DNA of 64,000 nucleotides. Source: Azonexus hydrophilus. Its GTDB lineage: Bacteria > Pseudomonadota > Gammaproteobacteria > Burkholderiales > Rhodocyclaceae. Below, piece after piece: positions 1 through 64,000 of this stretch (positions within the stretch are counted from its first letter, which is position 1; each line of letters begins with the position of its first letter). The position numbers and the translations under genes are program-made. The notes beneath the pieces were generated by a model, which was not told the DNA's origin, made no database searches, and worked only from the letters and a program-made list of their open reading frames with translations. The DNA is taken from positions 62,001 to 126,000 of the forward strand of contig NZ_CAJHOB010000007.1 of the NCBI RefSeq assembly GCF_905120355.1, written 5' to 3'.

Positions 1-580
1 TGTACTCAGCACACGCGGCAAGCACTTTTTCATAATTGCTGGGATGAACGTCCGCTAGCTTTGAGGCACCAAATTGCAAAAGCACCGCTTTAATCGCCTC
101 GCGTCCTTTGGTGCCACACCCCACGGCTGCGCCCAGCCTGCATAAGGCATCCGTCACCGGCTTATGGTCGGGAACGGCGAGTGCGGGATCGATGGTGGCA
201 GGGGTACTTGCAGAATTCTCGCGGTCATTTTGGTTCGGGGCTCGCCGGGTGGCCTGCTTGGGGGCGTAGTACTTAACCCCGTATTCATCGAGCCAGTCCA
301 TTGCGTGACGCGCTTCGGATTGAAGAGCGTCGGCGGTAGCAATTACCATGCGTTGAAGAACCCCGCACTGCCCTCCGCTGAGCATCGGGCTTCTGCCCTC
401 TTCATCCTCACAGAGTTGGGTATCTTCAATCATCTCCATGATCAGGCTGATGCCTTGGGCGATGTCGAATGTTTTTGCGGCAAAGCTTGCCAATGGGAGG
501 TACTGCGCGTCTGCGCTCAACCAGGAAAACGGCTTGAACATTGCAACGGGTTGGTCACTGCTAGAATTCACATTAGCCAT
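1..580 (-). CDS. Hypothetical protein of the integrated element, 3' end off the left edge
   Basis: An open frame of 193 codons runs from ATG at 580 to the window edge without a stop. A strong Shine-Dalgarno (AGGAG, about 588-592) sits 7 nt before the ATG, so the start is well supported. The product begins MANVNSSSDQPVAMFKPF and is acidic in its middle. I do not recognise the family. The last visible part (VTDALCRLGAAVGCGTKGR, then a helix reading LLQFGASKL) resembles C-terminal helices I know from phage and plasmid accessory proteins, but this is only an impression. It lies in the element that ends at guaA, upstream of hicAB on the same strand. No function is claimed. Confidence 0.7.
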   Translation of the reverse strand, partial: MANVNSSSDQPVAMFKPFSWLSADAQYLPLASFAAKTFDIAQGISLIMEMIEDTQLCEDEEGRSPMLSGGQCGVLQRMVIATADALQSEARHAMDWLDEYGVKYYAPKQATRRAPNQNDRENSASTPATIDPALAVPDHKPVTDALCRLGAAVGCGTKGREAIKAVLLQFGASKLADVHPSNYEKVLAACAEY

Positions 581-659
581 CGTTGACTCCTACTTAGTCG
601 ATTGTGGTTAGGGTCGTGTCGGTGTTCCCGCACCTTCACGGCCCGCTTGCCTGAAACCG

Positions 660-995
660 TCAGGCGGCGGCGATACTCCTTTCAATTGCGTCAGAAACCC
701 AAGTGTTCAAGCTCTTGCCCTTCGTCTCTGCCACCATCGCGGCACGGGCATGCAACTCCGGCGACAGCCGCAAGCGAAACTGCCCGGAATACGGATGGTT
801 CGGTTCCTGGTTCAGCTTCTTGCAGGTTTCGAGGTAGTCATCGACGGCTTCCACGAAAGCAGATCGCAGTTCTGCAACGCTTTCGCCGTGAAAGCCGATC
901 ACGTCACGGATGCCGGCGATGTGCCCAACGAAGCAGCCGTCTTCCTCGCTATATTCCACGCGGGCCGCATAGCCCTTGTGCGTCATCGTGTTCAT
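660..995 (-). CDS. hicB: HicB-family antitoxin
   Basis: 111 aa. The N-terminal half (YAARVEYSEEDGCFVGHIAG, then a VAELRSAFVEAVDDYLE helix) is the partial RNase-H-like fold of HicB. The C-terminal half (GQFRLRLSPELHARAAMVAE, then LNTWVSDAIERS) is a ribbon-helix-helix DNA-binding segment. HicB antitoxins bind HicA and usually repress their own operon. I chose the ATG at 995, which overlaps the hicA stop by 4 nt (ATGA); a longer reading to 1145 would run backward through hicA in another frame. The toxin-first order is typical of hicAB. The pair sits next to the integrase and probably stabilises the element. Confidence 0.88.
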   Translation of the reverse strand: MNTMTHKGYAARVEYSEEDGCFVGHIAGIRDVIGFHGESVAELRSAFVEAVDDYLETCKKLNQEPNHPYSGQFRLRLSPELHARAAMVAETKGKSLNTWVSDAIERSIAAA

Positions 996-1246
996 GGTTT
1001 CACTCCAAGATTCTCCAGAAATTGCCGCGCATCGCGCACCTGATAGGGCTTCGCTTCCTTCGCTGGGTGCGGGCGGTGGAAGGTGCCGATGATGCCGTCC
1101 TTCTCGAACCGCACCCGCGAGCCGTTGCCCTCGATTACCTGGCAACCAATCGTCACCAGTAGCGCCTCAATGCGCCGCCACTCAAGGGATTTGGAAACCG
1201 GGTCAGTGAAGATGGCAATCAGGGTTTTACGGTGCGTGGCGTTCAT
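992..1246 (-). CDS. hicA: HicA-family mRNA interferase toxin
   Basis: 84 aa with the HicA signature: SLEWRRIEALLVTIGCQVIE, the GNGSRVRF strand, and FHRPHPAKEAKPYQVRDARQ. HicA toxins have a double-stranded-RNA-binding-like fold and cleave mRNA. The histidine that often follows Gly-Ser in the core motif is Arg here, so the FHRPHP histidines are the visible candidates for catalysis; this variant occurs in the family as I know it. It is translationally coupled to hicB by an ATGA overlap. The ATG has no Shine-Dalgarno and lies at the expected transcription start, which suggests a leaderless mRNA. Confidence 0.85.
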   Translation of the reverse strand: MNATHRKTLIAIFTDPVSKSLEWRRIEALLVTIGCQVIEGNGSRVRFEKDGIIGTFHRPHPAKEAKPYQVRDARQFLENLGVKP

Positions 1247-1252
1247 GGATTT

Positions 1253-1280
1253 ATGGTATCAAAAAATGGAACCACGTCAA
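1253..1280 (-). promoter_or_regulatory. Putative sigma70 promoter of hicAB
   Basis: On the minus strand TTGACG (1280-1275) and TACCAT (1258-1253) are separated by 16 nt. The predicted start of transcription falls at or within 1-2 nt of the hicA ATG (1246). Read by eye only. Confidence 0.5.
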
Positions 1281-1341
1281 GCGGTCTTTTTCAGCGGCAC
1301 AACTTTCGCCATTGGGATCAGACCGCCAGCCCCTGGAGGCT

Positions 1342-2697
1342 TCAAAGATCCATGTCTGCATCGTCGTGGGCCGCTTCGTCGATCCTAACCTTCGTGGCTG
1401 CAATAACCTCCTTGGCGCTTTCACCGCGCAGCCAGCAGTCGACCATATCGGCCCACCCCTGCATGATCGCCCGGCGCGGCCCTGGTAGTTTGGCGTGGTT
1501 GTACGCGGCCGCCACCTGATCCTTCTTCTGGTGGGCAAGGCACGCCTCGACCAATGCCTCGGGGAACAGCGCCTCGTTAAGCCGGGTTGAGGCGGTACGG
1601 CGCAGATCATGCACGCTGAAAGTCTCGAACGGCTCGGCACCTTCCGGCAGTGCTTCGTTGATGCGTGCCACCGTAGCGTCGATTACCCGGTTTAATGTGG
1701 CGTTACTGATCGTCTCGTCGGATTCGTACCGGCTCGGGTGCAGGTATTGGCTCGACGGAAAACACGCCTTGAACGTGGTCAGGATGTCGAGTGCCTGCTC
1801 GCTGAGATAAACCGTGTGCGCCCTGTCCGCCTTCATCCGTGCGGCCGGTATCGTCCAGGTGGCGCGGTCCCAATCAATTTCCTTCCAGGCGGCGCCGATG
1901 AACTCGCCCTTGCGAACCATGGTCAGCAGCATGAATTTCACCGCTAGGCGCAGCGTGGGAAGCGTGGCCGTGTGCTGCAAGGCGTCAAAGAACGTCTTGA
2001 TTTCCCTGCGGTCAAGGTTGCGCTCGCGCGGTTGGAAGGTGGCGATGGTCTTACGCTGAATCGAATCCACCGGGTTGGTGACTTCCACGCCTTTGCCAAT
2101 GGCGAAGCGATATACCAGCAACACCAATTCCCGCGCATGGACGGCCGGCCCCGGCCCCCGTTCGGCCTTGGCCTTGTCGAATAGCTCGGTGAGCACCTTC
2201 GGCTTGATGTCGCCGAGGTTCTTCTTGCCAAGGGGCTTTTCCAGCAGGCGCCGGTAAATCGACTTGCGCAGCGCCAGGGTGGAGTCGGCCAGTTGCTCGC
2301 CCCCGCTCTTGGGGTCGGCCTTGAACTCGAAGTATTTGTCGGCCCAGGCGCCGAATGTCTGCGCATCTGCGGCCCCGGTGCGCTTCTCGATCTTCGCCTT
2401 TGAAGGTGAGACGCCGGCTTTGACCATGCGCCGGGCGCGATCATGCAGCGCCCGAGCATCGGCCAAGGACAGCACGTTGCCAAAGTCCAGGCCGTTGAGT
2501 TCGTCGGCTGCCCGGCTGGGCGTGCCTTCCTCGTAACGGCCAATGGTGAGAGTTTCCCGTTTACCGTCGAGGCGGTAGTCGTACCGGAAAGACCTGGTGC
2601 CGGAAGCGGCGACGGTAACGTAGAGGCCGAGGGCGTCGGCGATTTTGTACGCCTTGCCCTGGGGCTTGAGGCTTCTGAGTTGGGTATCGGTCAGCAT
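1342..2697 (-). CDS. int: Tyrosine integrase (DUF4102 / P4-type)
   Basis: 451 aa. The N-terminal arm-binding DUF4102 domain (about 1-90, LTDTQLRSLKPQGKAYKIAD) is followed by a core-binding domain (about 110-215) and the catalytic domain. Catalytic residues can be assigned: R262 (MVRKGE), K289 (ARMKADRA), H363 and R366 (HDLRR), H389 (LAHQ) and the nucleophile Y399 (AAYNHA). All are present, so the enzyme looks active. The ATG at 2697 has an upstream AAAGGA. It is transcribed away from guaA, whose 3' end is 217 bp away, the usual layout for an island integrated at that site. The element extends leftward out of the window. Confidence 0.93.
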   Translation of the reverse strand: MLTDTQLRSLKPQGKAYKIADALGLYVTVAASGTRSFRYDYRLDGKRETLTIGRYEEGTPSRAADELNGLDFGNVLSLADARALHDRARRMVKAGVSPSKAKIEKRTGAADAQTFGAWADKYFEFKADPKSGGEQLADSTLALRKSIYRRLLEKPLGKKNLGDIKPKVLTELFDKAKAERGPGPAVHARELVLLVYRFAIGKGVEVTNPVDSIQRKTIATFQPRERNLDRREIKTFFDALQHTATLPTLRLAVKFMLLTMVRKGEFIGAAWKEIDWDRATWTIPAARMKADRAHTVYLSEQALDILTTFKACFPSSQYLHPSRYESDETISNATLNRVIDATVARINEALPEGAEPFETFSVHDLRRTASTRLNEALFPEALVEACLAHQKKDQVAAAYNHAKLPGPRRAIMQGWADMVDCWLRGESAKEVIAATKVRIDEAAHDDADMDL

Positions 2698-2720
2698 ATC
2701 GGTTCCTTTCTGCTGCCTCT

Positions 2721-2750
2721 CGATACCGTCAGAAGGGCCTGACGGTATCG
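2721..2750. repeat. 12-bp perfect inverted repeat upstream of int
   Basis: CGATACCGTCAG (2721-2732) and its exact reverse complement (2739-2750) are separated by 6 nt. A further half-site, ATACCGTC, occurs at 2791-2798. It lies 24 nt upstream of the int start, so it could be an operator, an integrase or excisionase arm site, or a hairpin in the int leader. No T-run follows, so an intrinsic terminator is unlikely. Confidence 0.6.
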
Positions 2751-2914
2751 ACTCGGGCAGATTCGAGACACCGAAAATTTACCGACCTAAATACCGTCGC
2801 TCAAATAAACCGCCTATGAATTGGCCTGAATAGATATGAACAGATAGGCCGCTAATTTACTTGAACTAAATCGGATTTTTGAATCGTTCTGAAACGGTGC
2901 GAACCGATATTGCT

Positions 2915-2950
2915 TTATTCCCACTCGATCGTCGCCGGCGGTTTGCCGGA
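2915..2950. other. Putative integration site: guaA 3' end / element junction
   Basis: The last codons of guaA (ending PPATIEWE and TAA at 2917-2915) lie directly beside the integrase module. The 3' end of guaA is an established insertion hotspot for islands with such integrases (for example GIsul2). The crossover should lie in the conserved last 20-40 bp of guaA. The matching direct repeat at the far end of the element is outside the window, so exact limits cannot be given. Confidence 0.55.
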
Positions 2951-4549
2951 AACGTCGTACACCACCCGGTTCAGCCCGCGCACTTCGTTGATGATGCGGT
3001 TCGACACCCGGCCGAGGAGTTCATACGGCAGGTGCGCCCAGTGGGCGGTCATGAAGTCGCTGGTGACGACGGCGCGTAGCGCGACGACGTTCTCGTAGGT
3101 ACGGCCGTCGCCCATCACGCCGACGCTCTTGACCGGCAGGAAAACGGCGAAGGCCTGGCTGGTCAGGTCGTACCAGGTCTTGCCGATATCGGCTTCAGTG
3201 CAGGCTCCGGCGGCAACATCGCGTTCGGTGGCGACGGTGGCACGCAGTTCGTCGATGAAAATGGCGTCGGCGCGTTGCAGCAGGTGCGCGGCCTTCTGCG
3301 TGACCTCGCCGAGAATGCGCACGCCCAGGCCGGGGCCGGGGAACGGGTGACGATAGACCATTTCGCGCGGCAGGCCGAGGGCGACACCGAGTTCGCGGAC
3401 CTCGTCCTTGAACAGCTCGCGCAGCGGTTCGAGCAGCTTCAGGTGCATGTCTTCCGGCAGGCCACCGACGTTGTGGTGGCTCTTGATGGTGTGGGCGCCC
3501 TTCTTGCCCTTGCCGGCCGATTCAATCACGTCCGGATAAATCGTGCCCTGGGCCAGCCATTTGGCCGACACCAGCTTCTTTGATTCGGCCTGGAAGACTT
3601 CGACGAATTCCTTGCCGATGATCTTGCGCTTCTGTTCCGGATCGGAAACGCCGGCCAGCTTGCCCATGAAATCATCCACCGCATCGACGCGAATGACTTT
3701 GACACCAAGATTGCGTGCGAACATGTCCATCACCATGTCACCTTCGTTGAGGCGCAGGAGGCCATGGTCGACGAAGACGCAGGTGAGTTGGTCACCGATG
3801 GCGCGGTGGATGAGCGCTGCGGCCACGCTCGAATCAACACCGCCGGACAGGCCGAGGATGACATCATCGCTGCCGACCTGGGCGCGGATCGCCTCGACGG
3901 CTTCAGCGATGTAGTCGCCCATCACCCAGTCGGTACCGCAGCCGCAGATGCCATGCACGAAACGTTCGAGGAGCGCCCGTCCCTGCACGGTGTGGGTGAC
4001 TTCCGGATGGAACTGGACGGCATAGAACTTGCGCGCCTCATCAGCCATGCCCGCAATCGGGCAGGACGGCGTAGACGCCATGATCTTGAAGCCGGGCGGC
4101 AGTTCCATCACGGAATCGCCGTGGCTCATCCAGACCTTGAGCATGCCGTGGCCTTCGGCCGTGGTGAAGTCGGCAATATCCTTCAACAGCGCCGTCTGGC
4201 CGTGCGCACGCACTTCCGAGTAGCCGAATTCGCGCGCCTTGCCGGCCGCCTCGGCGGTCATGACCTTGCCGCCCAGTTGCTGCGCCATGGTCTGCATGCC
4301 GTAGCAGATGCCGAGCACCGGAATGCCCAGCTCGAACACGATCTTCGGCGCGCGCGGCGTGTCGCCCTCGGTCACAGAGCTTGGGCCGCCGGACAGGATG
4401 ATGCCCTGGGCGCCGTAACTGCGGATGAAATCATCCGAAACGTCGTAGGGGTGAATCTCGCAAAACACCTTGGCCTCGCGCACGCGACGGGCGATCAGCT
4501 GGGTAACCTGGGAACCGAAATCGAGAATGAGGATTTTCTGGTGGGACAT
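2915..4549 (-). CDS. guaA: GMP synthase (glutamine-hydrolysing)
   Basis: 544 aa. It converts XMP to GMP using ATP and glutamine, the last step of guanine nucleotide synthesis. The class I amidotransferase domain comes first (nucleophile Cys82 in [15 protein letters not shown] with the His/Glu of the triad). The ATP-pyrophosphatase domain follows (P-loop [11 protein letters not shown]), then the GMP synthase dimerisation domain ending PPATIEWE. I chose the ATG at 4549 ([14 protein letters not shown]) by homology; upstream ATGs at 4555 and 4585 are in frame, but the latter overlaps a terminator hairpin. No clear Shine-Dalgarno is visible. It follows guaB after a 77-bp gap. The integrated element abuts its stop but leaves the coding sequence intact. 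Confidence 0.97.
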
Positions 4550-4586
4550 GGTCATCGAGAGAGATAAGCAGAAAAATTCATGCATG

Positions 4587-4610
4587 AAAAAGGCGGCCTG
4601 CCAGCCGCCT
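4587..4610 (-). terminator. Intrinsic terminator between guaB and guaA
   Basis: On the minus strand AGGCGGC, a 6-nt loop and GCCGCCT form a 7-bp GC-rich stem followed by a run of T (plus-strand A run 4587-4591). It lies after the guaB stop (4627) and before guaA (4549), so guaA would be attenuated relative to guaB or depend on read-through or a further promoter. Confidence 0.65.
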
Positions 4611-4626
4611 TCGCGAATCAGTCACC

Positions 4627-6105
<1,479 letters not shown>

Positions 6106-6117
6106 TCACAAAATCGT

Positions 6118-6147
6118 ATTATACAGAAATCTTTGTCATATCCGTCA
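6118..6147 (-). promoter_or_regulatory. Putative guaB promoter
   Basis: On the minus strand a perfect TATAAT (6123-6118) is preceded after 18 nt by TGACGG (6147-6142), a partial -35 match. It lies 28 nt before the guaB ATG and back-to-back with the DUF4124 gene, which starts at 6156. Confidence 0.55.
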
Positions 6148-6155
6148 GGCCAACC

Positions 6156-6671
6156 ATGAACACGTTCGCTCGCCAGTCCTGCTGCCTCGCCCTCTCCTCT
6201 GCGCTCCTCATTTGCTGCGGCTCGGCGCAGGCGCAGACCTATCAGTGGAAAGATGCCAGCGGCAAGACCATCATTTCCGATACACCGCCGCCCAGCAATG
6301 TGCAGAAAAAACGCTCAGTCGGTGTGCAGCAGCCAAAACTGACCACTGGCGCCCCTGCCTCGGAAACGGATGAAAGCAGCACGGAACAAGACGCCAGCCC
6401 AGCCGTGCAGCCCTCCACACCCGCCACCATGGCGGAAAAGGATCTCGAATTCCGCAAACGGCAGCAGGAAGCCAAGGAAAAGGCCGACAAAGAAGCCAAG
6501 GAAGCTGCCGCCACCCGTGCCCGCCGCGACAACTGCGACCGTGCCCGCGCCAATTACCGCATGCTGCAATCCGACATACCGGTCGTCGTCGGCGACAAGG
6601 ACATGTCGCAAAAGCAGCGCCAACAGGAAATGGAGCGCACCCGGCGCATCATGCAGGAAAGCTGCAAGTAA
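6156..6671 (+). CDS. DUF4124 domain protein, exported
   Basis: 171 aa. A signal peptide (residues 1-26; hydrophobic core LALSSALLICCGSAQAQ, cleavage after AQA) is followed directly by a DUF4124 motif (TYQWKDASGKTIISDTPPP). Then comes a low-complexity linker rich in Ser, Thr and Pro, and a charged, probably coiled-coil region (about 95-130, KRQQEAKEKADKEAKEAAA). DUF4124 proteins are common periplasmic proteins of beta- and gammaproteobacteria with no established role. Two Cys remain in the mature C-terminal half (DNCDRARANY, ESCK) and could form a disulfide. It is divergent from guaB. Confidence 0.85.
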   Translation: MNTFARQSCCLALSSALLICCGSAQAQTYQWKDASGKTIISDTPPPSNVQKKRSVGVQQPKLTTGAPASETDESSTEQDASPAVQPSTPATMAEKDLEFRKRQQEAKEKADKEAKEAAATRARRDNCDRARANYRMLQSDIPVVVGDKDMSQKQRQQEMERTRRIMQESCK

Positions 6672-6766
6672 CACGCATTGCTCTGTCCGCTGCTTGGCCC
6701 GTAGCTCGCTGCGGGCCATTTTCATTCATAACCTGCGACAATCCCCCCCCGACTCAGGAGCCCAAC

Positions 6767-7117
6767 ATGACCGGATTACGCATCTACGGCATCAAGAATT
6801 GCGACACCATGAAAAAAGCCATGCGCTGGCTGGAAGAACGCGGCCTTGCCTATGAATTCATCGATTACAAAAAGGCGGGCGTGGTGACAAGCCACCTGCC
6901 TGACTGGATGGCCAGAGCTGGCTGGGAAACCCTGCTCAACACGCGCGGCCTGATGTGGAAAAAACTGTCGGAAGAAGAGCGCAACCATGTTGACGCAGCC
7001 AAAGCCGCAGTGCTGATGCAGCAGTACCCTGCCCTCATCAAGCGGCCGGTGCTCGACACCGGCGACAGTCTGCTGATCGGCTTCAGCCCGGAACGCTACG
7101 CCGAGGTGCTGCAATGA
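6767..7117 (+). CDS. ArsC/Spx-family reductase (YffB-like)
   Basis: 116 aa. It has the thioredoxin-like ArsC fold with a single N-terminal Cys in IKNCDTMKKAMRWLEE, the C-X5 pattern of YffB-like proteins rather than the CX3R loop of true arsenate reductases. The middle segment WETLLNTRGLMWKKL and the end LLIGFSPERYAEVL match this family. YffB relatives are glutathione-linked reductases with poorly known substrates, so arsenate reduction should not be assumed. The stop overlaps the start of hslO by 4 nt (ATGA), so it is co-transcribed with a redox chaperone. Confidence 0.85.
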   Translation: MTGLRIYGIKNCDTMKKAMRWLEERGLAYEFIDYKKAGVVTSHLPDWMARAGWETLLNTRGLMWKKLSEEERNHVDAAKAAVLMQQYPALIKRPVLDTGDSLLIGFSPERYAEVLQ

Positions 7118-8016
7118 GCGGCGGCACGCTCACCCGTTTCCTGTTCGACAGCCTCGACATCCGCGGCGCTTTCGTCCGGCTCGATGCGGCCTGGGAAACA
7201 CTGCAGGCGAATCGCAACTATCCGCCCGCAGTCAGTGATCTGCTCGGCCAGACGGCAGCCGTCACCGCCTTGATCGCTGGCCAGTTGAAGCAAGCCGGTC
7301 GACTGACCCTGCAACTGCGCGGCGATGGCCCGATCAGCATGCTGGTCCTCGATTGCCAGAGCGACGAAGACAGCACCCAGCCCCTGCGCCTGCGCGGCAT
7401 GGCACGCAACCAGCCGGTGGTGCTGCCGGCGGCGACGCCGGAACTGCTCGGCGCCCACCTCGGCGGACGACTGCTGATGAGCCTGGACCTGCCAACAGCC
7501 CGGGAGCCGTACCAGAGTTTCGTGCCACTGGAAGGGACGACGATTGGCGAAATTTTCGAACACTATCTGACGCAATCGGAACAGCAGCCTTCGCGCCTGT
7601 TCTGTGCAGCCGATGCCCACCGCAGCGGTTGCCTGTTCCTGCAGAAAATGCCTGACGCCGATACGCGCGACCCGGATGGCTGGGCGCGCATCAGTCAGTT
7701 GGCAGCCACGGTAAAAACGGAAGAATTGCTCACACTGCCGGTGGAAACCCTGTTGCAGCGTCTGTTCCATGAAGAAATCGAACATGGCGATGGCGTACGT
7801 GTTTATCCGGCACGCCCCATCGAACACCACTGCCCGGAAAAATGGGAGCAAATCCGCGCCATGGTGCTTTCCCTGGGGCGCTCAGAAGCCGAGGCCATCC
7901 TTGCGGAACAGGGTGAAATCCTGATTCACGACGACATCTGCAATCGCGATTACCGTTTTTCCGCCGAAGAAGTGGACGCCCTGTTCGCGACCTACCCGCC
8001 CGAAGCCAGACACTGA
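7114..8016 (+). CDS. hslO: Hsp33 family chaperonin with altered zinc centre
   Basis: 300 aa. Hsp33 is a cytoplasmic holdase switched on by oxidative unfolding through a four-Cys zinc centre. The N-terminal core is clear (NYPPAVSDLLGQTAAVTALI, LTLQLRGDGPISMLVLDC) and so is the C-terminal region (EAILAEQGEI, RDYRFSAEEVDALF). The canonical C-X-C and C-X2-C ligands are not: the first pair reads H238-H-C240 and the second D273-D-I-C276, so two of the four cysteines are His and Asp. Zinc may still bind, but the disulfide switch should differ. It is translationally coupled to the upstream ArsC-like gene. Confidence 0.92.
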   Translation: MSGGTLTRFLFDSLDIRGAFVRLDAAWETLQANRNYPPAVSDLLGQTAAVTALIAGQLKQAGRLTLQLRGDGPISMLVLDCQSDEDSTQPLRLRGMARNQPVVLPAATPELLGAHLGGRLLMSLDLPTAREPYQSFVPLEGTTIGEIFEHYLTQSEQQPSRLFCAADAHRSGCLFLQKMPDADTRDPDGWARISQLAATVKTEELLTLPVETLLQRLFHEEIEHGDGVRVYPARPIEHHCPEKWEQIRAMVLSLGRSEAEAILAEQGEILIHDDICNRDYRFSAEEVDALFATYPPEARH

Positions 8017-8035
8017 CACGGCCGCGGCCGGCCAG

Positions 8036-8545
8036 CTACTCGCCGAAGACCAGTTCCACCCGCCGCATCAGCCGCCGACACTGCACCGAGCGGCAGGCGG
8101 CGGGTACCCGCTCGCTGCCCACGGCATTACGGCGTATCTGTGTCGCCGCAATGCCGTTGCGGCGCAAGGCCGTCGCCACGGCATTCACCCGTTGTTCGGC
8201 GATGGCCAGATTGTAAGACGGGCTCCCCAGATGGTCGGTATAGCCATGCAGGGTCACGATACCCTCCTCCATGGCCTTCAGGCGCTCGGCCAGCGCAGCT
8301 AAACGTTTCAGGCTGGCCGCATCAAGCTCGGTCCCGCCAGCAGGGAAAAAGACGCTGTTGTCCAGATTGACCTGCGCCATGATCTGCGCCTCACTCGGTT
8401 TGTCTGCAACCGGCGGCAGAGCTTTTTCCTCCTGCGCCACCGGTGAGACAGCATCGGCCTGTCCCGTTGTGCGGACGGGAGCCTGACCGCAGGCCGCAAG
8501 CAGCAAAACAGTCGCGGCGATGCCGCAACGCTGTATGAACTTCAT
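8036..8545 (-). CDS. OmpA-family lipoprotein
   Basis: 169 aa. A lipoprotein signal peptide (residues 1-18, lipobox LLAA/C19) is followed by a Pro/Ala-rich linker and an OmpA-like peptidoglycan-binding domain (about 60-168: NSVFFPAGGTELD, LHGYTDHLGSPSYNLAIAEQ, RVNAVATALRRNGI). The Asp and Arg that contact diaminopimelate in this fold are visible in YTDHLG and in RR/AEQR. The product is probably anchored in the outer membrane and bound to the cell wall. It overlaps the MarR gene upstream by 4 nt and so shares its operon. Confidence 0.88.
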   Translation of the reverse strand: MKFIQRCGIAATVLLLAACGQAPVRTTGQADAVSPVAQEEKALPPVADKPSEAQIMAQVNLDNSVFFPAGGTELDAASLKRLAALAERLKAMEEGIVTLHGYTDHLGSPSYNLAIAEQRVNAVATALRRNGIAATQIRRNAVGSERVPAACRSVQCRRLMRRVELVFGE

Positions 8546-9060
8546 TCTGATTTCCTTCCCTGTTCTTCTTCCCGCAGCATGTCGGCGAGCGGCATGCTGG
8601 CATATTTATCTTCCTTACCCGGTAGATTGCGCAGCAACTCTTCCAGATTGATGTGCAAGGTCTTCAGTACGACACCGGGCAGATTGGACAAGGCATCCGC
8701 CAGAATGCCGGCCGCCGGTTTGGGAATGCACGCCAGCACGTTCTCTCCCTTGTCGTTCAGATGCAGACCGACGCGCCGGTGGTCGGCTTCGCGCCGATGC
8801 TTGCTGAGGTAGCCCTGACTGACCAGCTTGTCCACCATCAGACTGCAGGTTGATTGGTGAATCCCCATGCGCAACGCCAGTTCGCTGATACCCACGCCCG
8901 GTGAATGACAGACCTCCTGGATCAGCCAGACCTGGGAGCCGGAGATGCCGCACAACTCCTCGACCCGACGGAAATGCCGGCGCATCGAACCGTAGATCAG
9001 GCGGAACTGCTGCAAGACATCGAGCACGGTTTGCGGATCGGAATGTGTTTGGCGCTGCAC
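8542..9060 (-). CDS. MarR-family transcriptional regulator
   Basis: 172 aa from a GTG start. It has a winged helix-turn-helix: SGSQVWLIQEVCHSPGVGIS then ELALRMGIHQSTCSLMVDKL, followed by the wing GYLSKHRREADHRRVGLHLN. MarR proteins are usually dimeric repressors released by small ligands and often control the adjacent genes. Here the neighbours are the OmpA-type lipoprotein (4-nt overlap downstream) and, divergently, the DapB-like reductase. The 271-bp divergent region with the 9081-9109 promoter is the natural place for an operator. Confidence 0.88.
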   Translation of the reverse strand: MQRQTHSDPQTVLDVLQQFRLIYGSMRRHFRRVEELCGISGSQVWLIQEVCHSPGVGISELALRMGIHQSTCSLMVDKLVSQGYLSKHRREADHRRVGLHLNDKGENVLACIPKPAAGILADALSNLPGVVLKTLHINLEELLRNLPGKEDKYASMPLADMLREEEQGRKSE

Positions 9061-9080
9061 GCGGCACCCTGTAAATAATG

Positions 9081-9109
9081 TTGCACAATGGTTAAGGGTA
9101 AATTATATT
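9081..9109 (+). promoter_or_regulatory. Putative sigma70 promoter toward the DapB-like gene
   Basis: TTGCAC (9081-9086), a 17-nt spacer and TATATT (9104-9109). It lies between the divergent MarR gene and the DapB-like gene, giving a leader of about 215 nt. Read by eye. Nothing else was recognised in 9061-9331. Confidence 0.5.
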
Positions 9110-9331
9110 TGCCGCCAATGGAGTTTTGCGAGATTTCTTGCTCCATTTTTTCAATGCTGGCCTCCAGGGGTCTTTCCCTGTTCTTGCAGGCCACTTTCCG
9201 GCAGCGTCAGACGCCCTGCCGGCGCTTGGGAATCTTCATGCCGGGTTGCGTGTTGCACCCCCTGGAGCGAACCGTTCCAGTTGCAGAAGCCCCGGATAAC
9301 ACCACGCCTGAACTGGCGAAGGAGGATGACA

Positions 9332-10129
9332 ATGATCCGATTGGGACTGATCGGTTATGGCAAGGCGGGACAAGCTGTCGCTGCCGTACTCAACGATGAT
9401 CCACGATTCGATTTGCGCTGGATTGCACGGCGCTCGACACAGCGGGAAGCCGAAGGCCTGCGCTCGGTCATATTGGATGGTAATACATTTCCGGATTGGC
9501 TGGATCAACATCCAGTCGACGCGGTCATCGATTTCTCGCATGCGGATGCCGTCCTCAGCTACGGCGAAGCCCTGCGCCAGCGAGGCATCCGGCTGGTTTC
9601 CGCAGTCTCCAGCTATCCAGACGCAACCCTGGCGTACCTGCACGAACTCAGCCGCGACATTCCCGTCATGGCCTCACCCAACATCACCCTGGGCATCAAC
9701 TTCCTGATGCTGGCGGCCCGCCTGCTCAAGCGGATCGCACCGGCGGCGGATGTCGCCATCCTGGAGCAGCACTTCCGGGAAAAACCGGAAATTTCCGGCA
9801 CGGCAAAGAAAATTGCTGCCACGCTTTCCATGGAAGATGAAGAAATCACGTCGTTGCGCCTGGGCGGCATTGTCGGCCAGCACGAAGTCATCTTCGGCTT
9901 CCCGCACCAGACTGTGCGCCTCGTGCACAATTCGATCCGGCGCGAAGCCTTTGGCACCGGCGCGGCTTTTGCAGTTGAACAGCTGATGGGGCTGGGCAAG
10001 GGGTTCTACACCTTCGAACAGCTGCTGCAACGTATTGTGCTGGAAGAGCTGCAGCACGAAGACATTGCGCCGCCCGCTAAACTGACTTACCAGGATTCAT
10101 CAGGCCGGATACGTCAATTGTCTTCTTGA
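9332..10129 (+). CDS. DapB-like dihydrodipicolinate reductase family protein
   Basis: 265 aa from the ATG at 9332, preceded by AGGAGG at 9320-9325; an ATG at 9326 overlaps that Shine-Dalgarno and is less likely. The N-terminal Rossmann segment (IRLGLIGYGKAGQAVAAVL) binds NAD(P)H. The C-terminal half has the DapB catalytic stretch EQHFREKPEISGTAKK, with His and Lys placed like E. coli H159 and K163, and GGIVGQHEVIFG. It is somewhat divergent, with one residue missing before SGTA and no usual dapB neighbours. It may therefore be a paralog with another imine substrate rather than the lysine-pathway enzyme. Its 3' end overlaps the convergent dehydrogenase gene by 53 bp. Confidence 0.75.
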   Translation: MIRLGLIGYGKAGQAVAAVLNDDPRFDLRWIARRSTQREAEGLRSVILDGNTFPDWLDQHPVDAVIDFSHADAVLSYGEALRQRGIRLVSAVSSYPDATLAYLHELSRDIPVMASPNITLGINFLMLAARLLKRIAPAADVAILEQHFREKPEISGTAKKIAATLSMEDEEITSLRLGGIVGQHEVIFGFPHQTVRLVHNSIRREAFGTGAAFAVEQLMGLGKGFYTFEQLLQRIVLEELQHEDIAPPAKLTYQDSSGRIRQLSS

Positions 10130-11483
10130 GCGAGCGCATCAACTCGATTTCCACCGGCGATTTGTAGCGCAGGATCTCGCTGCGCTTCAATTGCCCCAGC
10201 CCATGCTCGGCTGAAATCGAGCCGCCACAGGCATGCACCAGGTCGTACACGACGCGGTTGACAAAATCTTCCTGGGCAAGCAGCGCGGCATTCGCTGCCG
10301 TTTCCGGGTGCGACAGGTTGTAGTGCAGATTGCCATCGCCGACATGCCCAAAAGCCACCACACGGCTACCGGGAAATTCTGTCGCCAGCGCGGCACCGGC
10401 ACGATCAATGAATTCAGCAATACGCGACAGCGGCAGCGAAATATCGTGCTTGATGCTGATCCCTTCGCGCTTCTGTGCCTCAGAAATGTTTTCACGCAAC
10501 GCCCATAGCTTCTGCGTCTGCGCCTCACTGGCGGCGACGGTGCCGCCACGCACCGCACCAGCGCCCAGGCACTCGGCCAGCCAGTCTTCAACCTTCCGCG
10601 GATCGACCGCAGAAAACTCGGCCAGTACGTACCAAGGGCTGGTCGCACCCGGCCGCTGAGCCCCCGGAATGTGCCGCACCACCAAGCCGAGTGCAATCTC
10701 GGACACCAGTTCGAAGGCCGTCAGCGCCGCATCGAAAGCGTGTTTGGCCCGGTTCAGCAAGGCCACCGCCTGGTCGGGCGACTCCACCTCCAGCCAACAG
10801 GTCGTTCGCGTTTCCGGCAAGGGATAGAGCTTGAGCACGGCCGCGGTGATGATGCCGAGCGTGCCTTCGGCACCGATGAACAGCTGTTTCAGGTCGTAGC
10901 CGGTATTGTCCTTGCGCAGACCGCGCAAGCCATCGAACAACTCACCGTTGGGCAACACAACCTGCAGGCCCAGGGTCAGGTCGCGCGTGTTGCCATAGCG
11001 CAGCACCTGCACGCCCCCCGCGTTGGTCGATAGATTGCCGCCAATTTGACAACTGCCGGCCGAGGCCAGCGCCAGCGGGAACAACCGCCCGGCCGCCTGC
11101 GCCGCTGCCTGGGCTTGCGCCAGCGTGCATCCGGCCTCAAGCGTCAACGCATCATTGGCCGTATCGACTTCCAGAATCCGGTTCAACCGCCCCAGACTGA
11201 TGACCACGGCCTCACCGGAGCCATCCGGCGTGGCCGCGCCGCAGAGGCTGGTGTTGCCTCCTTGCGGCACCATCGGCACACCGGCCGCCGCGCACAGGCG
11301 CACCACGCCCTGCACTTCTGCCACCGACCCCGGCCGCAGTACCGCCAGCACCGCGCCCCGGTAGCGGCCGCGCCAGTCAGTCAGATAGGGCGCCGTATCG
11401 GCTGCCGCCGTCAGGACATACGCCGGCCCCAGCAGCTGGCGCAGGCGCTCGAGCACATCGTGTCGTTCAGACAGGCTCGGCAT
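10077..11483 (-). CDS. FAD-binding D-2-hydroxyacid dehydrogenase (GlcD / D2HGDH type)
   Basis: 468 aa. The PCMH FAD-binding domain (about 35-215: [63 protein letters not shown]) is followed by the FAD-linked oxidase C-terminal domain with the metal/substrate motif [15 protein letters not shown] and [12 protein letters not shown]. Such enzymes oxidise D-lactate, glycolate or D-2-hydroxyglutarate; the sequence alone does not decide. Two starts are possible: ATG 11504 (38-bp overlap with rimO) or ATG 11483 (17-bp overlap). I took the shorter. It lies directly downstream of rimO on the same strand. Confidence 0.85.
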
Positions 11484-12786
11484 ACAGATCGTGGTGGTCG
11501 GCATCGATCACACGCACCTGGAGGAAATCGCCCGGCTGCGCGTCGAAGTGCCCATCGAGATAGACCAGTCCGTCAATTTCCGGCGCATCGGCCTTGGAGC
11601 GGGCAATTGTGCCGTCTTCATCGACTTCATCGACCAGCACCTCGATTACCGAATCGATTCTGGCTGCCAGTTTGTCGGCAGAAATATCCTCCTGCACCTG
11701 CATCAGCCAGCGGCGACGATCCTCGCGCACGTTCTCCGGCGGCAGACCGGGCAAGGCATTGGCGCGCGCGCCCTCGACCGGCGAATAGGCAAAGCAGCCG
11801 ACACGATCGAGCTGCGCATCTTCGAGAAATTGGATCAGCTGATCGAAATCTTCGTCAGTTTCCCCCGGGAAACCGGTGATGAAAGTGGAGCGAATCACCA
11901 GTTCCGGGCAGATTTCCCGCCACTTGCGGATGCGTTCCAGCGTGTTTTCGCTCGACGCCGGACGCTGCATGGCCTTGAGGATTTTCGGGCTGGCATGCTG
12001 AAACGGCACATCGAGATACGGCAGGATCTTGCCCTCGGCCATCAACGGAATCACGTCATCCACGGAAGGGTAAGGATAGACATAGTGCAGGCGCACCCAG
12101 ATGCCGAAAGACGACAAGGCGTCGCACAACTCCTTCAGCCGCGTCTTGACCGGCCGGCCGCCCCAGAAGCTGGTGCGGTATTTCAGGTCGACACCATAAG
12201 CGCTGGTGTCCTGCGAAATCACCAGAATTTCCTTGACGCCCGCGCGGGCGAGATTTTCCGCCTCGGCCAGCACATCACCCACCGGCCGCGACACCAGCTG
12301 ACCGCGCAGATCGGGAATGATGCAGAAGGTGCAGCTATGGTTGCAGCCTTCCGAAATCTTCAAGTACGCGTAATGCGCCGGCGTCAGGCGAATGCCCTGC
12401 GGCGGCACCAGATCGGCGTAAGGATCGTGCGGCTTGGGCAAATGCCGGTGCACATGCCCCATCACCTCCTCCAGCGCATGCGGCCCGGTAATCGCCAGCA
12501 CCGACGGATGCGCCGATTCCACCACCCCACTCTTCGCGCCCAGACAACCGGTCACGATCACCTTGCCATTCTCGTTCAGCGCCTCGCCAATGGCGTCCAG
12601 CGATTCTTCCACCGCCGCATCAATGAAACCGCAGGTGTTGACGATGACCAGATCGGAATCATCGTAACTGGGCGAAATCTCATACCCTTCGGCACGCAGC
12701 CGGGTCAGGATGAGTTCCGCATCGGCACTGGCTTTCGGGCAGCCCAGACTGACAAAACCGACGGTAGGAGTGGATGTGTGTAACAT
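11467..12786 (-). CDS. rimO: Ribosomal protein S12 methylthiotransferase RimO
   Basis: 439 aa. This radical SAM methylthiotransferase acts on the conserved Asp of ribosomal protein S12. The UPF0004 domain is N-terminal ([18 protein letters not shown] with further cysteines in NTCGF and VTGCLG for the second cluster). The radical SAM triad is [13 protein letters not shown], and the C-terminal TRAM domain is acidic ([20 protein letters not shown]). The long reading to 12882 adds an unconserved N-terminus. The ATG at 12786 ([11 protein letters not shown]) fits the family. It is paralogous to miaB at 30523, on the other side of the stress island. Confidence 0.95.
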
Positions 12787-12867
12787 GCAATGAACCTGGA
12801 AAAAAGTCGAACGCAGCAGGCCGCGCACGGCAACCTGATCGAAGGCGCGTATTCTACGCCGCGCGCA

Positions 12868-12909
12868 AACACCGCAGGCCAATCTTGCGCAAGAATGGCC
12901 TGCGGTGTT
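12868..12909. repeat. 42-bp near-perfect palindrome upstream of rimO
   Basis: 14-bp arms (12868-12881 and 12896-12909) are exact reverse complements. Inside them, after one A/A mismatch, TCTTGCGCAAGA (12883-12894) is itself a perfect palindrome. No T-run follows on either strand, so it is a poor intrinsic terminator. It lies at the boundary between rimO and the IS-rich region. Confidence 0.7.
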
Positions 12910-13004
12910 GTATCTGGCTCGCCACGGTCAGCGCAGATACAAAAAGGACACATCGTTTGAGGTGCTGAGCTTCCCTCGTTTTTTCGTCTGCCAACGGGCG
13001 GGTT

Positions 13005-13331
13005 TCATGCTACCAATTTTTCCTGATTCTGCCTGCTGATCCAGTTGGCCAGAAACTGCACAGGCGACTTGCAGCCGAGGGTTGAGTGCTGCCGTTTCCG
13101 GTTGTATAAAACCTCGATGAATTCGAAGCTAGCGGCCTGCATTTCGGCATGCGTGGCGTAGCGAATGCCATGCACACGCTCGTTCTTGAAGCTATTGAAC
13201 CAGCTCTCCGTCGGTGCGTTATCCCAGCAATTCCCCTTTCGGCTCATCGAGCAGGTCATGCCGTATTCCTTGAGTTTGTCCTGAAACGCCTGGCTGGCGT
13301 ATTGGCTGCCCCGGTCAGAGTGGTGCAACAC
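13005..13331 (-). pseudogene. IS3-family transposase OrfB, C-terminal fragment
   Basis: The frame encodes the last 108 residues of an IS3-family OrfB. The second catalytic Asp region (HHSDRGSQYASQAF), the catalytic Glu (DNAPTESWFNSFKNE) and the family end (YNRKRQHSTLGCKSPVQFL) are present. The N-terminal two-thirds are missing: the frame breaks at about 13332-13334, where the sequence changes to the TGTCAATCAGCG end of an IS21-family element. The rest of the IS3 element was not found beyond that element in this window. Confidence 0.88.
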
Positions 13332-13384
13332 ATGTCAATCAGCGCGCAATTTTGACCACCTGTCAGCGTTGAATTTTGACCAGG

Positions 13385-14119
13385 TCAGCGGGGGGTATTG
13401 CGGTGCTTGAAACGGTAGGAATCGTTACCGGTTTCGAGGATGTCGCAGTGATGGGTGAGACGATCCAGGAGGGCGGTGGTCATCTTGGCATCACCAAAGA
13501 TCTGAACCCATTCGCTGAAGGCCAGATTGGTGGTGACGATGAGGCTGGTCCGTTCGTAAAGCTGGCTGATCAGGTGGAAGAGCAAGGCGCCCCCGGCCTC
13601 CGGGAAGGGGAGGTAGCCCAGTTCATCGAGGATGACCGCATCCATCTGGGTCAGGTGCCGTGCCAAGTGGCCGGAGCGGCCCTGGGCTTTCTCCCGCTCC
13701 AGTTGATTGACCAGATCCACCACGTTGTAAAAGCGCACCCGCTTGCCTGCGTGGATGGCAGCCACCCCCAAGGCAATGGCGCAGTGGGTCTTGCCTGTCC
13801 CCGTCCCGCCCACCAGGATGAGGTTGTGGGCACTATCCATGAAGGCCCCCGTGGCCAGTTGCTGAACCTGGGCTTCCTGTAGGGCGGTTTCCCGCCAGTC
13901 AAAGCCGGTAAAGTCCCGATGCAGGGGGAACTTGGCCACCCGCAGCTGATACTTGAGCGAGCGGGTCTGGCGATCCACCTGCTCCGCTTCGATGAGCCGC
14001 TTGAGCCAGATTTCCGGACTGGGGGCGTGACGGGGACGCTCAGCCTGGAGTTCAGAGAGCGCCGTTGCCATGCCGTACAGGTGCAGGGCTTTCAGGGTCT
14101 GGGTGAGTTCAGCGAGCAT
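13385..14119 (-). CDS. istB: IS21-family helper ATPase IstB
   Basis: 244 aa, a full-length DnaA/DnaC-type AAA+ ATPase that assists the IstA transposase in target choice. An N-terminal helical domain ([20 protein letters not shown]) precedes Walker A ([14 protein letters not shown]) and Walker B ([11 protein letters not shown]). The sensor region is [16 protein letters not shown], and the family ending [10 protein letters not shown] is intact. The start at 14119 overlaps the istA end by 11 bp, the usual coupling. The gene looks functional. Confidence 0.95.
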
Positions 14120-15599
14120 GCGGCACCTCCAGCAGGGCGTCGTAACGCTGGCAGTTGGCCGCTGGCGCCGTCTGAAGGGTCAGGGTGGTCGGTACCTGGC
14201 TCACCGGTCGTACGGGGCTGGCGAGTCGGTGCACATGGTTGAGAATCACCGGGGCAGTGACGGTGCGGTGTTCCAGCGCCAGCTCACAGGCCACACTGAC
14301 CCGTTCCATGCCATGCTCCTGCAGCGCCAGCAGAATCTCCACAAAGGCCCGATCCCCCTGGGGGGTTTGCATGAGCCGGGCTTTCACTGCGGCAAGGGGA
14401 GCGGGTAATGCCCAGTGCTGGAAGGGTGCTCCATGGCGCAGGGCTCCCGGCTTCTTCTCCAGGACCGACAGGTAGTGCCAAGGATCAAGCAGCAGCCGCT
14501 CCCGACTGAAACAGCGGGCATGTTCCGCCACGACCCTCCCATCCGCCACCACGCCGATCCGGTCGGCCCAGGCCCGTAGTGACACCCGCTGCCCCGCAAA
14601 TTCAGCCGGGACGCTGTAGCGGTTCCGGTCATAGGCCACTAGGCAGGTGGAAGAAACCCGGCAAGGCTGCTCGAAGTAGCCATCAAAGGGAGCGGTGATG
14701 ACCCGTAATCGAGGCTGTTCCTCCGCAAACATCTGGGCGATGCTGCGCGCCTTCTCCACCGGGTGGGGCCGCTCGGCCAGTTCCCGGCATCGGGCCTCCA
14801 GCCAGACATTGAGGGCAGCCAGGTCAGCAAAGGCCGGACGGGGGGTGAAACACCATTCCCGGACATTGCCCACCTGATTCTCTACTTGCCCCTTCTCCCA
14901 CCCTGAAGCGGGCGTACAGGCCACCGGCTCAAACAGGTAGTGATTGGCGAGCGCCAGAAAGCGCGGATGAAACTCCCGTGCCTTCCCTACCAGGACCGTC
15001 TGCACGATGGTCTTGGGATTATCGTAGACCATGCGCTCCGGCACCCCGCCAAAGAAGGCAAAGGCTCGGTTGTGGGCATCCAGCACCATTTCCTGGGTTT
15101 CCCGGGGGTAGGCCACCAGGAACATCTGCCGACTGTAGCAAAGCCGGAAATGGGCCAGCTTTACGGTCTGGACGACCCCCCCCAACTCCACCTGTTCGTG
15201 ACTCCAGTCAAACTGGCAGGTCTCGCCCGGGGGAAAGGCCAGCGGGATGAAGGCCTCTGTTCCTCCTCCTGGAGAGGCGGCCTTCCACTGTTTCACGAAG
15301 CGCTGAACGCTGTCATAGGCCCCGGCATAGCCCGCCTGCTGCAGGTCCTCAAAGAGCCGCTTGGCACTGCGCCGTTCCCGCTTGGGGCGCAGCCCATCTT
15401 GTACGAGCCAGCGCTCCAGTTGCTCGGCAAAGGCCCCCAGCTTCGGACAGGGCTGCTGTTGCCGACGATAAGCCGGCCCCACATCCGCCTTCAGGTATTT
15501 CTTCACGGTATTGCGCGACAGATTCAGGTCGCGGGCGATGGCGCTGATCGACTCCCCCTTCACCAGGTGACGCCGACGCAGCTTGGCAAAACTTTCCAT
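14109..15599 (-). CDS. istA: IS21-family transposase IstA
   Basis: 496 aa from the ATG at 15599 ([19 protein letters not shown]); the reading to 15716 lies in the IS leader. The N-terminal helix-turn-helix ([20 protein letters not shown]) is followed by the DDE integrase core. The first Asp is in [14 protein letters not shown], the second in [11 protein letters not shown] and the Glu in [14 protein letters not shown]. The C-terminal Mu-type domain ([20 protein letters not shown]) completes it. All catalytic residues are present, so transposition is plausible. Its 5' end faces the stress locus. Confidence 0.95.
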
Positions 15600-15909
15600 G
15601 CTGATCACTCCAGGTTGCTCCAGCCAAAAAAAGCCGGAATCATCACTCAAACAGCGATAGTCCGAGCGGCCTCGGGGAAATCGTCGGCTGGGCGCGCCCG
15701 GATGAGTTTCCACCAAGGAACATGCGGACGAGCAAGGGGCTGCGGGCGCTCGGTTACAACGTGAGGATCGGCGTTTGATCTGCGGCTGCCCGCAGCACTT
15801 GTAGGTTCCCGATCAAACCTTTGCCTATCGCCGGATCGGACCGCCCCAGCACACCCTCACTGGAAATTTGACTCACATCAATCGCCCAGCAGATCGCGGG
15901 GTGTTGACA

Positions 15910-15939
15910 CTTGATTTTCTGCATGTTAGGCGCAATATA
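15910..15939 (+). promoter_or_regulatory. Putative heat-shock (sigma32-like) promoter of the stress operon
   Basis: CTTGAT (15910-15915), a 15-nt spacer and CGCAATATA (15931-15939) resemble CTTGAA and CCCCATNTA, with 6 of 8 specified -10 bases matching. An overlapping TTGACA at 15903-15908 could serve as a sigma70 -35. It lies about 165 nt before hsp20. The stretch 15716-15900 just upstream holds no gene I recognise, only a GATCAAAC inverted repeat (about 15773-15818). Confidence 0.5.
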
Positions 15940-15995
15940 TTACAAAGTCTTGCATCAGACCCAAGCAGGCAGAAAGAAGGAGGTGATACGTACAG

Positions 15996-16103
15996 ATGAG
16001 CAACCGAAGTCAGCGGAACACTCCGTGTCGTCTGGGCGCGCTGTCCGTCGCCGCAGGCAAACGGAGTGAGCGAGAGTCTTCAATTTTTCTTCTGGAGGTG
16101 TGA
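15996..16103 (+). CDS. 35-codon leader ORF before hsp20
   Basis: ATG 15996 to TGA 16103 encodes 35 aa, basic and Ser/Arg-rich (MSNRSQRNTPCRLGALSVAA at the start). The preceding AAGGAGGTGAT (15977-15987) is complementary to the 16S rRNA 3' end over its whole length, with 8-nt spacing, a stronger site than those of the neighbouring genes. The stop lies 1 nt before the hsp20 ATG, and the hsp20 Shine-Dalgarno (GGAGGTG) is inside the last codons of this ORF. That arrangement fits translational coupling or a regulatory leader peptide. No homology is claimed; it may be purely regulatory. Confidence 0.5.
   Translation: MSNRSQRNTPCRLGALSVAAGKRSERESSIFLLEV
16019..16068 (+). promoter_or_regulatory. Stem-loop in the hsp20 leader
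   Basis: CACTCCGT (16019-16026) pairs with ACGGAGTG (16061-16068), enclosing a GC-rich loop that can fold further. It lies within the leader ORF and about 25 nt before the hsp20 ribosome binding site. It could act as an RNA thermometer or attenuator element, but it does not itself mask the Shine-Dalgarno. Confidence 0.35.
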
Positions 16104-16104
16104 C

Positions 16105-16674
16105 ATGGACATTGATTTCAAGAAATTGGCTCCCTGGAACTGGTTCAAGAAGGAGCAGGAAGAACAACAGAGCACTGCCTCGCTGCCGGTGCAGCGCAAT
16201 GACCTGCCGGTGTCGGGTGGGCCCGTCAGTCCCATCTTGCAATTGCACCGCGAGATCGACCGCCTGTTCGACGACACGTTTCGAGGCTTCGGTTTCCCGA
16301 CGCTGGCCATGCCACGCTGGCCGTCGGACTGGCCGGGCCTGCTGAAGCCGGCGCTGGACATCCAGGAGACCGACAAGCAGTACAAGATCGCCCTGGAAGT
16401 GCCCGGCGTCGAGGAAAAAGACATCCAGATCACGCTCGACAACGACGTGCTGCTGGTGCGCGGTGAAAAGCGTCAGGAGCAGGAAACGAAAGACGGCGGT
16501 TTCCACCGGGTGGAGCGCTCCTACGGCAGCTTTCAGCGCGCTCTGAACCTGCCGGTCGATGCCAACCAGGACACGATCAAGGCCGCTTTCAAGAACGGCG
16601 TGCTCACGATCACGATGGAAAAGCGCGAGGCCAGTGCGCCCAAGCAGGGCCGCTCGATCCCGATCAACGGCTGA
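16105..16674 (+). CDS. hsp20: Small heat-shock protein Hsp20 (stress-locus type)
   Basis: 189 aa. This ATP-independent holdase begins MDIDFKKLAPWNWFKKEQEE, the N-terminus typical of sHsp20 from transmissible stress loci. The alpha-crystallin domain spans about 85-180 (KPALDIQETDKQYKIALEVP, GVEEKDIQITLDNDVLLVRG, YGSFQRALNLPVDANQDTIK, NGVLTITMEKRE). The tail SIPING is a short IXI-like motif used in oligomer assembly. The ATG at 16105 has GGAGGTG upstream; an in-frame 16066 start is less likely. It is the first large gene of the operon, with clpK 92 bp downstream. Heat-shock control is suggested by the promoter at 15910. Confidence 0.93.
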   Translation: MDIDFKKLAPWNWFKKEQEEQQSTASLPVQRNDLPVSGGPVSPILQLHREIDRLFDDTFRGFGFPTLAMPRWPSDWPGLLKPALDIQETDKQYKIALEVPGVEEKDIQITLDNDVLLVRGEKRQEQETKDGGFHRVERSYGSFQRALNLPVDANQDTIKAAFKNGVLTITMEKREASAPKQGRSIPING

Positions 16675-16766
16675 CGCTGGTCGGCTCGCTTTTCTCAAAA
16701 CCACAAAAGGATGAGGCGCCGTGATCGGCGGCGTCTCATCAAATCAATCTTTACAGGAGCATGAGC

Positions 16767-19616
16767 ATGGCCAGAAAACAATGCCAGGTCTGCGGCCAGC
16801 CCGCCACGGTGCGGGTGGAAGCCAATCTCAATGGTCGTCACAGCACCATGCTGTTGTGTGACGATCACTATCGCCAACTGGTGCGCCAGCAAAAGCGCAC
16901 CGTCTCGCCGCTGGAAGCCTTGTTTGGCTCGCGCAGCGGCTTGTTCGAAGACTTCCTCGGCAGCGACTTCTTCCGCATCGGTGACGATTCGCCGTCCATG
17001 GCGGCCGATACCGACGAGGTAGTCGACGCCTCGTTCGGCGAACCCGCCCCGGCTGCTACGGGTACAACGCGCCGGCGCGGCAGTGGGCTCGCCAGCCGCA
17101 TCAGCGAACAGTCCGAGGCTTTGTTGCAGGAGGCCGCCAAACATGCCGCCGAATTTGGCCGCCCCGAAGTCGATACCGAACACCTGCTGTTGGCGCTCGC
17201 CGACAGCGACGTGGTGAAGACCATCCTGGGCCAATTCAAAATCAAGGTCGATGACCTCAAGCGACAGATCGAATCCGAAGCCAAGCGTGGCGATAAGCCG
17301 TTCGAGGGCGAGATCGGCGTGTCGCCCCGGGTCAAGGACGCGCTCAGCCGTGCTTTCGTGGCCTCCAACGAACTCGGCCACTCTTATGTCGGGCCGGAGC
17401 ATTTCCTGATCGGGCTCGCCGAGGAAGGCGAAGGTTTGGCGGCCAACCTGCTGCGCCGTTACGGCCTCACGCCGCAAGCGCTGCGCCAGCAGGTAAGCAA
17501 GGTGGTCGGCAAAGGGGCCGAGGATGGCCGCGCCGAGACGCCGACCAACACGCCCGAGCTGGATAAATACTCGCGAGACCTCACCAAAATGGCGCGCGAG
17601 GGCAAGCTTGATCCGGTCATCGGCCGCGCGCAGGAGATCGAGACCACCATCGAGGTGCTGGCCCGGCGCAAGAAAAACAATCCGGTGCTGATCGGCGAGC
17701 CCGGCGTCGGCAAGACCGCCATTGTCGAAGGACTGGCGCAGCGGATGGTCGCCGGCGAAGTGCCCGAGACGCTGCGCGACAAGCGCCTGGTGGAACTCAA
17801 CATCAATGCCATGGTGGCCGGCGCCAAGTACCGCGGCGAGTTCGAGGAGCGCGTGCAGAAGGTGCTCAAGGAAGTGACCGAGCACCAAGGTGAGCTAATT
17901 CTCTTCATCGACGAGGTGCACACCATCGTCGGTGCCGGCCAGGGTGGCGGCGAAGGCGGGCTGGACGTGGCCAACGTGTTCAAGCCGATGATGGCGCGCG
18001 GCGAACTGAACCTGATCGGCGCCACCACGCTCAACGAGTATCAGAAGTACATCGAGAAGGACGCCGCGCTGGAGCGTCGCTTCCAGCCGGTGATGGTGCC
18101 CGAGCCGACCGTGGCGCAGACCATGATGATCCTGCGCGGCCTGCGCGATACCTTCGAGGCGCACCACAAGGTCAGCATCACCGAGGATGCGATCATCGCC
18201 TCCGCCGAGTTGTCGGACCGCTACATCACCGCGCGCTTTTTGCCGGACAAGGCCATCGACCTGCTCGACCAGGCTGCCGCACGCGTGAAGCTGTCGGCCA
18301 CGGCCCGCCCGGTGGCGGTGCAGGAGCTGGAGTCCGAACTGCACCAGTTGCGGCGTGAGCAGGACTATGTGGCCTCGCGCAAGCAATACGACAAGGCCGC
18401 CGAGCTGGGCAAGCACATCGAGGCCAAAGAGTCCGAACTCAAGAAGCTTATCGAGGAATGGGAACGCGAGCGCGCCTCGGGCAGCGCCGAAGTCAAGGCC
18501 GAGCATGTCGCGCAGATCGTCTCGCGCCTGACCGGCATTCCGGTCAACGAGCTGACGGTGGAAGAACGCGAGAAGCTGCTGCATCTGGAGCAGCGGCTGC
18601 ACGAGCGCCTCGTGGGCCAGGACGAAGCGGTGCGCGCGGTGGCCGATGCCGTGCGGTTGTCGCGCGCGGGCCTGCGCGAAGGCAGCAAGCCGGTGGCGAC
18701 TTTTCTGTTCCTCGGGCCGACCGGCGTGGGCAAGACCGAGCTCGCTAAGGCGCTGGCCGAGTCCATCTATGGCGATGAAGGTGCGCTGCTGCGCATCGAC
18801 ATGTCCGAGTACGGGGAACGCCATACCGTGGCACGCCTGGTGGGCGCGCCTCCGGGTTATGTGGGCTATGACGAGGGCGGCCAGCTCACCGAGAAGGTGC
18901 GTCGCAAGCCCTACAGCGTGTTGCTGCTGGACGAGATCGAAAAAGCGCACCCCGACGTCTACAACATCCTGCTGCAGGTGTTCGACGACGGGCGGCTCAC
19001 CGACGGCAAGGGCCGGGTGGTGGATTTCACCAATACCATCATCATCGCCACCTCGAACTTGGGCTCGGACATCATCCAGCGTCGGCTGAAGGCCCGTGGC
19101 GCCGCCGTCGAGGAATACGAGAAGACCAAGTCCGAGGTGATGGACGTGCTGCGCGGACACTTCCGCCCCGAGTTCCTCAACCGCATCGACGAGATCATCG
19201 TCTTCCATGCGCTGGGCAAGGAGGAGATCCGCCATATCGTCGGCCTGCAGCTCGATCGTGTGGCCCGCAACGCCGCCAGCCAGGGCGTGACGCTGACCTT
19301 CGATCAGACCTTGATCGATCACTTCGCGGAGGAAGGCTACAAGCCCGAGTTCGGCGCGCGTGAGCTCAAGCGGCTGATCCGCAGCGAGCTGGAGACGGCA
19401 CTGGCGCGCGAGATGCTGGGTGGCGGTATCGGCAAGGGCGATCACGCCAGCGCCCGCTGGGATGACAAGGCCGAACGGGTGGTCTTCGAGCACCAGGAGC
19501 CACCTGCGAAGCCGGCCGAACCTGAAAAGCCCGATGCCGCGAACGTGGCCGAGGCACCGCCTAGCGACGCGAGCAAGCCTGCGCGCAAGAAGAAGTCAGC
19601 GGGCGGCGAATCTTGA
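16767..19616 (+). CDS. clpK: ClpK/ClpG-type AAA+ disaggregase
   Basis: 949 aa, the length expected for ClpK. The distinctive N-terminal extension has a putative zinc site ([10 protein letters not shown] and LLCDDHY). It is followed by a Clp-N domain (about 105-240), AAA1 (Walker [10 protein letters not shown] near residue 311), a ClpC-like short middle domain (about 500-570) and AAA2 (Walker [10 protein letters not shown] near 650). The C-terminus is charged and Pro/Ala-rich, ending KKKSAGG. These stand-alone disaggregases confer strong heat tolerance in Klebsiella, Pseudomonas and E. coli carrying this locus. I see no ClpP-binding IGF/IGL loop. I chose ATG 16767, 7 nt after AGGAG; the ATG at 16761 is too close. 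PLD-like and ftsH genes follow. Confidence 0.95.
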
Positions 19617-19632
19617 GCGATGGGAGGCTGTC

Positions 19633-21063
19633 GTGTCCGACCCCAACGGGCTGACATGGGCAGCCACCCTCGTGTCGCTGGCGGTCGCTATCCCCACAGC
19701 GGGGCACGCGGTCATCTACAAGCGTGACCCTCGATCGGCCACGCTGTGGGTACTGCTGATCGCCTTGTTGCCGCTGGGCGGTTCGCTGCTGTATGGGCTG
19801 TTCGGCATCAACCGTTACCAGCGGCGGGCGCGGCGGCTCTTCCCGGGGGCAGATCCTGCTGTTCGGCAGGACCTCTCGCCCACGATGCCCGAGGCTGTAT
19901 CGCCGCCGCTTGCCGGTCTGGCCCACCTGGTGGGACGCGCCACCGGCCAGTCGCTGACCGGCGGCAACCGCATCGAGCCGCTTGTCGATGGCGAGCAGGC
20001 CTACCCGGCCATGCTCGCCGCCATCGAATCGGCGCGGTACAGCGTCGCCCTGGCCTCGTACATCTTCGACGGCCAAGGCATCGGGGCGCAGTTCGTCGAT
20101 GCGCTGAGCCGGGCTCATGCGCGCGGCGTGCAAGTGCGGGTGCTGATCGACGATGTCTATGCCCGCTGGACACCCAGCAGCGCCTACCGCGCCTTGCAAC
20201 GCGCCGGCGTTCCGGCGGCGACGTTCAACCCGACGTTGATTCCCGCGCGCCTGCATGGCGCGCATCTGCGCAATCACCGCAAGCTGCTGGTGATCGATGG
20301 CAAGACGGGTTTCACCGGCGGCATGAACATCTTCGGTCCGTATTGGCGGCCCGATGCGCCGGGCCAGGCCTGTCACGATTTGCACTTTCGTCTGCGCGGG
20401 CCGGTGGTAGAGCATCTGATGCGGAGCTTCACCGATGATTGGTGCGATACCACGGGCGAGCGGCTCAGCAAGGGTTTCTGGCGCGAATCTCCCGCAATGG
20501 CTGATGAGCAAGGAACCTCTTGGGCGCGCGGCATCGAGGCCGGTCCCGATGAGGCCCTGGACAGGATGCGCTGGACCTTCATGGGCGCTTTGAGCGCGGC
20601 GAAGCATTCGGTGCGCATCTGGACACCTTACTTCGTCCCCGATCAGCCGATGATCGCGGCGCTAAGCACGGCCGCGTTGCGCGGCGTGCGTATCGACGTG
20701 CTGACGCCTGCGAACGGTGACCATCCCACGGTGCAATGGGCCGCGCGCGCCCACTACTGGCAGGTGCTGGAGCACGGTGTACGCATATTCGAACGACCTG
20801 GCCCGTTCGACCACAGCAAGCTGATGCTGATAGACGGCCAGTGGTGCTGCCTGGGTTCGGCCAATTGGGATGCGCGCAGCCTGCGCCTCAACTTCGAGTT
20901 CAATGTGGAGGTGTACGACACCGCGCTGTCTACGCGGCTGGAATCCCTTTTTGATGCCGCCCGTGATGCATCGAACGAGATATCGGCCATGGCGTTGCGC
21001 GCCCGTCCGCTGGCCATCCGCTTGCGCGACGGGGTGGCCCGTCTGTTCACCCCCATTCTCTAG
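19633..21063 (+). CDS. Phospholipase D / cardiolipin synthase-like membrane enzyme
   Basis: 476 aa from a GTG start (GGGAGG 5 nt upstream), 16 bp after clpK. Two N-terminal membrane segments (about 6-26 and 37-57, PLDc_N type) precede two PLD domains. HKD motif 1 is HRKLLVIDGKTGFTGGMNI (near residue 215) and motif 2 is DHSKLMLIDGQWCCLGSANW (near 395). Both are intact. The layout is that of bacterial cardiolipin synthases, which join phosphatidylglycerol molecules at the inner membrane. In this context it probably adjusts membrane lipids under stress. Substrate preference cannot be read from sequence. Confidence 0.88.
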   Translation: MSDPNGLTWAATLVSLAVAIPTAGHAVIYKRDPRSATLWVLLIALLPLGGSLLYGLFGINRYQRRARRLFPGADPAVRQDLSPTMPEAVSPPLAGLAHLVGRATGQSLTGGNRIEPLVDGEQAYPAMLAAIESARYSVALASYIFDGQGIGAQFVDALSRAHARGVQVRVLIDDVYARWTPSSAYRALQRAGVPAATFNPTLIPARLHGAHLRNHRKLLVIDGKTGFTGGMNIFGPYWRPDAPGQACHDLHFRLRGPVVEHLMRSFTDDWCDTTGERLSKGFWRESPAMADEQGTSWARGIEAGPDEALDRMRWTFMGALSAAKHSVRIWTPYFVPDQPMIAALSTAALRGVRIDVLTPANGDHPTVQWAARAHYWQVLEHGVRIFERPGPFDHSKLMLIDGQWCCLGSANWDARSLRLNFEFNVEVYDTALSTRLESLFDAARDASNEISAMALRARPLAIRLRDGVARLFTPIL

Positions 21064-21090
21064 CGGCACGACTTGCGAGGAACATTGCCC

Positions 21091-22974
21091 ATGGAAAAGA
21101 AAGATCAATGGAACATTGGCTACTGGATCGTCGCCGGCCTGTTGCTGCTGACGCTGCAGAACTACTGGCAGGCGGCCAAGACCGTCGAGCCCGTGCCCTA
21201 CAGCGAATTCGAGAAGGCGCTGGCCGAGGGGCGCGTCGCCGAAGTGCTGGTGGCGGACCGCACGGTCACCGGGCGCCTGAAATCGCCGGACAGCCGGGGC
21301 AAGACCACCATCGTGGCCACCCGTGTCGAACCCGACCTGGCCGAGCGGCTGTCCAAGTACGACGTGCCCTATGCGCGGGTGGTGGAAAGCACCTGGCTGC
21401 GTGATGTGCTCTCCTGGATTCTGCCGGCGGTGGCCTTCTTCGGCGTCTGGTTCTTCCTGTTCCGCCGCTTCGCCGAGAAGCAGGGCATGGGTGGTTTCCT
21501 GAGCATCGGCAAGAGCCGTGCCAAGGTATTCATGGAGAAGAACACTGGCGTGACCTTTGCCGATGTCGCTGGCGTCGATGAAGCCAAGGCGGAGTTGGTT
21601 GAGATCGTCGATTTCCTCAAGAATCCGCAGGAGTATGGACGGCTCGGGGCGCGCATTCCCAAGGGCGTGTTGCTGGTCGGCCCACCGGGCACCGGCAAGA
21701 CATTGCTGGCCAAGGCTGTTGCCGGCGAGGCGGCGGTGCCCTTCTTCTCCATCTCCGGATCAGAGTTTGTCGAGATGTTCGTCGGCGTGGGTGCGGCCCG
21801 TGTGCGCGATCTGTTCGAACAGGCGCGTGCGCAGGCGCCGGCGATCATCTTCATCGATGAGCTGGATGCTTTGGGCCGCGCACGCGGTGTCGGAGGACCG
21901 ATCGGTGGACACGACGAGCGTGAGCAGACGCTGAACCAGTTGCTCACCGAAATGGATGGCTTCGACAGCTCGGTCGGGCTGATCATCCTTGCAGCCACCA
22001 ACCGGCCGGAGATCCTCGATCAGGCCTTGCTTCGCGCCGGTCGCTTCGACCGTCAGGTGCTGGTGGACCGTCCCGACAAGAAAGGTCGCCTGGATATCCT
22101 GAAGGTCCATGTCAAGAAGATCACCCTGGCCCACGGTGTAGATCTGGAACAGGTGGCGGCGCTGACCACCGGCTTTTCCGGCGCTGATCTGGCCAATCTC
22201 GTGAACGAAGCAGCGCTGAACGCGACGCGGCGCAAGGCGCAGGCTGTGGAACTGCAAGACTTCACCGCCGCCATCGAGCGCATCGTGGCCGGCCTGGAAA
22301 GGAAGAACCGTGTGCTCAATCCGAAGGAGCGGGAAACCGTGGCCTATCACGAGATGGGGCATGCGCTGGTGGCGCTGGCGCTGCCCGGCACCGATCCGGT
22401 ACACAAGATTTCAATCGTTCCGCGTGGCATCGGTGCACTCGGCTACACCCTGCAGCGGCCCACCGAAGACCGATTTCTGATGACACGTGCCGACCTGGAG
22501 CACAAGATCGCCGTGCTCCTGGGAGGGCGCGCGGCTGAGAAGCTCGTGTTTGGCGAGCTGTCCACAGGGGCTTCAGACGATCTCGCGCGGGCCACCGACA
22601 TCGCCCGCGACATGATTACGCGCTTCGGCATGGATGAGGGCTTGGGGTACGTTGCTTTTGAGGCACAGAGGCCGCGTTTTCTTGATGCGCCTGAACTGGT
22701 ACAGGGTGGCTGCCGGGTAGCCGAATCGACTCAGACACGCATCGACCAAGCCATCCGTGACATCGTGATGGGTGTGTTTGATCGTGCATACCGAATTCTC
22801 GAAATTAACCGAGAAGTACTGGAGCGATGCGCGCGCGAACTGCTCGCACGGGAAACGCTGGATGAATACAGCATCCGGCAACTGACGCAAGGGCTACAGC
22901 TCGAATCCCCATGTCACAGCGGCCCAACTGCCGGAGCCATTACTTCCTCTGTGTCCCAAGGAGCCACCTCATGA
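21091..22974 (+). CDS. ftsH: ATP-dependent zinc metalloprotease FtsH (stress-locus copy)
   Basis: 627 aa. The two N-terminal membrane helices (about 10-28 and 109-130) flank a small periplasmic domain. The AAA domain has Walker [19 protein letters not shown] (near 197), Walker [13 protein letters not shown] and an SRH ([20 protein letters not shown]). The M41 protease domain has HEMGH (near 420) for zinc. All catalytic residues are present. The C-terminal tail ([20 protein letters not shown]) is unlike the chromosomal FtsH as I know it. A second, locus-borne FtsH is a hallmark of these stress islands. Its stop overlaps the thioredoxin start (ATGA). Confidence 0.95.
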
Positions 22975-23411
22975 GTGACAGCATGCATATCGTCTGCCCA
23001 CACTGCCAATCCATCAATCGCGTGCCAGCCAACAAGTTGGCAGAGAAGCCCAATTGCGGGCGGTGCCAGCACCCGCTGTTCACCGGAGAACCCATTGATC
23101 TGACCACAGCGACCTTCGCCCGTCATCTGGAGCGCAGTGACCTGCCGCTGCTGGTTGACTTTTGGGCGCCGTGGTGCGGACCGTGCAAGATGATGGCGCC
23201 GCAGTTCGAGCAGGCAGCCTCCCTGCTTGAACCCAAGGTGAGGTTGGCCAAGGTAAATACCGAGGCCGAGCCTGACCTGGCCGCCCAGTTCGGTATTCGC
23301 AGCATTCCAACCCTGATTTTGTTCCGAGGGGGACATGAGGTTGCACGTCAGGCGGGCGCCATGGGCGCGCAGGACATTATGCGCTGGGTGACATCCCGCT
23401 TGCCGCAATGA
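22971..23411 (+). CDS. trxC: Thioredoxin 2-type protein with N-terminal zinc finger
   Basis: 146 aa. An N-terminal zinc ribbon (C9-X2-C12 and C29-X2-C32) precedes a thioredoxin domain with the active site WCGPC (C69, C72). The cis-Pro loop [10 protein letters not shown] is intact. Such Trx2/TrxC proteins reduce disulfides and respond to oxidative stress. AAGGAG lies 8 nt before the ATG, inside the ftsH 3' end, giving tight coupling. Its last 50 bp include the 28-bp repeat found again at 26436, next to a relic of a different thioredoxin. Confidence 0.93.
23363..23390. repeat. 28-bp direct repeat, copy 1 (thioredoxin 3' end)
   Basis: 28 bp within the thioredoxin gene, encoding the GAQDIMRWV region, are identical to 26436-26463. 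The two copies bracket the GGDEF-EAL gene. Confidence 0.9.
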
Positions 23412-23471
23412 CCCGGCGCGAACCACCCTGCTTATCAGTTGTTCGATCCTTGAAGAAAGTGCGTAGCCGCG

Positions 23472-23570
23472 ATGCATAGCGACCCCAACCACACAATCTT
23501 TGACGAAATACGCTCCGAGTTGCAGAAACTTTGGAACCTCTGTTTCACCCATAAGGAGCGTCACCTTTGA
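23472..23570 (+). CDS. Possible 32-codon upstream ORF of the GGDEF-EAL gene
   Basis: ATG 23472 to TGA 23570 encodes 32 aa (begins MHSDPNHTIFDEIRSELQKL). Its stop overlaps the TTG start of the next gene (TTGA), and the AAGGAG site for that gene lies inside it. The Shine-Dalgarno before this ATG is weak (GAAGAAAG). It may be a coupled leader peptide or chance. Confidence 0.3.
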   Translation: MHSDPNHTIFDEIRSELQKLWNLCFTHKERHL

Positions 23571-26374
23571 ACGAGACGCCTCAAATCTCAGCCCGACACT
23601 GTGACCAGATTAACCAGAATGCCCATTCTGGCAGTTGGCATCTCGATCTTGGCTCGCAACTCCTCACTTGCTCCGATGAAGCCTGCCGCGTGCTCGGCCT
23701 GGATGTTGGTGCGCCAATAGCCTTCGAGCGATTCCTGCAGTGCATTCACCCTGAAGACCGCCCCCTCTTCGATAGGGCATGGGATGCTGCCATGTGCGGA
23801 AAGTCCCTTGATCTGCGGTGTCGCATCGTCAGCGGAGGGCAGGTTCGCTGGATACACCTGCGGGCAACATTCAAGGGCGACGCCTCTGGTCGACCCAGAG
23901 CGGCAGACGGGACGGTAGAGGAGATCACCGATCTCAAGAGGGTCGAGCAGGCGCTGAACTCTATGCGGCGACAGCGAGAAGAGTTGGCCAGCCACGTTCC
24001 CGGTATGCTTTACCAATACCGTCTTCGTCCGGACGGCAGCTCGCACTTCCCTTATGCCAGCGCGAGGATACAGGAAATATACGGGGTTGCACCGGAGGAT
24101 GTTCTTGAAGATGCCACTCCTGCGTTCGCTGCGCTCCATGCTGAAGACCGCGACCGTGTGCATGAAACCATACGGGCGTCGGGGCAGTCACTCGCGCTTT
24201 GGCATGACGAGTACCGAGTGCAGTTTCCAGACGGTCGGGTGATCTGGGTCGAAGGTGAGGCGTCGCCTGAAGCCATGCCTGATGGGAGCATCCTCTGGCA
24301 CGGCTATATCCATGATGTCACCTCACGCAGAAGATCCGCGGAAGAGCTTCGCCTTGCGGCTAAAGTTTTTGAGCACGCAGGAGAGGGTATCCTCGTTACG
24401 GACGCTCAGGGCCACATTGTCAACGTCAATCGGGCGTTTTCCGTGATCACTGGTTATGCGCGGGAGGAAGTAATGGGTCAGACACCTCGTCTGCTCGAGT
24501 CCGATCGCTATGACGATGAGTTCTATCAGACCGCTTGGCAGGCTCTGCGTGAGCACGACTATTGGCACGGAGAGCTCTGGTGCCGACGCAAGAACGGCAG
24601 TCAGTTTGCCGCGCTGCTGACGATCAGTGCAGTCCCGGATATGCGGGGCAATATCGAGCATTACGCAGCCATGTTTTCCGACATCACAGCGCTGAAGGAG
24701 AACCAGCAACAGCTTGAACGCGTTGCTCACTACGACCTGCTCACCGGCTTGCCCAATCGACTATTGTTTGGAGACCGCCTTAAGCAGGCCATTCGTCAGA
24801 CACGTCGGCGTGGCATGCACCTGGCGGTTGTCTTCATCGATCTGGATGGATTCAAGAAGGTCAACGACCAGCACGGCCACGGAGTCGGCGACAAATTGCT
24901 TTCCGTCCTGTCCAGGCGTATGACGCAGGTGTTGCGCGAAGACGATACCTTGGCCCGTCTTGGTGGTGATGAGTTTGTCGCTATTCTGGTCGACCTGCCG
25001 GATATTTCCATCAGCGTACCGATTCTCGATCGCCTGATCGAGGTGGCTGCACAGCCCGTACCGATTGGTGACGCACTGTGCGAGGTGAGCGCGAGTATCG
25101 GTGTGAGCTACTACCCGCAAGGCGAAGATATCGACGCCGACCAACTGCTGCGGCAGGCAGATCAGGCTATGTATCGTGCCAAGCAAGCCGGCAAGAATCG
25201 ATATCACGTTTTCGATACGGAGAAGGATCGTACGCTGCGCACCCGTCACGAAGGATTTGACAGCATAGAGAATGCACTTGCCAATGGGCAGTTTCTGCTT
25301 TATTTCCAACCTAAGGTCAACATGCGCACCGGTGAGGTGCTGGGCGCCGAAGCCTTGATCCGCTGGCAACATCCGACGCGTGGCTTGTTATCTCCTGCCT
25401 CCTTCATACCCATCATTGAGAACCATCCGCTCGGGATTGACGTGGGGAAATGGACCATCGAGGCTGCGCTGACCCAGATCGAAGTTTGGCGCAAGGCCGG
25501 CCTTCATGTCCCGATCAGCGTGAATATCGGTGCGCGGCACTTGCTGCAACCGGACTTCATCATGCATCTACGGGGTATGTTGTCACGACATCCCGACGCC
25601 AAGCCGCAAGACCTTGAACTGGAAATCCTCGAAACCAGCGCCGTGGAGGACTTCGTTCAAGTGTCTCAGTTGATGGCGCTGTGCGAGAGGATGGGATTGC
25701 GTTTTGCCCTCGACGATTTCGGCAGCGGCTATTCATCGCTGACCTATCTGAAGCGCCTGCCCGCGCACCTGCTCAAGATCGACCAAGGTTTTATACGCGA
25801 CATGCTCGAGGATCCGGACGATATCGCCATCCTGGATGCGCTACTGGCACTGGCAAGGTCGTTTGGCAGGAACTGCATCGCGGAGGGAGTCGAATCCATT
25901 AAGCATGGTGAAATGCTGCTGCGTATGGGATGCGAGTGGGGCCAGGGTTATGCCATCGGGCATCCGATGCCGGCGCATGAATTCGAGCAATGGCTACACA
26001 CCTGGCAGGTACCCTTATCCTGGAAGGGATTCAAACCTGACAGTCGCTCCGCGCTGCCCGTGCCGTTCACATACGCCGACCACCGGGTCTGGATTTCCCA
26101 GATGATCGACTATCTGTCAGGTAAGACCCAAGTGCCGCCTCAACCCGAAGCACTCCAATACTGGCGGGATCAAAGTGGCCGCCCTACGTTCTTCGGCAAG
26201 GATCCTGATGATCAGGTCGATGTCCTGCATCAGAGCATCCAGCAGTTAGTGCACACCCTGAGTGAAATGAAAAATGCCGGCCGTGTCGAGGCATTGAGGG
26301 CTGGCATCGATAAGTTGCAACATTTGCAGGCGGATCTGCTGGGATTGCTGCCGCCAGACCAGAAGCCAGATTGA
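23567..26374 (+). CDS. PAS-PAS-PAS-GGDEF-EAL cyclic-di-GMP enzyme
   Basis: 935 aa from a TTG start supported by AAGGAG 8 nt upstream; the next in-frame ATG would remove the first PAS. There are about three PAS folds (roughly 15-130, 150-260, 265-385; FEHAGEGILVTDAQGHIVNV starts the last). The GGDEF domain has an intact active site (RLGGDEFVAIL, near 466) and an upstream RxxD (REDD) inhibitory site. The EAL domain has intact signature residues (GAEALIRWQHP near 594, ILETSAVED, DDFGSGYSSL, IAEGVES). Both activities therefore look possible. The C-terminal 120 residues are helical and unassigned. No TM segment is visible, so it is cytosolic. The gene sits between thioredoxin and psiE and is bracketed by a direct repeat, so it may be a later insertion. 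Confidence 0.93.
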   Translation: MNETPQISARHCDQINQNAHSGSWHLDLGSQLLTCSDEACRVLGLDVGAPIAFERFLQCIHPEDRPLFDRAWDAAMCGKSLDLRCRIVSGGQVRWIHLRATFKGDASGRPRAADGTVEEITDLKRVEQALNSMRRQREELASHVPGMLYQYRLRPDGSSHFPYASARIQEIYGVAPEDVLEDATPAFAALHAEDRDRVHETIRASGQSLALWHDEYRVQFPDGRVIWVEGEASPEAMPDGSILWHGYIHDVTSRRRSAEELRLAAKVFEHAGEGILVTDAQGHIVNVNRAFSVITGYAREEVMGQTPRLLESDRYDDEFYQTAWQALREHDYWHGELWCRRKNGSQFAALLTISAVPDMRGNIEHYAAMFSDITALKENQQQLERVAHYDLLTGLPNRLLFGDRLKQAIRQTRRRGMHLAVVFIDLDGFKKVNDQHGHGVGDKLLSVLSRRMTQVLREDDTLARLGGDEFVAILVDLPDISISVPILDRLIEVAAQPVPIGDALCEVSASIGVSYYPQGEDIDADQLLRQADQAMYRAKQAGKNRYHVFDTEKDRTLRTRHEGFDSIENALANGQFLLYFQPKVNMRTGEVLGAEALIRWQHPTRGLLSPASFIPIIENHPLGIDVGKWTIEAALTQIEVWRKAGLHVPISVNIGARHLLQPDFIMHLRGMLSRHPDAKPQDLELEILETSAVEDFVQVSQLMALCERMGLRFALDDFGSGYSSLTYLKRLPAHLLKIDQGFIRDMLEDPDDIAILDALLALARSFGRNCIAEGVESIKHGEMLLRMGCEWGQGYAIGHPMPAHEFEQWLHTWQVPLSWKGFKPDSRSALPVPFTYADHRVWISQMIDYLSGKTQVPPQPEALQYWRDQSGRPTFFGKDPDDQVDVLHQSIQQLVHTLSEMKNAGRVEALRAGIDKLQHLQADLLGLLPPDQKPD

Positions 26375-26403
26375 TGCCATGCATGGGACAAAGGGTTGAC
26401 GTG

Positions 26404-26529
26404 CAAGAGGCTGATCCACCCATCGGCGGCGCCACGGGCGCGCAGGACATTATGCGCTGGGTGGCTTCGCAATTGCCTCGGCAATCCAGGTGTAATCGAG
26501 TCGTCTTCTCGGACTCCCCGTTCCATTAA
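26404..26529 (+). pseudogene. Relic of a second thioredoxin 3' end
   Basis: The frame reads [20 protein letters not shown] then SRCNRV to a TAA at 26527. It matches the end of the intact thioredoxin ([16 protein letters not shown]) but differs after the 28-bp repeat, so it comes from a different allele rather than a simple copy. Only the last 20-30 codons remain. It lies just before psiE. Confidence 0.65.
26436..26463. repeat. 28-bp direct repeat, copy 2
   Basis: Identical to 23363-23390 and in the same orientation, within the thioredoxin relic. The repeat spacing is 3073 bp. Confidence 0.9.
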
Positions 26530-26557
26530 CGTTTCATTGAAAGAGAGAGCAACGCTT

Positions 26558-27058
26558 ATGCATAAAGAATCTGGCCACACGGCCCTTGACGAGATGCGCT
26601 CCCAGTGGCGGTTGATGACGGTTTACGAGCGCTTCGAGCAGGTTGTTGTCATCACGCTGTCGGGCGTCATGTCGATGGTGATTGTGATTTCGCTGATTCA
26701 GTTGATTCGGCTCGTCTTCACGCTGCTCGTCATGGATGCACTGAATCCACTGGATCATAAGGTTTTTCAGCTGGTATTCGGTGCCACCATGACGCTCCTG
26801 ATCGCGATGGAGTTCAAGCATTCCATCGTGCGCGTGGCGCTGCGTCGGGACAGCATCATCCAGGTCAAGACCGTAATCCTCATCGGCCTGATCGCGCTGG
26901 CGCGCAAGTTCGTGATCCTCGACCCCGAGGCGAGCCCTGGCAAGATCGCCGCGCTTGCAGGAGCCACACTGGCGCTCGGTGCCACTTACTGGCTGCTGCG
27001 CGAGCGCGACGACCGCGCCGCCGAGACATCTGAGCATGATCCGTCATCATCCCAATGA
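26558..27058 (+). CDS. PsiE-family membrane protein
   Basis: 166 aa. Four hydrophobic segments (about 28-52, 68-85, 100-115, 125-145) match the phosphate-starvation-inducible PsiE family: FEQVVVITLSGVMSMVIVIS, LVFGATMTLLIAMEFKHSIV, LRRDSIIQVKTVILIGLIAL, ARKFVILDPE. PsiE function is unknown. A PsiE-like gene is a regular member of transmissible stress-tolerance loci, which supports the island assignment. ATG 26558 was chosen for the hydrophilic N-terminus MHKESGHTALDEMRSQ; only a weak GAGAG precedes it. It overlaps the HtpX-like gene by 23 bp. Confidence 0.88.
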   Translation: MHKESGHTALDEMRSQWRLMTVYERFEQVVVITLSGVMSMVIVISLIQLIRLVFTLLVMDALNPLDHKVFQLVFGATMTLLIAMEFKHSIVRVALRRDSIIQVKTVILIGLIALARKFVILDPEASPGKIAALAGATLALGATYWLLRERDDRAAETSEHDPSSSQ

Positions 27059-28001
27059 CCCGCGCGCGGCGTTGTTGCAACACCGCTGGCTCAACCGCCT
27101 GCAGACCGGGCTGTTGATCCTGACCCTGGTCGGGATCGCAGCCGCCGCAGGAAGCCTGCTGTTCGGGGAAAGCGGCCTGTGGCTCGCGCTGTTTGCAGTT
27201 GCAGGCACGCTGTTGCTGGAACCGGCAGCCGCATCCGTCTTGACCTTGCGCCTGTACCGCGCACGGGCTTTGTACCCGCACGAAGCCCCCGAGATTTGGG
27301 CCCTGTTGCGCGAGCTGTCCGCCCGTGCCGGTTTGCCCGCCACGCCGGTGCCGCACTACGTGCCCAGTGCCGTCGTCAACGCCTTCGCCACCGGCTCGAA
27401 GCAGGAGGCATCGATCGCCCTCACCGATGGCCTGCTGCGCAGCCTGAGCCCACGCGAGCTGGCGGGTGTGCTCGCGCATGAAGTCGCGCACATCGCCAAT
27501 GAGGATCTGCGCGTCATGGGTCTGGCGGATTCCGTCAGTCGCCTCACGAGCCTGCTGGCTATGGTCGGACAGATCGCTATTGTGTTCAGCTTGCCCGCGT
27601 TGCTGGTTGGCGCGGCGGAGGTCTTTTGGCCTAGTCTATTGTTATTGGCCGCATCGCCCCAGCTGGCCCTGCTCGCACAGCTCGGCTTATCTCGCGTGCG
27701 TGAGTTCGACGCTGACCGCCTCGCGGCGGAACTGACTGGCGACCCGCAGGGGCTTGCGTCAGCGCTGGCGAAAATCGAGCGGGTCAGCCGCTCCTGGCGT
27801 GCCTGGCTGTGGCCGGGATGGGGCAATCCCGAGCCCTCCTGGTTGCGCACGCATCCGGCAACGCAAGAGCGCATCTCACGCCTGCTGACGTTGGCGCCCA
27901 GGCCAGCATCAGCGTTGCCGTTTCACGAGATCCATTTCTTGCCGGAATCCGCTGTGACGCCGCGCCCGCCGCGCTGGCGCCCGAGCGGGCTATGGCGCTG
28001 A
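27036..28001 (+). CDS. HtpX-like M48 membrane metalloprotease
   Basis: 321 aa. Two N-terminal hydrophobic segments (about 23-42 and 48-68) precede the M48 domain with the zinc motif HEVAH (H148, E149, H152) and the third ligand in VREFDADRLAAELTG. Another hydrophobic stretch (about 178-210) separates them, as in HtpX. HtpX proteases act with FtsH in quality control of inner-membrane proteins, which fits this operon. The C-terminal helix ends near RISRLLTLAPR. It overlaps psiE by 23 bp and is 24 bp from the DegP-like gene, so it belongs to the same transcript. Confidence 0.9.
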   Translation: MIRHHPNDPRAALLQHRWLNRLQTGLLILTLVGIAAAAGSLLFGESGLWLALFAVAGTLLLEPAAASVLTLRLYRARALYPHEAPEIWALLRELSARAGLPATPVPHYVPSAVVNAFATGSKQEASIALTDGLLRSLSPRELAGVLAHEVAHIANEDLRVMGLADSVSRLTSLLAMVGQIAIVFSLPALLVGAAEVFWPSLLLLAASPQLALLAQLGLSRVREFDADRLAAELTGDPQGLASALAKIERVSRSWRAWLWPGWGNPEPSWLRTHPATQERISRLLTLAPRPASALPFHEIHFLPESAVTPRPPRWRPSGLWR

Positions 28002-28025
28002 TTGCCTTTCAACAGGAGACTTCTC

Positions 28026-29177
28026 ATGGCCTACCCTAACCCGTATCCACGCCCTGCACCGGATCCCTTCATCCGGCGCTGGCTCTTCATCACCGCCTGC
28101 ATTGCTGCGCTCATGCTGCTGTGGCAGTTCCTGCCTGCCATCGAGGCCTGGTTCAGTCCGCGCGAGGCGGCAGAGCGCACCGTGACGGCGCGCGGCGACT
28201 TGGCGGCGGACGAAAAGGCCACCATCGAACTGTTCGAAAAATCGCGCGCCTCGGTGGTCTACATCACCACCGCGCAATTAGTACGCGATGTCTGGACGCG
28301 CAACGTGTTCTCCGTGCCGCGCGGTACAGGCTCGGGCTTCATCTGGGACGACGCCGGCCACGTCGTCACCAACTTCCACGTCATCCAGGGCGCGTCCGAA
28401 GCCACCGTCAAACTGGCCGACGGCCGCGACTACCAGGCCGCACTGGTGGGGACGAGCCCCGCGCACGACATCGCCGTGCTCAAGATCGGCGTCGGTTTCA
28501 AGCGCCCGCCGGCCGTGCCGGTCGGCACCAGCGCCGACCTCAAGGTGGGACAGAAGGTGTTTGCTATCGGCAACCCCTTTGGCCTGGACTGGACGCTCAC
28601 CACCGGCATCGTCTCCGCGCTCGACCGATCGTTACCGGGAGAAGCGGGCGGCCCGGCCATTGATCACTTGGTTCAGACCGACGCCGCCATTAATCCCGGC
28701 AACTCGGGCGGCCCCCTGCTCGATTCGGCAGGGCGGCTTATCGGCATCAACACGGCGATCTACAGTCCCTCTGGCGCCTCGGCCGGGATCGGTTTTGCCG
28801 TGCCGGTGGACACCGTCATGCGGGTAGTGCCGCAACTCATCAAGTCCGGCAAATACATCCGCCCGGCGCTGGGCATTGAGGTGGACGAACAGCTCAATCA
28901 GCGCCTGCTTGCGCTGACGGGAAGCAAGGGCGTGTTCGTGTTGCGTGTCACCCCCGGCTCGGCAGCGCACAAAGCCGGGCTCGCTGGGGTCGAGATTACC
29001 CCACAAGGCATCGTGCCCGGCGACCGCATCGTTCGCATCGACGGCACGGCGATCGACGATGTGGCCAAGCTGCTCGCGCGGCTAGACGACCGGATGGTCG
29101 GCGATGTGGTGGTCCTGTCAGTGGAGCGGGCCGGCAAATCGCGAGAGGTGCAGCTGGAGTTGCAGCCCGGGATTTGA
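28026..29177 (+). CDS. DegP/DegS-like trypsin-type serine protease with one PDZ
   Basis: 383 aa. An N-terminal membrane anchor (about 17-39, RRWLFITACIAALMLLWQFL) is followed by an HtrA protease domain with triad H118 (TNFHVIQ), D148 (HDIAVLK) and S227 (GNSGGPL). One PDZ domain follows (about 285-380, IRPALGIEVDE and PGDRIVRIDGTAIDD). With one PDZ and an anchor it resembles DegS more than DegP, but stress loci usually label this gene degP-like. It acts in the periplasm. CAGGAG lies 7 nt before the ATG. It is the last intact gene of the stress operon. Confidence 0.93.
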   Translation: MAYPNPYPRPAPDPFIRRWLFITACIAALMLLWQFLPAIEAWFSPREAAERTVTARGDLAADEKATIELFEKSRASVVYITTAQLVRDVWTRNVFSVPRGTGSGFIWDDAGHVVTNFHVIQGASEATVKLADGRDYQAALVGTSPAHDIAVLKIGVGFKRPPAVPVGTSADLKVGQKVFAIGNPFGLDWTLTTGIVSALDRSLPGEAGGPAIDHLVQTDAAINPGNSGGPLLDSAGRLIGINTAIYSPSGASAGIGFAVPVDTVMRVVPQLIKSGKYIRPALGIEVDEQLNQRLLALTGSKGVFVLRVTPGSAAHKAGLAGVEITPQGIVPGDRIVRIDGTAIDDVAKLLARLDDRMVGDVVVLSVERAGKSREVQLELQPGI

Positions 29178-29195
29178 TTCAGTTGAATCTCTGGT

Positions 29196-29651
29196 TCATG
29201 CGGCGTTGAGCAGCCAAGCGGCTTCAGCCTCACGCCGTGTGACCAGTCCCGGCAGTACTTTTCCACCGCTATAGACCCATCGCCGCAGTTCCTGCCCAGC
29301 AGAAGACCAGTCCCGCTGGTTAATGCGCCGTCGCAGCGTCGACGTCTGCAACCGCCCCGCGCCAAGGTTGAACGTGAAGTCAACGATGGCCGCGAGCCGC
29401 GCCTCCGGCTCAGTGGCCAGTACCGGGCAGTAGCGCAGCGTCGCCGTCAGTGCCGTCTGCAGATCGCGCGCCAGATAGACCTCGGCTTCTGCCTCCGTGA
29501 TCGGCGGATGCTTGGGGTCGCAGAGATGGCCGTACCCAATCGTCCAGAACCCTGCCGGGCAGATGTAGGGGACGGCAGTGATCTCGATTCCGCGTTTCAC
29601 TGTAAAACAGCGTGCAAAACTTTCCAGATTTCTGGGGTGATCAGCGTCCAA
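29196..29651 (-). pseudogene. Phage-type GH24 lysozyme remnant, 5' end replaced by IS sequence
   Basis: From about 29600 to 29196 the frame encodes a T4/P22-like lysozyme: CPAGFWTIGYGHLCDPKHPP, ITEAEAEVYLARDLQTALTA, VDFTFNLGAGRLQTSTLRRR, RRWVYSGGKVLPGLVTRREA. The first 17 codons (MDADHPRNLESFARCFT) are translated from the end of an IS21-family element that starts at 29601. The usual FEG segment with the catalytic Glu is degenerate or lost (only KRGIEITAVPY precedes). The gene is therefore probably inactive. It suggests that phage DNA once lay beside the stress locus. Confidence 0.75.
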
Positions 29652-29950
29652 AAGTTGCCACCCTGGGTTGTGTAACCTTCCGGCGTTTTTGCCGGGGAAT
29701 CTGGGGTGTTATCCATGGAAGTCATAGCCGAAATCCGGCGCCGTCATTTGGTCAGTGGCGAGAGCATCAGTTCGATTGCGCGAGATCTGAAGCTGTCCCG
29801 CCCGACGGTGCGCAAGCACCTGCGAACCGAGAGCGAAGTGGTCTATCTTCGTACGCATCAGCCGGTGCCGAAGCTGGGGGCTTTCCGGTCTGTACTGGAA
29901 GGTTGGCTGAACACAGAGCGTCAGCTCCCCAAAGCGCAGCGCCGCCCCTG
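29601..29950. mobile_element. IS21-family remnant (second, different element)
   Basis: The terminus TGTAAAACAGCG begins at 29601, where the lysozyme frame is broken, followed by repeated TTCC/CTGGGGTG-type motifs and a start of istA at 29715. The element is cut at about 29945-29950. It points rightward, so the istA 5' ends of both IS21-type elements face the stress locus. Its sequence differs from the element at 13334. Confidence 0.7.
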
Positions 29951-29999
29951 GCCCAATGCCTGGGGCGACCAGATGCGCGTGCTTGCGTCACCCGGGTGA
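29715..29999 (+). pseudogene. Truncated IstA N-terminus
   Basis: The frame starts MEVIAEIRRRHLVSGESISS and keeps the helix-turn-helix (SIARDLKLSRPTVRKHLRTE) and QPVPKLGAFRSVLEGWLN. After about residue 78 (near 29948) similarity to IstA stops and the frame runs into unrelated sequence to a TGA at 29997-29999. The DDE core is absent. Confidence 0.8.
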
Positions 30000-30021
30000 G
30001 CGCGTCGCGCCCAGCACCAGC

Positions 30022-30044
30022 AACCGCCTGCGGGCGGTTTTTTT
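30022..30044 (+). terminator. Strong intrinsic terminator
   Basis: AACCGCC, loop TGCG, GGCGGTT, then seven T (30038-30044). It ends rightward transcription leaving the IS remnant. The 230 bp that follow (30045-30269) contain no gene I recognise. Confidence 0.8.
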
Positions 30045-30269
30045 GTGGCTACTCGGCACTCGGTCGCCACCGCTACAGGAGTTGCCAACCACAACCGACC
30101 GCCTCTAAACCCGCGTCAGCAAAGGAAGTAGCCTCGAGAACGCTCGCGTGACCACCAGAGAAAACGGAGAACAGAGAGGCGTCAGCGGGGGCGAAAACGC
30201 CGACTTCGCAGGCGTGGCGCTCGCGAGGCCAGGCCCGAAAACCGCGCCAACACTGGGGGAACGGGCAAA

Positions 30270-30300
30270 AAAATCCCAACCGGATAATGGTTGGGATTTT
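30270..30300. terminator. Bidirectional intrinsic terminator downstream of tRNA-Met
   Basis: AAAATCCCAACC (30270-30281) and GGTTGGGATTTT (30289-30300) form a 12-bp stem with a 7-nt loop, T-rich on both strands. It lies 7 nt after the 3' end of the leftward tRNA gene and insulates it from the accessory region. Confidence 0.85.
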
Positions 30301-30306
30301 GGGTAT

Positions 30307-30383
30307 TGGTGGTGATGGGCAGAATCGAACTGCCGACCTATGGGTTATGAATCCATCGCTCTAACCGTCTGAGCTACATCACC
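30307..30383 (-). tRNA. tRNA-Met (CAT anticodon)
   Basis: 77 nt on the minus strand, with CCA encoded. The acceptor stem GGTGATG/CATCACC with discriminator A is followed by the D arm (GCTC/GAGC), the anticodon loop TTCATAA (anticodon CAT), and the T arm GGCAG-TTCGATT-CTGCC. The D arm and the Watson-Crick-paired first base pair fit an elongator rather than an initiator tRNA. One A-C mismatch closes the anticodon stem. Tilde-type modification could in principle make it tRNA-Ile2, but I read it as tRNA-Met. Confidence 0.93.
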
Positions 30384-30522
30384 ACGTTTGAGGGCGCGAA
30401 TTATAGGGGCGGGCGAGTGGGTGGTCAACCGGGTTATAATTCGCCCCCTCAATTTCGCAACTTTCTGCGGCGCCGCGTCGACTCGTGGCGCATTTTTTTC
30501 CAGCATTTTCAAGAAATCACTC

Positions 30523-31872
30523 ATGGCGAAAAAATTATTCATCCGTACCTTCGGGTGCCAGATGAACGAGTACGACTCCGAGAAGATGATCGATGTTCTC
30601 CATGCCAGCGAGGACATCGTCAGAACAGACAATCCGGAAGAAGCCGACATCATTTTGTTCAACACCTGCTCAGTGCGCGAGAAGGCGCAGGAAAAGGTGT
30701 TTCATGACTTGGGGCGGGTACGCCCTTTGAAGGAAAAAAATCCCAACCTGGTCATTGGTGTGGGCGGCTGTGTGGCCAGCCAGGAGGGCGAGGCCATCGT
30801 GCGCCGGGCGCCGTATGTGGATGTGGTGTTCGGGCCGCAAACCCTGCACCGCCTGCCGCAGTTGATTGCTGAACGCAAAAGCAAGGGCAAGGCGGCGGTG
30901 GATGTGTCGTTCCCGGAGATCGAGAAATTCGACGCCCTGCCCCCGGCCGAGATCAAGGGGGCGACAGCCTTCGTGTCGATCATGGAAGGCTGCTCCAAGT
31001 TCTGCACCTACTGCATCGTGCCCTACACGCGCGGCCAGGAAATTTCGCGGCCATTCGCCGACGTGCTGACTGAAGTCGCCGATCTGGCCACGCACGGTGT
31101 CAAGGAAGTCACGCTGCTCGGGCAGAACGTCAATGCCTATCGTGGCGACATGGACGACAGCGAAGAAAAAGCCGACCTGGCACTGCTGATCGAATACATC
31201 GCCGAGATTCCCGGCATCGAGCGCATCCGCTACACCACTTCGCACCCCTGCGAGATGAATCAGCGCCTGATCGATGTCTACCGCACCGTCCCCAAACTGG
31301 TATCGCACCTGCATCTGCCGGTGCAGGCGGGTTCGGATCGTGTGCTGGCAGCGATGAAGCGCGGCTACACGGCGCTGGAATACAAGTCGGTGGTGCGCAA
31401 ATTGCGCGCAGCGCGGCCGGACATCGCCTTGTCGACCGATTTCATCGTCGGTTTCCCCGGCGAGACCGACGCCGATTTCGAAAAGACCATGAAGCTGATC
31501 GACGAAGTCGGCTTCGATGCGTCCTTCAGTTTCATCTACAGCCCGCGCCCGGGCACTCCGGCGCTCGATCTGGTCGATGACACACCGGCAGAAGTGAAAT
31601 CGGCGCGGCTGATGCGACTGCAGAAACGCATCGACGAGCTGGCACAGGAGGTCAGCCAGGCCATGGTCGGCACAGTGCAGCGGGTACTGGTGGAAGGCCC
31701 GTCGAAGAAGGATGCCAACGAGCTGGCCGGGCGCACCGACAACAATCGCATCGTCAACTTCGCCGGCGGGTCTGCCAACAGCGCGCGCCTGATCAACCAG
31801 TTCGTCGATGTGCGCATCCTGCAGTCCCTGTCGCACAGCCTGCGCGGCGAAATCGTGACGCGGGAAATCTGA
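30523..31872 (+). CDS. miaB: tRNA-2-methylthio-N6-dimethylallyladenosine synthase
   Basis: 449 aa. This radical SAM methylthiotransferase adds the 2-methylthio group to i6A37 of tRNAs reading U-initial codons. The UPF0004 domain ([41 protein letters not shown]) supplies three Cys for the auxiliary cluster. The SAM cluster motif is [13 protein letters not shown], and the C-terminal TRAM domain ends near VTREI. ATG 30523 fits the family start. It opens the conserved miaB-phoH-ybeY-corC-lnt run on the plus strand. Confidence 0.97.
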
Positions 31873-31873
31873 G

Positions 31874-32881
31874 ATGGGCGCACAGGTGAACGACACGACC
31901 ACAGGCCAGCGCCGCAATGCCGCACGCCCCATCGAAATCGCCCTGACGCCGCTGGACAACGCTCAGCTCGCCAATCTGTGCGGGCCACTGGACGAGAACA
32001 TCCGGCAGATCGAAACCGGCCTCGATGTCAGCATCCGCCGGCGCAACGAGCGCTTTGCCATCAATGGCGGCAATGCCCAGCTGACCGCCGATGCCCTGCG
32101 TCACTTCTACGCACTGGCGCGCCAGCCTCTGTCGGTCGATGAAATCCAGCTCGGCCTGATCGAACTCACCAACGCACCGATCCGGCGCCTCAGCCGCGCC
32201 GCCGAGAGTCCGGTAGACGGGCCGCAGCTGATCACGCGCAAGAACGAACTGCACGGACGCACGCCGCGCCAGGTTGAATACCTCAAGCACATCCAGGCAC
32301 ACGACATCACCTTCGGCATCGGTCCGGCCGGCACCGGCAAGACCTATCTGGCGGTCGCGAGCGCGGTGGATGCCTTCGAACGCGACCTAGTCGAGCGCAT
32401 CATCCTCACCCGGCCGGCAGTGGAAGCCGGCGAACGACTCGGCTTTCTGCCCGGCGACCTGACGCAGAAGATCGACCCCTACCTGCGCCCGCTGTACGAC
32501 GCCCTGTACGACCTGATGGGGGCCGAGCGGGTGGCCAAGCTGTATGAAAAGCGCGCCATTGAGATCGCGCCGCTCGCCTTCATGCGCGGGCGCACGCTCA
32601 ACCACGCTTTCGTCATTCTCGACGAAGCACAGAACACCACGCCGGAACAGATGAAGATGTTCCTCACCCGGATCGGTATCGGTGCCAGGGCGGTGGTGAC
32701 CGGCGACATCACCCAGATCGATCTACCCAAGGGGCAGAAAAGCGGCCTCAAGGAAGCGCTCGATATACTGCACGATGTGCGCGGTATTGCCTTCACCCAC
32801 TTTCGCAAGGAAGATGTCGTGCGTCACCCACTGGTCGCCCGCATCGTCGAAGCTTATGAAAACCACCAGCACACGTCTTGA
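31874..32881 (+). CDS. phoH: PhoH-like ATPase (YbeZ)
   Basis: 335 aa. A PhoH-type P-loop ATPase/helicase domain follows an N-terminal region of about 120 residues ([20 protein letters not shown]). Walker A is [13 protein letters not shown] and Walker [11 protein letters not shown], followed by [14 protein letters not shown]. YbeZ partners YbeY in ribosome and RNA quality control. The ATG comes 1 nt after the miaB stop, and its 3' end overlaps ybeY by 26 bp, so the three are co-translated. Confidence 0.95.
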
Positions 32882-33299
32882 TCTTTCCGTGCAGTACGTC
32901 TGCCCGCGCGCCGGCCTGCCCGTGCGCGCCGATTTCCTGCGCTGGGCGCGCGCCGCACTCGATGGCGGTGGCAGCATCACCATCCGCCTGGTGGAGAACG
33001 AGGAAGGCCAGGCCCTGAACCGCGATTACCGGGGCAAGGATTACGCCACCAATGTCCTCTCCTTCCCCTACGAGTACGAACCGCGCACTGTCGGCGATCT
33101 CGTCCTCTGCCCGGAAGTCGTCGCCCGCGAAGCCGCCGAACAAGGCAAGACGCTTGCCGCCCACTACGCGCACCTCACCGTGCATGGCATCCTCCACCTG
33201 CAAGGCTGGGACCACGAGGAAGACGAGCATGCCGAAGCCATGGAAAACGAGGAACGGCGCATCCTGGCGGCGCTCGGCATCGCCGACCCCTACGCCTGA
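32856..33299 (+). CDS. ybeY: Endoribonuclease YbeY (rRNA maturation factor)
   Basis: 147 aa. A zinc-dependent single-strand endoribonuclease involved in 16S rRNA 3' maturation and 70S quality control. The metal motif [17 protein letters not shown] (H-X3-H-X5-H) is intact, as is [19 protein letters not shown] chose ATG 32856 ([15 protein letters not shown]) inside the phoH 3' end; a start at 32775 would add an unconserved tail. Confidence 0.96.
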
Positions 33300-33341
33300 T
33301 CAACCCGCCGCAAGAAAGGATAAAACCTGACGCCTGCAGCC

Positions 33342-34175
33342 ATGGATAAACCTTCTTTCATCGAACGCCTTTCTTCACTCCTCCTGCGCGCACCGGAAGA
33401 CCGGGCGCAGCTGCTGCAGATCCTGCAGACAGCCCACGAAAAGAACCTGCTCGACGCCGATGCCCTGGGCATCATCCAGGGCGCACTGGCCGCATCGGAA
33501 ACGCCGGTCACCGAGGTGATGATTCCACGCTCGCAAACCGATGTCATCGACGCCAGCGCACCTTTCGACATCATCCGCAAAACGGTCATCATCTCCGGCC
33601 ACTCGCGTTTTCCGGTCATCGAAGGCGATCGTGACAACGTGCTCGGCATCCTGCTGGCCAAGGACCTGCTGCGCCAACCCGCGCCGGAAGATTTCAACCT
33701 GCGCCAGTGGCTGCGCCCGGCCGTGTTCATTCCCGAATCGAAGCGCCTGGATGTGCTGCTGCGTGAATTCCGCGTCTCGCGCAACCATATGGCGATCGTG
33801 GTTAACGAATACGGCGGCATGGCCGGGCTGGTCACCATCGAAGACGTCCTTGAGCAGATCGTCGGCAACATCGAAGACGAATACGATCTCGACCAGAGCC
33901 ACGACAACATCCGCCGCGATGCCGGCGGGCGCTTTGTGGTCAAGGCCAGCACCAGCATCGAAGATTTCAACACCGCCTTCTGCTGCGATTTTCCTGCTGA
34001 CGAATTCGACACCATCGGCGGCTTCCTGCTCGGCGAACTGGGCTATGTCGCCAAAAGAAACGAAATCATCTCCCTCGCCGGCATCCGTTTCCAGGTCCTG
34101 CGCGCCGATAGCCGCCGCCTGTACACCCTGCTGGTTGATCTGCTGCCTCCTACCGAAGAGCAAGCAGACGACTGA
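33342..34175 (+). CDS. corC: CorC/HlyC-family CBS-domain protein (YbeX)
   Basis: 277 aa. Two CBS domains (about 65-190: VTEVMIPRSQTDVIDASAPF, SRFPVIEGDRDNVLGILLAK, MAIVVNEYGGMAGLVTIEDV) precede a CorC_HlyC domain (about 200-277, DTIGGFLLGELGYVAKRNEI). It was linked to Co2+/Mg2+ efflux through CorA and more recently to ribosome homeostasis with YbeY. Its place between ybeY and lnt is conserved in proteobacteria. Confidence 0.95.
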   Translation: MDKPSFIERLSSLLLRAPEDRAQLLQILQTAHEKNLLDADALGIIQGALAASETPVTEVMIPRSQTDVIDASAPFDIIRKTVIISGHSRFPVIEGDRDNVLGILLAKDLLRQPAPEDFNLRQWLRPAVFIPESKRLDVLLREFRVSRNHMAIVVNEYGGMAGLVTIEDVLEQIVGNIEDEYDLDQSHDNIRRDAGGRFVVKASTSIEDFNTAFCCDFPADEFDTIGGFLLGELGYVAKRNEIISLAGIRFQVLRADSRRLYTLLVDLLPPTEEQADD

Positions 34176-34197
34176 CGTCTGACTTCTTTATTGCGCC

Positions 34198-35694
34198 ATG
34201 CCGCTATCCGCACTGCGTCACTTGCCACCGACCTGGCTGCTCGCGCCCGTACTGGGGGCGGCCGCGGTACTCTGCTTCGCGCCCTTCTCGCTATTCTGGG
34301 CGGCACCACTCGCCTGGCTGGGCCTTTTCCTGCTGTTCGAGCGCAGTCACAACCCCCGCCAGGCTGCGGTAACAGGCGGGCTGTTTGGCCTGGGTTTCTT
34401 TCTCGCCGGGGTGTCCTGGGTCTTCGTCAGTCTCTCGGTGTTTGGGGGCATGCCGGCCTGGCTGGCCGCCCCGGCCACTTTCCTGTTCTGCGCCGTACTC
34501 GCCCTCTACCCGGGGCTCAGTGGTTTCCTCTACCGCCGCTGGCGCCCGCCAGCCTTCTGGCAGCGCAGCCTCTTCTTTGCCGCCTGCATCGCCGGCGCCG
34601 ACTGGTTGCGGGCCTGGCTATTCACGGGCTTTCCCTGGCTGGCCCTGGGTTACAGCCAGACACCACCGAGCCCGCTGGCGGGTTTTGCTCCGGTTCTTGG
34701 CGTCTTCGGCCTGTCCTTCCTGCTCGCCTGGCTGGCCGCTACCCTGGCCCGCCCCCGTCTTGGCCTGCCGCTCGCCGCCCTCCTCGCCCTGAGCGGTTTC
34801 GGCTTGCAGCAGATCCACTGGAGCGAGGCACACGGGCCGGCATTACGCGTGGCGCTGGTCCAGGGCAACATCCCGCAGGAAATGAAATTCGACCGCACCG
34901 CCTTTGTGCAAACGCTGCAACTGTATCGCGAGCTGATCGCCAGTCACCCGGCCGATCTGACCATTCTGCCGGAAACTGCCCTGCCCACCTTTGTCGATTA
35001 CCTGCCGAGAGAGTATCTCGACGAACTTGCCTCACTCGCCCGCCAGCAGGGCGGCAACATCCTGTTCGGCACCCTCACCGGCGACCCGGACGGCGCCTAC
35101 TTCAACAGCGCCGTCAGCCTGGGCGCGGCACCGGCGCAGGTGTACAGCAAACAGCATCTGGTGCCGTTTGGCGAATTCATCCCGCCGGGATTTGCCTGGT
35201 TCATGGCCCACGCCCACATTCCCATGTCGAGTTTTTCCGCCGGCGCCGGCGGCGGTGAAACGCTCACCTTCGGCAGCGACGCTGCGCGCTATCAAGTGGC
35301 GGTCAATATCTGCTACGAAGACGCCTTCGGCGAAGAGATCATCCGCGCCCTGCCCGCTGCCGGCTTGCTTGCCAATCTCTCCAACACTGCCTGGTTCGGC
35401 GATTCGCTCGCACAACCGCAACACCTGCAGATCGCCCGTCTGCGCGCGCTGGAAACCGGCCGCCCGATGCTGCGCGCCACCAACACCGGCATGACTGCCC
35501 TGATCGACGCCCAAGGCCAGATCCAGGCCCAACTTCCTCCCTTCACCCGTGGCGTACTGCAGGTTGAAGTCAGGCCCCACCGGGGAGCGACCCCCTATAG
35601 CCGCAGCGGCAACTGGGGCGCACTGGCGCTGATGCTGCTGGCTGTGGTGCTGAGCAGAATCAAGTCAAGCCGCTCAGGCGCGGCGCTTCACTGA
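34198..35694 (+). CDS. lnt: Apolipoprotein N-acyltransferase
   Basis: 498 aa. This inner-membrane enzyme adds the third acyl chain to lipoproteins. The first 200 residues carry about six TM helices. The periplasmic nitrilase-like domain has the catalytic Glu (LTILPETALPTF), Lys (YSKQHLVPFGEFIPPG) and Cys (VNICYEDAFGEE). A last TM helix closes the protein (ALALMLLAVVL). The 3' end overlaps the convergent lytic transglycosylase by 21 bp. Confidence 0.96.
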   Translation: MPLSALRHLPPTWLLAPVLGAAAVLCFAPFSLFWAAPLAWLGLFLLFERSHNPRQAAVTGGLFGLGFFLAGVSWVFVSLSVFGGMPAWLAAPATFLFCAVLALYPGLSGFLYRRWRPPAFWQRSLFFAACIAGADWLRAWLFTGFPWLALGYSQTPPSPLAGFAPVLGVFGLSFLLAWLAATLARPRLGLPLAALLALSGFGLQQIHWSEAHGPALRVALVQGNIPQEMKFDRTAFVQTLQLYRELIASHPADLTILPETALPTFVDYLPREYLDELASLARQQGGNILFGTLTGDPDGAYFNSAVSLGAAPAQVYSKQHLVPFGEFIPPGFAWFMAHAHIPMSSFSAGAGGGETLTFGSDAARYQVAVNICYEDAFGEEIIRALPAAGLLANLSNTAWFGDSLAQPQHLQIARLRALETGRPMLRATNTGMTALIDAQGQIQAQLPPFTRGVLQVEVRPHRGATPYSRSGNWGALALMLLAVVLSRIKSSRSGAALH

Positions 35695-36396
35695 CTGCAA
35701 AGCTGCTTCCAGACGTCGGCGTTCGGTCATGACCTTGCTGGCGTAGCGTTGTTCCGGATCGTTCAGGGCACCGCCGAACTGCTGCAACCCGGGCACCAGG
35801 CCGCCGTTGCGGGCAATCGATTCGCGCAGGATGCGGGCGCCGATCTGGACATTGATGATGGGGTCGAAGAACGGCAGCGAGCCGGCATCTTCCGGCAACT
35901 TGTCGCTGTGAAAGCGCGGCATCACCTGCATCAACCCCTGAGCGCCGACCACACTTTGCGAAAAAGGATTGAATCCGGATTCAACACCAATCACCGCAAT
36001 GATCAGCAAGGGGTCCAGACCAAGCTCCTGGCCGCTTTCCTGTGCCGCCAGAAAGATCGGCTCCAGCACTTCGTTCGATACCCGGTAGCGGCGGGCCACT
36101 GAATCGAGCGCCAGCTGCATGCTGGGCAACAAGCGCCTGTCCCCGGTCAGGGACATCGTGGACGACGGGCTGTCCGGGGTGTTTTCCGCGTCATCCACGC
36201 TCGCATTGACTGCGGCCGGAAACATCGCCCGTACCCCATCGATGAAGCCTGAATGCCCTTGATAGGTCCCGGCCAGACCAAGAACGAAAATGGCGCCGGC
36301 CAGCATCAGCCCTTTGCGCACGGCATGCGACAGAAATTCAAGTGCGCGCAGAACTGCGGGCGAAGCCAAACGTGAAACCGCTTGAGAAGCAAACAT
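35674..36396 (-). CDS. SLT-domain lytic transglycosylase
   Basis: 240 aa from ATG 36396, 5 nt after a strong AAAGGAGG; upstream ATG 36417 lacks such a site. An N-terminal hydrophobic segment (about 35-52, GLMLAGAIFVLGLAGTY) anchors or exports it. The C-terminal SLT domain (about 110-225) has the catalytic Glu in AVIGVESGFNPFSQSVVGAQ and the following GLMQVMPRF. It cleaves peptidoglycan to anhydromuropeptides in the periplasm. It reads toward lnt with a 21-bp tail overlap and probably uses the promoter at 36570-36597. Confidence 0.9.
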   Translation of the reverse strand: MFASQAVSRLASPAVLRALEFLSHAVRKGLMLAGAIFVLGLAGTYQGHSGFIDGVRAMFPAAVNASVDDAENTPDSPSSTMSLTGDRRLLPSMQLALDSVARRYRVSNEVLEPIFLAAQESGQELGLDPLLIIAVIGVESGFNPFSQSVVGAQGLMQVMPRFHSDKLPEDAGSLPFFDPIINVQIGARILRESIARNGGLVPGLQQFGGALNDPEQRYASKVMTERRRLEAALQSVKRRA

Positions 36397-36699
36397 GCGT
36401 CCTCCTTTACTGATCACCGACAGAGAAAAAACTGCCCGGCGATGGTTTAAGTCGGTACGGCACCGGGGTTTTCAGTCGATGAAAACAGGCAGGCATCCCT
36501 GCCGGATGGCGCTTGCAAATAGATTATCGGTGCGCCAGAAATCCGGTGCTGCACTGCAGCAATCGGCGCATTCTATTGATTTACTTGGAGAAGTCAATAA
36601 ACCGTCCGTAACGAATGGTGTTCACTCTTGCCTGAATTCCCGCCCGTACCCCTACCGGGTCAAGAGAAGGTGCTGCAGGGCAGCACACTCACCCAGACC
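36397..36699. other. Intergenic region with promoter and hairpin
   Basis: No gene seen. It contains a minus-strand promoter at 36597-36570 and a hairpin GGCAGG-CATC-CCTGCC (about 36489-36504). On the minus strand the hairpin is followed by TGTTTTC and could be a weak terminator or leader structure for the transglycosylase gene. Confidence 0.5.
36570..36597 (-). promoter_or_regulatory. Putative promoter of the lytic transglycosylase gene
   Basis: On the minus strand TTGACT (36597-36592), a 16-nt spacer and TAGAAT (36575-36570). The leader to the ATG at 36396 is about 165 nt. Confidence 0.5.
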
Positions 36700-38211
36700 T
36701 CAGTCGTCGCTGGACACCTGGTTCTCAACCAGTTGTAGAGCACGCGGTTGCAGCAGCCTGGAAATAACTTCTTCCGGCTGCTCCGTAATTTCCTGACCGT
36801 CGCGATAGAGCAGCGCAACTTTGAATTTCCCGCCAGGAATGGCCTGCGCAGCCACATTGTCCGGACTGATGGTCACCCGCCCCAGCTGGCGCTGGAGCGG
36901 CCAGCGCACATCACCGTAGGCGTGATACACCAGCTCCGAACACACGATGCGGTCTGTGGTTTCGACATCGAAATTGAAGTCATAGGCCTTGCCCACCTGA
37001 CGCAGGGTTTGCAGGATGACTTCTGCGCGCTGCGTGTCGTTGATGTCGCGGGGGCGCATCAGGGCCAGATCATCGATGTTCATGAACTGGCGCAGCGTGT
37101 TCATTTTGACCCCGGAACGCAGGGCCTCAACCACGCCACGCCCGGCGCGGATGCTGTCCTGATGGGGCTGCACCACCGGGTGCTCCCAGAGGCCCAGCGC
37201 CCGCAGTTCAGTCTCATCGCCCACCCAGACTGCGACATGACCGTAGTGACCGGGGATGAAACTATCCGTCAGGCGAAAGGGCGTTTTCTCCAGCAGCACA
37301 TCACCTGCACGCACCTGCTGCGTCAGCTTGTGCAAGGCATCGGCATCGCCGTCGAGCTTGCCCCGCCGCAATTCCACCAAGCCAACCGCATTGCCGAAAA
37401 ACAGGCTGGACAAGTTCACGCCTTCTTTCTTGAGCTTGTTCAGGGTATCCAGCGTGAACACACTGAAAAATCCGAGTTGCCGTCCGACATAACCCAGCGG
37501 CCGGAAACGGCGCACCATCTGGTAGGCCGGACTTTGTTCAATCAGCTGCGCCACGTAGCGCTCGGCGTCATTTTCCGACAGGGCCAAGAACTGCCCGTGC
37601 TGCTCGTACCAGCTGACGGCCCGCTGCGTCCGGGCCCGATTGAGTGCCGAATTGAACGACATCGCCATGCGCGTCAGCTCTCCGCTTGGCAGGGCAAACC
37701 CCTGGTCGCGGCTGTTCAGGTGCTGACGCAGGGAGGGGATGGCACGGTACAAACCGACCGCAGACAGATAATTGTCGTACAGCATCAGAGCCGACGACAG
37801 CCCGAGCGCAATGCCGCTCGCCTGTATGCGCGCCTGCTGAGCGTCTTCCGGAAGCGGCAGATCGAGCCAGCATTCATGGTCATTAACAACCTGCAGGAGC
37901 CGGTCGCGTAGAGCCAGCATGGCAGCCGCACCCTGATTCAGGCGCCGCAGATCGCCGCCGCTCAAAGCCTCCTTGCGAGCCTCCTTCTCCTGCAAGGAGT
38001 ATAGAAAATCCACTGCCCGCGCCCGCAGGCTCAGCACTTCCTCGCTCAATATCTGGTGCTTGGCCAGACGATCCTGCAATTCGGCCGCATCCGGCAGCAC
38101 CTGCTGCGCTACCGTACAGCGCAGTTCCGTCAGACTGTCTGCCATGCCTTCCTCAGCATGCGCCCCGGCAACAAGCAGTAGCAAAGCACAGCACACAGAA
38201 AGAATGCGCAT
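36700..38211 (-). CDS. YiiX/YebB-like NlpC/P60-type cysteine hydrolase, exported
   Basis: 503 aa. A signal peptide (MRILSVCCALLLLVAGAHA) is followed by a long helical region (about 25-290). The C-terminal permuted papain-like amidase domain has the His in FIPGHYGHVAVWVGD and the Cys in DRIVCSELVYHAYG. YiiX-type enzymes act on lipids or peptide amides; the substrate here is unknown. An ATG at 38220 is also in frame, but the shorter start gives a normal basic signal peptide. It is divergent from glyQ. Confidence 0.82.
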   Translation of the reverse strand: MRILSVCCALLLLVAGAHAEEGMADSLTELRCTVAQQVLPDAAELQDRLAKHQILSEEVLSLRARAVDFLYSLQEKEARKEALSGGDLRRLNQGAAAMLALRDRLLQVVNDHECWLDLPLPEDAQQARIQASGIALGLSSALMLYDNYLSAVGLYRAIPSLRQHLNSRDQGFALPSGELTRMAMSFNSALNRARTQRAVSWYEQHGQFLALSENDAERYVAQLIEQSPAYQMVRRFRPLGYVGRQLGFFSVFTLDTLNKLKKEGVNLSSLFFGNAVGLVELRRGKLDGDADALHKLTQQVRAGDVLLEKTPFRLTDSFIPGHYGHVAVWVGDETELRALGLWEHPVVQPHQDSIRAGRGVVEALRSGVKMNTLRQFMNIDDLALMRPRDINDTQRAEVILQTLRQVGKAYDFNFDVETTDRIVCSELVYHAYGDVRWPLQRQLGRVTISPDNVAAQAIPGGKFKVALLYRDGQEITEQPEEVISRLLQPRALQLVENQVSSDD

Positions 38212-38343
38212 CTCGATCATCCGTCATGAAAAACAGGAGCCGCATCTTACATGACGGCCGGGATCACAGGGAGCAAGCAAGAGGAAAACGCCGGCCTGGA
38301 GCAGACAACCGCCATGCAGTGGCGCCAGCCACCATGCCAGTTC

Positions 38344-38372
38344 CTGACCAAAGCCCGGAAAAAAAGTAGAAT
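38344..38372 (+). promoter_or_regulatory. Possible glyQ promoter
   Basis: CTGACC (38344-38349), a 17-nt spacer and TAGAAT (38367-38372), 45 nt before the glyQ ATG. The -35 match is only fair. Confidence 0.35.
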
Positions 38373-38416
38373 CGGGGGTTTCCGCTTCTCTGCGCTTCTC
38401 TGCGCGCGCACCTCAC

Positions 38417-39361
38417 ATGACCACCATGCAAAAACCGAGTTTTCAGGAAATCATTCTGCGTCTGCAGCAATACTGGGCCAAACAGGGCTGTGCGCTGTTG
38501 CAACCGTACGATATGGAAGTCGGCGCCGGCACCAGCCACACTGCCACTTTCCTGCGCGCCATCGGCCCGGAGCCCTGGAAAGCGGCCTACGTGCAACCGT
38601 CGCGCCGGCCCAAGGACGGTCGCTATGGGGAAAACCCGAACCGCATGCAGCACTACTACCAGTATCAGGTGGTGTTGAAACCTGCCCCAGAAAATATCCT
38701 TGAACTCTACCTCGGCTCCCTGGAAGCCCTGGGATTTGATCTGAAGAAGAACGACGTGCGCTTCGTCGAGGACGACTGGGAAAACCCGACGCTCGGCGCC
38801 TGGGGCCTGGGCTGGGAAGTCTGGATGAACGGCATGGAAGTGACGCAATTCACCTACTTCCAGCAGGTCGGCGGCATCGACTGCAAGCCGATCACCGGCG
38901 AGATCACCTATGGTATCGAGCGTCTGGCGATGTATCTGCAGGGCGTCGAGAACGTCTATGACCTCGTCTGGACCGACGGCCTGACCTATGGCGACGTGTA
39001 CCACCAGAACGAAGTCGAACAGTCCGCCTACAACTTCGAGCATTCGGATGCCGACTTCCTGTTCACCGCCTTCTCCGCGTACGAAAAGCAGGCCCAGCAC
39101 CTGATCGCCGCACAACTCGCCCTGCCCGCCTACGAGCAGGTACTGAAAGCGGCCCATACGTTCAACCTGCTCGATGCCCGCGGCGCCATTTCGGTGACCG
39201 AACGCGCCGCCTACATCGGCCGCATCCGCAATCTGGCCCGTGCTGTCGCGCAAAGCTACCTGGATTCCCGTGCCCGCCTCGGCTTCCCCATGGCCCCACG
39301 GGAGTGGGCAAGCGAAGTGATGAGCAAGCTCGCTGAGCAGAGTGCCAAAAAACCCGCCTGA
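38417..39361 (+). CDS. glyQ: Glycyl-tRNA synthetase alpha subunit
   Basis: 314 aa. The catalytic class II core subunit of the alpha2beta2 GlyRS. The sequence TFQE-like [20 protein letters not shown] opens the protein, and the class II motifs are recognisable ([55 protein letters not shown]). It pairs with glyS 63 bp downstream. A nearer ATG at 38426 is possible. Confidence 0.97.
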
Positions 39362-39424
39362 TCCCCGCCCTGCGGCGCAAATGCGCCACGCTGGCCGCCT
39401 CCTTCAAGCTTTCCGAAAAATGCC

Positions 39425-41536
39425 ATGACTCAAAATCTCCTCGTTGAACTCTTCGTTGAAGAATTGCCGCCCAAGGCGCTGAAAAAACTCGGCGAATCCT
39501 TTGCCCATTCCCTCCTGGCTGCATTGCAGAAAGAAGGGCTGGCCGCCGCTGCGGCCCAGGTCACCGCCTTTGCCACGCCTCGCCGCCTGGCCGCCCACAT
39601 CACCTCGGTGCTTGCCGTAGCGGAGGACAAACCAGTTGTGCAGAAGCTGATGCCGGTCGCGGTCGGTCTCGATGCCAGCGGCAACGCCACGCCGGCACTG
39701 TTGAAGAAGCTGGCCGCACTCGGCGCCGATGCCTCCTGCGTACCGCAACTGCGCCGCGAAAATGACGGCAAGGCCGAGGTTCTGTTTTATGACAGTCTGG
39801 CCAAGGGCGCCAGCCTGAGCGAGGGTTTGCAACGGGCCATCGAAACCGCCCTGGCGGCACTGCCGATTCCCAAGGTCATGAGCTATCAACTCGCCGACGG
39901 CTGGGACACGGTGCATTTCGTGCGTCCCGCCCATGGCATCGTGGCCCTGCACGGCGAACAGGTGGTGCCACTTGCCGTACTCGGCCTGAGTGCCGGCAAT
40001 ACCACCCGCGGTCACCGTTTCGAAGCCCAGTGCGATCCGGTACGGATTGCCAGTGCCGATGCCTACGCAGAAACACTGCGCCGCGATGGCGCCGTGATTG
40101 CTTCCTTTGCCGAGCGTCGCGCCGAAATCGAACGCCAGCTGGCAGCCGCCGCCGCGCGCGCCGGTTCGGCGCTGCAACCAATTGAAGACGACGCCTTGCT
40201 CGATGAAGTCACCGCTCTGGTCGAACGCCCCAATGTACTGATCGGCGAATTTGAAGAGGAATTCCTCGCCGTGCCGCAGGAATGCCTGATCCTGACCATG
40301 AAGGCCAACCAGAAATACTTCCCGCTGCTTGATGCCGAAGGCAAGTTGAGCAACAAGTTCTTGGTCGTCAGCAACATCAGCCCGGACGACCCCTCCGCCG
40401 TCATCAGCGGTAACGAACGCGTGGTGCGGCCACGGCTCGCCGATGCCAAATTCTTCTTCGATCAGGACCGCAAAAAATCGCTCGAATCGCGCGTTCCCGG
40501 CCTGGCCAAAGTGGTCTACCACAACAAGCTGGGCACCCAGAGCGAGCGCCTGCAGCGGGTCACCGCCATCGCCCGCCTCGTCGCCGAGCAGATCGGCGGT
40601 AACGAACTGGCTCTGCGCGCCGAACGTGCCGCGCTACTGACCAAGGCGGACCTGCTCACCGACATGGTCGGCGAATTCCCCGAGTTGCAGGGCATCATGG
40701 GCCGCTACTACGCCCTGCATGGCGGCATCCTGAACGACATCGCCGATGCCATCGAAGACCACTACAAACCGCGTTTTGCCGGCGACAGCCTGCCACGCGG
40801 CCCGGTCGGCACCGCCGTGGCCATGGCCGACAAGCTGGAAACCCTCGCCGGCATGTTCGGTATCGGCCAGACGCCAACCGGCGACAAGGACCCCTTTGCG
40901 CTGCGCCGGCATGCTCTCGGCGTGATCCGCATGCTGGTCGAAGGCAAGCTCAACCTGCCGCTGGACCGCCTGCTGGCGGAAGTGTTCGCTCAATTTACCG
41001 GCATCGACGGCTTCAAGCCCAACCCGCAAGCCCTGGCCGATTTCATCTACGACCGCCTGGCTGGCAGCCTGCGCGAACAAGGCTACAGCGCCCAGGAAGT
41101 CGATGCCGTGGTCAGCCAGCGGCCGCAACGCCTGGGCGACCTGGTGGATCGCCTGGCTGCCGTGCGCGCCTTCTCCAACTTGCCTGAAGCCGCTGCCCTG
41201 GCCGCTGCCAACAAGCGGGTCGGCAATATTCTGAAGAAAGCCGACGGCCCGGTGGAAGCCCATGTCGACAGCGCACTGTTGCGCGAAAGTGCCGAAAGCG
41301 CGCTGCACAACGCGCTGGTCGATGTCGTGCCGCAAGCCGATGCCGCCTTCCTCACCGGCGATTACACCGAATCACTGCAAGTGCTGGCGCGCCTGCGGGC
41401 TCCGGTCGATGCCTTTTTCGACCAGGTCATGGTCAATGCTGATGACCCGGCGCTCAAAGCGAACCGTCTCGGCCTGCTCGCCACGCTGCATGCCGCGATG
41501 AACCGGGTGGCCGATCTGTCGCGCCTGTCTGCCTGA
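39425..41536 (+). CDS. glyS: Glycyl-tRNA synthetase beta subunit
   Basis: 703 aa, full length. The beta subunit carries tRNA-recognition domains: N-terminal LLVELFVEELPPKALKKLGE, the B3/B4-like and HD-like middle region (GRYYALHGGILNDIADAIED, PVGTAVAMADKLETLAGMF, KDPFALRRHALGVIRMLVEG), and a C-terminal DALR anticodon-binding domain (VMVNADDPALKANRLGLLAT). It is followed after 6 bp by gmhB on the same strand, an arrangement seen in other betaproteobacteria. Confidence 0.97.
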   Translation: MTQNLLVELFVEELPPKALKKLGESFAHSLLAALQKEGLAAAAAQVTAFATPRRLAAHITSVLAVAEDKPVVQKLMPVAVGLDASGNATPALLKKLAALGADASCVPQLRRENDGKAEVLFYDSLAKGASLSEGLQRAIETALAALPIPKVMSYQLADGWDTVHFVRPAHGIVALHGEQVVPLAVLGLSAGNTTRGHRFEAQCDPVRIASADAYAETLRRDGAVIASFAERRAEIERQLAAAAARAGSALQPIEDDALLDEVTALVERPNVLIGEFEEEFLAVPQECLILTMKANQKYFPLLDAEGKLSNKFLVVSNISPDDPSAVISGNERVVRPRLADAKFFFDQDRKKSLESRVPGLAKVVYHNKLGTQSERLQRVTAIARLVAEQIGGNELALRAERAALLTKADLLTDMVGEFPELQGIMGRYYALHGGILNDIADAIEDHYKPRFAGDSLPRGPVGTAVAMADKLETLAGMFGIGQTPTGDKDPFALRRHALGVIRMLVEGKLNLPLDRLLAEVFAQFTGIDGFKPNPQALADFIYDRLAGSLREQGYSAQEVDAVVSQRPQRLGDLVDRLAAVRAFSNLPEAAALAAANKRVGNILKKADGPVEAHVDSALLRESAESALHNALVDVVPQADAAFLTGDYTESLQVLARLRAPVDAFFDQVMVNADDPALKANRLGLLATLHAAMNRVADLSRLSA

Positions 41537-41542
41537 ACGATC

Positions 41543-42106
41543 ATGGCCGGCAAACTCGTCATCCTCGACCGCGACGGTGTCATCAATCACGACTCGGCGC
41601 AGTACATCAAAAGCCCTGAAGAGTGGAAAGCCATCCCCGGCAGCCTGGAAGCCATCGTGCGCCTGAAGCAGAACGGCTACCGGGTGGTGGTGGCGACCAA
41701 CCAGTCCGGTATCAGCCGTGGTCTGTTCGACATGGACACCCTCAACCGCATGCACGTCAAGATGCAGCGCGCGCTCGGCGAGCTGGGCGGACGGCTGGAT
41801 GCCATCTTTTATTGCCCGCATACGGCAGACAGCAAGTGTGACTGCCGCAAGCCGAAACCCGGCATGCTCCACCGCATCGCCAGCACCTTCAATGTCGACC
41901 TCACCGGCATTCCCGTCATCGGCGACTCCCTGCGCGATTTGCAGGCAGGTGCCGCCGTCGGCGGGCAACCGATTCTGGTACTGACCGGCAAAGGTGAAAC
42001 AACCCGGGACGAGCCGGACCTGCCGGCAGGCACCCTGGTGTTTGCCGATCTCGCTGCCGCAGTCGACCATCTGCTGCAAGCGCCCGCCAGCAAGGGGAAA
42101 AAATGA
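41543..42106 (+). CDS. gmhB: D-glycero-beta-D-manno-heptose-1,7-bisphosphate 7-phosphatase
   Basis: 187 aa, HAD superfamily. It removes the 7-phosphate in the ADP-heptose pathway for LPS inner core. The catalytic DxD motif is LDRDGVIN; motif II is VVATNQSGISRG. The family zinc site CPHTADSKCDCRKPKPGM and motif IV (IGDSLRDLQAG) are present. The kinase and epimerase of the pathway are at 50741-51670 and 49733-50731. It overlaps plsC by 4 nt (ATGA). Confidence 0.94.
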   Translation: MAGKLVILDRDGVINHDSAQYIKSPEEWKAIPGSLEAIVRLKQNGYRVVVATNQSGISRGLFDMDTLNRMHVKMQRALGELGGRLDAIFYCPHTADSKCDCRKPKPGMLHRIASTFNVDLTGIPVIGDSLRDLQAGAAVGGQPILVLTGKGETTRDEPDLPAGTLVFADLAAAVDHLLQAPASKGKK

Positions 42107-42849
42107 AACTGCTCCGCTCTGCCCTGTTCATGTTCTACGCCATCCTCTGGTCGGTGCTGTCAGCGCCGCTGGTAGTGCTCGCCGGGCCGTTACTGGGCGG
42201 CATCTGGGCCTACCGCTTTGGCAAGTTGTGGCGCCTGGGGACGCAATGGGGCGTAGAACACATCCTGGGCATCCGCGCCCGCATCATCGGCCGCGAAAAC
42301 ATGCCGGCCGAACCTTGCGTCATCATGTCCAAACACCAGTCGGCCTGGGAAACCATGACCCTGCAGGACTGTGTTCCCAACGGCAGTTATTGCGTTTTCG
42401 TGCTGAAAAAGGAATTGCTCAAGGTACCTTTCGTCGGCTGGGGACTGGCGGCGATGAAAATGATCTCGATTGACCGCAACGCCGGCAAGAACGCGCTCGA
42501 ACAAGTCGTGAGCCAGGGCCGGGAGCGCTTGCAGCAAGGGTACTACGTGATCATCTTCCCGGAAGGGACACGCGTCGCGCCGGGTGAAAAACGTCGCTAC
42601 AAGGCAGGAGGCGCTTATCTCGCCAGCCAGGTCGGCTGCCAGGTCGTGCCGGTGGCGCACAATGCGGGCGAACTCTGGCCGCGCCAGGCGTTCCTGAAAA
42701 CACCGGGTGTCGCCACCATCAGCATCGGCCCTGCTTTCTCGGCGGCTGGCCTGAGCGAAGCGGAAATCAACCAGCGCGTCGAGCGCTGGATCGAGACCGA
42801 GATGCAGCGCCTGTCGCCGCACCGTTATCCGGATGCCCGCACCCCGTAA
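42103..42849 (+). CDS. plsC: 1-acyl-sn-glycerol-3-phosphate acyltransferase
   Basis: 248 aa. It makes phosphatidic acid at the inner membrane. An N-terminal hydrophobic segment (about 8-35) precedes motif I SKHQSAWET, where the usual HX4D is HX4E, a variant I associate with betaproteobacterial PlsC. Motif III IIFPEGTRV and the following PGEKRRYKAGGAYLA are conserved. It is coupled to gmhB by ATGA and overlaps the YgjP-like gene by 17 bp. Confidence 0.92.
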   Translation: MKLLRSALFMFYAILWSVLSAPLVVLAGPLLGGIWAYRFGKLWRLGTQWGVEHILGIRARIIGRENMPAEPCVIMSKHQSAWETMTLQDCVPNGSYCVFVLKKELLKVPFVGWGLAAMKMISIDRNAGKNALEQVVSQGRERLQQGYYVIIFPEGTRVAPGEKRRYKAGGAYLASQVGCQVVPVAHNAGELWPRQAFLKTPGVATISIGPAFSAAGLSEAEINQRVERWIETEMQRLSPHRYPDARTP

Positions 42850-43543
42850 GGAAAGCCTGCAACGCATCCAGCTGGGCGAGCAGGCAATTGATTACCACCT
42901 GCGCCGCAGCACGCGGCGCAGCGTCGGTCTGAGCGTGGATCGCCACGGCCTGCGCGTGAGCGCCCCGCTGCGCACGCCGCTCAGGGATATTGAAGTGCTG
43001 CTGCATAAACACGCCCCCTGGGTGCTGGAGAAACTCAGCACCCGGCAAAGCGGCCAGCCCCCGTTTTCTCCCTGCCACGGCACCACCCTGCCCGTGTTCG
43101 GCAGCCCATTGACGCTTGCCCATTACCCGGCACGGCGCGCCCGCTGGCGCTTTGCCGGCACCACCCTGGAATTGCATCTGCCGCAGGAAGAGCACGCACC
43201 AGCCGTGCTCAAGGCGGCCCTGACCGACGCCGGCCGCAAGTTCTTCCGCCAGCGGCTTGACCACTACGCCCCCCAATTGGGCCTGGCGCCCCCGCCCTTG
43301 CGCATATCCTCGGCCCGTACCCGCTGGGGCAGCTGCAGTTCGCGTGGCAACATCTCCCTCAGCTGGCGGCTGACCATGCTGTCCCCCGCTCTGATCGACT
43401 ACATCGTCTGCCACGAACTGGCCCATCTCAAGGAAATGAACCATAGTCCCCGCTTCTGGTCTATTGTCGAACAACTCTGCCCGGACTGGCGACAACTGCG
43501 CCAGGCCTTGCGCAAGCAAGAACCCCTCATCCCCGATTTCTGA
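42833..43543 (+). CDS. YgjP-family metal-dependent hydrolase (DUF45)
   Basis: 236 aa. The zincin-like motif [16 protein letters not shown] (HExxH and a downstream His) near the C-terminus and the preceding [18 protein letters not shown] are the family signature. An N-terminal beta-rich domain precedes it ([20 protein letters not shown]). YgjP relatives are related to SprT/WssB-type metallopeptidases; the true substrate is not settled. It overlaps plsC by 17 bp and is 11 bp before gloA. Confidence 0.88.
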
Positions 43544-43554
43544 AAGGACCTGTC

Positions 43555-43935
43555 ATGCGTATCCTGCACACCATGTTGCGCGTCGTCGACCTCGACCGCT
43601 CCCTCGCCTTCTATACCGACGTCCTCGGCATGCACCTGCTACGCCGCCAGGATTACCCGGAAGGCCGCTTCACCCTGGCCTTCGTCGGTTACGGCAAGGA
43701 AGAGGATGAAGCCGTGCTCGAACTGACCCACAACTGGGACACCAAGCACTACGAACTGGGTGCCGCCTATGGCCACATCGCGCTCGAAGTCCCCGACGCT
43801 GCCGCCGCCTGCGCCCAGATCAAGGCTCGCGGTGGCAAGGTGGTGCGCGAGGCCGGTCCGATGAAGCACGGCAGCACCATCATTGCCTTCGTCGAAGACC
43901 CCGATGGTTATAAAGTCGAACTGATTCAACGCTAG
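43555..43935 (+). CDS. gloA: Lactoylglutathione lyase (glyoxalase I)
   Basis: 126 aa. It converts the methylglyoxal-glutathione adduct to S-lactoylglutathione. The two beta-alpha-beta-beta-beta modules contain the metal ligands H5 (RILHTMLRV), E56 (VLELTHNWD), H74 (YGHIALEV) and E122 (YKVELIQ). AAAGGA lies before the ATG. The short length and these ligands fit the Ni-type bacterial enzyme. Confidence 0.96.
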
Positions 43936-43957
43936 GCGCACTGCCAGGAGTCTCCTC

Positions 43958-44701
43958 ATGCTGAACTGCGATCCCGTCACCGGCGTCTGCCTCCTTCCCG
44001 AACTTGCCGATGGGGTTGCCGGACGCACGGCCACGCCACAAACGTCACAACCCGTCGTGCGCTATATTGGCGACCCGATGTGCTCCTGGTGCTGGGGCAT
44101 GGCCCCGGTCCTCGAGCAACTGCTGGACTACTGCCGTAGCCACCAGTACGGTTTCGGAGTTCATGTCGGCGGCCTGCGCCCAGGCGGCGGTGATACTTGG
44201 AACGCTGCCTTCAGGTCGTTCCTGCGTAACGAGTGGGCACACATCCATCAGGTGAGCGGCCAGCCGTTCGGCTACACCCTCCTTGAACGCAGTGAATTCA
44301 ACTACGACACCGAGCCGGCATGTCGTGCCGTGGTCAGTCTGCAACTGCTACGAGCGCAGGAAACGCAGGAAACACCAACCTTGCTGGCGTTTTTTGCCGG
44401 CATCCAGAAACGCTTTTATGTGGACGGACAAGACCCGGGCGATAGCGGCTTTTACCGCGAACTCTGCGCCGATTTTGCTGTGCCCTATCAGGAATTTCTC
44501 GACATTTTCCTGTCAGAAGAAGCCCGCTCCGCCACGCAACAGGAATTCCAGCGCTGCCGCCGCTGGGGCATCCGCGGCTTCCCCAGCATCATTGTCGACC
44601 GGCAGGGAGAAATCACGCCGATCGCGACCGGCTATGCGCCGAGCTCCGTGCTGTTCGAGCAGATCGAAACCGTGTTGGCAACCTCTTCCCCCCGCGCTTA
44701 A
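43958..44701 (+). CDS. DsbA-family (FrnE-like) thioredoxin-fold protein
   Basis: 247 aa. The motif YIGDPMCSWCWGMAP (C-S-W-C) near residue 44 begins a DsbA-like fold with a helical insertion. The cis-Pro region is RGFPSIIVDRQGE near residue 205. No signal peptide is evident, so it should be cytosolic, as for FrnE/DsbA-like oxidoreductases. An extra Cys pair lies at the N-terminus (MLNCDPVTGVC). The role is unknown; it follows gloA, and the neighbourhood suggests thiol stress. Confidence 0.85.
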   Translation: MLNCDPVTGVCLLPELADGVAGRTATPQTSQPVVRYIGDPMCSWCWGMAPVLEQLLDYCRSHQYGFGVHVGGLRPGGGDTWNAAFRSFLRNEWAHIHQVSGQPFGYTLLERSEFNYDTEPACRAVVSLQLLRAQETQETPTLLAFFAGIQKRFYVDGQDPGDSGFYRELCADFAVPYQEFLDIFLSEEARSATQQEFQRCRRWGIRGFPSIIVDRQGEITPIATGYAPSSVLFEQIETVLATSSPRA

Positions 44702-44714
44702 GGGGAGCAGGACC

Positions 44715-45470
44715 TCACTGGCGCACGGCACGCAACAGCACCAGCAGCGCCCCTTCGCCACCGTCCTGCGGCTTGGCCTGGCAATAGGCCAGCACTTCCT
44801 GGCGCTGGGCCAGCCAGCCGCGCAGCAACTGGCGCAGCACCGAGAGTTTCTGCGGCGACCCCAGACCCTTGCCATGCACGATGCGCAGGCAGCGTTTGCC
44901 TTGATGCAAGGCAGTTTGCAGGAAGGCTGCCACCTGGTGCCGCGCCTGGTCCCGATTGAGGCCATGCAGGTCGATTTCACCCTGAATCACCCAGCGTCCC
45001 CGACGTAGATCACGCAATACGCTCTGCGCCAGACCGTGGCGCAGATAGACCGGCTCATCGCCACCCTCCAGCCGATCCTGCAAAGTCAGCGGCGCCACCA
45101 GACTATCCAGCAGCACCGCCTGCACTTCAGCTGCCTGCTGTCTGGCCTGTGGTACAGGACGAGGTTTCTCCAGACTGGCCAGATTCCGTTCGGGCAAAGG
45201 AACCACTCCCAGCATGGCACGCTGCAGGGCGGCAGTTTCCGGATCATCGGCCAGGCTTGTGACGCGGGTTTCACGCTGCCGCCAGTGTGCCGGCAGGCCT
45301 GGCTCTGCTCGCTGCTTACCCGCCTTTGCGGACGGCGCCTCGGCAGCGGGGCGCCAAACCGGCCGGGGCTTGCGCAACTCCACCCGATTGCTGGCTGGCA
45401 AGGGGGTCACCCCGATCAGCGCAGCCCGCAAGGCGGCGTGATCGGCATCGTCTTCGCTGTGCACAGCCAC
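44715..45470 (-). CDS. Smr-domain protein with duplicated N-terminal motif
   Basis: 251 aa from a GTG start. The C-terminal Smr domain (about 165-251) has the signature GEIDLHGLNRDQARHQVAAF and the loop RIVHGKGLGSP, typical of nucleases or nucleic-acid-binding Smr proteins. The N-terminal region holds two copies of one motif: ALRAALIGVTPLPASNRVEL (near 14) and ALQRAMLGVVPLPERNLASL (near 84), each followed by KPRPV. Smr proteins normally carry one such segment. No better start is visible, as a stop lies 8 codons upstream of the GTG. It follows glnB on the same strand. Confidence 0.85.
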   Translation of the reverse strand: MAVHSEDDADHAALRAALIGVTPLPASNRVELRKPRPVWRPAAEAPSAKAGKQRAEPGLPAHWRQRETRVTSLADDPETAALQRAMLGVVPLPERNLASLEKPRPVPQARQQAAEVQAVLLDSLVAPLTLQDRLEGGDEPVYLRHGLAQSVLRDLRRGRWVIQGEIDLHGLNRDQARHQVAAFLQTALHQGKRCLRIVHGKGLGSPQKLSVLRQLLRGWLAQRQEVLAYCQAKPQDGGEGALLVLLRAVRQ

Positions 45471-45500
45471 CCCGCCGGATTGCTTGAATAACGATCAGCC

Positions 45501-47442
<1,942 letters not shown>

Positions 47443-47448
47443 GATGTA

Positions 47449-47988
47449 TTACTTGCTGTGTGAAGCGTGGAAACGGGTAACGCCTTCGATGATTTCCTGG
47501 CGCGCTTCTTCCAGACCCCGCCAGCCAAGCACCTTGACCCATTTGCCCGGCTCGAGATCCTTGTAGTGTTCAAAGAAGTGCGAAATCTGCTTGAGCAGGA
47601 GCGCCGGCATGTCTTCGTGGGTCTTGATGTTGTCGTACAGGGTGGTGAGTTTGGAGACCGGCACAGCCAGCAGCTTGGCATCCTGCCCGCCTTCGTCTTC
47701 CATGGCCAGCATGCCGAGCGGACGGCAGCGGATGACGACACCCGGCGGCAGCGAGAAGGGGGTCACCACCAGGACATCGACCGGATCGCCATCGCCGGCG
47801 ATGGTGTGGTTGATGTAACCATAGTTGCAGGGATAGTGCATCGAGGTGCCCATGAAGCGGTCCACAAAGAGCACGCCGGAGCCGTCATCGGCTTCGTATT
47901 TGATTGGATCGGAGTGGGCGCTGATCTCGATGATGACATTGAAATCGTCAGGCAGCGACTTGCCGGCAGAAACCAGATTCAGGGACAT
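47449..47988 (-). CDS. ppa: Inorganic pyrophosphatase
   Basis: 179 aa, soluble family I enzyme. Signature [13 protein letters not shown] contains the Mg-binding aspartates. The substrate-binding [29 protein letters not shown] and [14 protein letters not shown] are conserved. It hydrolyses PPi in the cytosol. It precedes nadE by 6 bp on the same strand, a sensible pairing because NAD synthesis releases PPi. Confidence 0.97.
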
Positions 47989-48058
47989 CTTTGGACTCTC
48001 TGTAGTTGAGTTGCAGGTTAGGTAAAAGGGGGGAAATTATAACGCCGCCGTCACTTGC

Positions 48059-48844
48059 TCAGGCCCAGGCAGCGAGAAATTCGGGCCAGGGAGGCGCGGC
48101 GACGGTGTGCAGATGGTTCCTGACGAAAAGATGCTCGGCAGCTTCGTCCGCCGCGCTCAATTCACCACGCAGTCGACGGAAACGGGTATAGACGAGGTAG
48201 GTGTTGACGACATCGGTTTCACAGTAATCGCGGATTTCCGCTGCCTGCCCGGCCTGCCAGGCATCCCATACCTTGCTGCCATCCATCCCGAGCTTGCCGG
48301 GAAAGCCGAACAGCTTGGCCAGTTCGTCGAGCGGGGCGTTGGCACGACCGTTGTACATCGCCAGCAGATCCATCAGATCGAGATGGCGCATGTGATAGCG
48401 GCTGATGTAGTTGTTCCACTTGAAGTCGCGGGCATCGGCGTAATCGCCCTCGCCCATTTCCCAGTAGCGCGGCGCGCTCACACCATGCAGCATGGCGCGA
48501 TAGTGCAGCACGGGCAGATCGAAGCCACCGCCGTTCCAGGAAACGAGTTGCGGGCTGAATTTTTCAATGCCGTCGAAAAAGCGCTGGATGATGGCCGCTT
48601 CGTCCAGTTCGGGGGCGGCCAGCGACCATACCTTGAAGCCCTCGCGCGTGCGCAGGACACAGGAAATGCAGACGACCCGATGCACATGCAAGGGCAGGAA
48701 ATCCCCCCCTGTTTTGGCCCGGCGTGCAGCAAACGCCCGCTCGGCCACCTCGGCATCGGGCACTTCCGCCGGCCAATCGTTGATGCGCCGGATTCCCGCC
48801 ACATCGGGAATGGTTTCGATATCGAAAACGAGCACCGGCTTCAT
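48059..48844 (-). CDS. PolB-like 3'-5' exonuclease (DEDDy)
   Basis: 261 aa. Exo I motif VFDIETIPD, Exo II VSWNGGGFDLPVL and Exo III RDYCETDVVNTYLVYTRF give a DEDDy-type RNase H-like active site. This matches the predicted PolB-like 3'-5' exonuclease family. It acts alone without a polymerase domain; the substrate is unknown. It overlaps the cysM stop by 4 nt (ATGA) and is followed by ppa 70 bp on. Confidence 0.9.
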   Translation of the reverse strand: MKPVLVFDIETIPDVAGIRRINDWPAEVPDAEVAERAFAARRAKTGGDFLPLHVHRVVCISCVLRTREGFKVWSLAAPELDEAAIIQRFFDGIEKFSPQLVSWNGGGFDLPVLHYRAMLHGVSAPRYWEMGEGDYADARDFKWNNYISRYHMRHLDLMDLLAMYNGRANAPLDELAKLFGFPGKLGMDGSKVWDAWQAGQAAEIRDYCETDVVNTYLVYTRFRRLRGELSAADEAAEHLFVRNHLHTVAAPPWPEFLAAWA

Positions 48845-49740
48845 GCCGGAAAAACCCCGGTGGACAGATAACGGTCACCCCGGTCGCAGACGATGCTGAC
48901 GATGGTGGCGTTCTCCACCTGCTCTGCCAGCCGCAGCGCCACGACAAGCGCACCTCCGGAAGAGACGCCGGCAAAAATCCCCTCTTCAGCTGCCAGTCGT
49001 CGGGTCATGGCTTCTGCCGCCGCCTGGCTGACGTATTCAATGCGATCAACCAGCTCCGGACGATAGATTTTCGGTAGATACTCCTGCGGCCATTTGCGGA
49101 TACCGGCAATCTGGCTGCCCTCTTCCGGCTGGCAACCGATGACCTGAATGTGCGGATTTTGCTCTTTCAGGAACTGTCCGGTGCCGACGACGGTACCGGT
49201 GGTGCCCATGCTGGAAACAAAATGGGTGATTCCACCGGCAGTATCGCGCCAGATTTCCGGACCGGTACCGGCATAATGCGCCGCCGGATTGTCGGGGTTG
49301 GAAAACTGGTCGAGCAGGACGCCGCGACCTTCGGCCTGCATCCGCTGGGCGAGATCACGCGCCAGTTCCATGCCACCTTCCTTGGGCGTCAGCACCAGTT
49401 CGGCCCCGTAGGCACGCATGCTCTGCCGCCGCTCGACGCTCTGGTTCTCGGGCATCACCAGAATGAGGCGATAGCCCATGATGGCACTGGCCATGGCGAG
49501 CGCGATTCCGGTATTCCCCGAGGTCGCTTCGATCAAGGTATCACCGGGACGGATGCTGCCCCGTGCCGCGGCTCGCTGGATCATGGACAACGCCGGCCGG
49601 TCCTTGACCGAACCCGCCGGATTGTTGCCCTCAAGCTTGAGCAGCACACGATTACCGCGCGCTTCGCCGGCGGCGCCGGGCAAACGCTGTAACGCCACCA
49701 GCGGCGTGTTACCCACAAAATCCTGCAGTGTTTTAAGCAT
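48841..49740 (-). CDS. cysM: Cysteine synthase B
   Basis: 299 aa. This PLP enzyme makes cysteine from O-acetylserine and sulfide or thiosulfate. The PLP lysine is in [15 protein letters not shown], the substrate loop is [13 protein letters not shown], and the phosphate-binding glycine loop is [20 protein letters not shown] (not RIALNMI of CysK) and the length favour CysM. ATG 49740 ([15 protein letters not shown]) was chosen over a 72-codon unconserved extension. It overlaps hldD by 8 bp. Confidence 0.94.
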
Positions 49741-50731
49741 GTGCCTGCAACCAGTCGATGTAACGGGAGACACCTTCCTCGACAGTCGCCATGGGCGCCG
49801 AGTAACCCGCCGCACGCAAGGCACCGAGATCGGCCTGGGTGTAGGCCTGGTACTTGCCCTTGAGGGCTTCGGGAAAGGCAATGTATTCGACCTGGCCCGA
49901 CTGCTGCAGTTCCGCCAGAGCCTGTGGTTCCAACCCGTTGTGCCGGCGACAGCCATTCACTGCCGCCACGGCCACGTCGTTGAAACTCTGTGCCCGGCCA
50001 GAACCCAGGTTGAAGATACCCGATTGCTCGGGGTGATCGAGAAAGAACAAATTGACCTTGGCCACATCCTCGACGTAGACAAAATCACGCATCTGACCGC
50101 CATCGGCATAGCCATGCGAACCTGCAAACAGCTTCACCTTGCCCTCGGCTCGGTACTGATGGAAATTATGGAACGCGACCGATGCCATGCGCCCCTTGTG
50201 CTGCTCGCGCGGGCCATAAACGTTGAAGTAGCGGAATCCGACGATCTGCGATGAGGGCGCCTTGGCCAGCCGCTGCCGCACGATCTGGTCGAAGAGGAAT
50301 TTGGAATAACCGTAAACATTGAGCGGTGCCTCGTGCTGACGTTCTTCCTTGAATACGCTGGAGGCACCGTAAGTGGCTGCCGACGAGGCGTAAAGGAACT
50401 GTACGTCCTGATCCAGACACCAGTCGAGCAGGATGCTGGAATAACGGTAGTTGTTTTCCATCATGTACCGACCATCGGTTTCCATGGTGTCGGAACACGC
50501 GCCTTCGTGGAAGATGGCTTCGACATCACCATCGAAGTGACCGGCCTGGATACGGGCAATGAAATCCTGCTTGTCGATGTAATCGGCGATATCGCAATCA
50601 ACCAGATTCTTGAATTTTTCAGCCTTGGCGAGATTGTCGACCGCAATGATCTTGCTCACCCCGCGTTCATTCAGGGCCTTGACCAGATTGGCGCCGATGA
50701 AGCCGGCCGCGCCGGTAACGATGGTGTACAT
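49733..50731 (-). CDS. hldD: ADP-L-glycero-D-manno-heptose 6-epimerase
   Basis: 332 aa. A short-chain (extended SDR) epimerase making ADP-L-glycero-heptose for the LPS core. The NAD(P) motif [15 protein letters not shown] and the catalytic Tyr/Lys in [12 protein letters not shown] are present; [20 protein letters not shown] is typical for HldD. It is 9 bp after hldA and overlaps cysM by 8 bp. With gmhB and hldA the window holds three steps of ADP-heptose synthesis; isomerase and adenylyltransferase were not seen. Confidence 0.96.
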
Positions 50732-50740
50732 CCTCTCTCC

Positions 50741-51670
50741 TTACAAAGCGCCAGCGATTTCGTCGCGGCTGACGACGGCGGTACCAAGTTTGCCCACCAC
50801 AATACCTGCCGCCACGTTGGCAACGCGAATGGCTTCTGCCCATTCCGCACCCGCCGCCAGCATCACCGCCAGGGTAGCAATGACAGTATCACCGGCACCG
50901 GAGACGTCGTACACCTCCCGCGCCAGGGCTGCCTGGTGGTAGGTGTGCCCGTCGGTCAGCAGGCTCATGCCTTCCTCGCTGCGGGTGACGAGCAAGGCAT
51001 CCAGCCCCAATTCGCCGCGCAGCTTTTCTGCCTTCTGCAACATATCCGTTTCCGAGTGCCAGCGACCGACGACACCGGCAAGTTCGGCGCGATTCGGCGT
51101 CATCACCGTGGCCCCGGCATACTTGCCCCAGTCATCGCCCTTGGGATCGACCAGCACCGGCTTGGCGGCAGCACGCGCGAGGCGGATCATCTCGCCGATA
51201 TGCGTCAGCCCACCCTTGCCGTAATCGGATAACACGACAATGTCACAGTGCGCCAGCTGCCGCTCGAACTCGGCCAGCTTGGCCCGCAGCACTTCATGCG
51301 ACGGCGTGGTTTCAAAATCGATACGCAGCAGCTGCTGCTGTCGGCCGATGACGCGTAATTTGACCGTGGTATCGATCTCGGCATCGACCTGCAGATGGGC
51401 CGCAATCCCGCCTTCCTGCAACAGACGCTGCAGGGCACGACCGGCATCATCCTCGCCCACCACCGAAATCAGCGCCGTCTGCGCGCCCAGCGCCGCCGCA
51501 TTGCGGGCCACGTTGGCGGCGCCACCCGGGCGCTCTTCCAGCCGTTCAACCTTGACCACCGGCACCGGCGCTTCCGGCGAGATGCGGCTGACATCGCCAA
51601 ACCAGTAGCGGTCGAGCATCACATCGCCAACGACGAGCAGGCGCACCTGCGCAATTTTTTCCAGCATCAT
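50741..51670 (-). CDS. hldA: D-glycero-beta-D-manno-heptose-7-phosphate kinase
   Basis: 309 aa. A PfkB-type sugar kinase: SPEAPVPVVKVERLEERPGG and AANVARNAAALGA near the N-terminus, and the catalytic GAGDTVIATLAVML near the C-terminus. The cytidylyltransferase-like second domain of HldE is absent, so this is the monofunctional HldA form and a separate hldC is needed. ATG 51670 lies 2 nt after the ancestral lapB stop at 51673, so the two were tightly coupled before the lapB nonsense codon. ATG 51667 or GTG 51676 are alternatives. Confidence 0.94.
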   Translation of the reverse strand: MMLEKIAQVRLLVVGDVMLDRYWFGDVSRISPEAPVPVVKVERLEERPGGAANVARNAAALGAQTALISVVGEDDAGRALQRLLQEGGIAAHLQVDAEIDTTVKLRVIGRQQQLLRIDFETTPSHEVLRAKLAEFERQLAHCDIVVLSDYGKGGLTHIGEMIRLARAAAKPVLVDPKGDDWGKYAGATVMTPNRAELAGVVGRWHSETDMLQKAEKLRGELGLDALLVTRSEEGMSLLTDGHTYHQAALAREVYDVSGAGDTVIATLAVMLAAGAEWAEAIRVANVAAGIVVGKLGTAVVSRDEIAGAL

Positions 51671-51744
51671 GTTCACAAATTCTGATCGAATTCTTCGTTA
51701 CGGCGCGGCGGCGTGCTTTCCCAGTCGCCACAGGCTGGGCAGCG

Positions 51745-52845
51745 CTAGTAATACTGGCGGGCCTTGAAACCGCAATGGTTGCACCGATAGCGGGACAACC
51801 GTCGGGTGTAGTTCTGGATGATGGTCCGCGCCAGCTCCAGGTCCCCCTGGCTGTCCGGTGTCGCCAACGGCAGGCGCGCACTCATCAGCTTTTCCAGACC
51901 GACCAGACTCGGATGGCGCTGCAATTCGGCCTGCACCAGACGGTAAGCCGCCTCCGTACCTTCGCACTCCAGCACCAACTGGTACACCACCTCGATCAGA
52001 TCGAGCGAGGGGTAATGCTCCAGATAGCCACGCAACAGGGCCACCCCTTCAGCCCGGCGGTCCAGCTTGCGATAGGCCTCCAGGAGACGATGTGCCAGCA
52101 GCGACAGATAATCGGGATCCTGCTGCTCGACCCGCTGCCAGGCGGCAATCGCGGCTTCCGTCTGCCCTTCCTGGGCCAGCAGATCGCCCAGCAGCACGTT
52201 GGCCCGCACGCAGTTACGGTTTTCCCGCAAGGCAGCGGCCAGATGCTCTCGCGCCGCGTCGCTGCGCGACCGCATGATGTCGCCAGCGGCCAGCTCGCAG
52301 TAATACTCGGCCACTTCCTTCGGGCTGGCGATTTCCGGCAACTCACGGGCAAGATCAATGGCTTTCTGCCATTCCTTGCCCAGTTGGTAGATTTCCAGCA
52401 GGTAACGCTTGGCCTCCGTGGCCTGCGGCGTATCCTGCAGCCGGTTGAAAATCTCTTCCGCCCGATCAAGCAGGCCCGCCCGGAGAAAATCCTGCCCCAG
52501 TTCGATCATGGCGTGCAGACGGTGCTTTTCTTCGACATCGGGCAAATCGAGCAGATTCTGGTGCATGCGGATGGCACGCTCCGTTTCACCACGGCGGCGG
52601 AACAGGTTGCCCAGAGCGAAATGCAGCTCCACCGTCTGCGAATCGACGCGCGCCACTTCAAGGAAGGAATCGATGGCCCGATCTGGTTGTTCGTTCAACA
52701 GGAAATTCAGGCCGGTGAAATAGGAGCGCGGCAGTGCCCGCGATTCCTGCACCACCTGCCGCATGTCGATGCGTGCAGCAATCCAGCCCAAGGCAAAAAA
52801 AACTGGCACCAGAATGAGTTGCCAGTGGTCAAGAAAATCGTTCAT
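51745..52845 (-). CDS. lapB: LapB (YciM) LPS assembly protein, cut short by an in-frame TAG
   Basis: 366 aa to a TAG at 51747-51745. An N-terminal anchor helix (about 8-22) is followed by about nine TPR repeats (40-340) and the rubredoxin-like metal domain. That domain starts YRCNHCGFKARQYY, then the stop replaces the expected Trp. Reading on in frame gives RCPACGDWESTPPRRNEE and ends at TGA 51673, 2 nt before hldA. The total of about 390 residues equals normal LapB length. The second CxxC of the metal site is thus lost by one TGG-to-TAG change. LapB controls LpxC degradation with FtsH and needs this domain in E. coli. It may be a real mutation, a sequencing error or a suppressed stop. Confidence 0.9.
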   Translation of the reverse strand: MNDFLDHWQLILVPVFFALGWIAARIDMRQVVQESRALPRSYFTGLNFLLNEQPDRAIDSFLEVARVDSQTVELHFALGNLFRRRGETERAIRMHQNLLDLPDVEEKHRLHAMIELGQDFLRAGLLDRAEEIFNRLQDTPQATEAKRYLLEIYQLGKEWQKAIDLARELPEIASPKEVAEYYCELAAGDIMRSRSDAAREHLAAALRENRNCVRANVLLGDLLAQEGQTEAAIAAWQRVEQQDPDYLSLLAHRLLEAYRKLDRRAEGVALLRGYLEHYPSLDLIEVVYQLVLECEGTEAAYRLVQAELQRHPSLVGLEKLMSARLPLATPDSQGDLELARTIIQNYTRRLSRYRCNHCGFKARQYY

Positions 52846-53165
52846 GCGTGTGCCGGCGTATCCATATCAGTGGCCGCAGCGGCTGCCGGAGCATGCAACA
52901 GGCTCTCCACCCGCGCCATCTCCGCCCGCTCCAGTTCCCGCTTCAGACGGGTGATTTCACGACCTTGCCGGTACAGTTTACCGACCAGGGCCAGCATGCC
53001 GAGGAAGGTGCCGGCAGCAAAAAAAATCAGCAGCACCACGACCAGCGGCGCTTCCCATTGGTAATCGGCAGCCAGCTTCAGGTTAACCAGCTCGGTGTTC
53101 TGAATGGCAAAAAGGATCAGTACAGCAAAGACGACAAAACGCAGAATCCAGATGATGGCGGTCAT
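52842..53165 (-). CDS. lapA: LapA-domain inner-membrane protein
   Basis: 107 aa. Two membrane segments (about 3-22 and 42-63) flank the conserved NTELVNLKLAADYQWEAPLV, followed by a cytoplasmic coiled-coil (GREITRLKRELERAEMA). LapA (YciS) partners LapB in LPS assembly. It overlaps lapB by 4 nt (ATGA). Only 18 nt separate its ATG from an upstream terminator, so its own promoter must lie within or before ihfB unless read-through supplies it. Confidence 0.92.
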   Translation of the reverse strand: MTAIIWILRFVVFAVLILFAIQNTELVNLKLAADYQWEAPLVVVLLIFFAAGTFLGMLALVGKLYRQGREITRLKRELERAEMARVESLLHAPAAAAATDMDTPAHA

Positions 53166-53183
53166 GAGAATGATTTGAGCAAG

Positions 53184-53210
53184 AAAAAGGGGCAGTCACC
53201 GACTGCCCCT
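53184..53210 (-). terminator. Intrinsic terminator after ihfB
   Basis: On the minus strand AGGGGCAGT (53210-53202) pairs with ACTGCCCCT (53196-53188), and TTTTTC follows. It lies between the ihfB stop (53268) and the lapA start (53165). Confidence 0.8.
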
Positions 53211-53267
53211 GAATTTAACACAATGGACCGACCTGGATTGAGTGCAATGCAGGTCAAGCAGAGCAAT

Positions 53268-53552
53268 TCAAACCGCTTGATCGACCCGTTCGCGCAATTC
53301 CTTACCCGCTTTGAAGTGGGGAACCCACTTCGCCGGCACATCAACCTTCTCTCCCGATTTGGGATTACGGCCGAGGCGTGGCGGGCGGTAATTGAGCGCA
53401 AAGCTGCCGAAGCCGCGAATCTCGATACGGTCGCCGCGCACCAGCGCTTCCGACATCGCATCAAGAATCATCTTCACGGCAAGATCGGCATCTTTCGCCA
53501 CCAGCTGGGGAAAACGTTCCGCCAGCTGGGCGATGAGCTCAGATTTGGTCAT
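53268..53552 (-). CDS. ihfB: Integration host factor beta subunit
   Basis: 94 aa. It is a DNA-bending HU/IHF-fold protein. [20 protein letters not shown] and the DNA-binding arm [20 protein letters not shown] with [20 protein letters not shown] are typical of IhfB. It is 14 bp after rpsA, the classic rpsA-ihfB order, and is closed by the terminator at 53184. Confidence 0.97.
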
Positions 53553-53566
53553 CGTGTCAGATCCGC

Positions 53567-55246
53567 TCAGCCTTGCTGATTCAGCTTGGCCTTGAGCAGT
53601 GCACCGAGGTTGGTCGTGCCGGAAGCAGCCGAAGAGGCATCCGCAGAGAACTTCTGCAGGGCTTCGTGTTGCTCGGCTTGATCCTTGGCCTTGATCGACA
53701 GATTGATGCCACGGGTCTTGCGATCCACGTTGATGATCATGGCTTCGACTTCGTCGCCCACCTTCAGGTGTTGCGACAGGTCTTCGGTACGTTCACGCGA
53801 GAACTCGGAGGCACGCAGATAGGCTTCGTTCTCACCGTCCAGCGCAACCACGGCACCACGGGCATCGACCGACTTGACCGTACCGCGCACGATGCTGTTC
53901 TTTTCGTGCGTGGCGATGAAGTTGGCGTACGGATCACCGTCGAGCTGCTTGATGCCGAGGGAGATACGCTCCTTCTCGACGTCGATGGCGAGCACCACGG
54001 CCTCAACTTCGTCACCCTTCTTGAAGTTGCGGATCGCTTCTTCGCCAGTTGCGGACCAGGACAGGTCGGACAGGTGCACCAGACCATCGATGCCACCTGG
54101 CAGGCCGATGAAGATACCGAAGTCGGTGATCGACTTGATGGCACCCTTGACCTTGTCGCCCTTCTTCTGGTTCATGGCGAAATCGTCCCACGGATTGGCC
54201 TGGCATTGCTTCATGCCGAGCGAGATGCGGCGACGGTCTTCGTCGATTTCCAGGATCATGACTTCGGTTTCGTCGCCCAGCGACACCACCTTGGACGGAT
54301 GCACGTTCTTGTTGGTCCAGTCCATCTCGGACACGTGCACCAGGCCTTCGATACCCTGTTCGATTTCAACGAAGGCACCGTAGTCGGTCAGGTTGGTGAC
54401 CTTGCCGAACAGACGGGTGCCGGCCGGATAACGGCGGGCAATACCGACCCACGGATCGTCGCCCAGCTGCTTCATGCCCAGCGAGACGCGGTTCTTGTCG
54501 GCGTCGAACTTGAGGATCTTGGCGGTCACTTCGTCGCCCACGTTGAGCACTTCGCTCGGGTGACGGACACGGCGCCAGGCCAGGTCGGTGATGTGCAGCA
54601 GGCCATCGATGCCGCCCAGATCGACGAATGCGCCGTAGTCGGTGATGTTCTTGACGATACCCTTGACGGTCGAACCTTCCTTGAGGTTCTCCATCAGCTT
54701 TTCGCGATCCTTGTCGGCGGTGGCTTCGAGCACAGCGCGGCGCGACAGGACGACGTTGTTACGCTTACGATCGAGCTTGATGACCTTGAATTCCATGGTC
54801 TTGCCCTCGTACGGCGTGGTGTCCTTGACCGGACGCATGTCGACCAGCGAGCCCGGGAGGAAGGCACGGACGCCGTTGGACATGACGGTGAGGCCGCCCT
54901 TGACCTTGCCGGTGATCGTACCGGAGACCAGCGCGCCGTCGTTGAGGGCTTGCTCGAGGAAGTTCCACGAGGCGATGCGCTTGGCGCGATCGCGCGACAG
55001 GCGGGTCGAGCCGTAGCCGTCTTCGAGCATTTCGATGGCCACTTGCACGAAATCGCCAACGGCAACTTCGACTTCACCCTGGTCGTTCAAAAATTCTTCT
55101 ACAGGAACGTAGGATTCGGATTTCAGGCCGGCATTGACCACAACGAAGTTGTGATCGATGAGCACCACTTCTGCAGTGATGACTTCGCCTTGACGCATTT
55201 CCTGGCGGGCCAGGGACTCTTCAAATAGTTGAGCAAAGGATTCCAT
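53567..55246 (-). CDS. rpsA: 30S ribosomal protein S1
   Basis: 559 aa with six S1 RNA-binding repeats (for example [60 protein letters not shown]). It recruits mRNA to the 30S subunit. ATG 55246 ([20 protein letters not shown]) matches the family. The start lacks a proper Shine-Dalgarno, as expected for autoregulated rpsA. It is separated from aroA-cmk by a terminator and followed by ihfB. Confidence 0.98.
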
Positions 55247-55299
55247 TAAGGACTGACTTTCGTGCCGCAAAACCGAAATTTCACAGCGGGTTAGGGATG

Positions 55300-55335
55300 A
55301 AAAAAATCATTGCCGGCCCAAGAAAGCCGGCAATG
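55300..55335 (-). terminator. Intrinsic terminator after aroA-cmk
   Basis: On the minus strand CATTGCCGGC (55335-55326) pairs with GCCGGCAATG (55317-55308), followed by A and a seven-T run (55306-55300). It closes aroA-cmk and precedes rpsA. Confidence 0.88.
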
Positions 55336-55370
55336 CCTTGTACAACAAGCACTTGCAACCACTTACAACT

Positions 55371-57311
55371 TCACTGACGGGACGCCGCCGCAAACCATGC
55401 CAGCACCTGCGCCACCGCCTGCTCGATGCTGAGTTTGTCGGTATCGAGCAAAAACGCATCGGCCTCCTGACGCAATGGCGCCACCGGGCGCGCTTGATCG
55501 CGCGCGTCACGAGCTTGCAATTCCGCCAGAAGGGTCGGCAGATTAGCAGAGAAGCCTTTTTCGATCAACTGCTTATAGCGCCGTTCGGCACGCACCTGGG
55601 CGCTGGCGGTGAGGAACACCTTGAGCCGGGCCTGCGGAAAAACCACCGACCCCATGTCGCGCCCATCGCCCACCAGGCCCGGGCGAGTGTTGAAGGCGCG
55701 CTGGCGGAACAGCAAAGCAGCACGCACCGCTGGCAGCGCGGCAACCTGCGATGCGCCGGACGAGATCTCTTCGGTGCGGATGGCATCGCCCACCGGCACG
55801 CCGGCAAGCAACACCTCGTCTTCGCTGAAGACCACATCCAGCGCGGCGGCGACCTGCGCCACACCGGCCTCGTCGTCCCAGGCCACCTGCGCACGTTGCG
55901 CCGCCAGGGCAGTCAGGCGGTAAAGGGCGCCCGAATCGAGATAGGCAAACCCCAGCGCCGCCGCCACCCGCGCCGCCACTGTCCCCTTGCCGGAAGCGGA
56001 CGGGCCGTCGATGGCGATCACCGGGGCCGCCTGGGTGACTGTGGCGAAGCGCGCAAAATAATCCGGGAAGGTTTTCGCCACACAGTTAGGATCGTTGATC
56101 CGCAGCGGCGTGGCAAACGCCGCCAAGGAGAAACACATCGCCATGCGGTGATCATCATAGGTCGCGATCGCTGCCGGCTGCACACGCTCAACCGGCGTCA
56201 CACGAATGTAATCAGCCCCCTCCTCCACGACCGCGCCCAGCTTGCGTAACTCGGTGGCCATGGCGGCGATACGGTCGGTTTCCTTGACCCGCCAACTGGC
56301 AATATTGGTGAGTTTGGTCGCGCCCTGGGCAAAGAGCGCAGTGGTGGCCAGCGTCATGGCCGCATCGGGAATGTGATTGCAATCGAGCTCCAGCCCGCGC
56401 AAGCCGCCAGCCGGCGCCCTTGCGCTCATCCAGTTGGGGCCGGTGTCGATGATGGCGCCCATCTGCCGCAGCGCCTCGGCAAACTTCACATCGCCCTGGA
56501 TCGATTCGCTGCCCACACCTTCCACCCGGACCGGACCGCCGCCGATGGCCCCCAGAGCGAGAAAATACGATGCCGACGAAGCATCGCCCTCGACATAGAC
56601 CGTCCCCGGCGCCACGTAGCGGCTGCCTGCGCGCACGGTGAAACGCTGCCAGCCCTCACGCTCGACGGTGACGCCGAAACGCGCCATGGTGGCGAGCGTG
56701 ATCTCGATATACGGCTTGGAAATCAATTCACCGGCCACCTCCACCACCACCGTCCGCGCGAGCAGCGGCAGCGCCATCAGGAGGCCGGTGAGGAACTGGC
56801 TGGAGACATCGCCACGCACGGAAATCCGCTCCGCTGCTGCGTCGGGCAGGCGGTGCCGGATACGCAGGGGCGGATAACCGGGCTCTCCCAGGTAATCGAT
56901 TTGTGCCCCCAGCTGACGCAGGCCATCGACCAGATCACCGATCGGCCGTTCGTGCATGCGCGGCACGCCTTTCAGCACGTAATCGCCGCCCGCCAGGGCC
57001 AGGGCCGCCGTCAACGGGCGAAACGCCGTGCCGGCATTACCGAGGAACAATTCTGCCGCCTCCGTCCGGAAGACGCCGCCACACCCGTCGATGCGCCAGT
57101 TTTCTCCCCCCAGATGCGTGACGCCCACGCCCAGCGCCTGCAAGGCTTCCAGCATGCGCTCGGTATCGTCGGACGCGAGCAGGTCGCGCACTTCAGTGGT
57201 CCCGGCAGCCAGCGCCGCCAGCAGCAGCACACGATTCGAAATGCTCTTCGAGCCAGGCAGACGCACCGTGCCGGAAGCCGAAAGCAATTGGGGGAGGTCG
57301 ATAAATTCCAT
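55371..57311 (-). CDS. aroA-cmk: Fused EPSP synthase / cytidylate kinase
   Basis: 646 aa. Residues 1-430 are 3-phosphoshikimate 1-carboxyvinyltransferase ([54 protein letters not shown]). About 432-646 are CMP kinase (P-loop [43 protein letters not shown]). There is no stop between them. In most bacteria the two genes are separate neighbours upstream of rpsA. This fusion is annotated in some betaproteobacteria. ATG 57311 ([13 protein letters not shown]) was chosen over a 20-codon extension. Confidence 0.95.
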
Positions 57312-57458
57312 GTCAGGCTGCCAAAAAACGTGGGAGGCTGGCACGCTAGGGGAAGCAGTGTGCTTTGTCAATTGAGCCAGCAGGCTCCCGGATCAGGCGA
57401 TCCGTGACAGGCCAGCACCCTGAAACGCCTCGCCCGCAGAGGGGGCACTCAGCGCAAA

Positions 57459-57620
57459 TCAGGGGTAGACTCGACAGAACCCTGGGCCATAGACCGGATC
57501 ACTGATCCAGCCGAGCAAAGTGAAAAACAGGCTCCAGGCCGCAACCCAGAGCAGGCGGCGCGCCGCCACCGGATGACGCGCCAGCCAGGTGACGCAGGGC
57601 GGACACAGCCTGTGCAGCAT
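57459..57620 (-). CDS. Possible 53-aa small membrane protein
   Basis: ATG 57620 to TGA 57459, 53 codons plus stop, 14 nt after the typA stop on the same strand. A GCAGGCGG site lies 5-6 nt before the ATG. The product has a basic, Cys-containing N-terminus (MLHRLCPPCVTWLARHPVAA) and one clear hydrophobic helix (LLWVAAWSLFFTLLGWI), then SDPVYGPGFCR. Membrane topology would be N-in by the positive-inside rule. I do not recognise a family. The rest of 57312-57458 shows nothing. Confidence 0.5.
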   Translation of the reverse strand: MLHRLCPPCVTWLARHPVAARRLLWVAAWSLFFTLLGWISDPVYGPGFCRVYP

Positions 57621-57634
57621 GTCCGCCTGCGTAC

Positions 57635-59482
57635 TTACTGCGCCGTGGCGCGCTGGGCGCGCTTGCGGTCGTTTTCGGTGAGGTGACGCTTGCGCAGACG
57701 AATGGATTTCGGCGTCAGCTCGACCAGTTCGTCGTCCGCAATGAATTCGACGGCGGCTTCGAGACTCAACTGGATCGGCGGCACCAGACGTACGGCCTCA
57801 TCGGTACCGGAGGCGCGAACGTTGGTCAGCTGCTTGCCCTTGATCGGGTTGACCACCAGATCGTTATCGCGGCTGTGGATGCCGATGATCATGCCCTCGT
57901 AGAGCTTGTCGCCCGGATTGACGAACATGCGACCGCGATCCTGCAGTTTCCACAGGGCATAGGCCACGGCTTCGCCGTTGTCCTGCGAAATCAGCACACC
58001 GTTGCGACGCTCCGCCACTTGCCCTTCCTTGACCGGCGCATAGTCGTCGAAGACGTGGCTGATCAGGCCGGTACCGCGCGTCAGGTTCATGAATTCACCC
58101 TGGAAGCCGATCAATCCACGCGCCGGAATGCGGTACTCAATACGCACCCGACCGCGACCATCCGGCACCATGTCGAGCATTTCACCACGACGCAGCCCCA
58201 GGCTTTCCATGACGCCCCCCTGGTGACCTTCCTCGACATCAACGGTCAGCATTTCGTAGGGCTCGCACTCGACGCCATCGATGATCTTCTTGACCACCCG
58301 CGGACGCCCCACCGCCAGCTCGTAACCTTCACGCCGCATGTTTTCCAGAAGAATGCCCAGGTGCAGCTCGCCACGCCCGGCCACATCGAACACATCACTG
58401 ATGTCGGTATCGTGCACACGCAGCGCCATATTGGTCAGCAGTTCCTTGTGCAAGCGGTCGCGGATCTGGCGGCTGGTGACGAACTTGCCTTCGGTACCCG
58501 CCAGCGGGCTGCTGTTGACCATGAACTGCATGGACAGCGTCGGTTCGTCGATTTTCAGCAGCGGCAGCGCTTCCGGCTGATCCGGATCGGTCACGGTGCA
58601 GCCCAGCACAAGATCCTCGATGCCGGTGATCTGGACGATGTCGCCGGCCACCCCTTCCTCCATCTCGACCTTGTTCAACCCCTTGTAACCGAACACCTGA
58701 CCGATCTTGGCCTTGATCGGCTGCCGGTCGTGCTCGGCAGCTTCTTCTTCGGTGCCGAACATCACCATCACCGGCATACCGGTCTTGACCCGGCCACGGG
58801 TAATGCGGCCAACGCCGATGCGGCCGACGTAAGTGGAATAATCCAGCGCCGAAATCTGCAGCTGCAGCGGCGCATTCAGATCGGTATCGGGGGCCGGCAC
58901 GTGCGACAGAATCATGTCGAACAGCGGCTTCATGTCCGTGCGCGGCGCATCCAGCGACAGCGCCGCCCAGCCATTCAGGCCGGACGCGTACACAATCGGG
59001 AAATCGAGCTGCTCGTCGCTGGCACCCAGCTTGTCGAACAGATCGAAGGTGAGATTGACCGCGTTGTCCGGATCGGCGCCATCGCGGTCCACCTTGTTGA
59101 CCAGCACGATCGGCCGCAGACCGAGGGCCAGCGCTTTTTTGGTCACGAAACGGGTTTGCGGCATCGGCCCTTCGACGGCATCGACCAGCAGCACCACGCC
59201 ATCCACCATACCCAGCACACGTTCGACCTCACCGCCGAAATCCGCGTGCCCCGGGGTATCGACGATGTTGATGTGGATACCGTTGTAATCGACCGCCGTA
59301 TTCTTGGCGAGAATGGTGATGCCGCGCTCTTTTTCGATATCGCCCGAGTCCATGACGCGCTCGTCCACCTGCTGGTGCGAGGCAAAGGTGCCGGATTGGC
59401 GGAGCAGCTGGTCGACCAGCGTGGTTTTACCGTGGTCAACGTGAGCAATGATGGCGATGTTGCGAATAGCGCGGGCGGACAT
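57635..59482 (-). CDS. typA: Ribosome-associated GTPase TypA/BipA
   Basis: 615 aa. It is a translational GTPase with stress and low-temperature roles. G1 is [16 protein letters not shown]2 [10 protein letters not shown]3 [11 protein letters not shown] and G4 [13 protein letters not shown]. Then come EF-G-like domains II, III and V ([20 protein letters not shown] is the TypA-specific region) and the C-terminal domain ([20 protein letters not shown]). ATG 59482 ([14 protein letters not shown]) fits the family. Confidence 0.97.
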
Positions 59483-59624
59483 GAAGAGCAATCTGGAAAA
59501 TTTTGGGAGGCGTGATTCTATCACCGGTGCTGCAATGCAACATCACCCTCCGGAAGAAATACGGGAAAACTGTTGCAGAAAACCGCGTAAACTCGCCTGA
59601 AAACAGTCCAACCAAGGAAATCCC

Positions 59625-60149
59625 GTGCCCATTTACTCTCTTCCCGGCAAGAAACCCGCCATTTCCAGCAGCGCCTGGGTCGCCCCCAACGCCACCGTCA
59701 TCGGCGACGTACACCTGGCAGCGGGGGCTTCAGTCTGGTGGAACGCCACGCTGCGCGGCGACAACGACCCGATCCACATCGGCGAAAACAGCAACATTCA
59801 GGACGGCAGCGTGCTGCACACCGACGAAGGCATCCCCATGCACATCGGCCGGGGCGTGACCGTGGGCCACCTCGTCATGCTGCATGGATGCACTGTCGGT
59901 GACAACTGCCTGATCGGCATCGGCTCGGTGATCCTCAACCGGGCTGAAATCGGCGCCAACAGCATTGTCGGCGCCAACAGTCTGGTGCCGGAAGGCAAGA
60001 GCTATCCCGAGCGCAGCCTGATCCTCGGCTCACCGGCGAAGGTCGTGCGCCAACTCACCGACGAAGAAGTCGCACGCCTGCAGCATTCCGCTGCCCATTA
60101 CGTCAAGAACGCGCAGCGCTATGCCCGGGATCTGGCCAAGGTGGAATAA
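59625..60149 (+). CDS. yrdA: Gamma carbonic anhydrase-like hexapeptide protein
   Basis: 174 aa from a GTG start. It has left-handed beta-helix hexapeptide repeats (AAGASVWWNATLRGDNDPIH, IGENSNIQDGSVLHTDEG, IGRGVTVGHLVMLHGCTVGD). The three zinc His are visible in VLHTDEG, VGHLVMLHG. The family is often labelled YrdA; carbonic anhydrase activity is frequently weak or absent. It is divergent from typA with a 142-bp gap. Confidence 0.92.
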   Translation: MPIYSLPGKKPAISSSAWVAPNATVIGDVHLAAGASVWWNATLRGDNDPIHIGENSNIQDGSVLHTDEGIPMHIGRGVTVGHLVMLHGCTVGDNCLIGIGSVILNRAEIGANSIVGANSLVPEGKSYPERSLILGSPAKVVRQLTDEEVARLQHSAAHYVKNAQRYARDLAKVE

Positions 60150-60190
60150 GCGGCAACCGTCAGAGGCACTGAGGCTGCCCGCCGCAGAGA

Positions 60191-60967
60191 TCAGGCCAGC
60201 CCCGCCACAAACTGGCTGATTGCCGCCAGCACCGCGGCTTCCTGGTCGCGCTGCGGGGTATGGCCGCATTGATCGAGCTTGAGCAACTGCGCGCCATGCG
60301 GCGTTTTTTCGGCAATCACGTCAATCTGGCGCAGGGTGGCGTATTCGTCCTGACGCCCCTGGATAGCCAGCAGCGGGCAGGTAATGGCGGGCAGAAAATC
60401 CTCGATATTCCAGTGGCGGAATGGCGGCGACAGCCAGCAGTCGTTCCAGTCGGCAAACACCCGGGCGGCATGCTTGTGGTAGCGGGCGAGTTTTTTCGGC
60501 CAGTCGGTGCTTTCCCAGAGCTCGCGCGCGGCGCGAATGCCGGCCAGCGTTTCTTCTTCGACAAATTCGTGCGGCGCCATGACCACCGCCGCACGCAACT
60601 GCGCGGGATAACTGCCGGCAAAAATCAGGGCAATGCTGCCGCCATCGCTATGGCCGATCAAAACCGGCTGCTCCACATCTAGTGCAGCCAGAACGGCGGG
60701 CAGAATGTCGCGCCCTTCGCGATGCATGTAATCCGTCTGGCGGCGATCCGGGTACGGATCGGAGGCGCCATAGCCCGGACGCGAATACGCCAGCACCCGG
60801 CAACCGGTGGCTGCCGCCAGTTTTTCCGGAAAATCGCGCCACATCGCCACGCAGCCAAGTCCCTCATGCAGCAGTACTAGCGGCGGACGGCCGGCGACGG
60901 TGGCGGGAAAATCGACGTATTCGATAGCGTAGCTGCGGTTCTGGAAAACGATGGAAACAGTATTCAT
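60191..60967 (-). CDS. Alpha/beta hydrolase
   Basis: 258 aa. It has an alpha/beta fold with the oxyanion region LVLLHEGLGCVAMWRDFP, nucleophile elbow GHSDGGSIALI (Ser), acid in QGRQDEYATL and the His in LDQCGHTPQRDQ. The pattern resembles small-ester or C-C hydrolases. The substrate is unknown. It is 6 bp after the next hydrolase gene, so the pair is probably co-transcribed. Confidence 0.87.
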   Translation of the reverse strand: MNTVSIVFQNRSYAIEYVDFPATVAGRPPLVLLHEGLGCVAMWRDFPEKLAAATGCRVLAYSRPGYGASDPYPDRRQTDYMHREGRDILPAVLAALDVEQPVLIGHSDGGSIALIFAGSYPAQLRAAVVMAPHEFVEEETLAGIRAARELWESTDWPKKLARYHKHAARVFADWNDCWLSPPFRHWNIEDFLPAITCPLLAIQGRQDEYATLRQIDVIAEKTPHGAQLLKLDQCGHTPQRDQEAAVLAAISQFVAGLA

Positions 60968-60973
60968 GGGGTC

Positions 60974-61828
60974 TTATGAGTTAAGCAAAAAATTTTCTAC
61001 CACGGCAATCTGCGCCGCGTTGTGGAACATGGGAGCGTGACCGACAGCGGGGATTTCCACCAATTGCGCGCATGGGCCGCACGTAGCCATGCGCTGCCAG
61101 GTGCTGCGGCTGAGCAAGTCGGAACATTCACCCCGCACCGCCAGCGTCGGACAGCGGATGGTAGCGTAGAGCGGCCACAAATCGACGCCTTCGTCCGACA
61201 GTTCGGCCTTGAACGGTTCGGCGATGCGCGGATCGTAACGAAAGCGCCATTGGCCATCCGCCTGTTGCTGAATGCTGCTGGCCGTCAGCGCCTGCCACTG
61301 GGCCGGCGTCAGATCACCGAAGGGCGCACTGATGACCTCGATCGCCGCCTGTGCCGCCGCAAAGCTTGGCCAGGCGGGGTCGGCACCGACATAAGCGGCA
61401 ATACGGCGCAGCGCAGCGGCATCGAGAAACGGCCCGATATCGTTCAGAATCAGACGCCGCACCGGCGTTCCCTGCTGCGCCGCGAGCGCCATGCCGATCA
61501 AACCGCCCATCGACGTCCCCAGCCAGTCCACCTGCTCGACCTGCAGGCGGGCAATCAACGTCACCATGTCGGCCACGTATTGCGCAATGACATAACCGGC
61601 CGGATCGTGCAAATGGCTGCTCAACCCACGCCCGACCACATCCGGGCAAATGACCCGGTAATGCGCCGCCAGGCGTTCGGCCAGCCAGTCGAAATCACGA
61701 CCGTTGCGGGTCAGGCCATGCACGCAGATCAGCACGCGCGGATTATCCGGCGCGCCCCACTGGTAGTAATTCATGTCATGCAGGCCGCCGGGATTGAGGC
61801 ACTGCACTTTGCATTGCTGAAAATTCAT
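60974..61828 (-). CDS. Alpha/beta hydrolase
   Basis: 284 aa. The lid-containing alpha/beta fold has RVLICVHGLTRNGRDFDWLA (oxyanion), the elbow WLGTSMGGLIGMALAAQQG (Ser), and the His in IPAVGHAPMFHN. It is not closely related to the hydrolase next to it, so this is not a tandem duplication of recent date. The substrate is unknown. The ATG at 61828 lacks a strong Shine-Dalgarno; MNYYQWGAPDNP at 61774 is a possible later start. Confidence 0.85.
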   Translation of the reverse strand: MNFQQCKVQCLNPGGLHDMNYYQWGAPDNPRVLICVHGLTRNGRDFDWLAERLAAHYRVICPDVVGRGLSSHLHDPAGYVIAQYVADMVTLIARLQVEQVDWLGTSMGGLIGMALAAQQGTPVRRLILNDIGPFLDAAALRRIAAYVGADPAWPSFAAAQAAIEVISAPFGDLTPAQWQALTASSIQQQADGQWRFRYDPRIAEPFKAELSDEGVDLWPLYATIRCPTLAVRGECSDLLSRSTWQRMATCGPCAQLVEIPAVGHAPMFHNAAQIAVVENFLLNS

Positions 61829-61873
61829 GACCCACTCTCACGCATAACATTCAGGATGACCACCCCGAATGTA

Positions 61874-64000
61874 TCACCGCCCATGCCAGTAACGCGCGCG
61901 CTGCTGCCGCCAGCCATGAACCTGCACCCCTGCAGACTCCAGCCGCAGATGAATGCTGCCGGCAAGATCGGTCCGCCACAGACGTGCCCCCTGCCCGGCA
62001 TAACGTTGCAGGATGGCTGGCCGGGGATGCTGGAAACGGTTACGGTAGCCGACGGAAAAAACCGCCTCACTGGCCCCCACCGCCGCCACAAAATCCGGAG
62101 AAGATGAGCCGGCGGCACCATGATGCGGCACCAGAATCACATCGGCAGCCAGCGCCTCAGCCGAGCGGGCCAGCAAATCAGCCTCCTCGGCCACTTCGAT
62201 ATCGCCCGTCAGCAGCATGCGCCGCCCACCCGCATCGATACGCAGCACACAGGACAGCGCATTGTTCTTCTTGCCAGCCGCATAGTCCGCAGGCAGCGGG
62301 TGAAGCAGGGTGAAATCGACACTATCCCACTGCCAGTGCTGGCCGGCGGCGCATAAACTGCCGGGCTGATCGACACTGGACGACGCCACCGCAGCAATCG
62401 CCATCCCCGCCTGCAGCGAAGCAAAACCGCCCATATGATCGCTATCGCCGTGCGACAACAGCACACGATCCAGCCGCTCCACGCCCAGCCAGCGCAGATA
62501 AGGCAGCACCACCCGCTGCCCGGCATCGGCCTCGGCGCTATAGCGCGGCCCCGCGTCGTACAAGAGCGCATGCCCCCGGGTGCGCACCAGCACCGCCTGC
62601 CCCTGGCCCACGTCAAGCACATCGATCTGCGCCACGCCCGGCGGTAATTTCTCGGCAGGCCAGTAGAGACAGGGCAGGATCAGCACACAGCCGAGCGCCC
62701 GCCCGGGCACCCCGCGCGGCAGCAGGCAGACCGTTACACCAATGAGCGCCAGCGGGGCCGTCCACCACGGTGGCACTGCCGCCTGCCACACCGGCCAGGC
62801 AGCACACCAGAGCAGGAAATGCATCAACCCATCGAGCACCCCATGCGCCAGCAGCAACAAAGGGGGCCAGGGCAGCACCGCCGCCAGCAGCGCCAGTGGC
62901 GTCACGATCAGGCTGATGACAGGAATCGCCACCGCATTGGCCAGCGGCGAAACCAGCGAAAACTGCTGAAACACCAGCATCAGCACCGGCAGTGTGGCCA
63001 GCGTCGCGGCCCACTGAACCACACCCCAGGTCCGCAGCCGCGCCCGCCAGCCTGCCCCGGCCTCCAGCCGCGCGCTGCCGATGTACAGCAAGGCCGCCAC
63101 CGCCGCAAAAGACAACCAGAACCCCGGCGCCAGCACCGCCCACGGATCAATCAACAGCACCAGCAGCAAGGCCAGCGCCAGGATGTGCCGCGCTGCCGGC
63201 AGGCGACCAGAAAGCACCGCCAGCGCCACCACCAGCAGCATGTAAAAAGTCCGCTGGGCCGGCACACCAAACCCCGCCAGCAGGGCATATAAAAACGCCC
63301 CGCCCGCTGCCGCCACAATACCCGCCCGTTGCGCCGGACAGCGCAGCACCAGCGCCGGCACCCGCCGCCAGAGAAAGGCAACCAGCCCACCCAGCATGCC
63401 GGCCACCATGGTCACGTGCAAACCGCTGATCGACATCAGGTGCGTGGTGCCGGTACGGTTGAACACGGTCCACAACGCACTCTCCACCGCCTTCTGATCC
63501 CCCACCGCCAGCGCCGTCAGGATGCCGGTCCACGGCCACTCGGCAGCCGGCAGGGTGCGACTGAAACGCGCACGCACGGCCGCACGCAGACGCTCCACCC
63601 CACTCCCGAAACCCGGCACGAAACCATCCAGGCGCGTTCCCCCCGACGGGCGCACATACCCCGTCGCCCGGATGCCGCGCTCGAACAACCACATTTCATA
63701 ATCGAACCCACCTGGATTGGCACTACCATGCGGTTTCTTCAGACGCACCGTCAACCGCCAGCGCTCACCTGGCGCAATCGCCGGTACCCCTGCCCCGCTG
63801 CCGGGCGAGGCATACCAGTTGAGCAACACCCGCTGCGGCAAGCGCGCCCCCGGCGTCAGCACCGATTCCACCAGAAACTCGAAACGCACCGCGCGCGCTC
63901 CGGGCTGCGGCAATCCCGCCACCACGCCCTGCACCACCACATCGCGCCCTTCCCACTGCGCATCCAGCGCATCCTGCAGCCGCAATTCCGCCCGCCAACC
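61874..64000 (-). CDS. comEC: ComEC/Rec2-family DNA-uptake channel, 5' end off the right edge
   Basis: The frame is open to 64000 (upstream residues GWRAEL precede the first listed start), so the N-terminal TM segment is missing here. A DUF4131-like N-terminal domain (EGRDVVVQGVVAGLPQPGAR) is followed by the Competence domain with many TM helices (GTTHLMSISGLHVTMVAGML) and a C-terminal metallo-beta-lactamase domain (IDVLDVGQGQAVLVRTRG, LSHGDSDHMGGFASLQAG, LLTGDIEVAEEADLL). ComEC passes single-stranded DNA through the inner membrane during transformation. The gene looks intact as far as visible. Confidence 0.93.
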   Translation of the reverse strand, partial: GWRAELRLQDALDAQWEGRDVVVQGVVAGLPQPGARAVRFEFLVESVLTPGARLPQRVLLNWYASPGSGAGVPAIAPGERWRLTVRLKKPHGSANPGGFDYEMWLFERGIRATGYVRPSGGTRLDGFVPGFGSGVERLRAAVRARFSRTLPAAEWPWTGILTALAVGDQKAVESALWTVFNRTGTTHLMSISGLHVTMVAGMLGGLVAFLWRRVPALVLRCPAQRAGIVAAAGGAFLYALLAGFGVPAQRTFYMLLVVALAVLSGRLPAARHILALALLLVLLIDPWAVLAPGFWLSFAAVAALLYIGSARLEAGAGWRARLRTWGVVQWAATLATLPVLMLVFQQFSLVSPLANAVAIPVISLIVTPLALLAAVLPWPPLLLLAHGVLDGLMHFLLWCAAWPVWQAAVPPWWTAPLALIGVTVCLLPRGVPGRALGCVLILPCLYWPAEKLPPGVAQIDVLDVGQGQAVLVRTRGHALLYDAGPRYSAEADAGQRVVLPYLRWLGVERLDRVLLSHGDSDHMGGFASLQAGMAIAAVASSSVDQPGSLCAAGQHWQWDSVDFTLLHPLPADYAAGKKNNALSCVLRIDAGGRRMLLTGDIEVAEEADLLARSAEALAADVILVPHHGAAGSSSPDFVAAVGASEAVFSVGYRNRFQHPRPAILQRYAGQGARLWRTDLAGSIHLRLESAGVQVHGWRQQRARYWHGR

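Follow-up and report, generated by a model that had tools for sequence, protein, structure and literature searches.

An apparently private in-frame stop codon within the rubredoxin module of LapB in an Azonexus hydrophilus assembly

Introduction

The window analysed here (a stretch of 64,000 nucleotides from an assembly of Azonexus hydrophilus) contains a lapB gene whose reading frame is interrupted by a TAG codon between the two halves of the rubredoxin-type metal site of the encoded protein. This raises the question of whether the stop is genuine and, if it is, whether the strain makes a LapB devoid of its rubredoxin module and with what consequences for lipopolysaccharide (LPS) control.

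In E. coli, lapB forms an operon with lapA (PMC8745692), and every part of LapB, including the rubredoxin domain, has been reported to be essential (PMC8745692, PMC7730581), so that a fixed truncation would be surprising if the protein had an equal role in Azonexus. In Salmonella, the rubredoxin part was reported to be dispensable for LapB-LpxC binding under the conditions of that study (PMC11025326). Betaproteobacterial LpxC, for example that of Neisseria, is described as lacking a C-terminal degron, and Ght, the Neisseria homologue of LapB, has been proposed to promote the synthesis of LPS with no need for FtsH (PMC12444477). A premature-stop allele has been reported in another gene of this circuit, yejM, in E. 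coli LH530, with reduced LPS (PMC13333357). This background is drawn from parts of six reports (PMC9356133, PMC13333357, PMC12444477, PMC11025326, PMC8745692 and PMC7730581), and no natural truncation of LapB was described in the titles and abstract openings covered by the literature search.

Results

The lapB open reading frame begins with an ATG and lies on the minus strand (52845-51745), encoding a 366-residue protein that, according to profile and structure matches, contains the membrane anchor, the TPR region and the first half of the rubredoxin metal site. It ends at a TAG (51747-51745, minus strand), codon 367 of 390, which is located outside any homopolymer. The first CxxC motif (CNHC, 51772-51783) precedes the stop, and after it the same frame continues (51744-51673) for 23 further family-like codons, RCPACGDWESTPPRRNEEFDQNL, which include the second CxxC (CPAC, 51730-51741), until a TGA (51675-51673) that is followed two bases later by the ATG of hldA (51670). 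Read past the TAG, the frame has 390 codons, the usual length of LapB, and the genome contains only one lapB match. The sequence-only reading of this locus had placed the stop at a conserved Trp between the two CxxC halves, with a family-like continuation up to hldA and an intact frame of about 390 residues; its coordinates were right, the stop does truncate the rubredoxin module, and the length agrees with the relatives, given that 65 of the 70 other LapB matches in the genus align over query residues 1-390 (the remaining five over 3-390, 1-389 (twice), 1-382 and 190-390).

The truncated protein is still recognized by the LapB equivalog model NF008755 (500.6 bits, cut-off 430, covering profile positions 3-367 of 388), the best LapB model, which gives 545.3 bits for the read-through form. 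The Pfam family Zn_ribbon_LapB has no match at E 0.001 in the 366-residue protein, and reaches 42.2 bits (cut-off 25.7) when the TAG is read as a residue. The rubredoxin-type metal site, composed of two CxxC motifs and the Trp, is therefore incomplete in the 366-residue product and complete only in the read-through frame, and the likeness of the codons after the TAG to the LapB family exceeds chance. E. coli LapB (YciM; PDB 7t6d, 8v24 and 4zlh) aligns over residues 10-364 and, with the TAG read as a residue, over 10-383, including the CxxC...W.CPxC motif; in 7t6d a Trp occupies the position equivalent to the TAG. The E. coli protein is complete, whereas the frame described here is interrupted at that Trp.

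As in the E. coli operon, lapA lies directly upstream of lapB (52842-53165, minus strand; PF06305, 55.5 bits with a cut-off of 28, in the translation of 52845-53165). Downstream, hldA (50741-51670, minus strand), identified by its open reading frame and a profile match, codes for RfaE domain I, the heptose-7-phosphate kinase. In the near relatives that have hldA beside lapB (L002-L005), the terminal codon of lapB is a TAG, with a G after it, and several bases separate it from the downstream start. The lapB-hldA spacing in this window (51670-51680) is thus unlike that of the near relatives, and hldA may have a different translation signal. If translation of hldA were coupled to that of lapB, an early lapB stop, 72 bases short of the terminal one, could lower it.

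A search of the genus found a LapB match in 71 of 76 genomes (the exceptions being G007, G021, G025, G028 and G035), among them all 51 with a completeness of 90% or more and a contamination of 5% or less. The genome under study has one internal TAG and the other 70 have no internal stop, so no related genome examined has a lapB ending at this site. The site is a Trp codon, one base away from TAG, in all 46 genus relatives counted (of the 47 loci taken, L021 was left uncounted because it is cut by the end of its contig). It is also a Trp in 79 of the best 80 named records, a set that overlaps the genus set, as one contig apparently stands in both, under L032 (Azonexus hydrophilus) and under G008; the remaining record, L088, ends upstream of the module. 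Of the named records, the MAG Betaproteobacteria bacterium UBA7395 comes nearest (80% identity); Azonexus hydrophilus and Azonexus sp. (both 77%) come next, and then records of Rhodocyclaceae and Dechloromonas. At the order level, LapB was matched in 284 of 300 genomes, including this one. Among the matches listed there and in a separate search, stops reported in five other genomes (G217, G301, G246 and G113 in the former, G054 in the latter) were considered as parallels and rejected, since in each case LapB simply ends there, with its CxxC...W.CPxC intact. Judged by these alignments, the stop is private to this assembly among the relatives compared.

An old stop should have left traces of decay in the codons that follow it. 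Invariant columns were defined position by position from 44 of the 46 relatives (L026 and L169 were left out because their identity, below 65%, suggested indels), with the length set to 390 residues in the script, so that this comparison says nothing about length; of the 163 columns in residues 1-345, 8 are changed, as is 1 of the 17 in residues 346-366 and none of the 16 after the stop. Against eight near relatives, the tail shows a dN of 0.11-0.15 and a dS of 0.56-2.16 (computable for seven), with 0.13-0.17 and 0.84-1.19 for the LapB body, respectively, suggesting that the tail has evolved like the rest of LapB, with about equal ratios. With a synonymous distance of about 1 to the nearest relatives, a tail left unconstrained for much of that time would be expected to lose several of its 16 invariant columns; as none is changed, an old loss seems unlikely, and the state of these columns is what would be expected of a young stop; for the same reason, relaxed constraint on the rubredoxin module was discarded as an explanation. 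The conserved tail would be compatible with a mutation of recent date, with a base error and with readthrough.

A long-standing short LapB, maintained by selection and offset by an accessory FtsH or by altered LPS control, could draw on two observations. The first is that the tail has five amino-acid differences in 23 codons to each of the eight near relatives, versus two in the 21 codons that precede the stop, although these are few codons and several of the last residues of the tail are also variable among relatives. The second is the presence of an accessory second FtsH in the window (21073-22974, plus strand, from a profile match), in addition to the canonical one on contig C10; two FtsH matches at E 1e-100 were found in only 2 of 23 genomes of the genus, some of them incomplete, namely this one and G015. 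However, besides the absence of change in the invariant columns after the stop, G015 combines two FtsH proteins with an uninterrupted LapB, and LpxC is single and uninterrupted in the genome under study. A selected short LapB is thus extremely improbable. The second FtsH had been proposed in the sequence-only reading to compensate for the loss: the accessory protease is real, but a link with the lapB stop is not established and, given that G015 keeps LapB uninterrupted, no claim of compensation is possible. Another partner, a YejM/LapC-like protein, was considered through its DUF3413 domain, which is present in a 625-residue protein at L242 (1444-3321; 41.6 bits, cut-off 27.1). This domain was found above the cut-off in only 10 of the 76 genus genomes, including this one, and among 14 controls only in E. 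coli; a link to the lapB stop could not be drawn.

The TAG could also be genuine and yet be read through (by a suppressor tRNA, recoding or leaky termination), with some full-length LapB being made, as the conserved tail would allow. A tRNA family search of the genome found 48 places, and ARAGORN on the covering loci gave 43 distinct tRNA sequences, none of them with a CUA anticodon. This set is incomplete, as tRNA-Asp and tRNA-Glu were not among the tRNAs found either, and therefore the CUA negative is also incomplete, a gap that leaves some room for a suppressor. The two tRNAs are missing in spite of a completeness rating of 99.99%; their genes are either missing from the assembly, perhaps as an unassembled repeat, or were missed by the searches. 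Against readthrough, the release factor RF1 is uninterrupted and above its cut-off, and pyrrolysyl-tRNA synthetase gave no match above the cut-off, only two weak ones below it of the kind that most control genomes also give. Furthermore, a programmed readthrough or recoding site would be expected to be conserved, and the other 70 LapB matches in the genus all lack the stop. Readthrough is therefore considered very unlikely, and the suppressor tRNA raised earlier as an alternative found no support among the tRNAs identified.

The main rival to a real mutation is an error in the consensus or base calling, or a variant carried by a minority of the culture or sample sequenced, in which case the organism would make a full-length LapB. 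The stop is a singleton in a strongly conserved protein, its codon is one base off that of the relatives, and the tail shows no clear sign of decay, all of which an error would also explain. On the other hand, the site is not in a homopolymer and the genome (2.88 Mb in 59 contigs) is rated 99.99% complete and 0.04% contaminated. The quality of the assembly was also gauged through a homology comparison, in which 94 comparable places, within 364 kb of the genome, were defined as matches at 60% identity or more to frames from stretches of four relatives (chosen by codon bias, so that a few are perhaps not genes); the match covers at least 90% of the relative's frame in 87 of them. Four places were flagged, three of which have the stop near an end of the relative's frame (in the last few residues or within the first 30), the fourth being lapB. 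It is thus the only one of the 94 with a stop inside conserved sequence, which disfavours a generally poor assembly, and the absence of such stops in the other 93 lowers, without abolishing, the chance of a base error. An ab initio search for interrupted frames by codon bias proved unusable, as it left the lapB tail itself unflagged, and was replaced by this comparison; likewise, a comparison of the window with the open reading frames of relatives returned many antisense and over-extended frames with stops and did not enter the counts. On the sequence evidence, a base error appears to fit nearly as well as a real mutation and keeps a substantial probability, although below that of a genuine stop.

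Discussion

The explanation favoured here, with moderate confidence, is a recent nonsense mutation of a single codon in lapB, private to this strain; a lone nonsense codon is probably an ordinary kind of event. According to this explanation, ribosomes would terminate at codon 367 and release a 366-residue LapB that would keep the membrane anchor and the TPR scaffold and lose two of the four metal-ligand cysteines together with the conserved Trp. The rubredoxin module would be unable to form, and LapB activity would probably be reduced or altered. In addition, translation of hldA would perhaps be lower, as ribosomes would come off the mRNA 72 bases short of the terminal stop that lies beside its start.

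The effect of such a change on LPS is more difficult to anticipate. The expectation from E. coli, that loss of the module disturbs LPS homeostasis, may not transfer to Azonexus, in view of the degron-less LpxC of Neisseria and the FtsH-independent role suggested for Ght (PMC12444477); together with the Salmonella binding result (PMC11025326), these reports make the expected LPS effect uncertain in both sign and size. Ght of Neisseria meningitidis, which on its description belongs to the same family and is also betaproteobacterial, differs from the protein described here in that suggested role and in that truncation is not described for it in the part of that report considered. The yejM allele of E. 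coli LH530 is likewise a nonsense mutation within this regulatory circuit, although it affects a different gene and a reduction of LPS is reported there (PMC13333357). It is also conceivable, but unlikely, that the strain lives with a LapB that is functional in spite of lacking the rubredoxin module, either because the module is dispensable in this betaproteobacterial lineage or because its loss is offset elsewhere, for instance by the accessory FtsH.

If the base were an error, a non-existent short LapB would enter the annotation. A real base, as is favoured here, would make this strain a natural test of the need for the rubredoxin module in bacteria other than enterobacteria, for which the role of LapB has yet to be settled.
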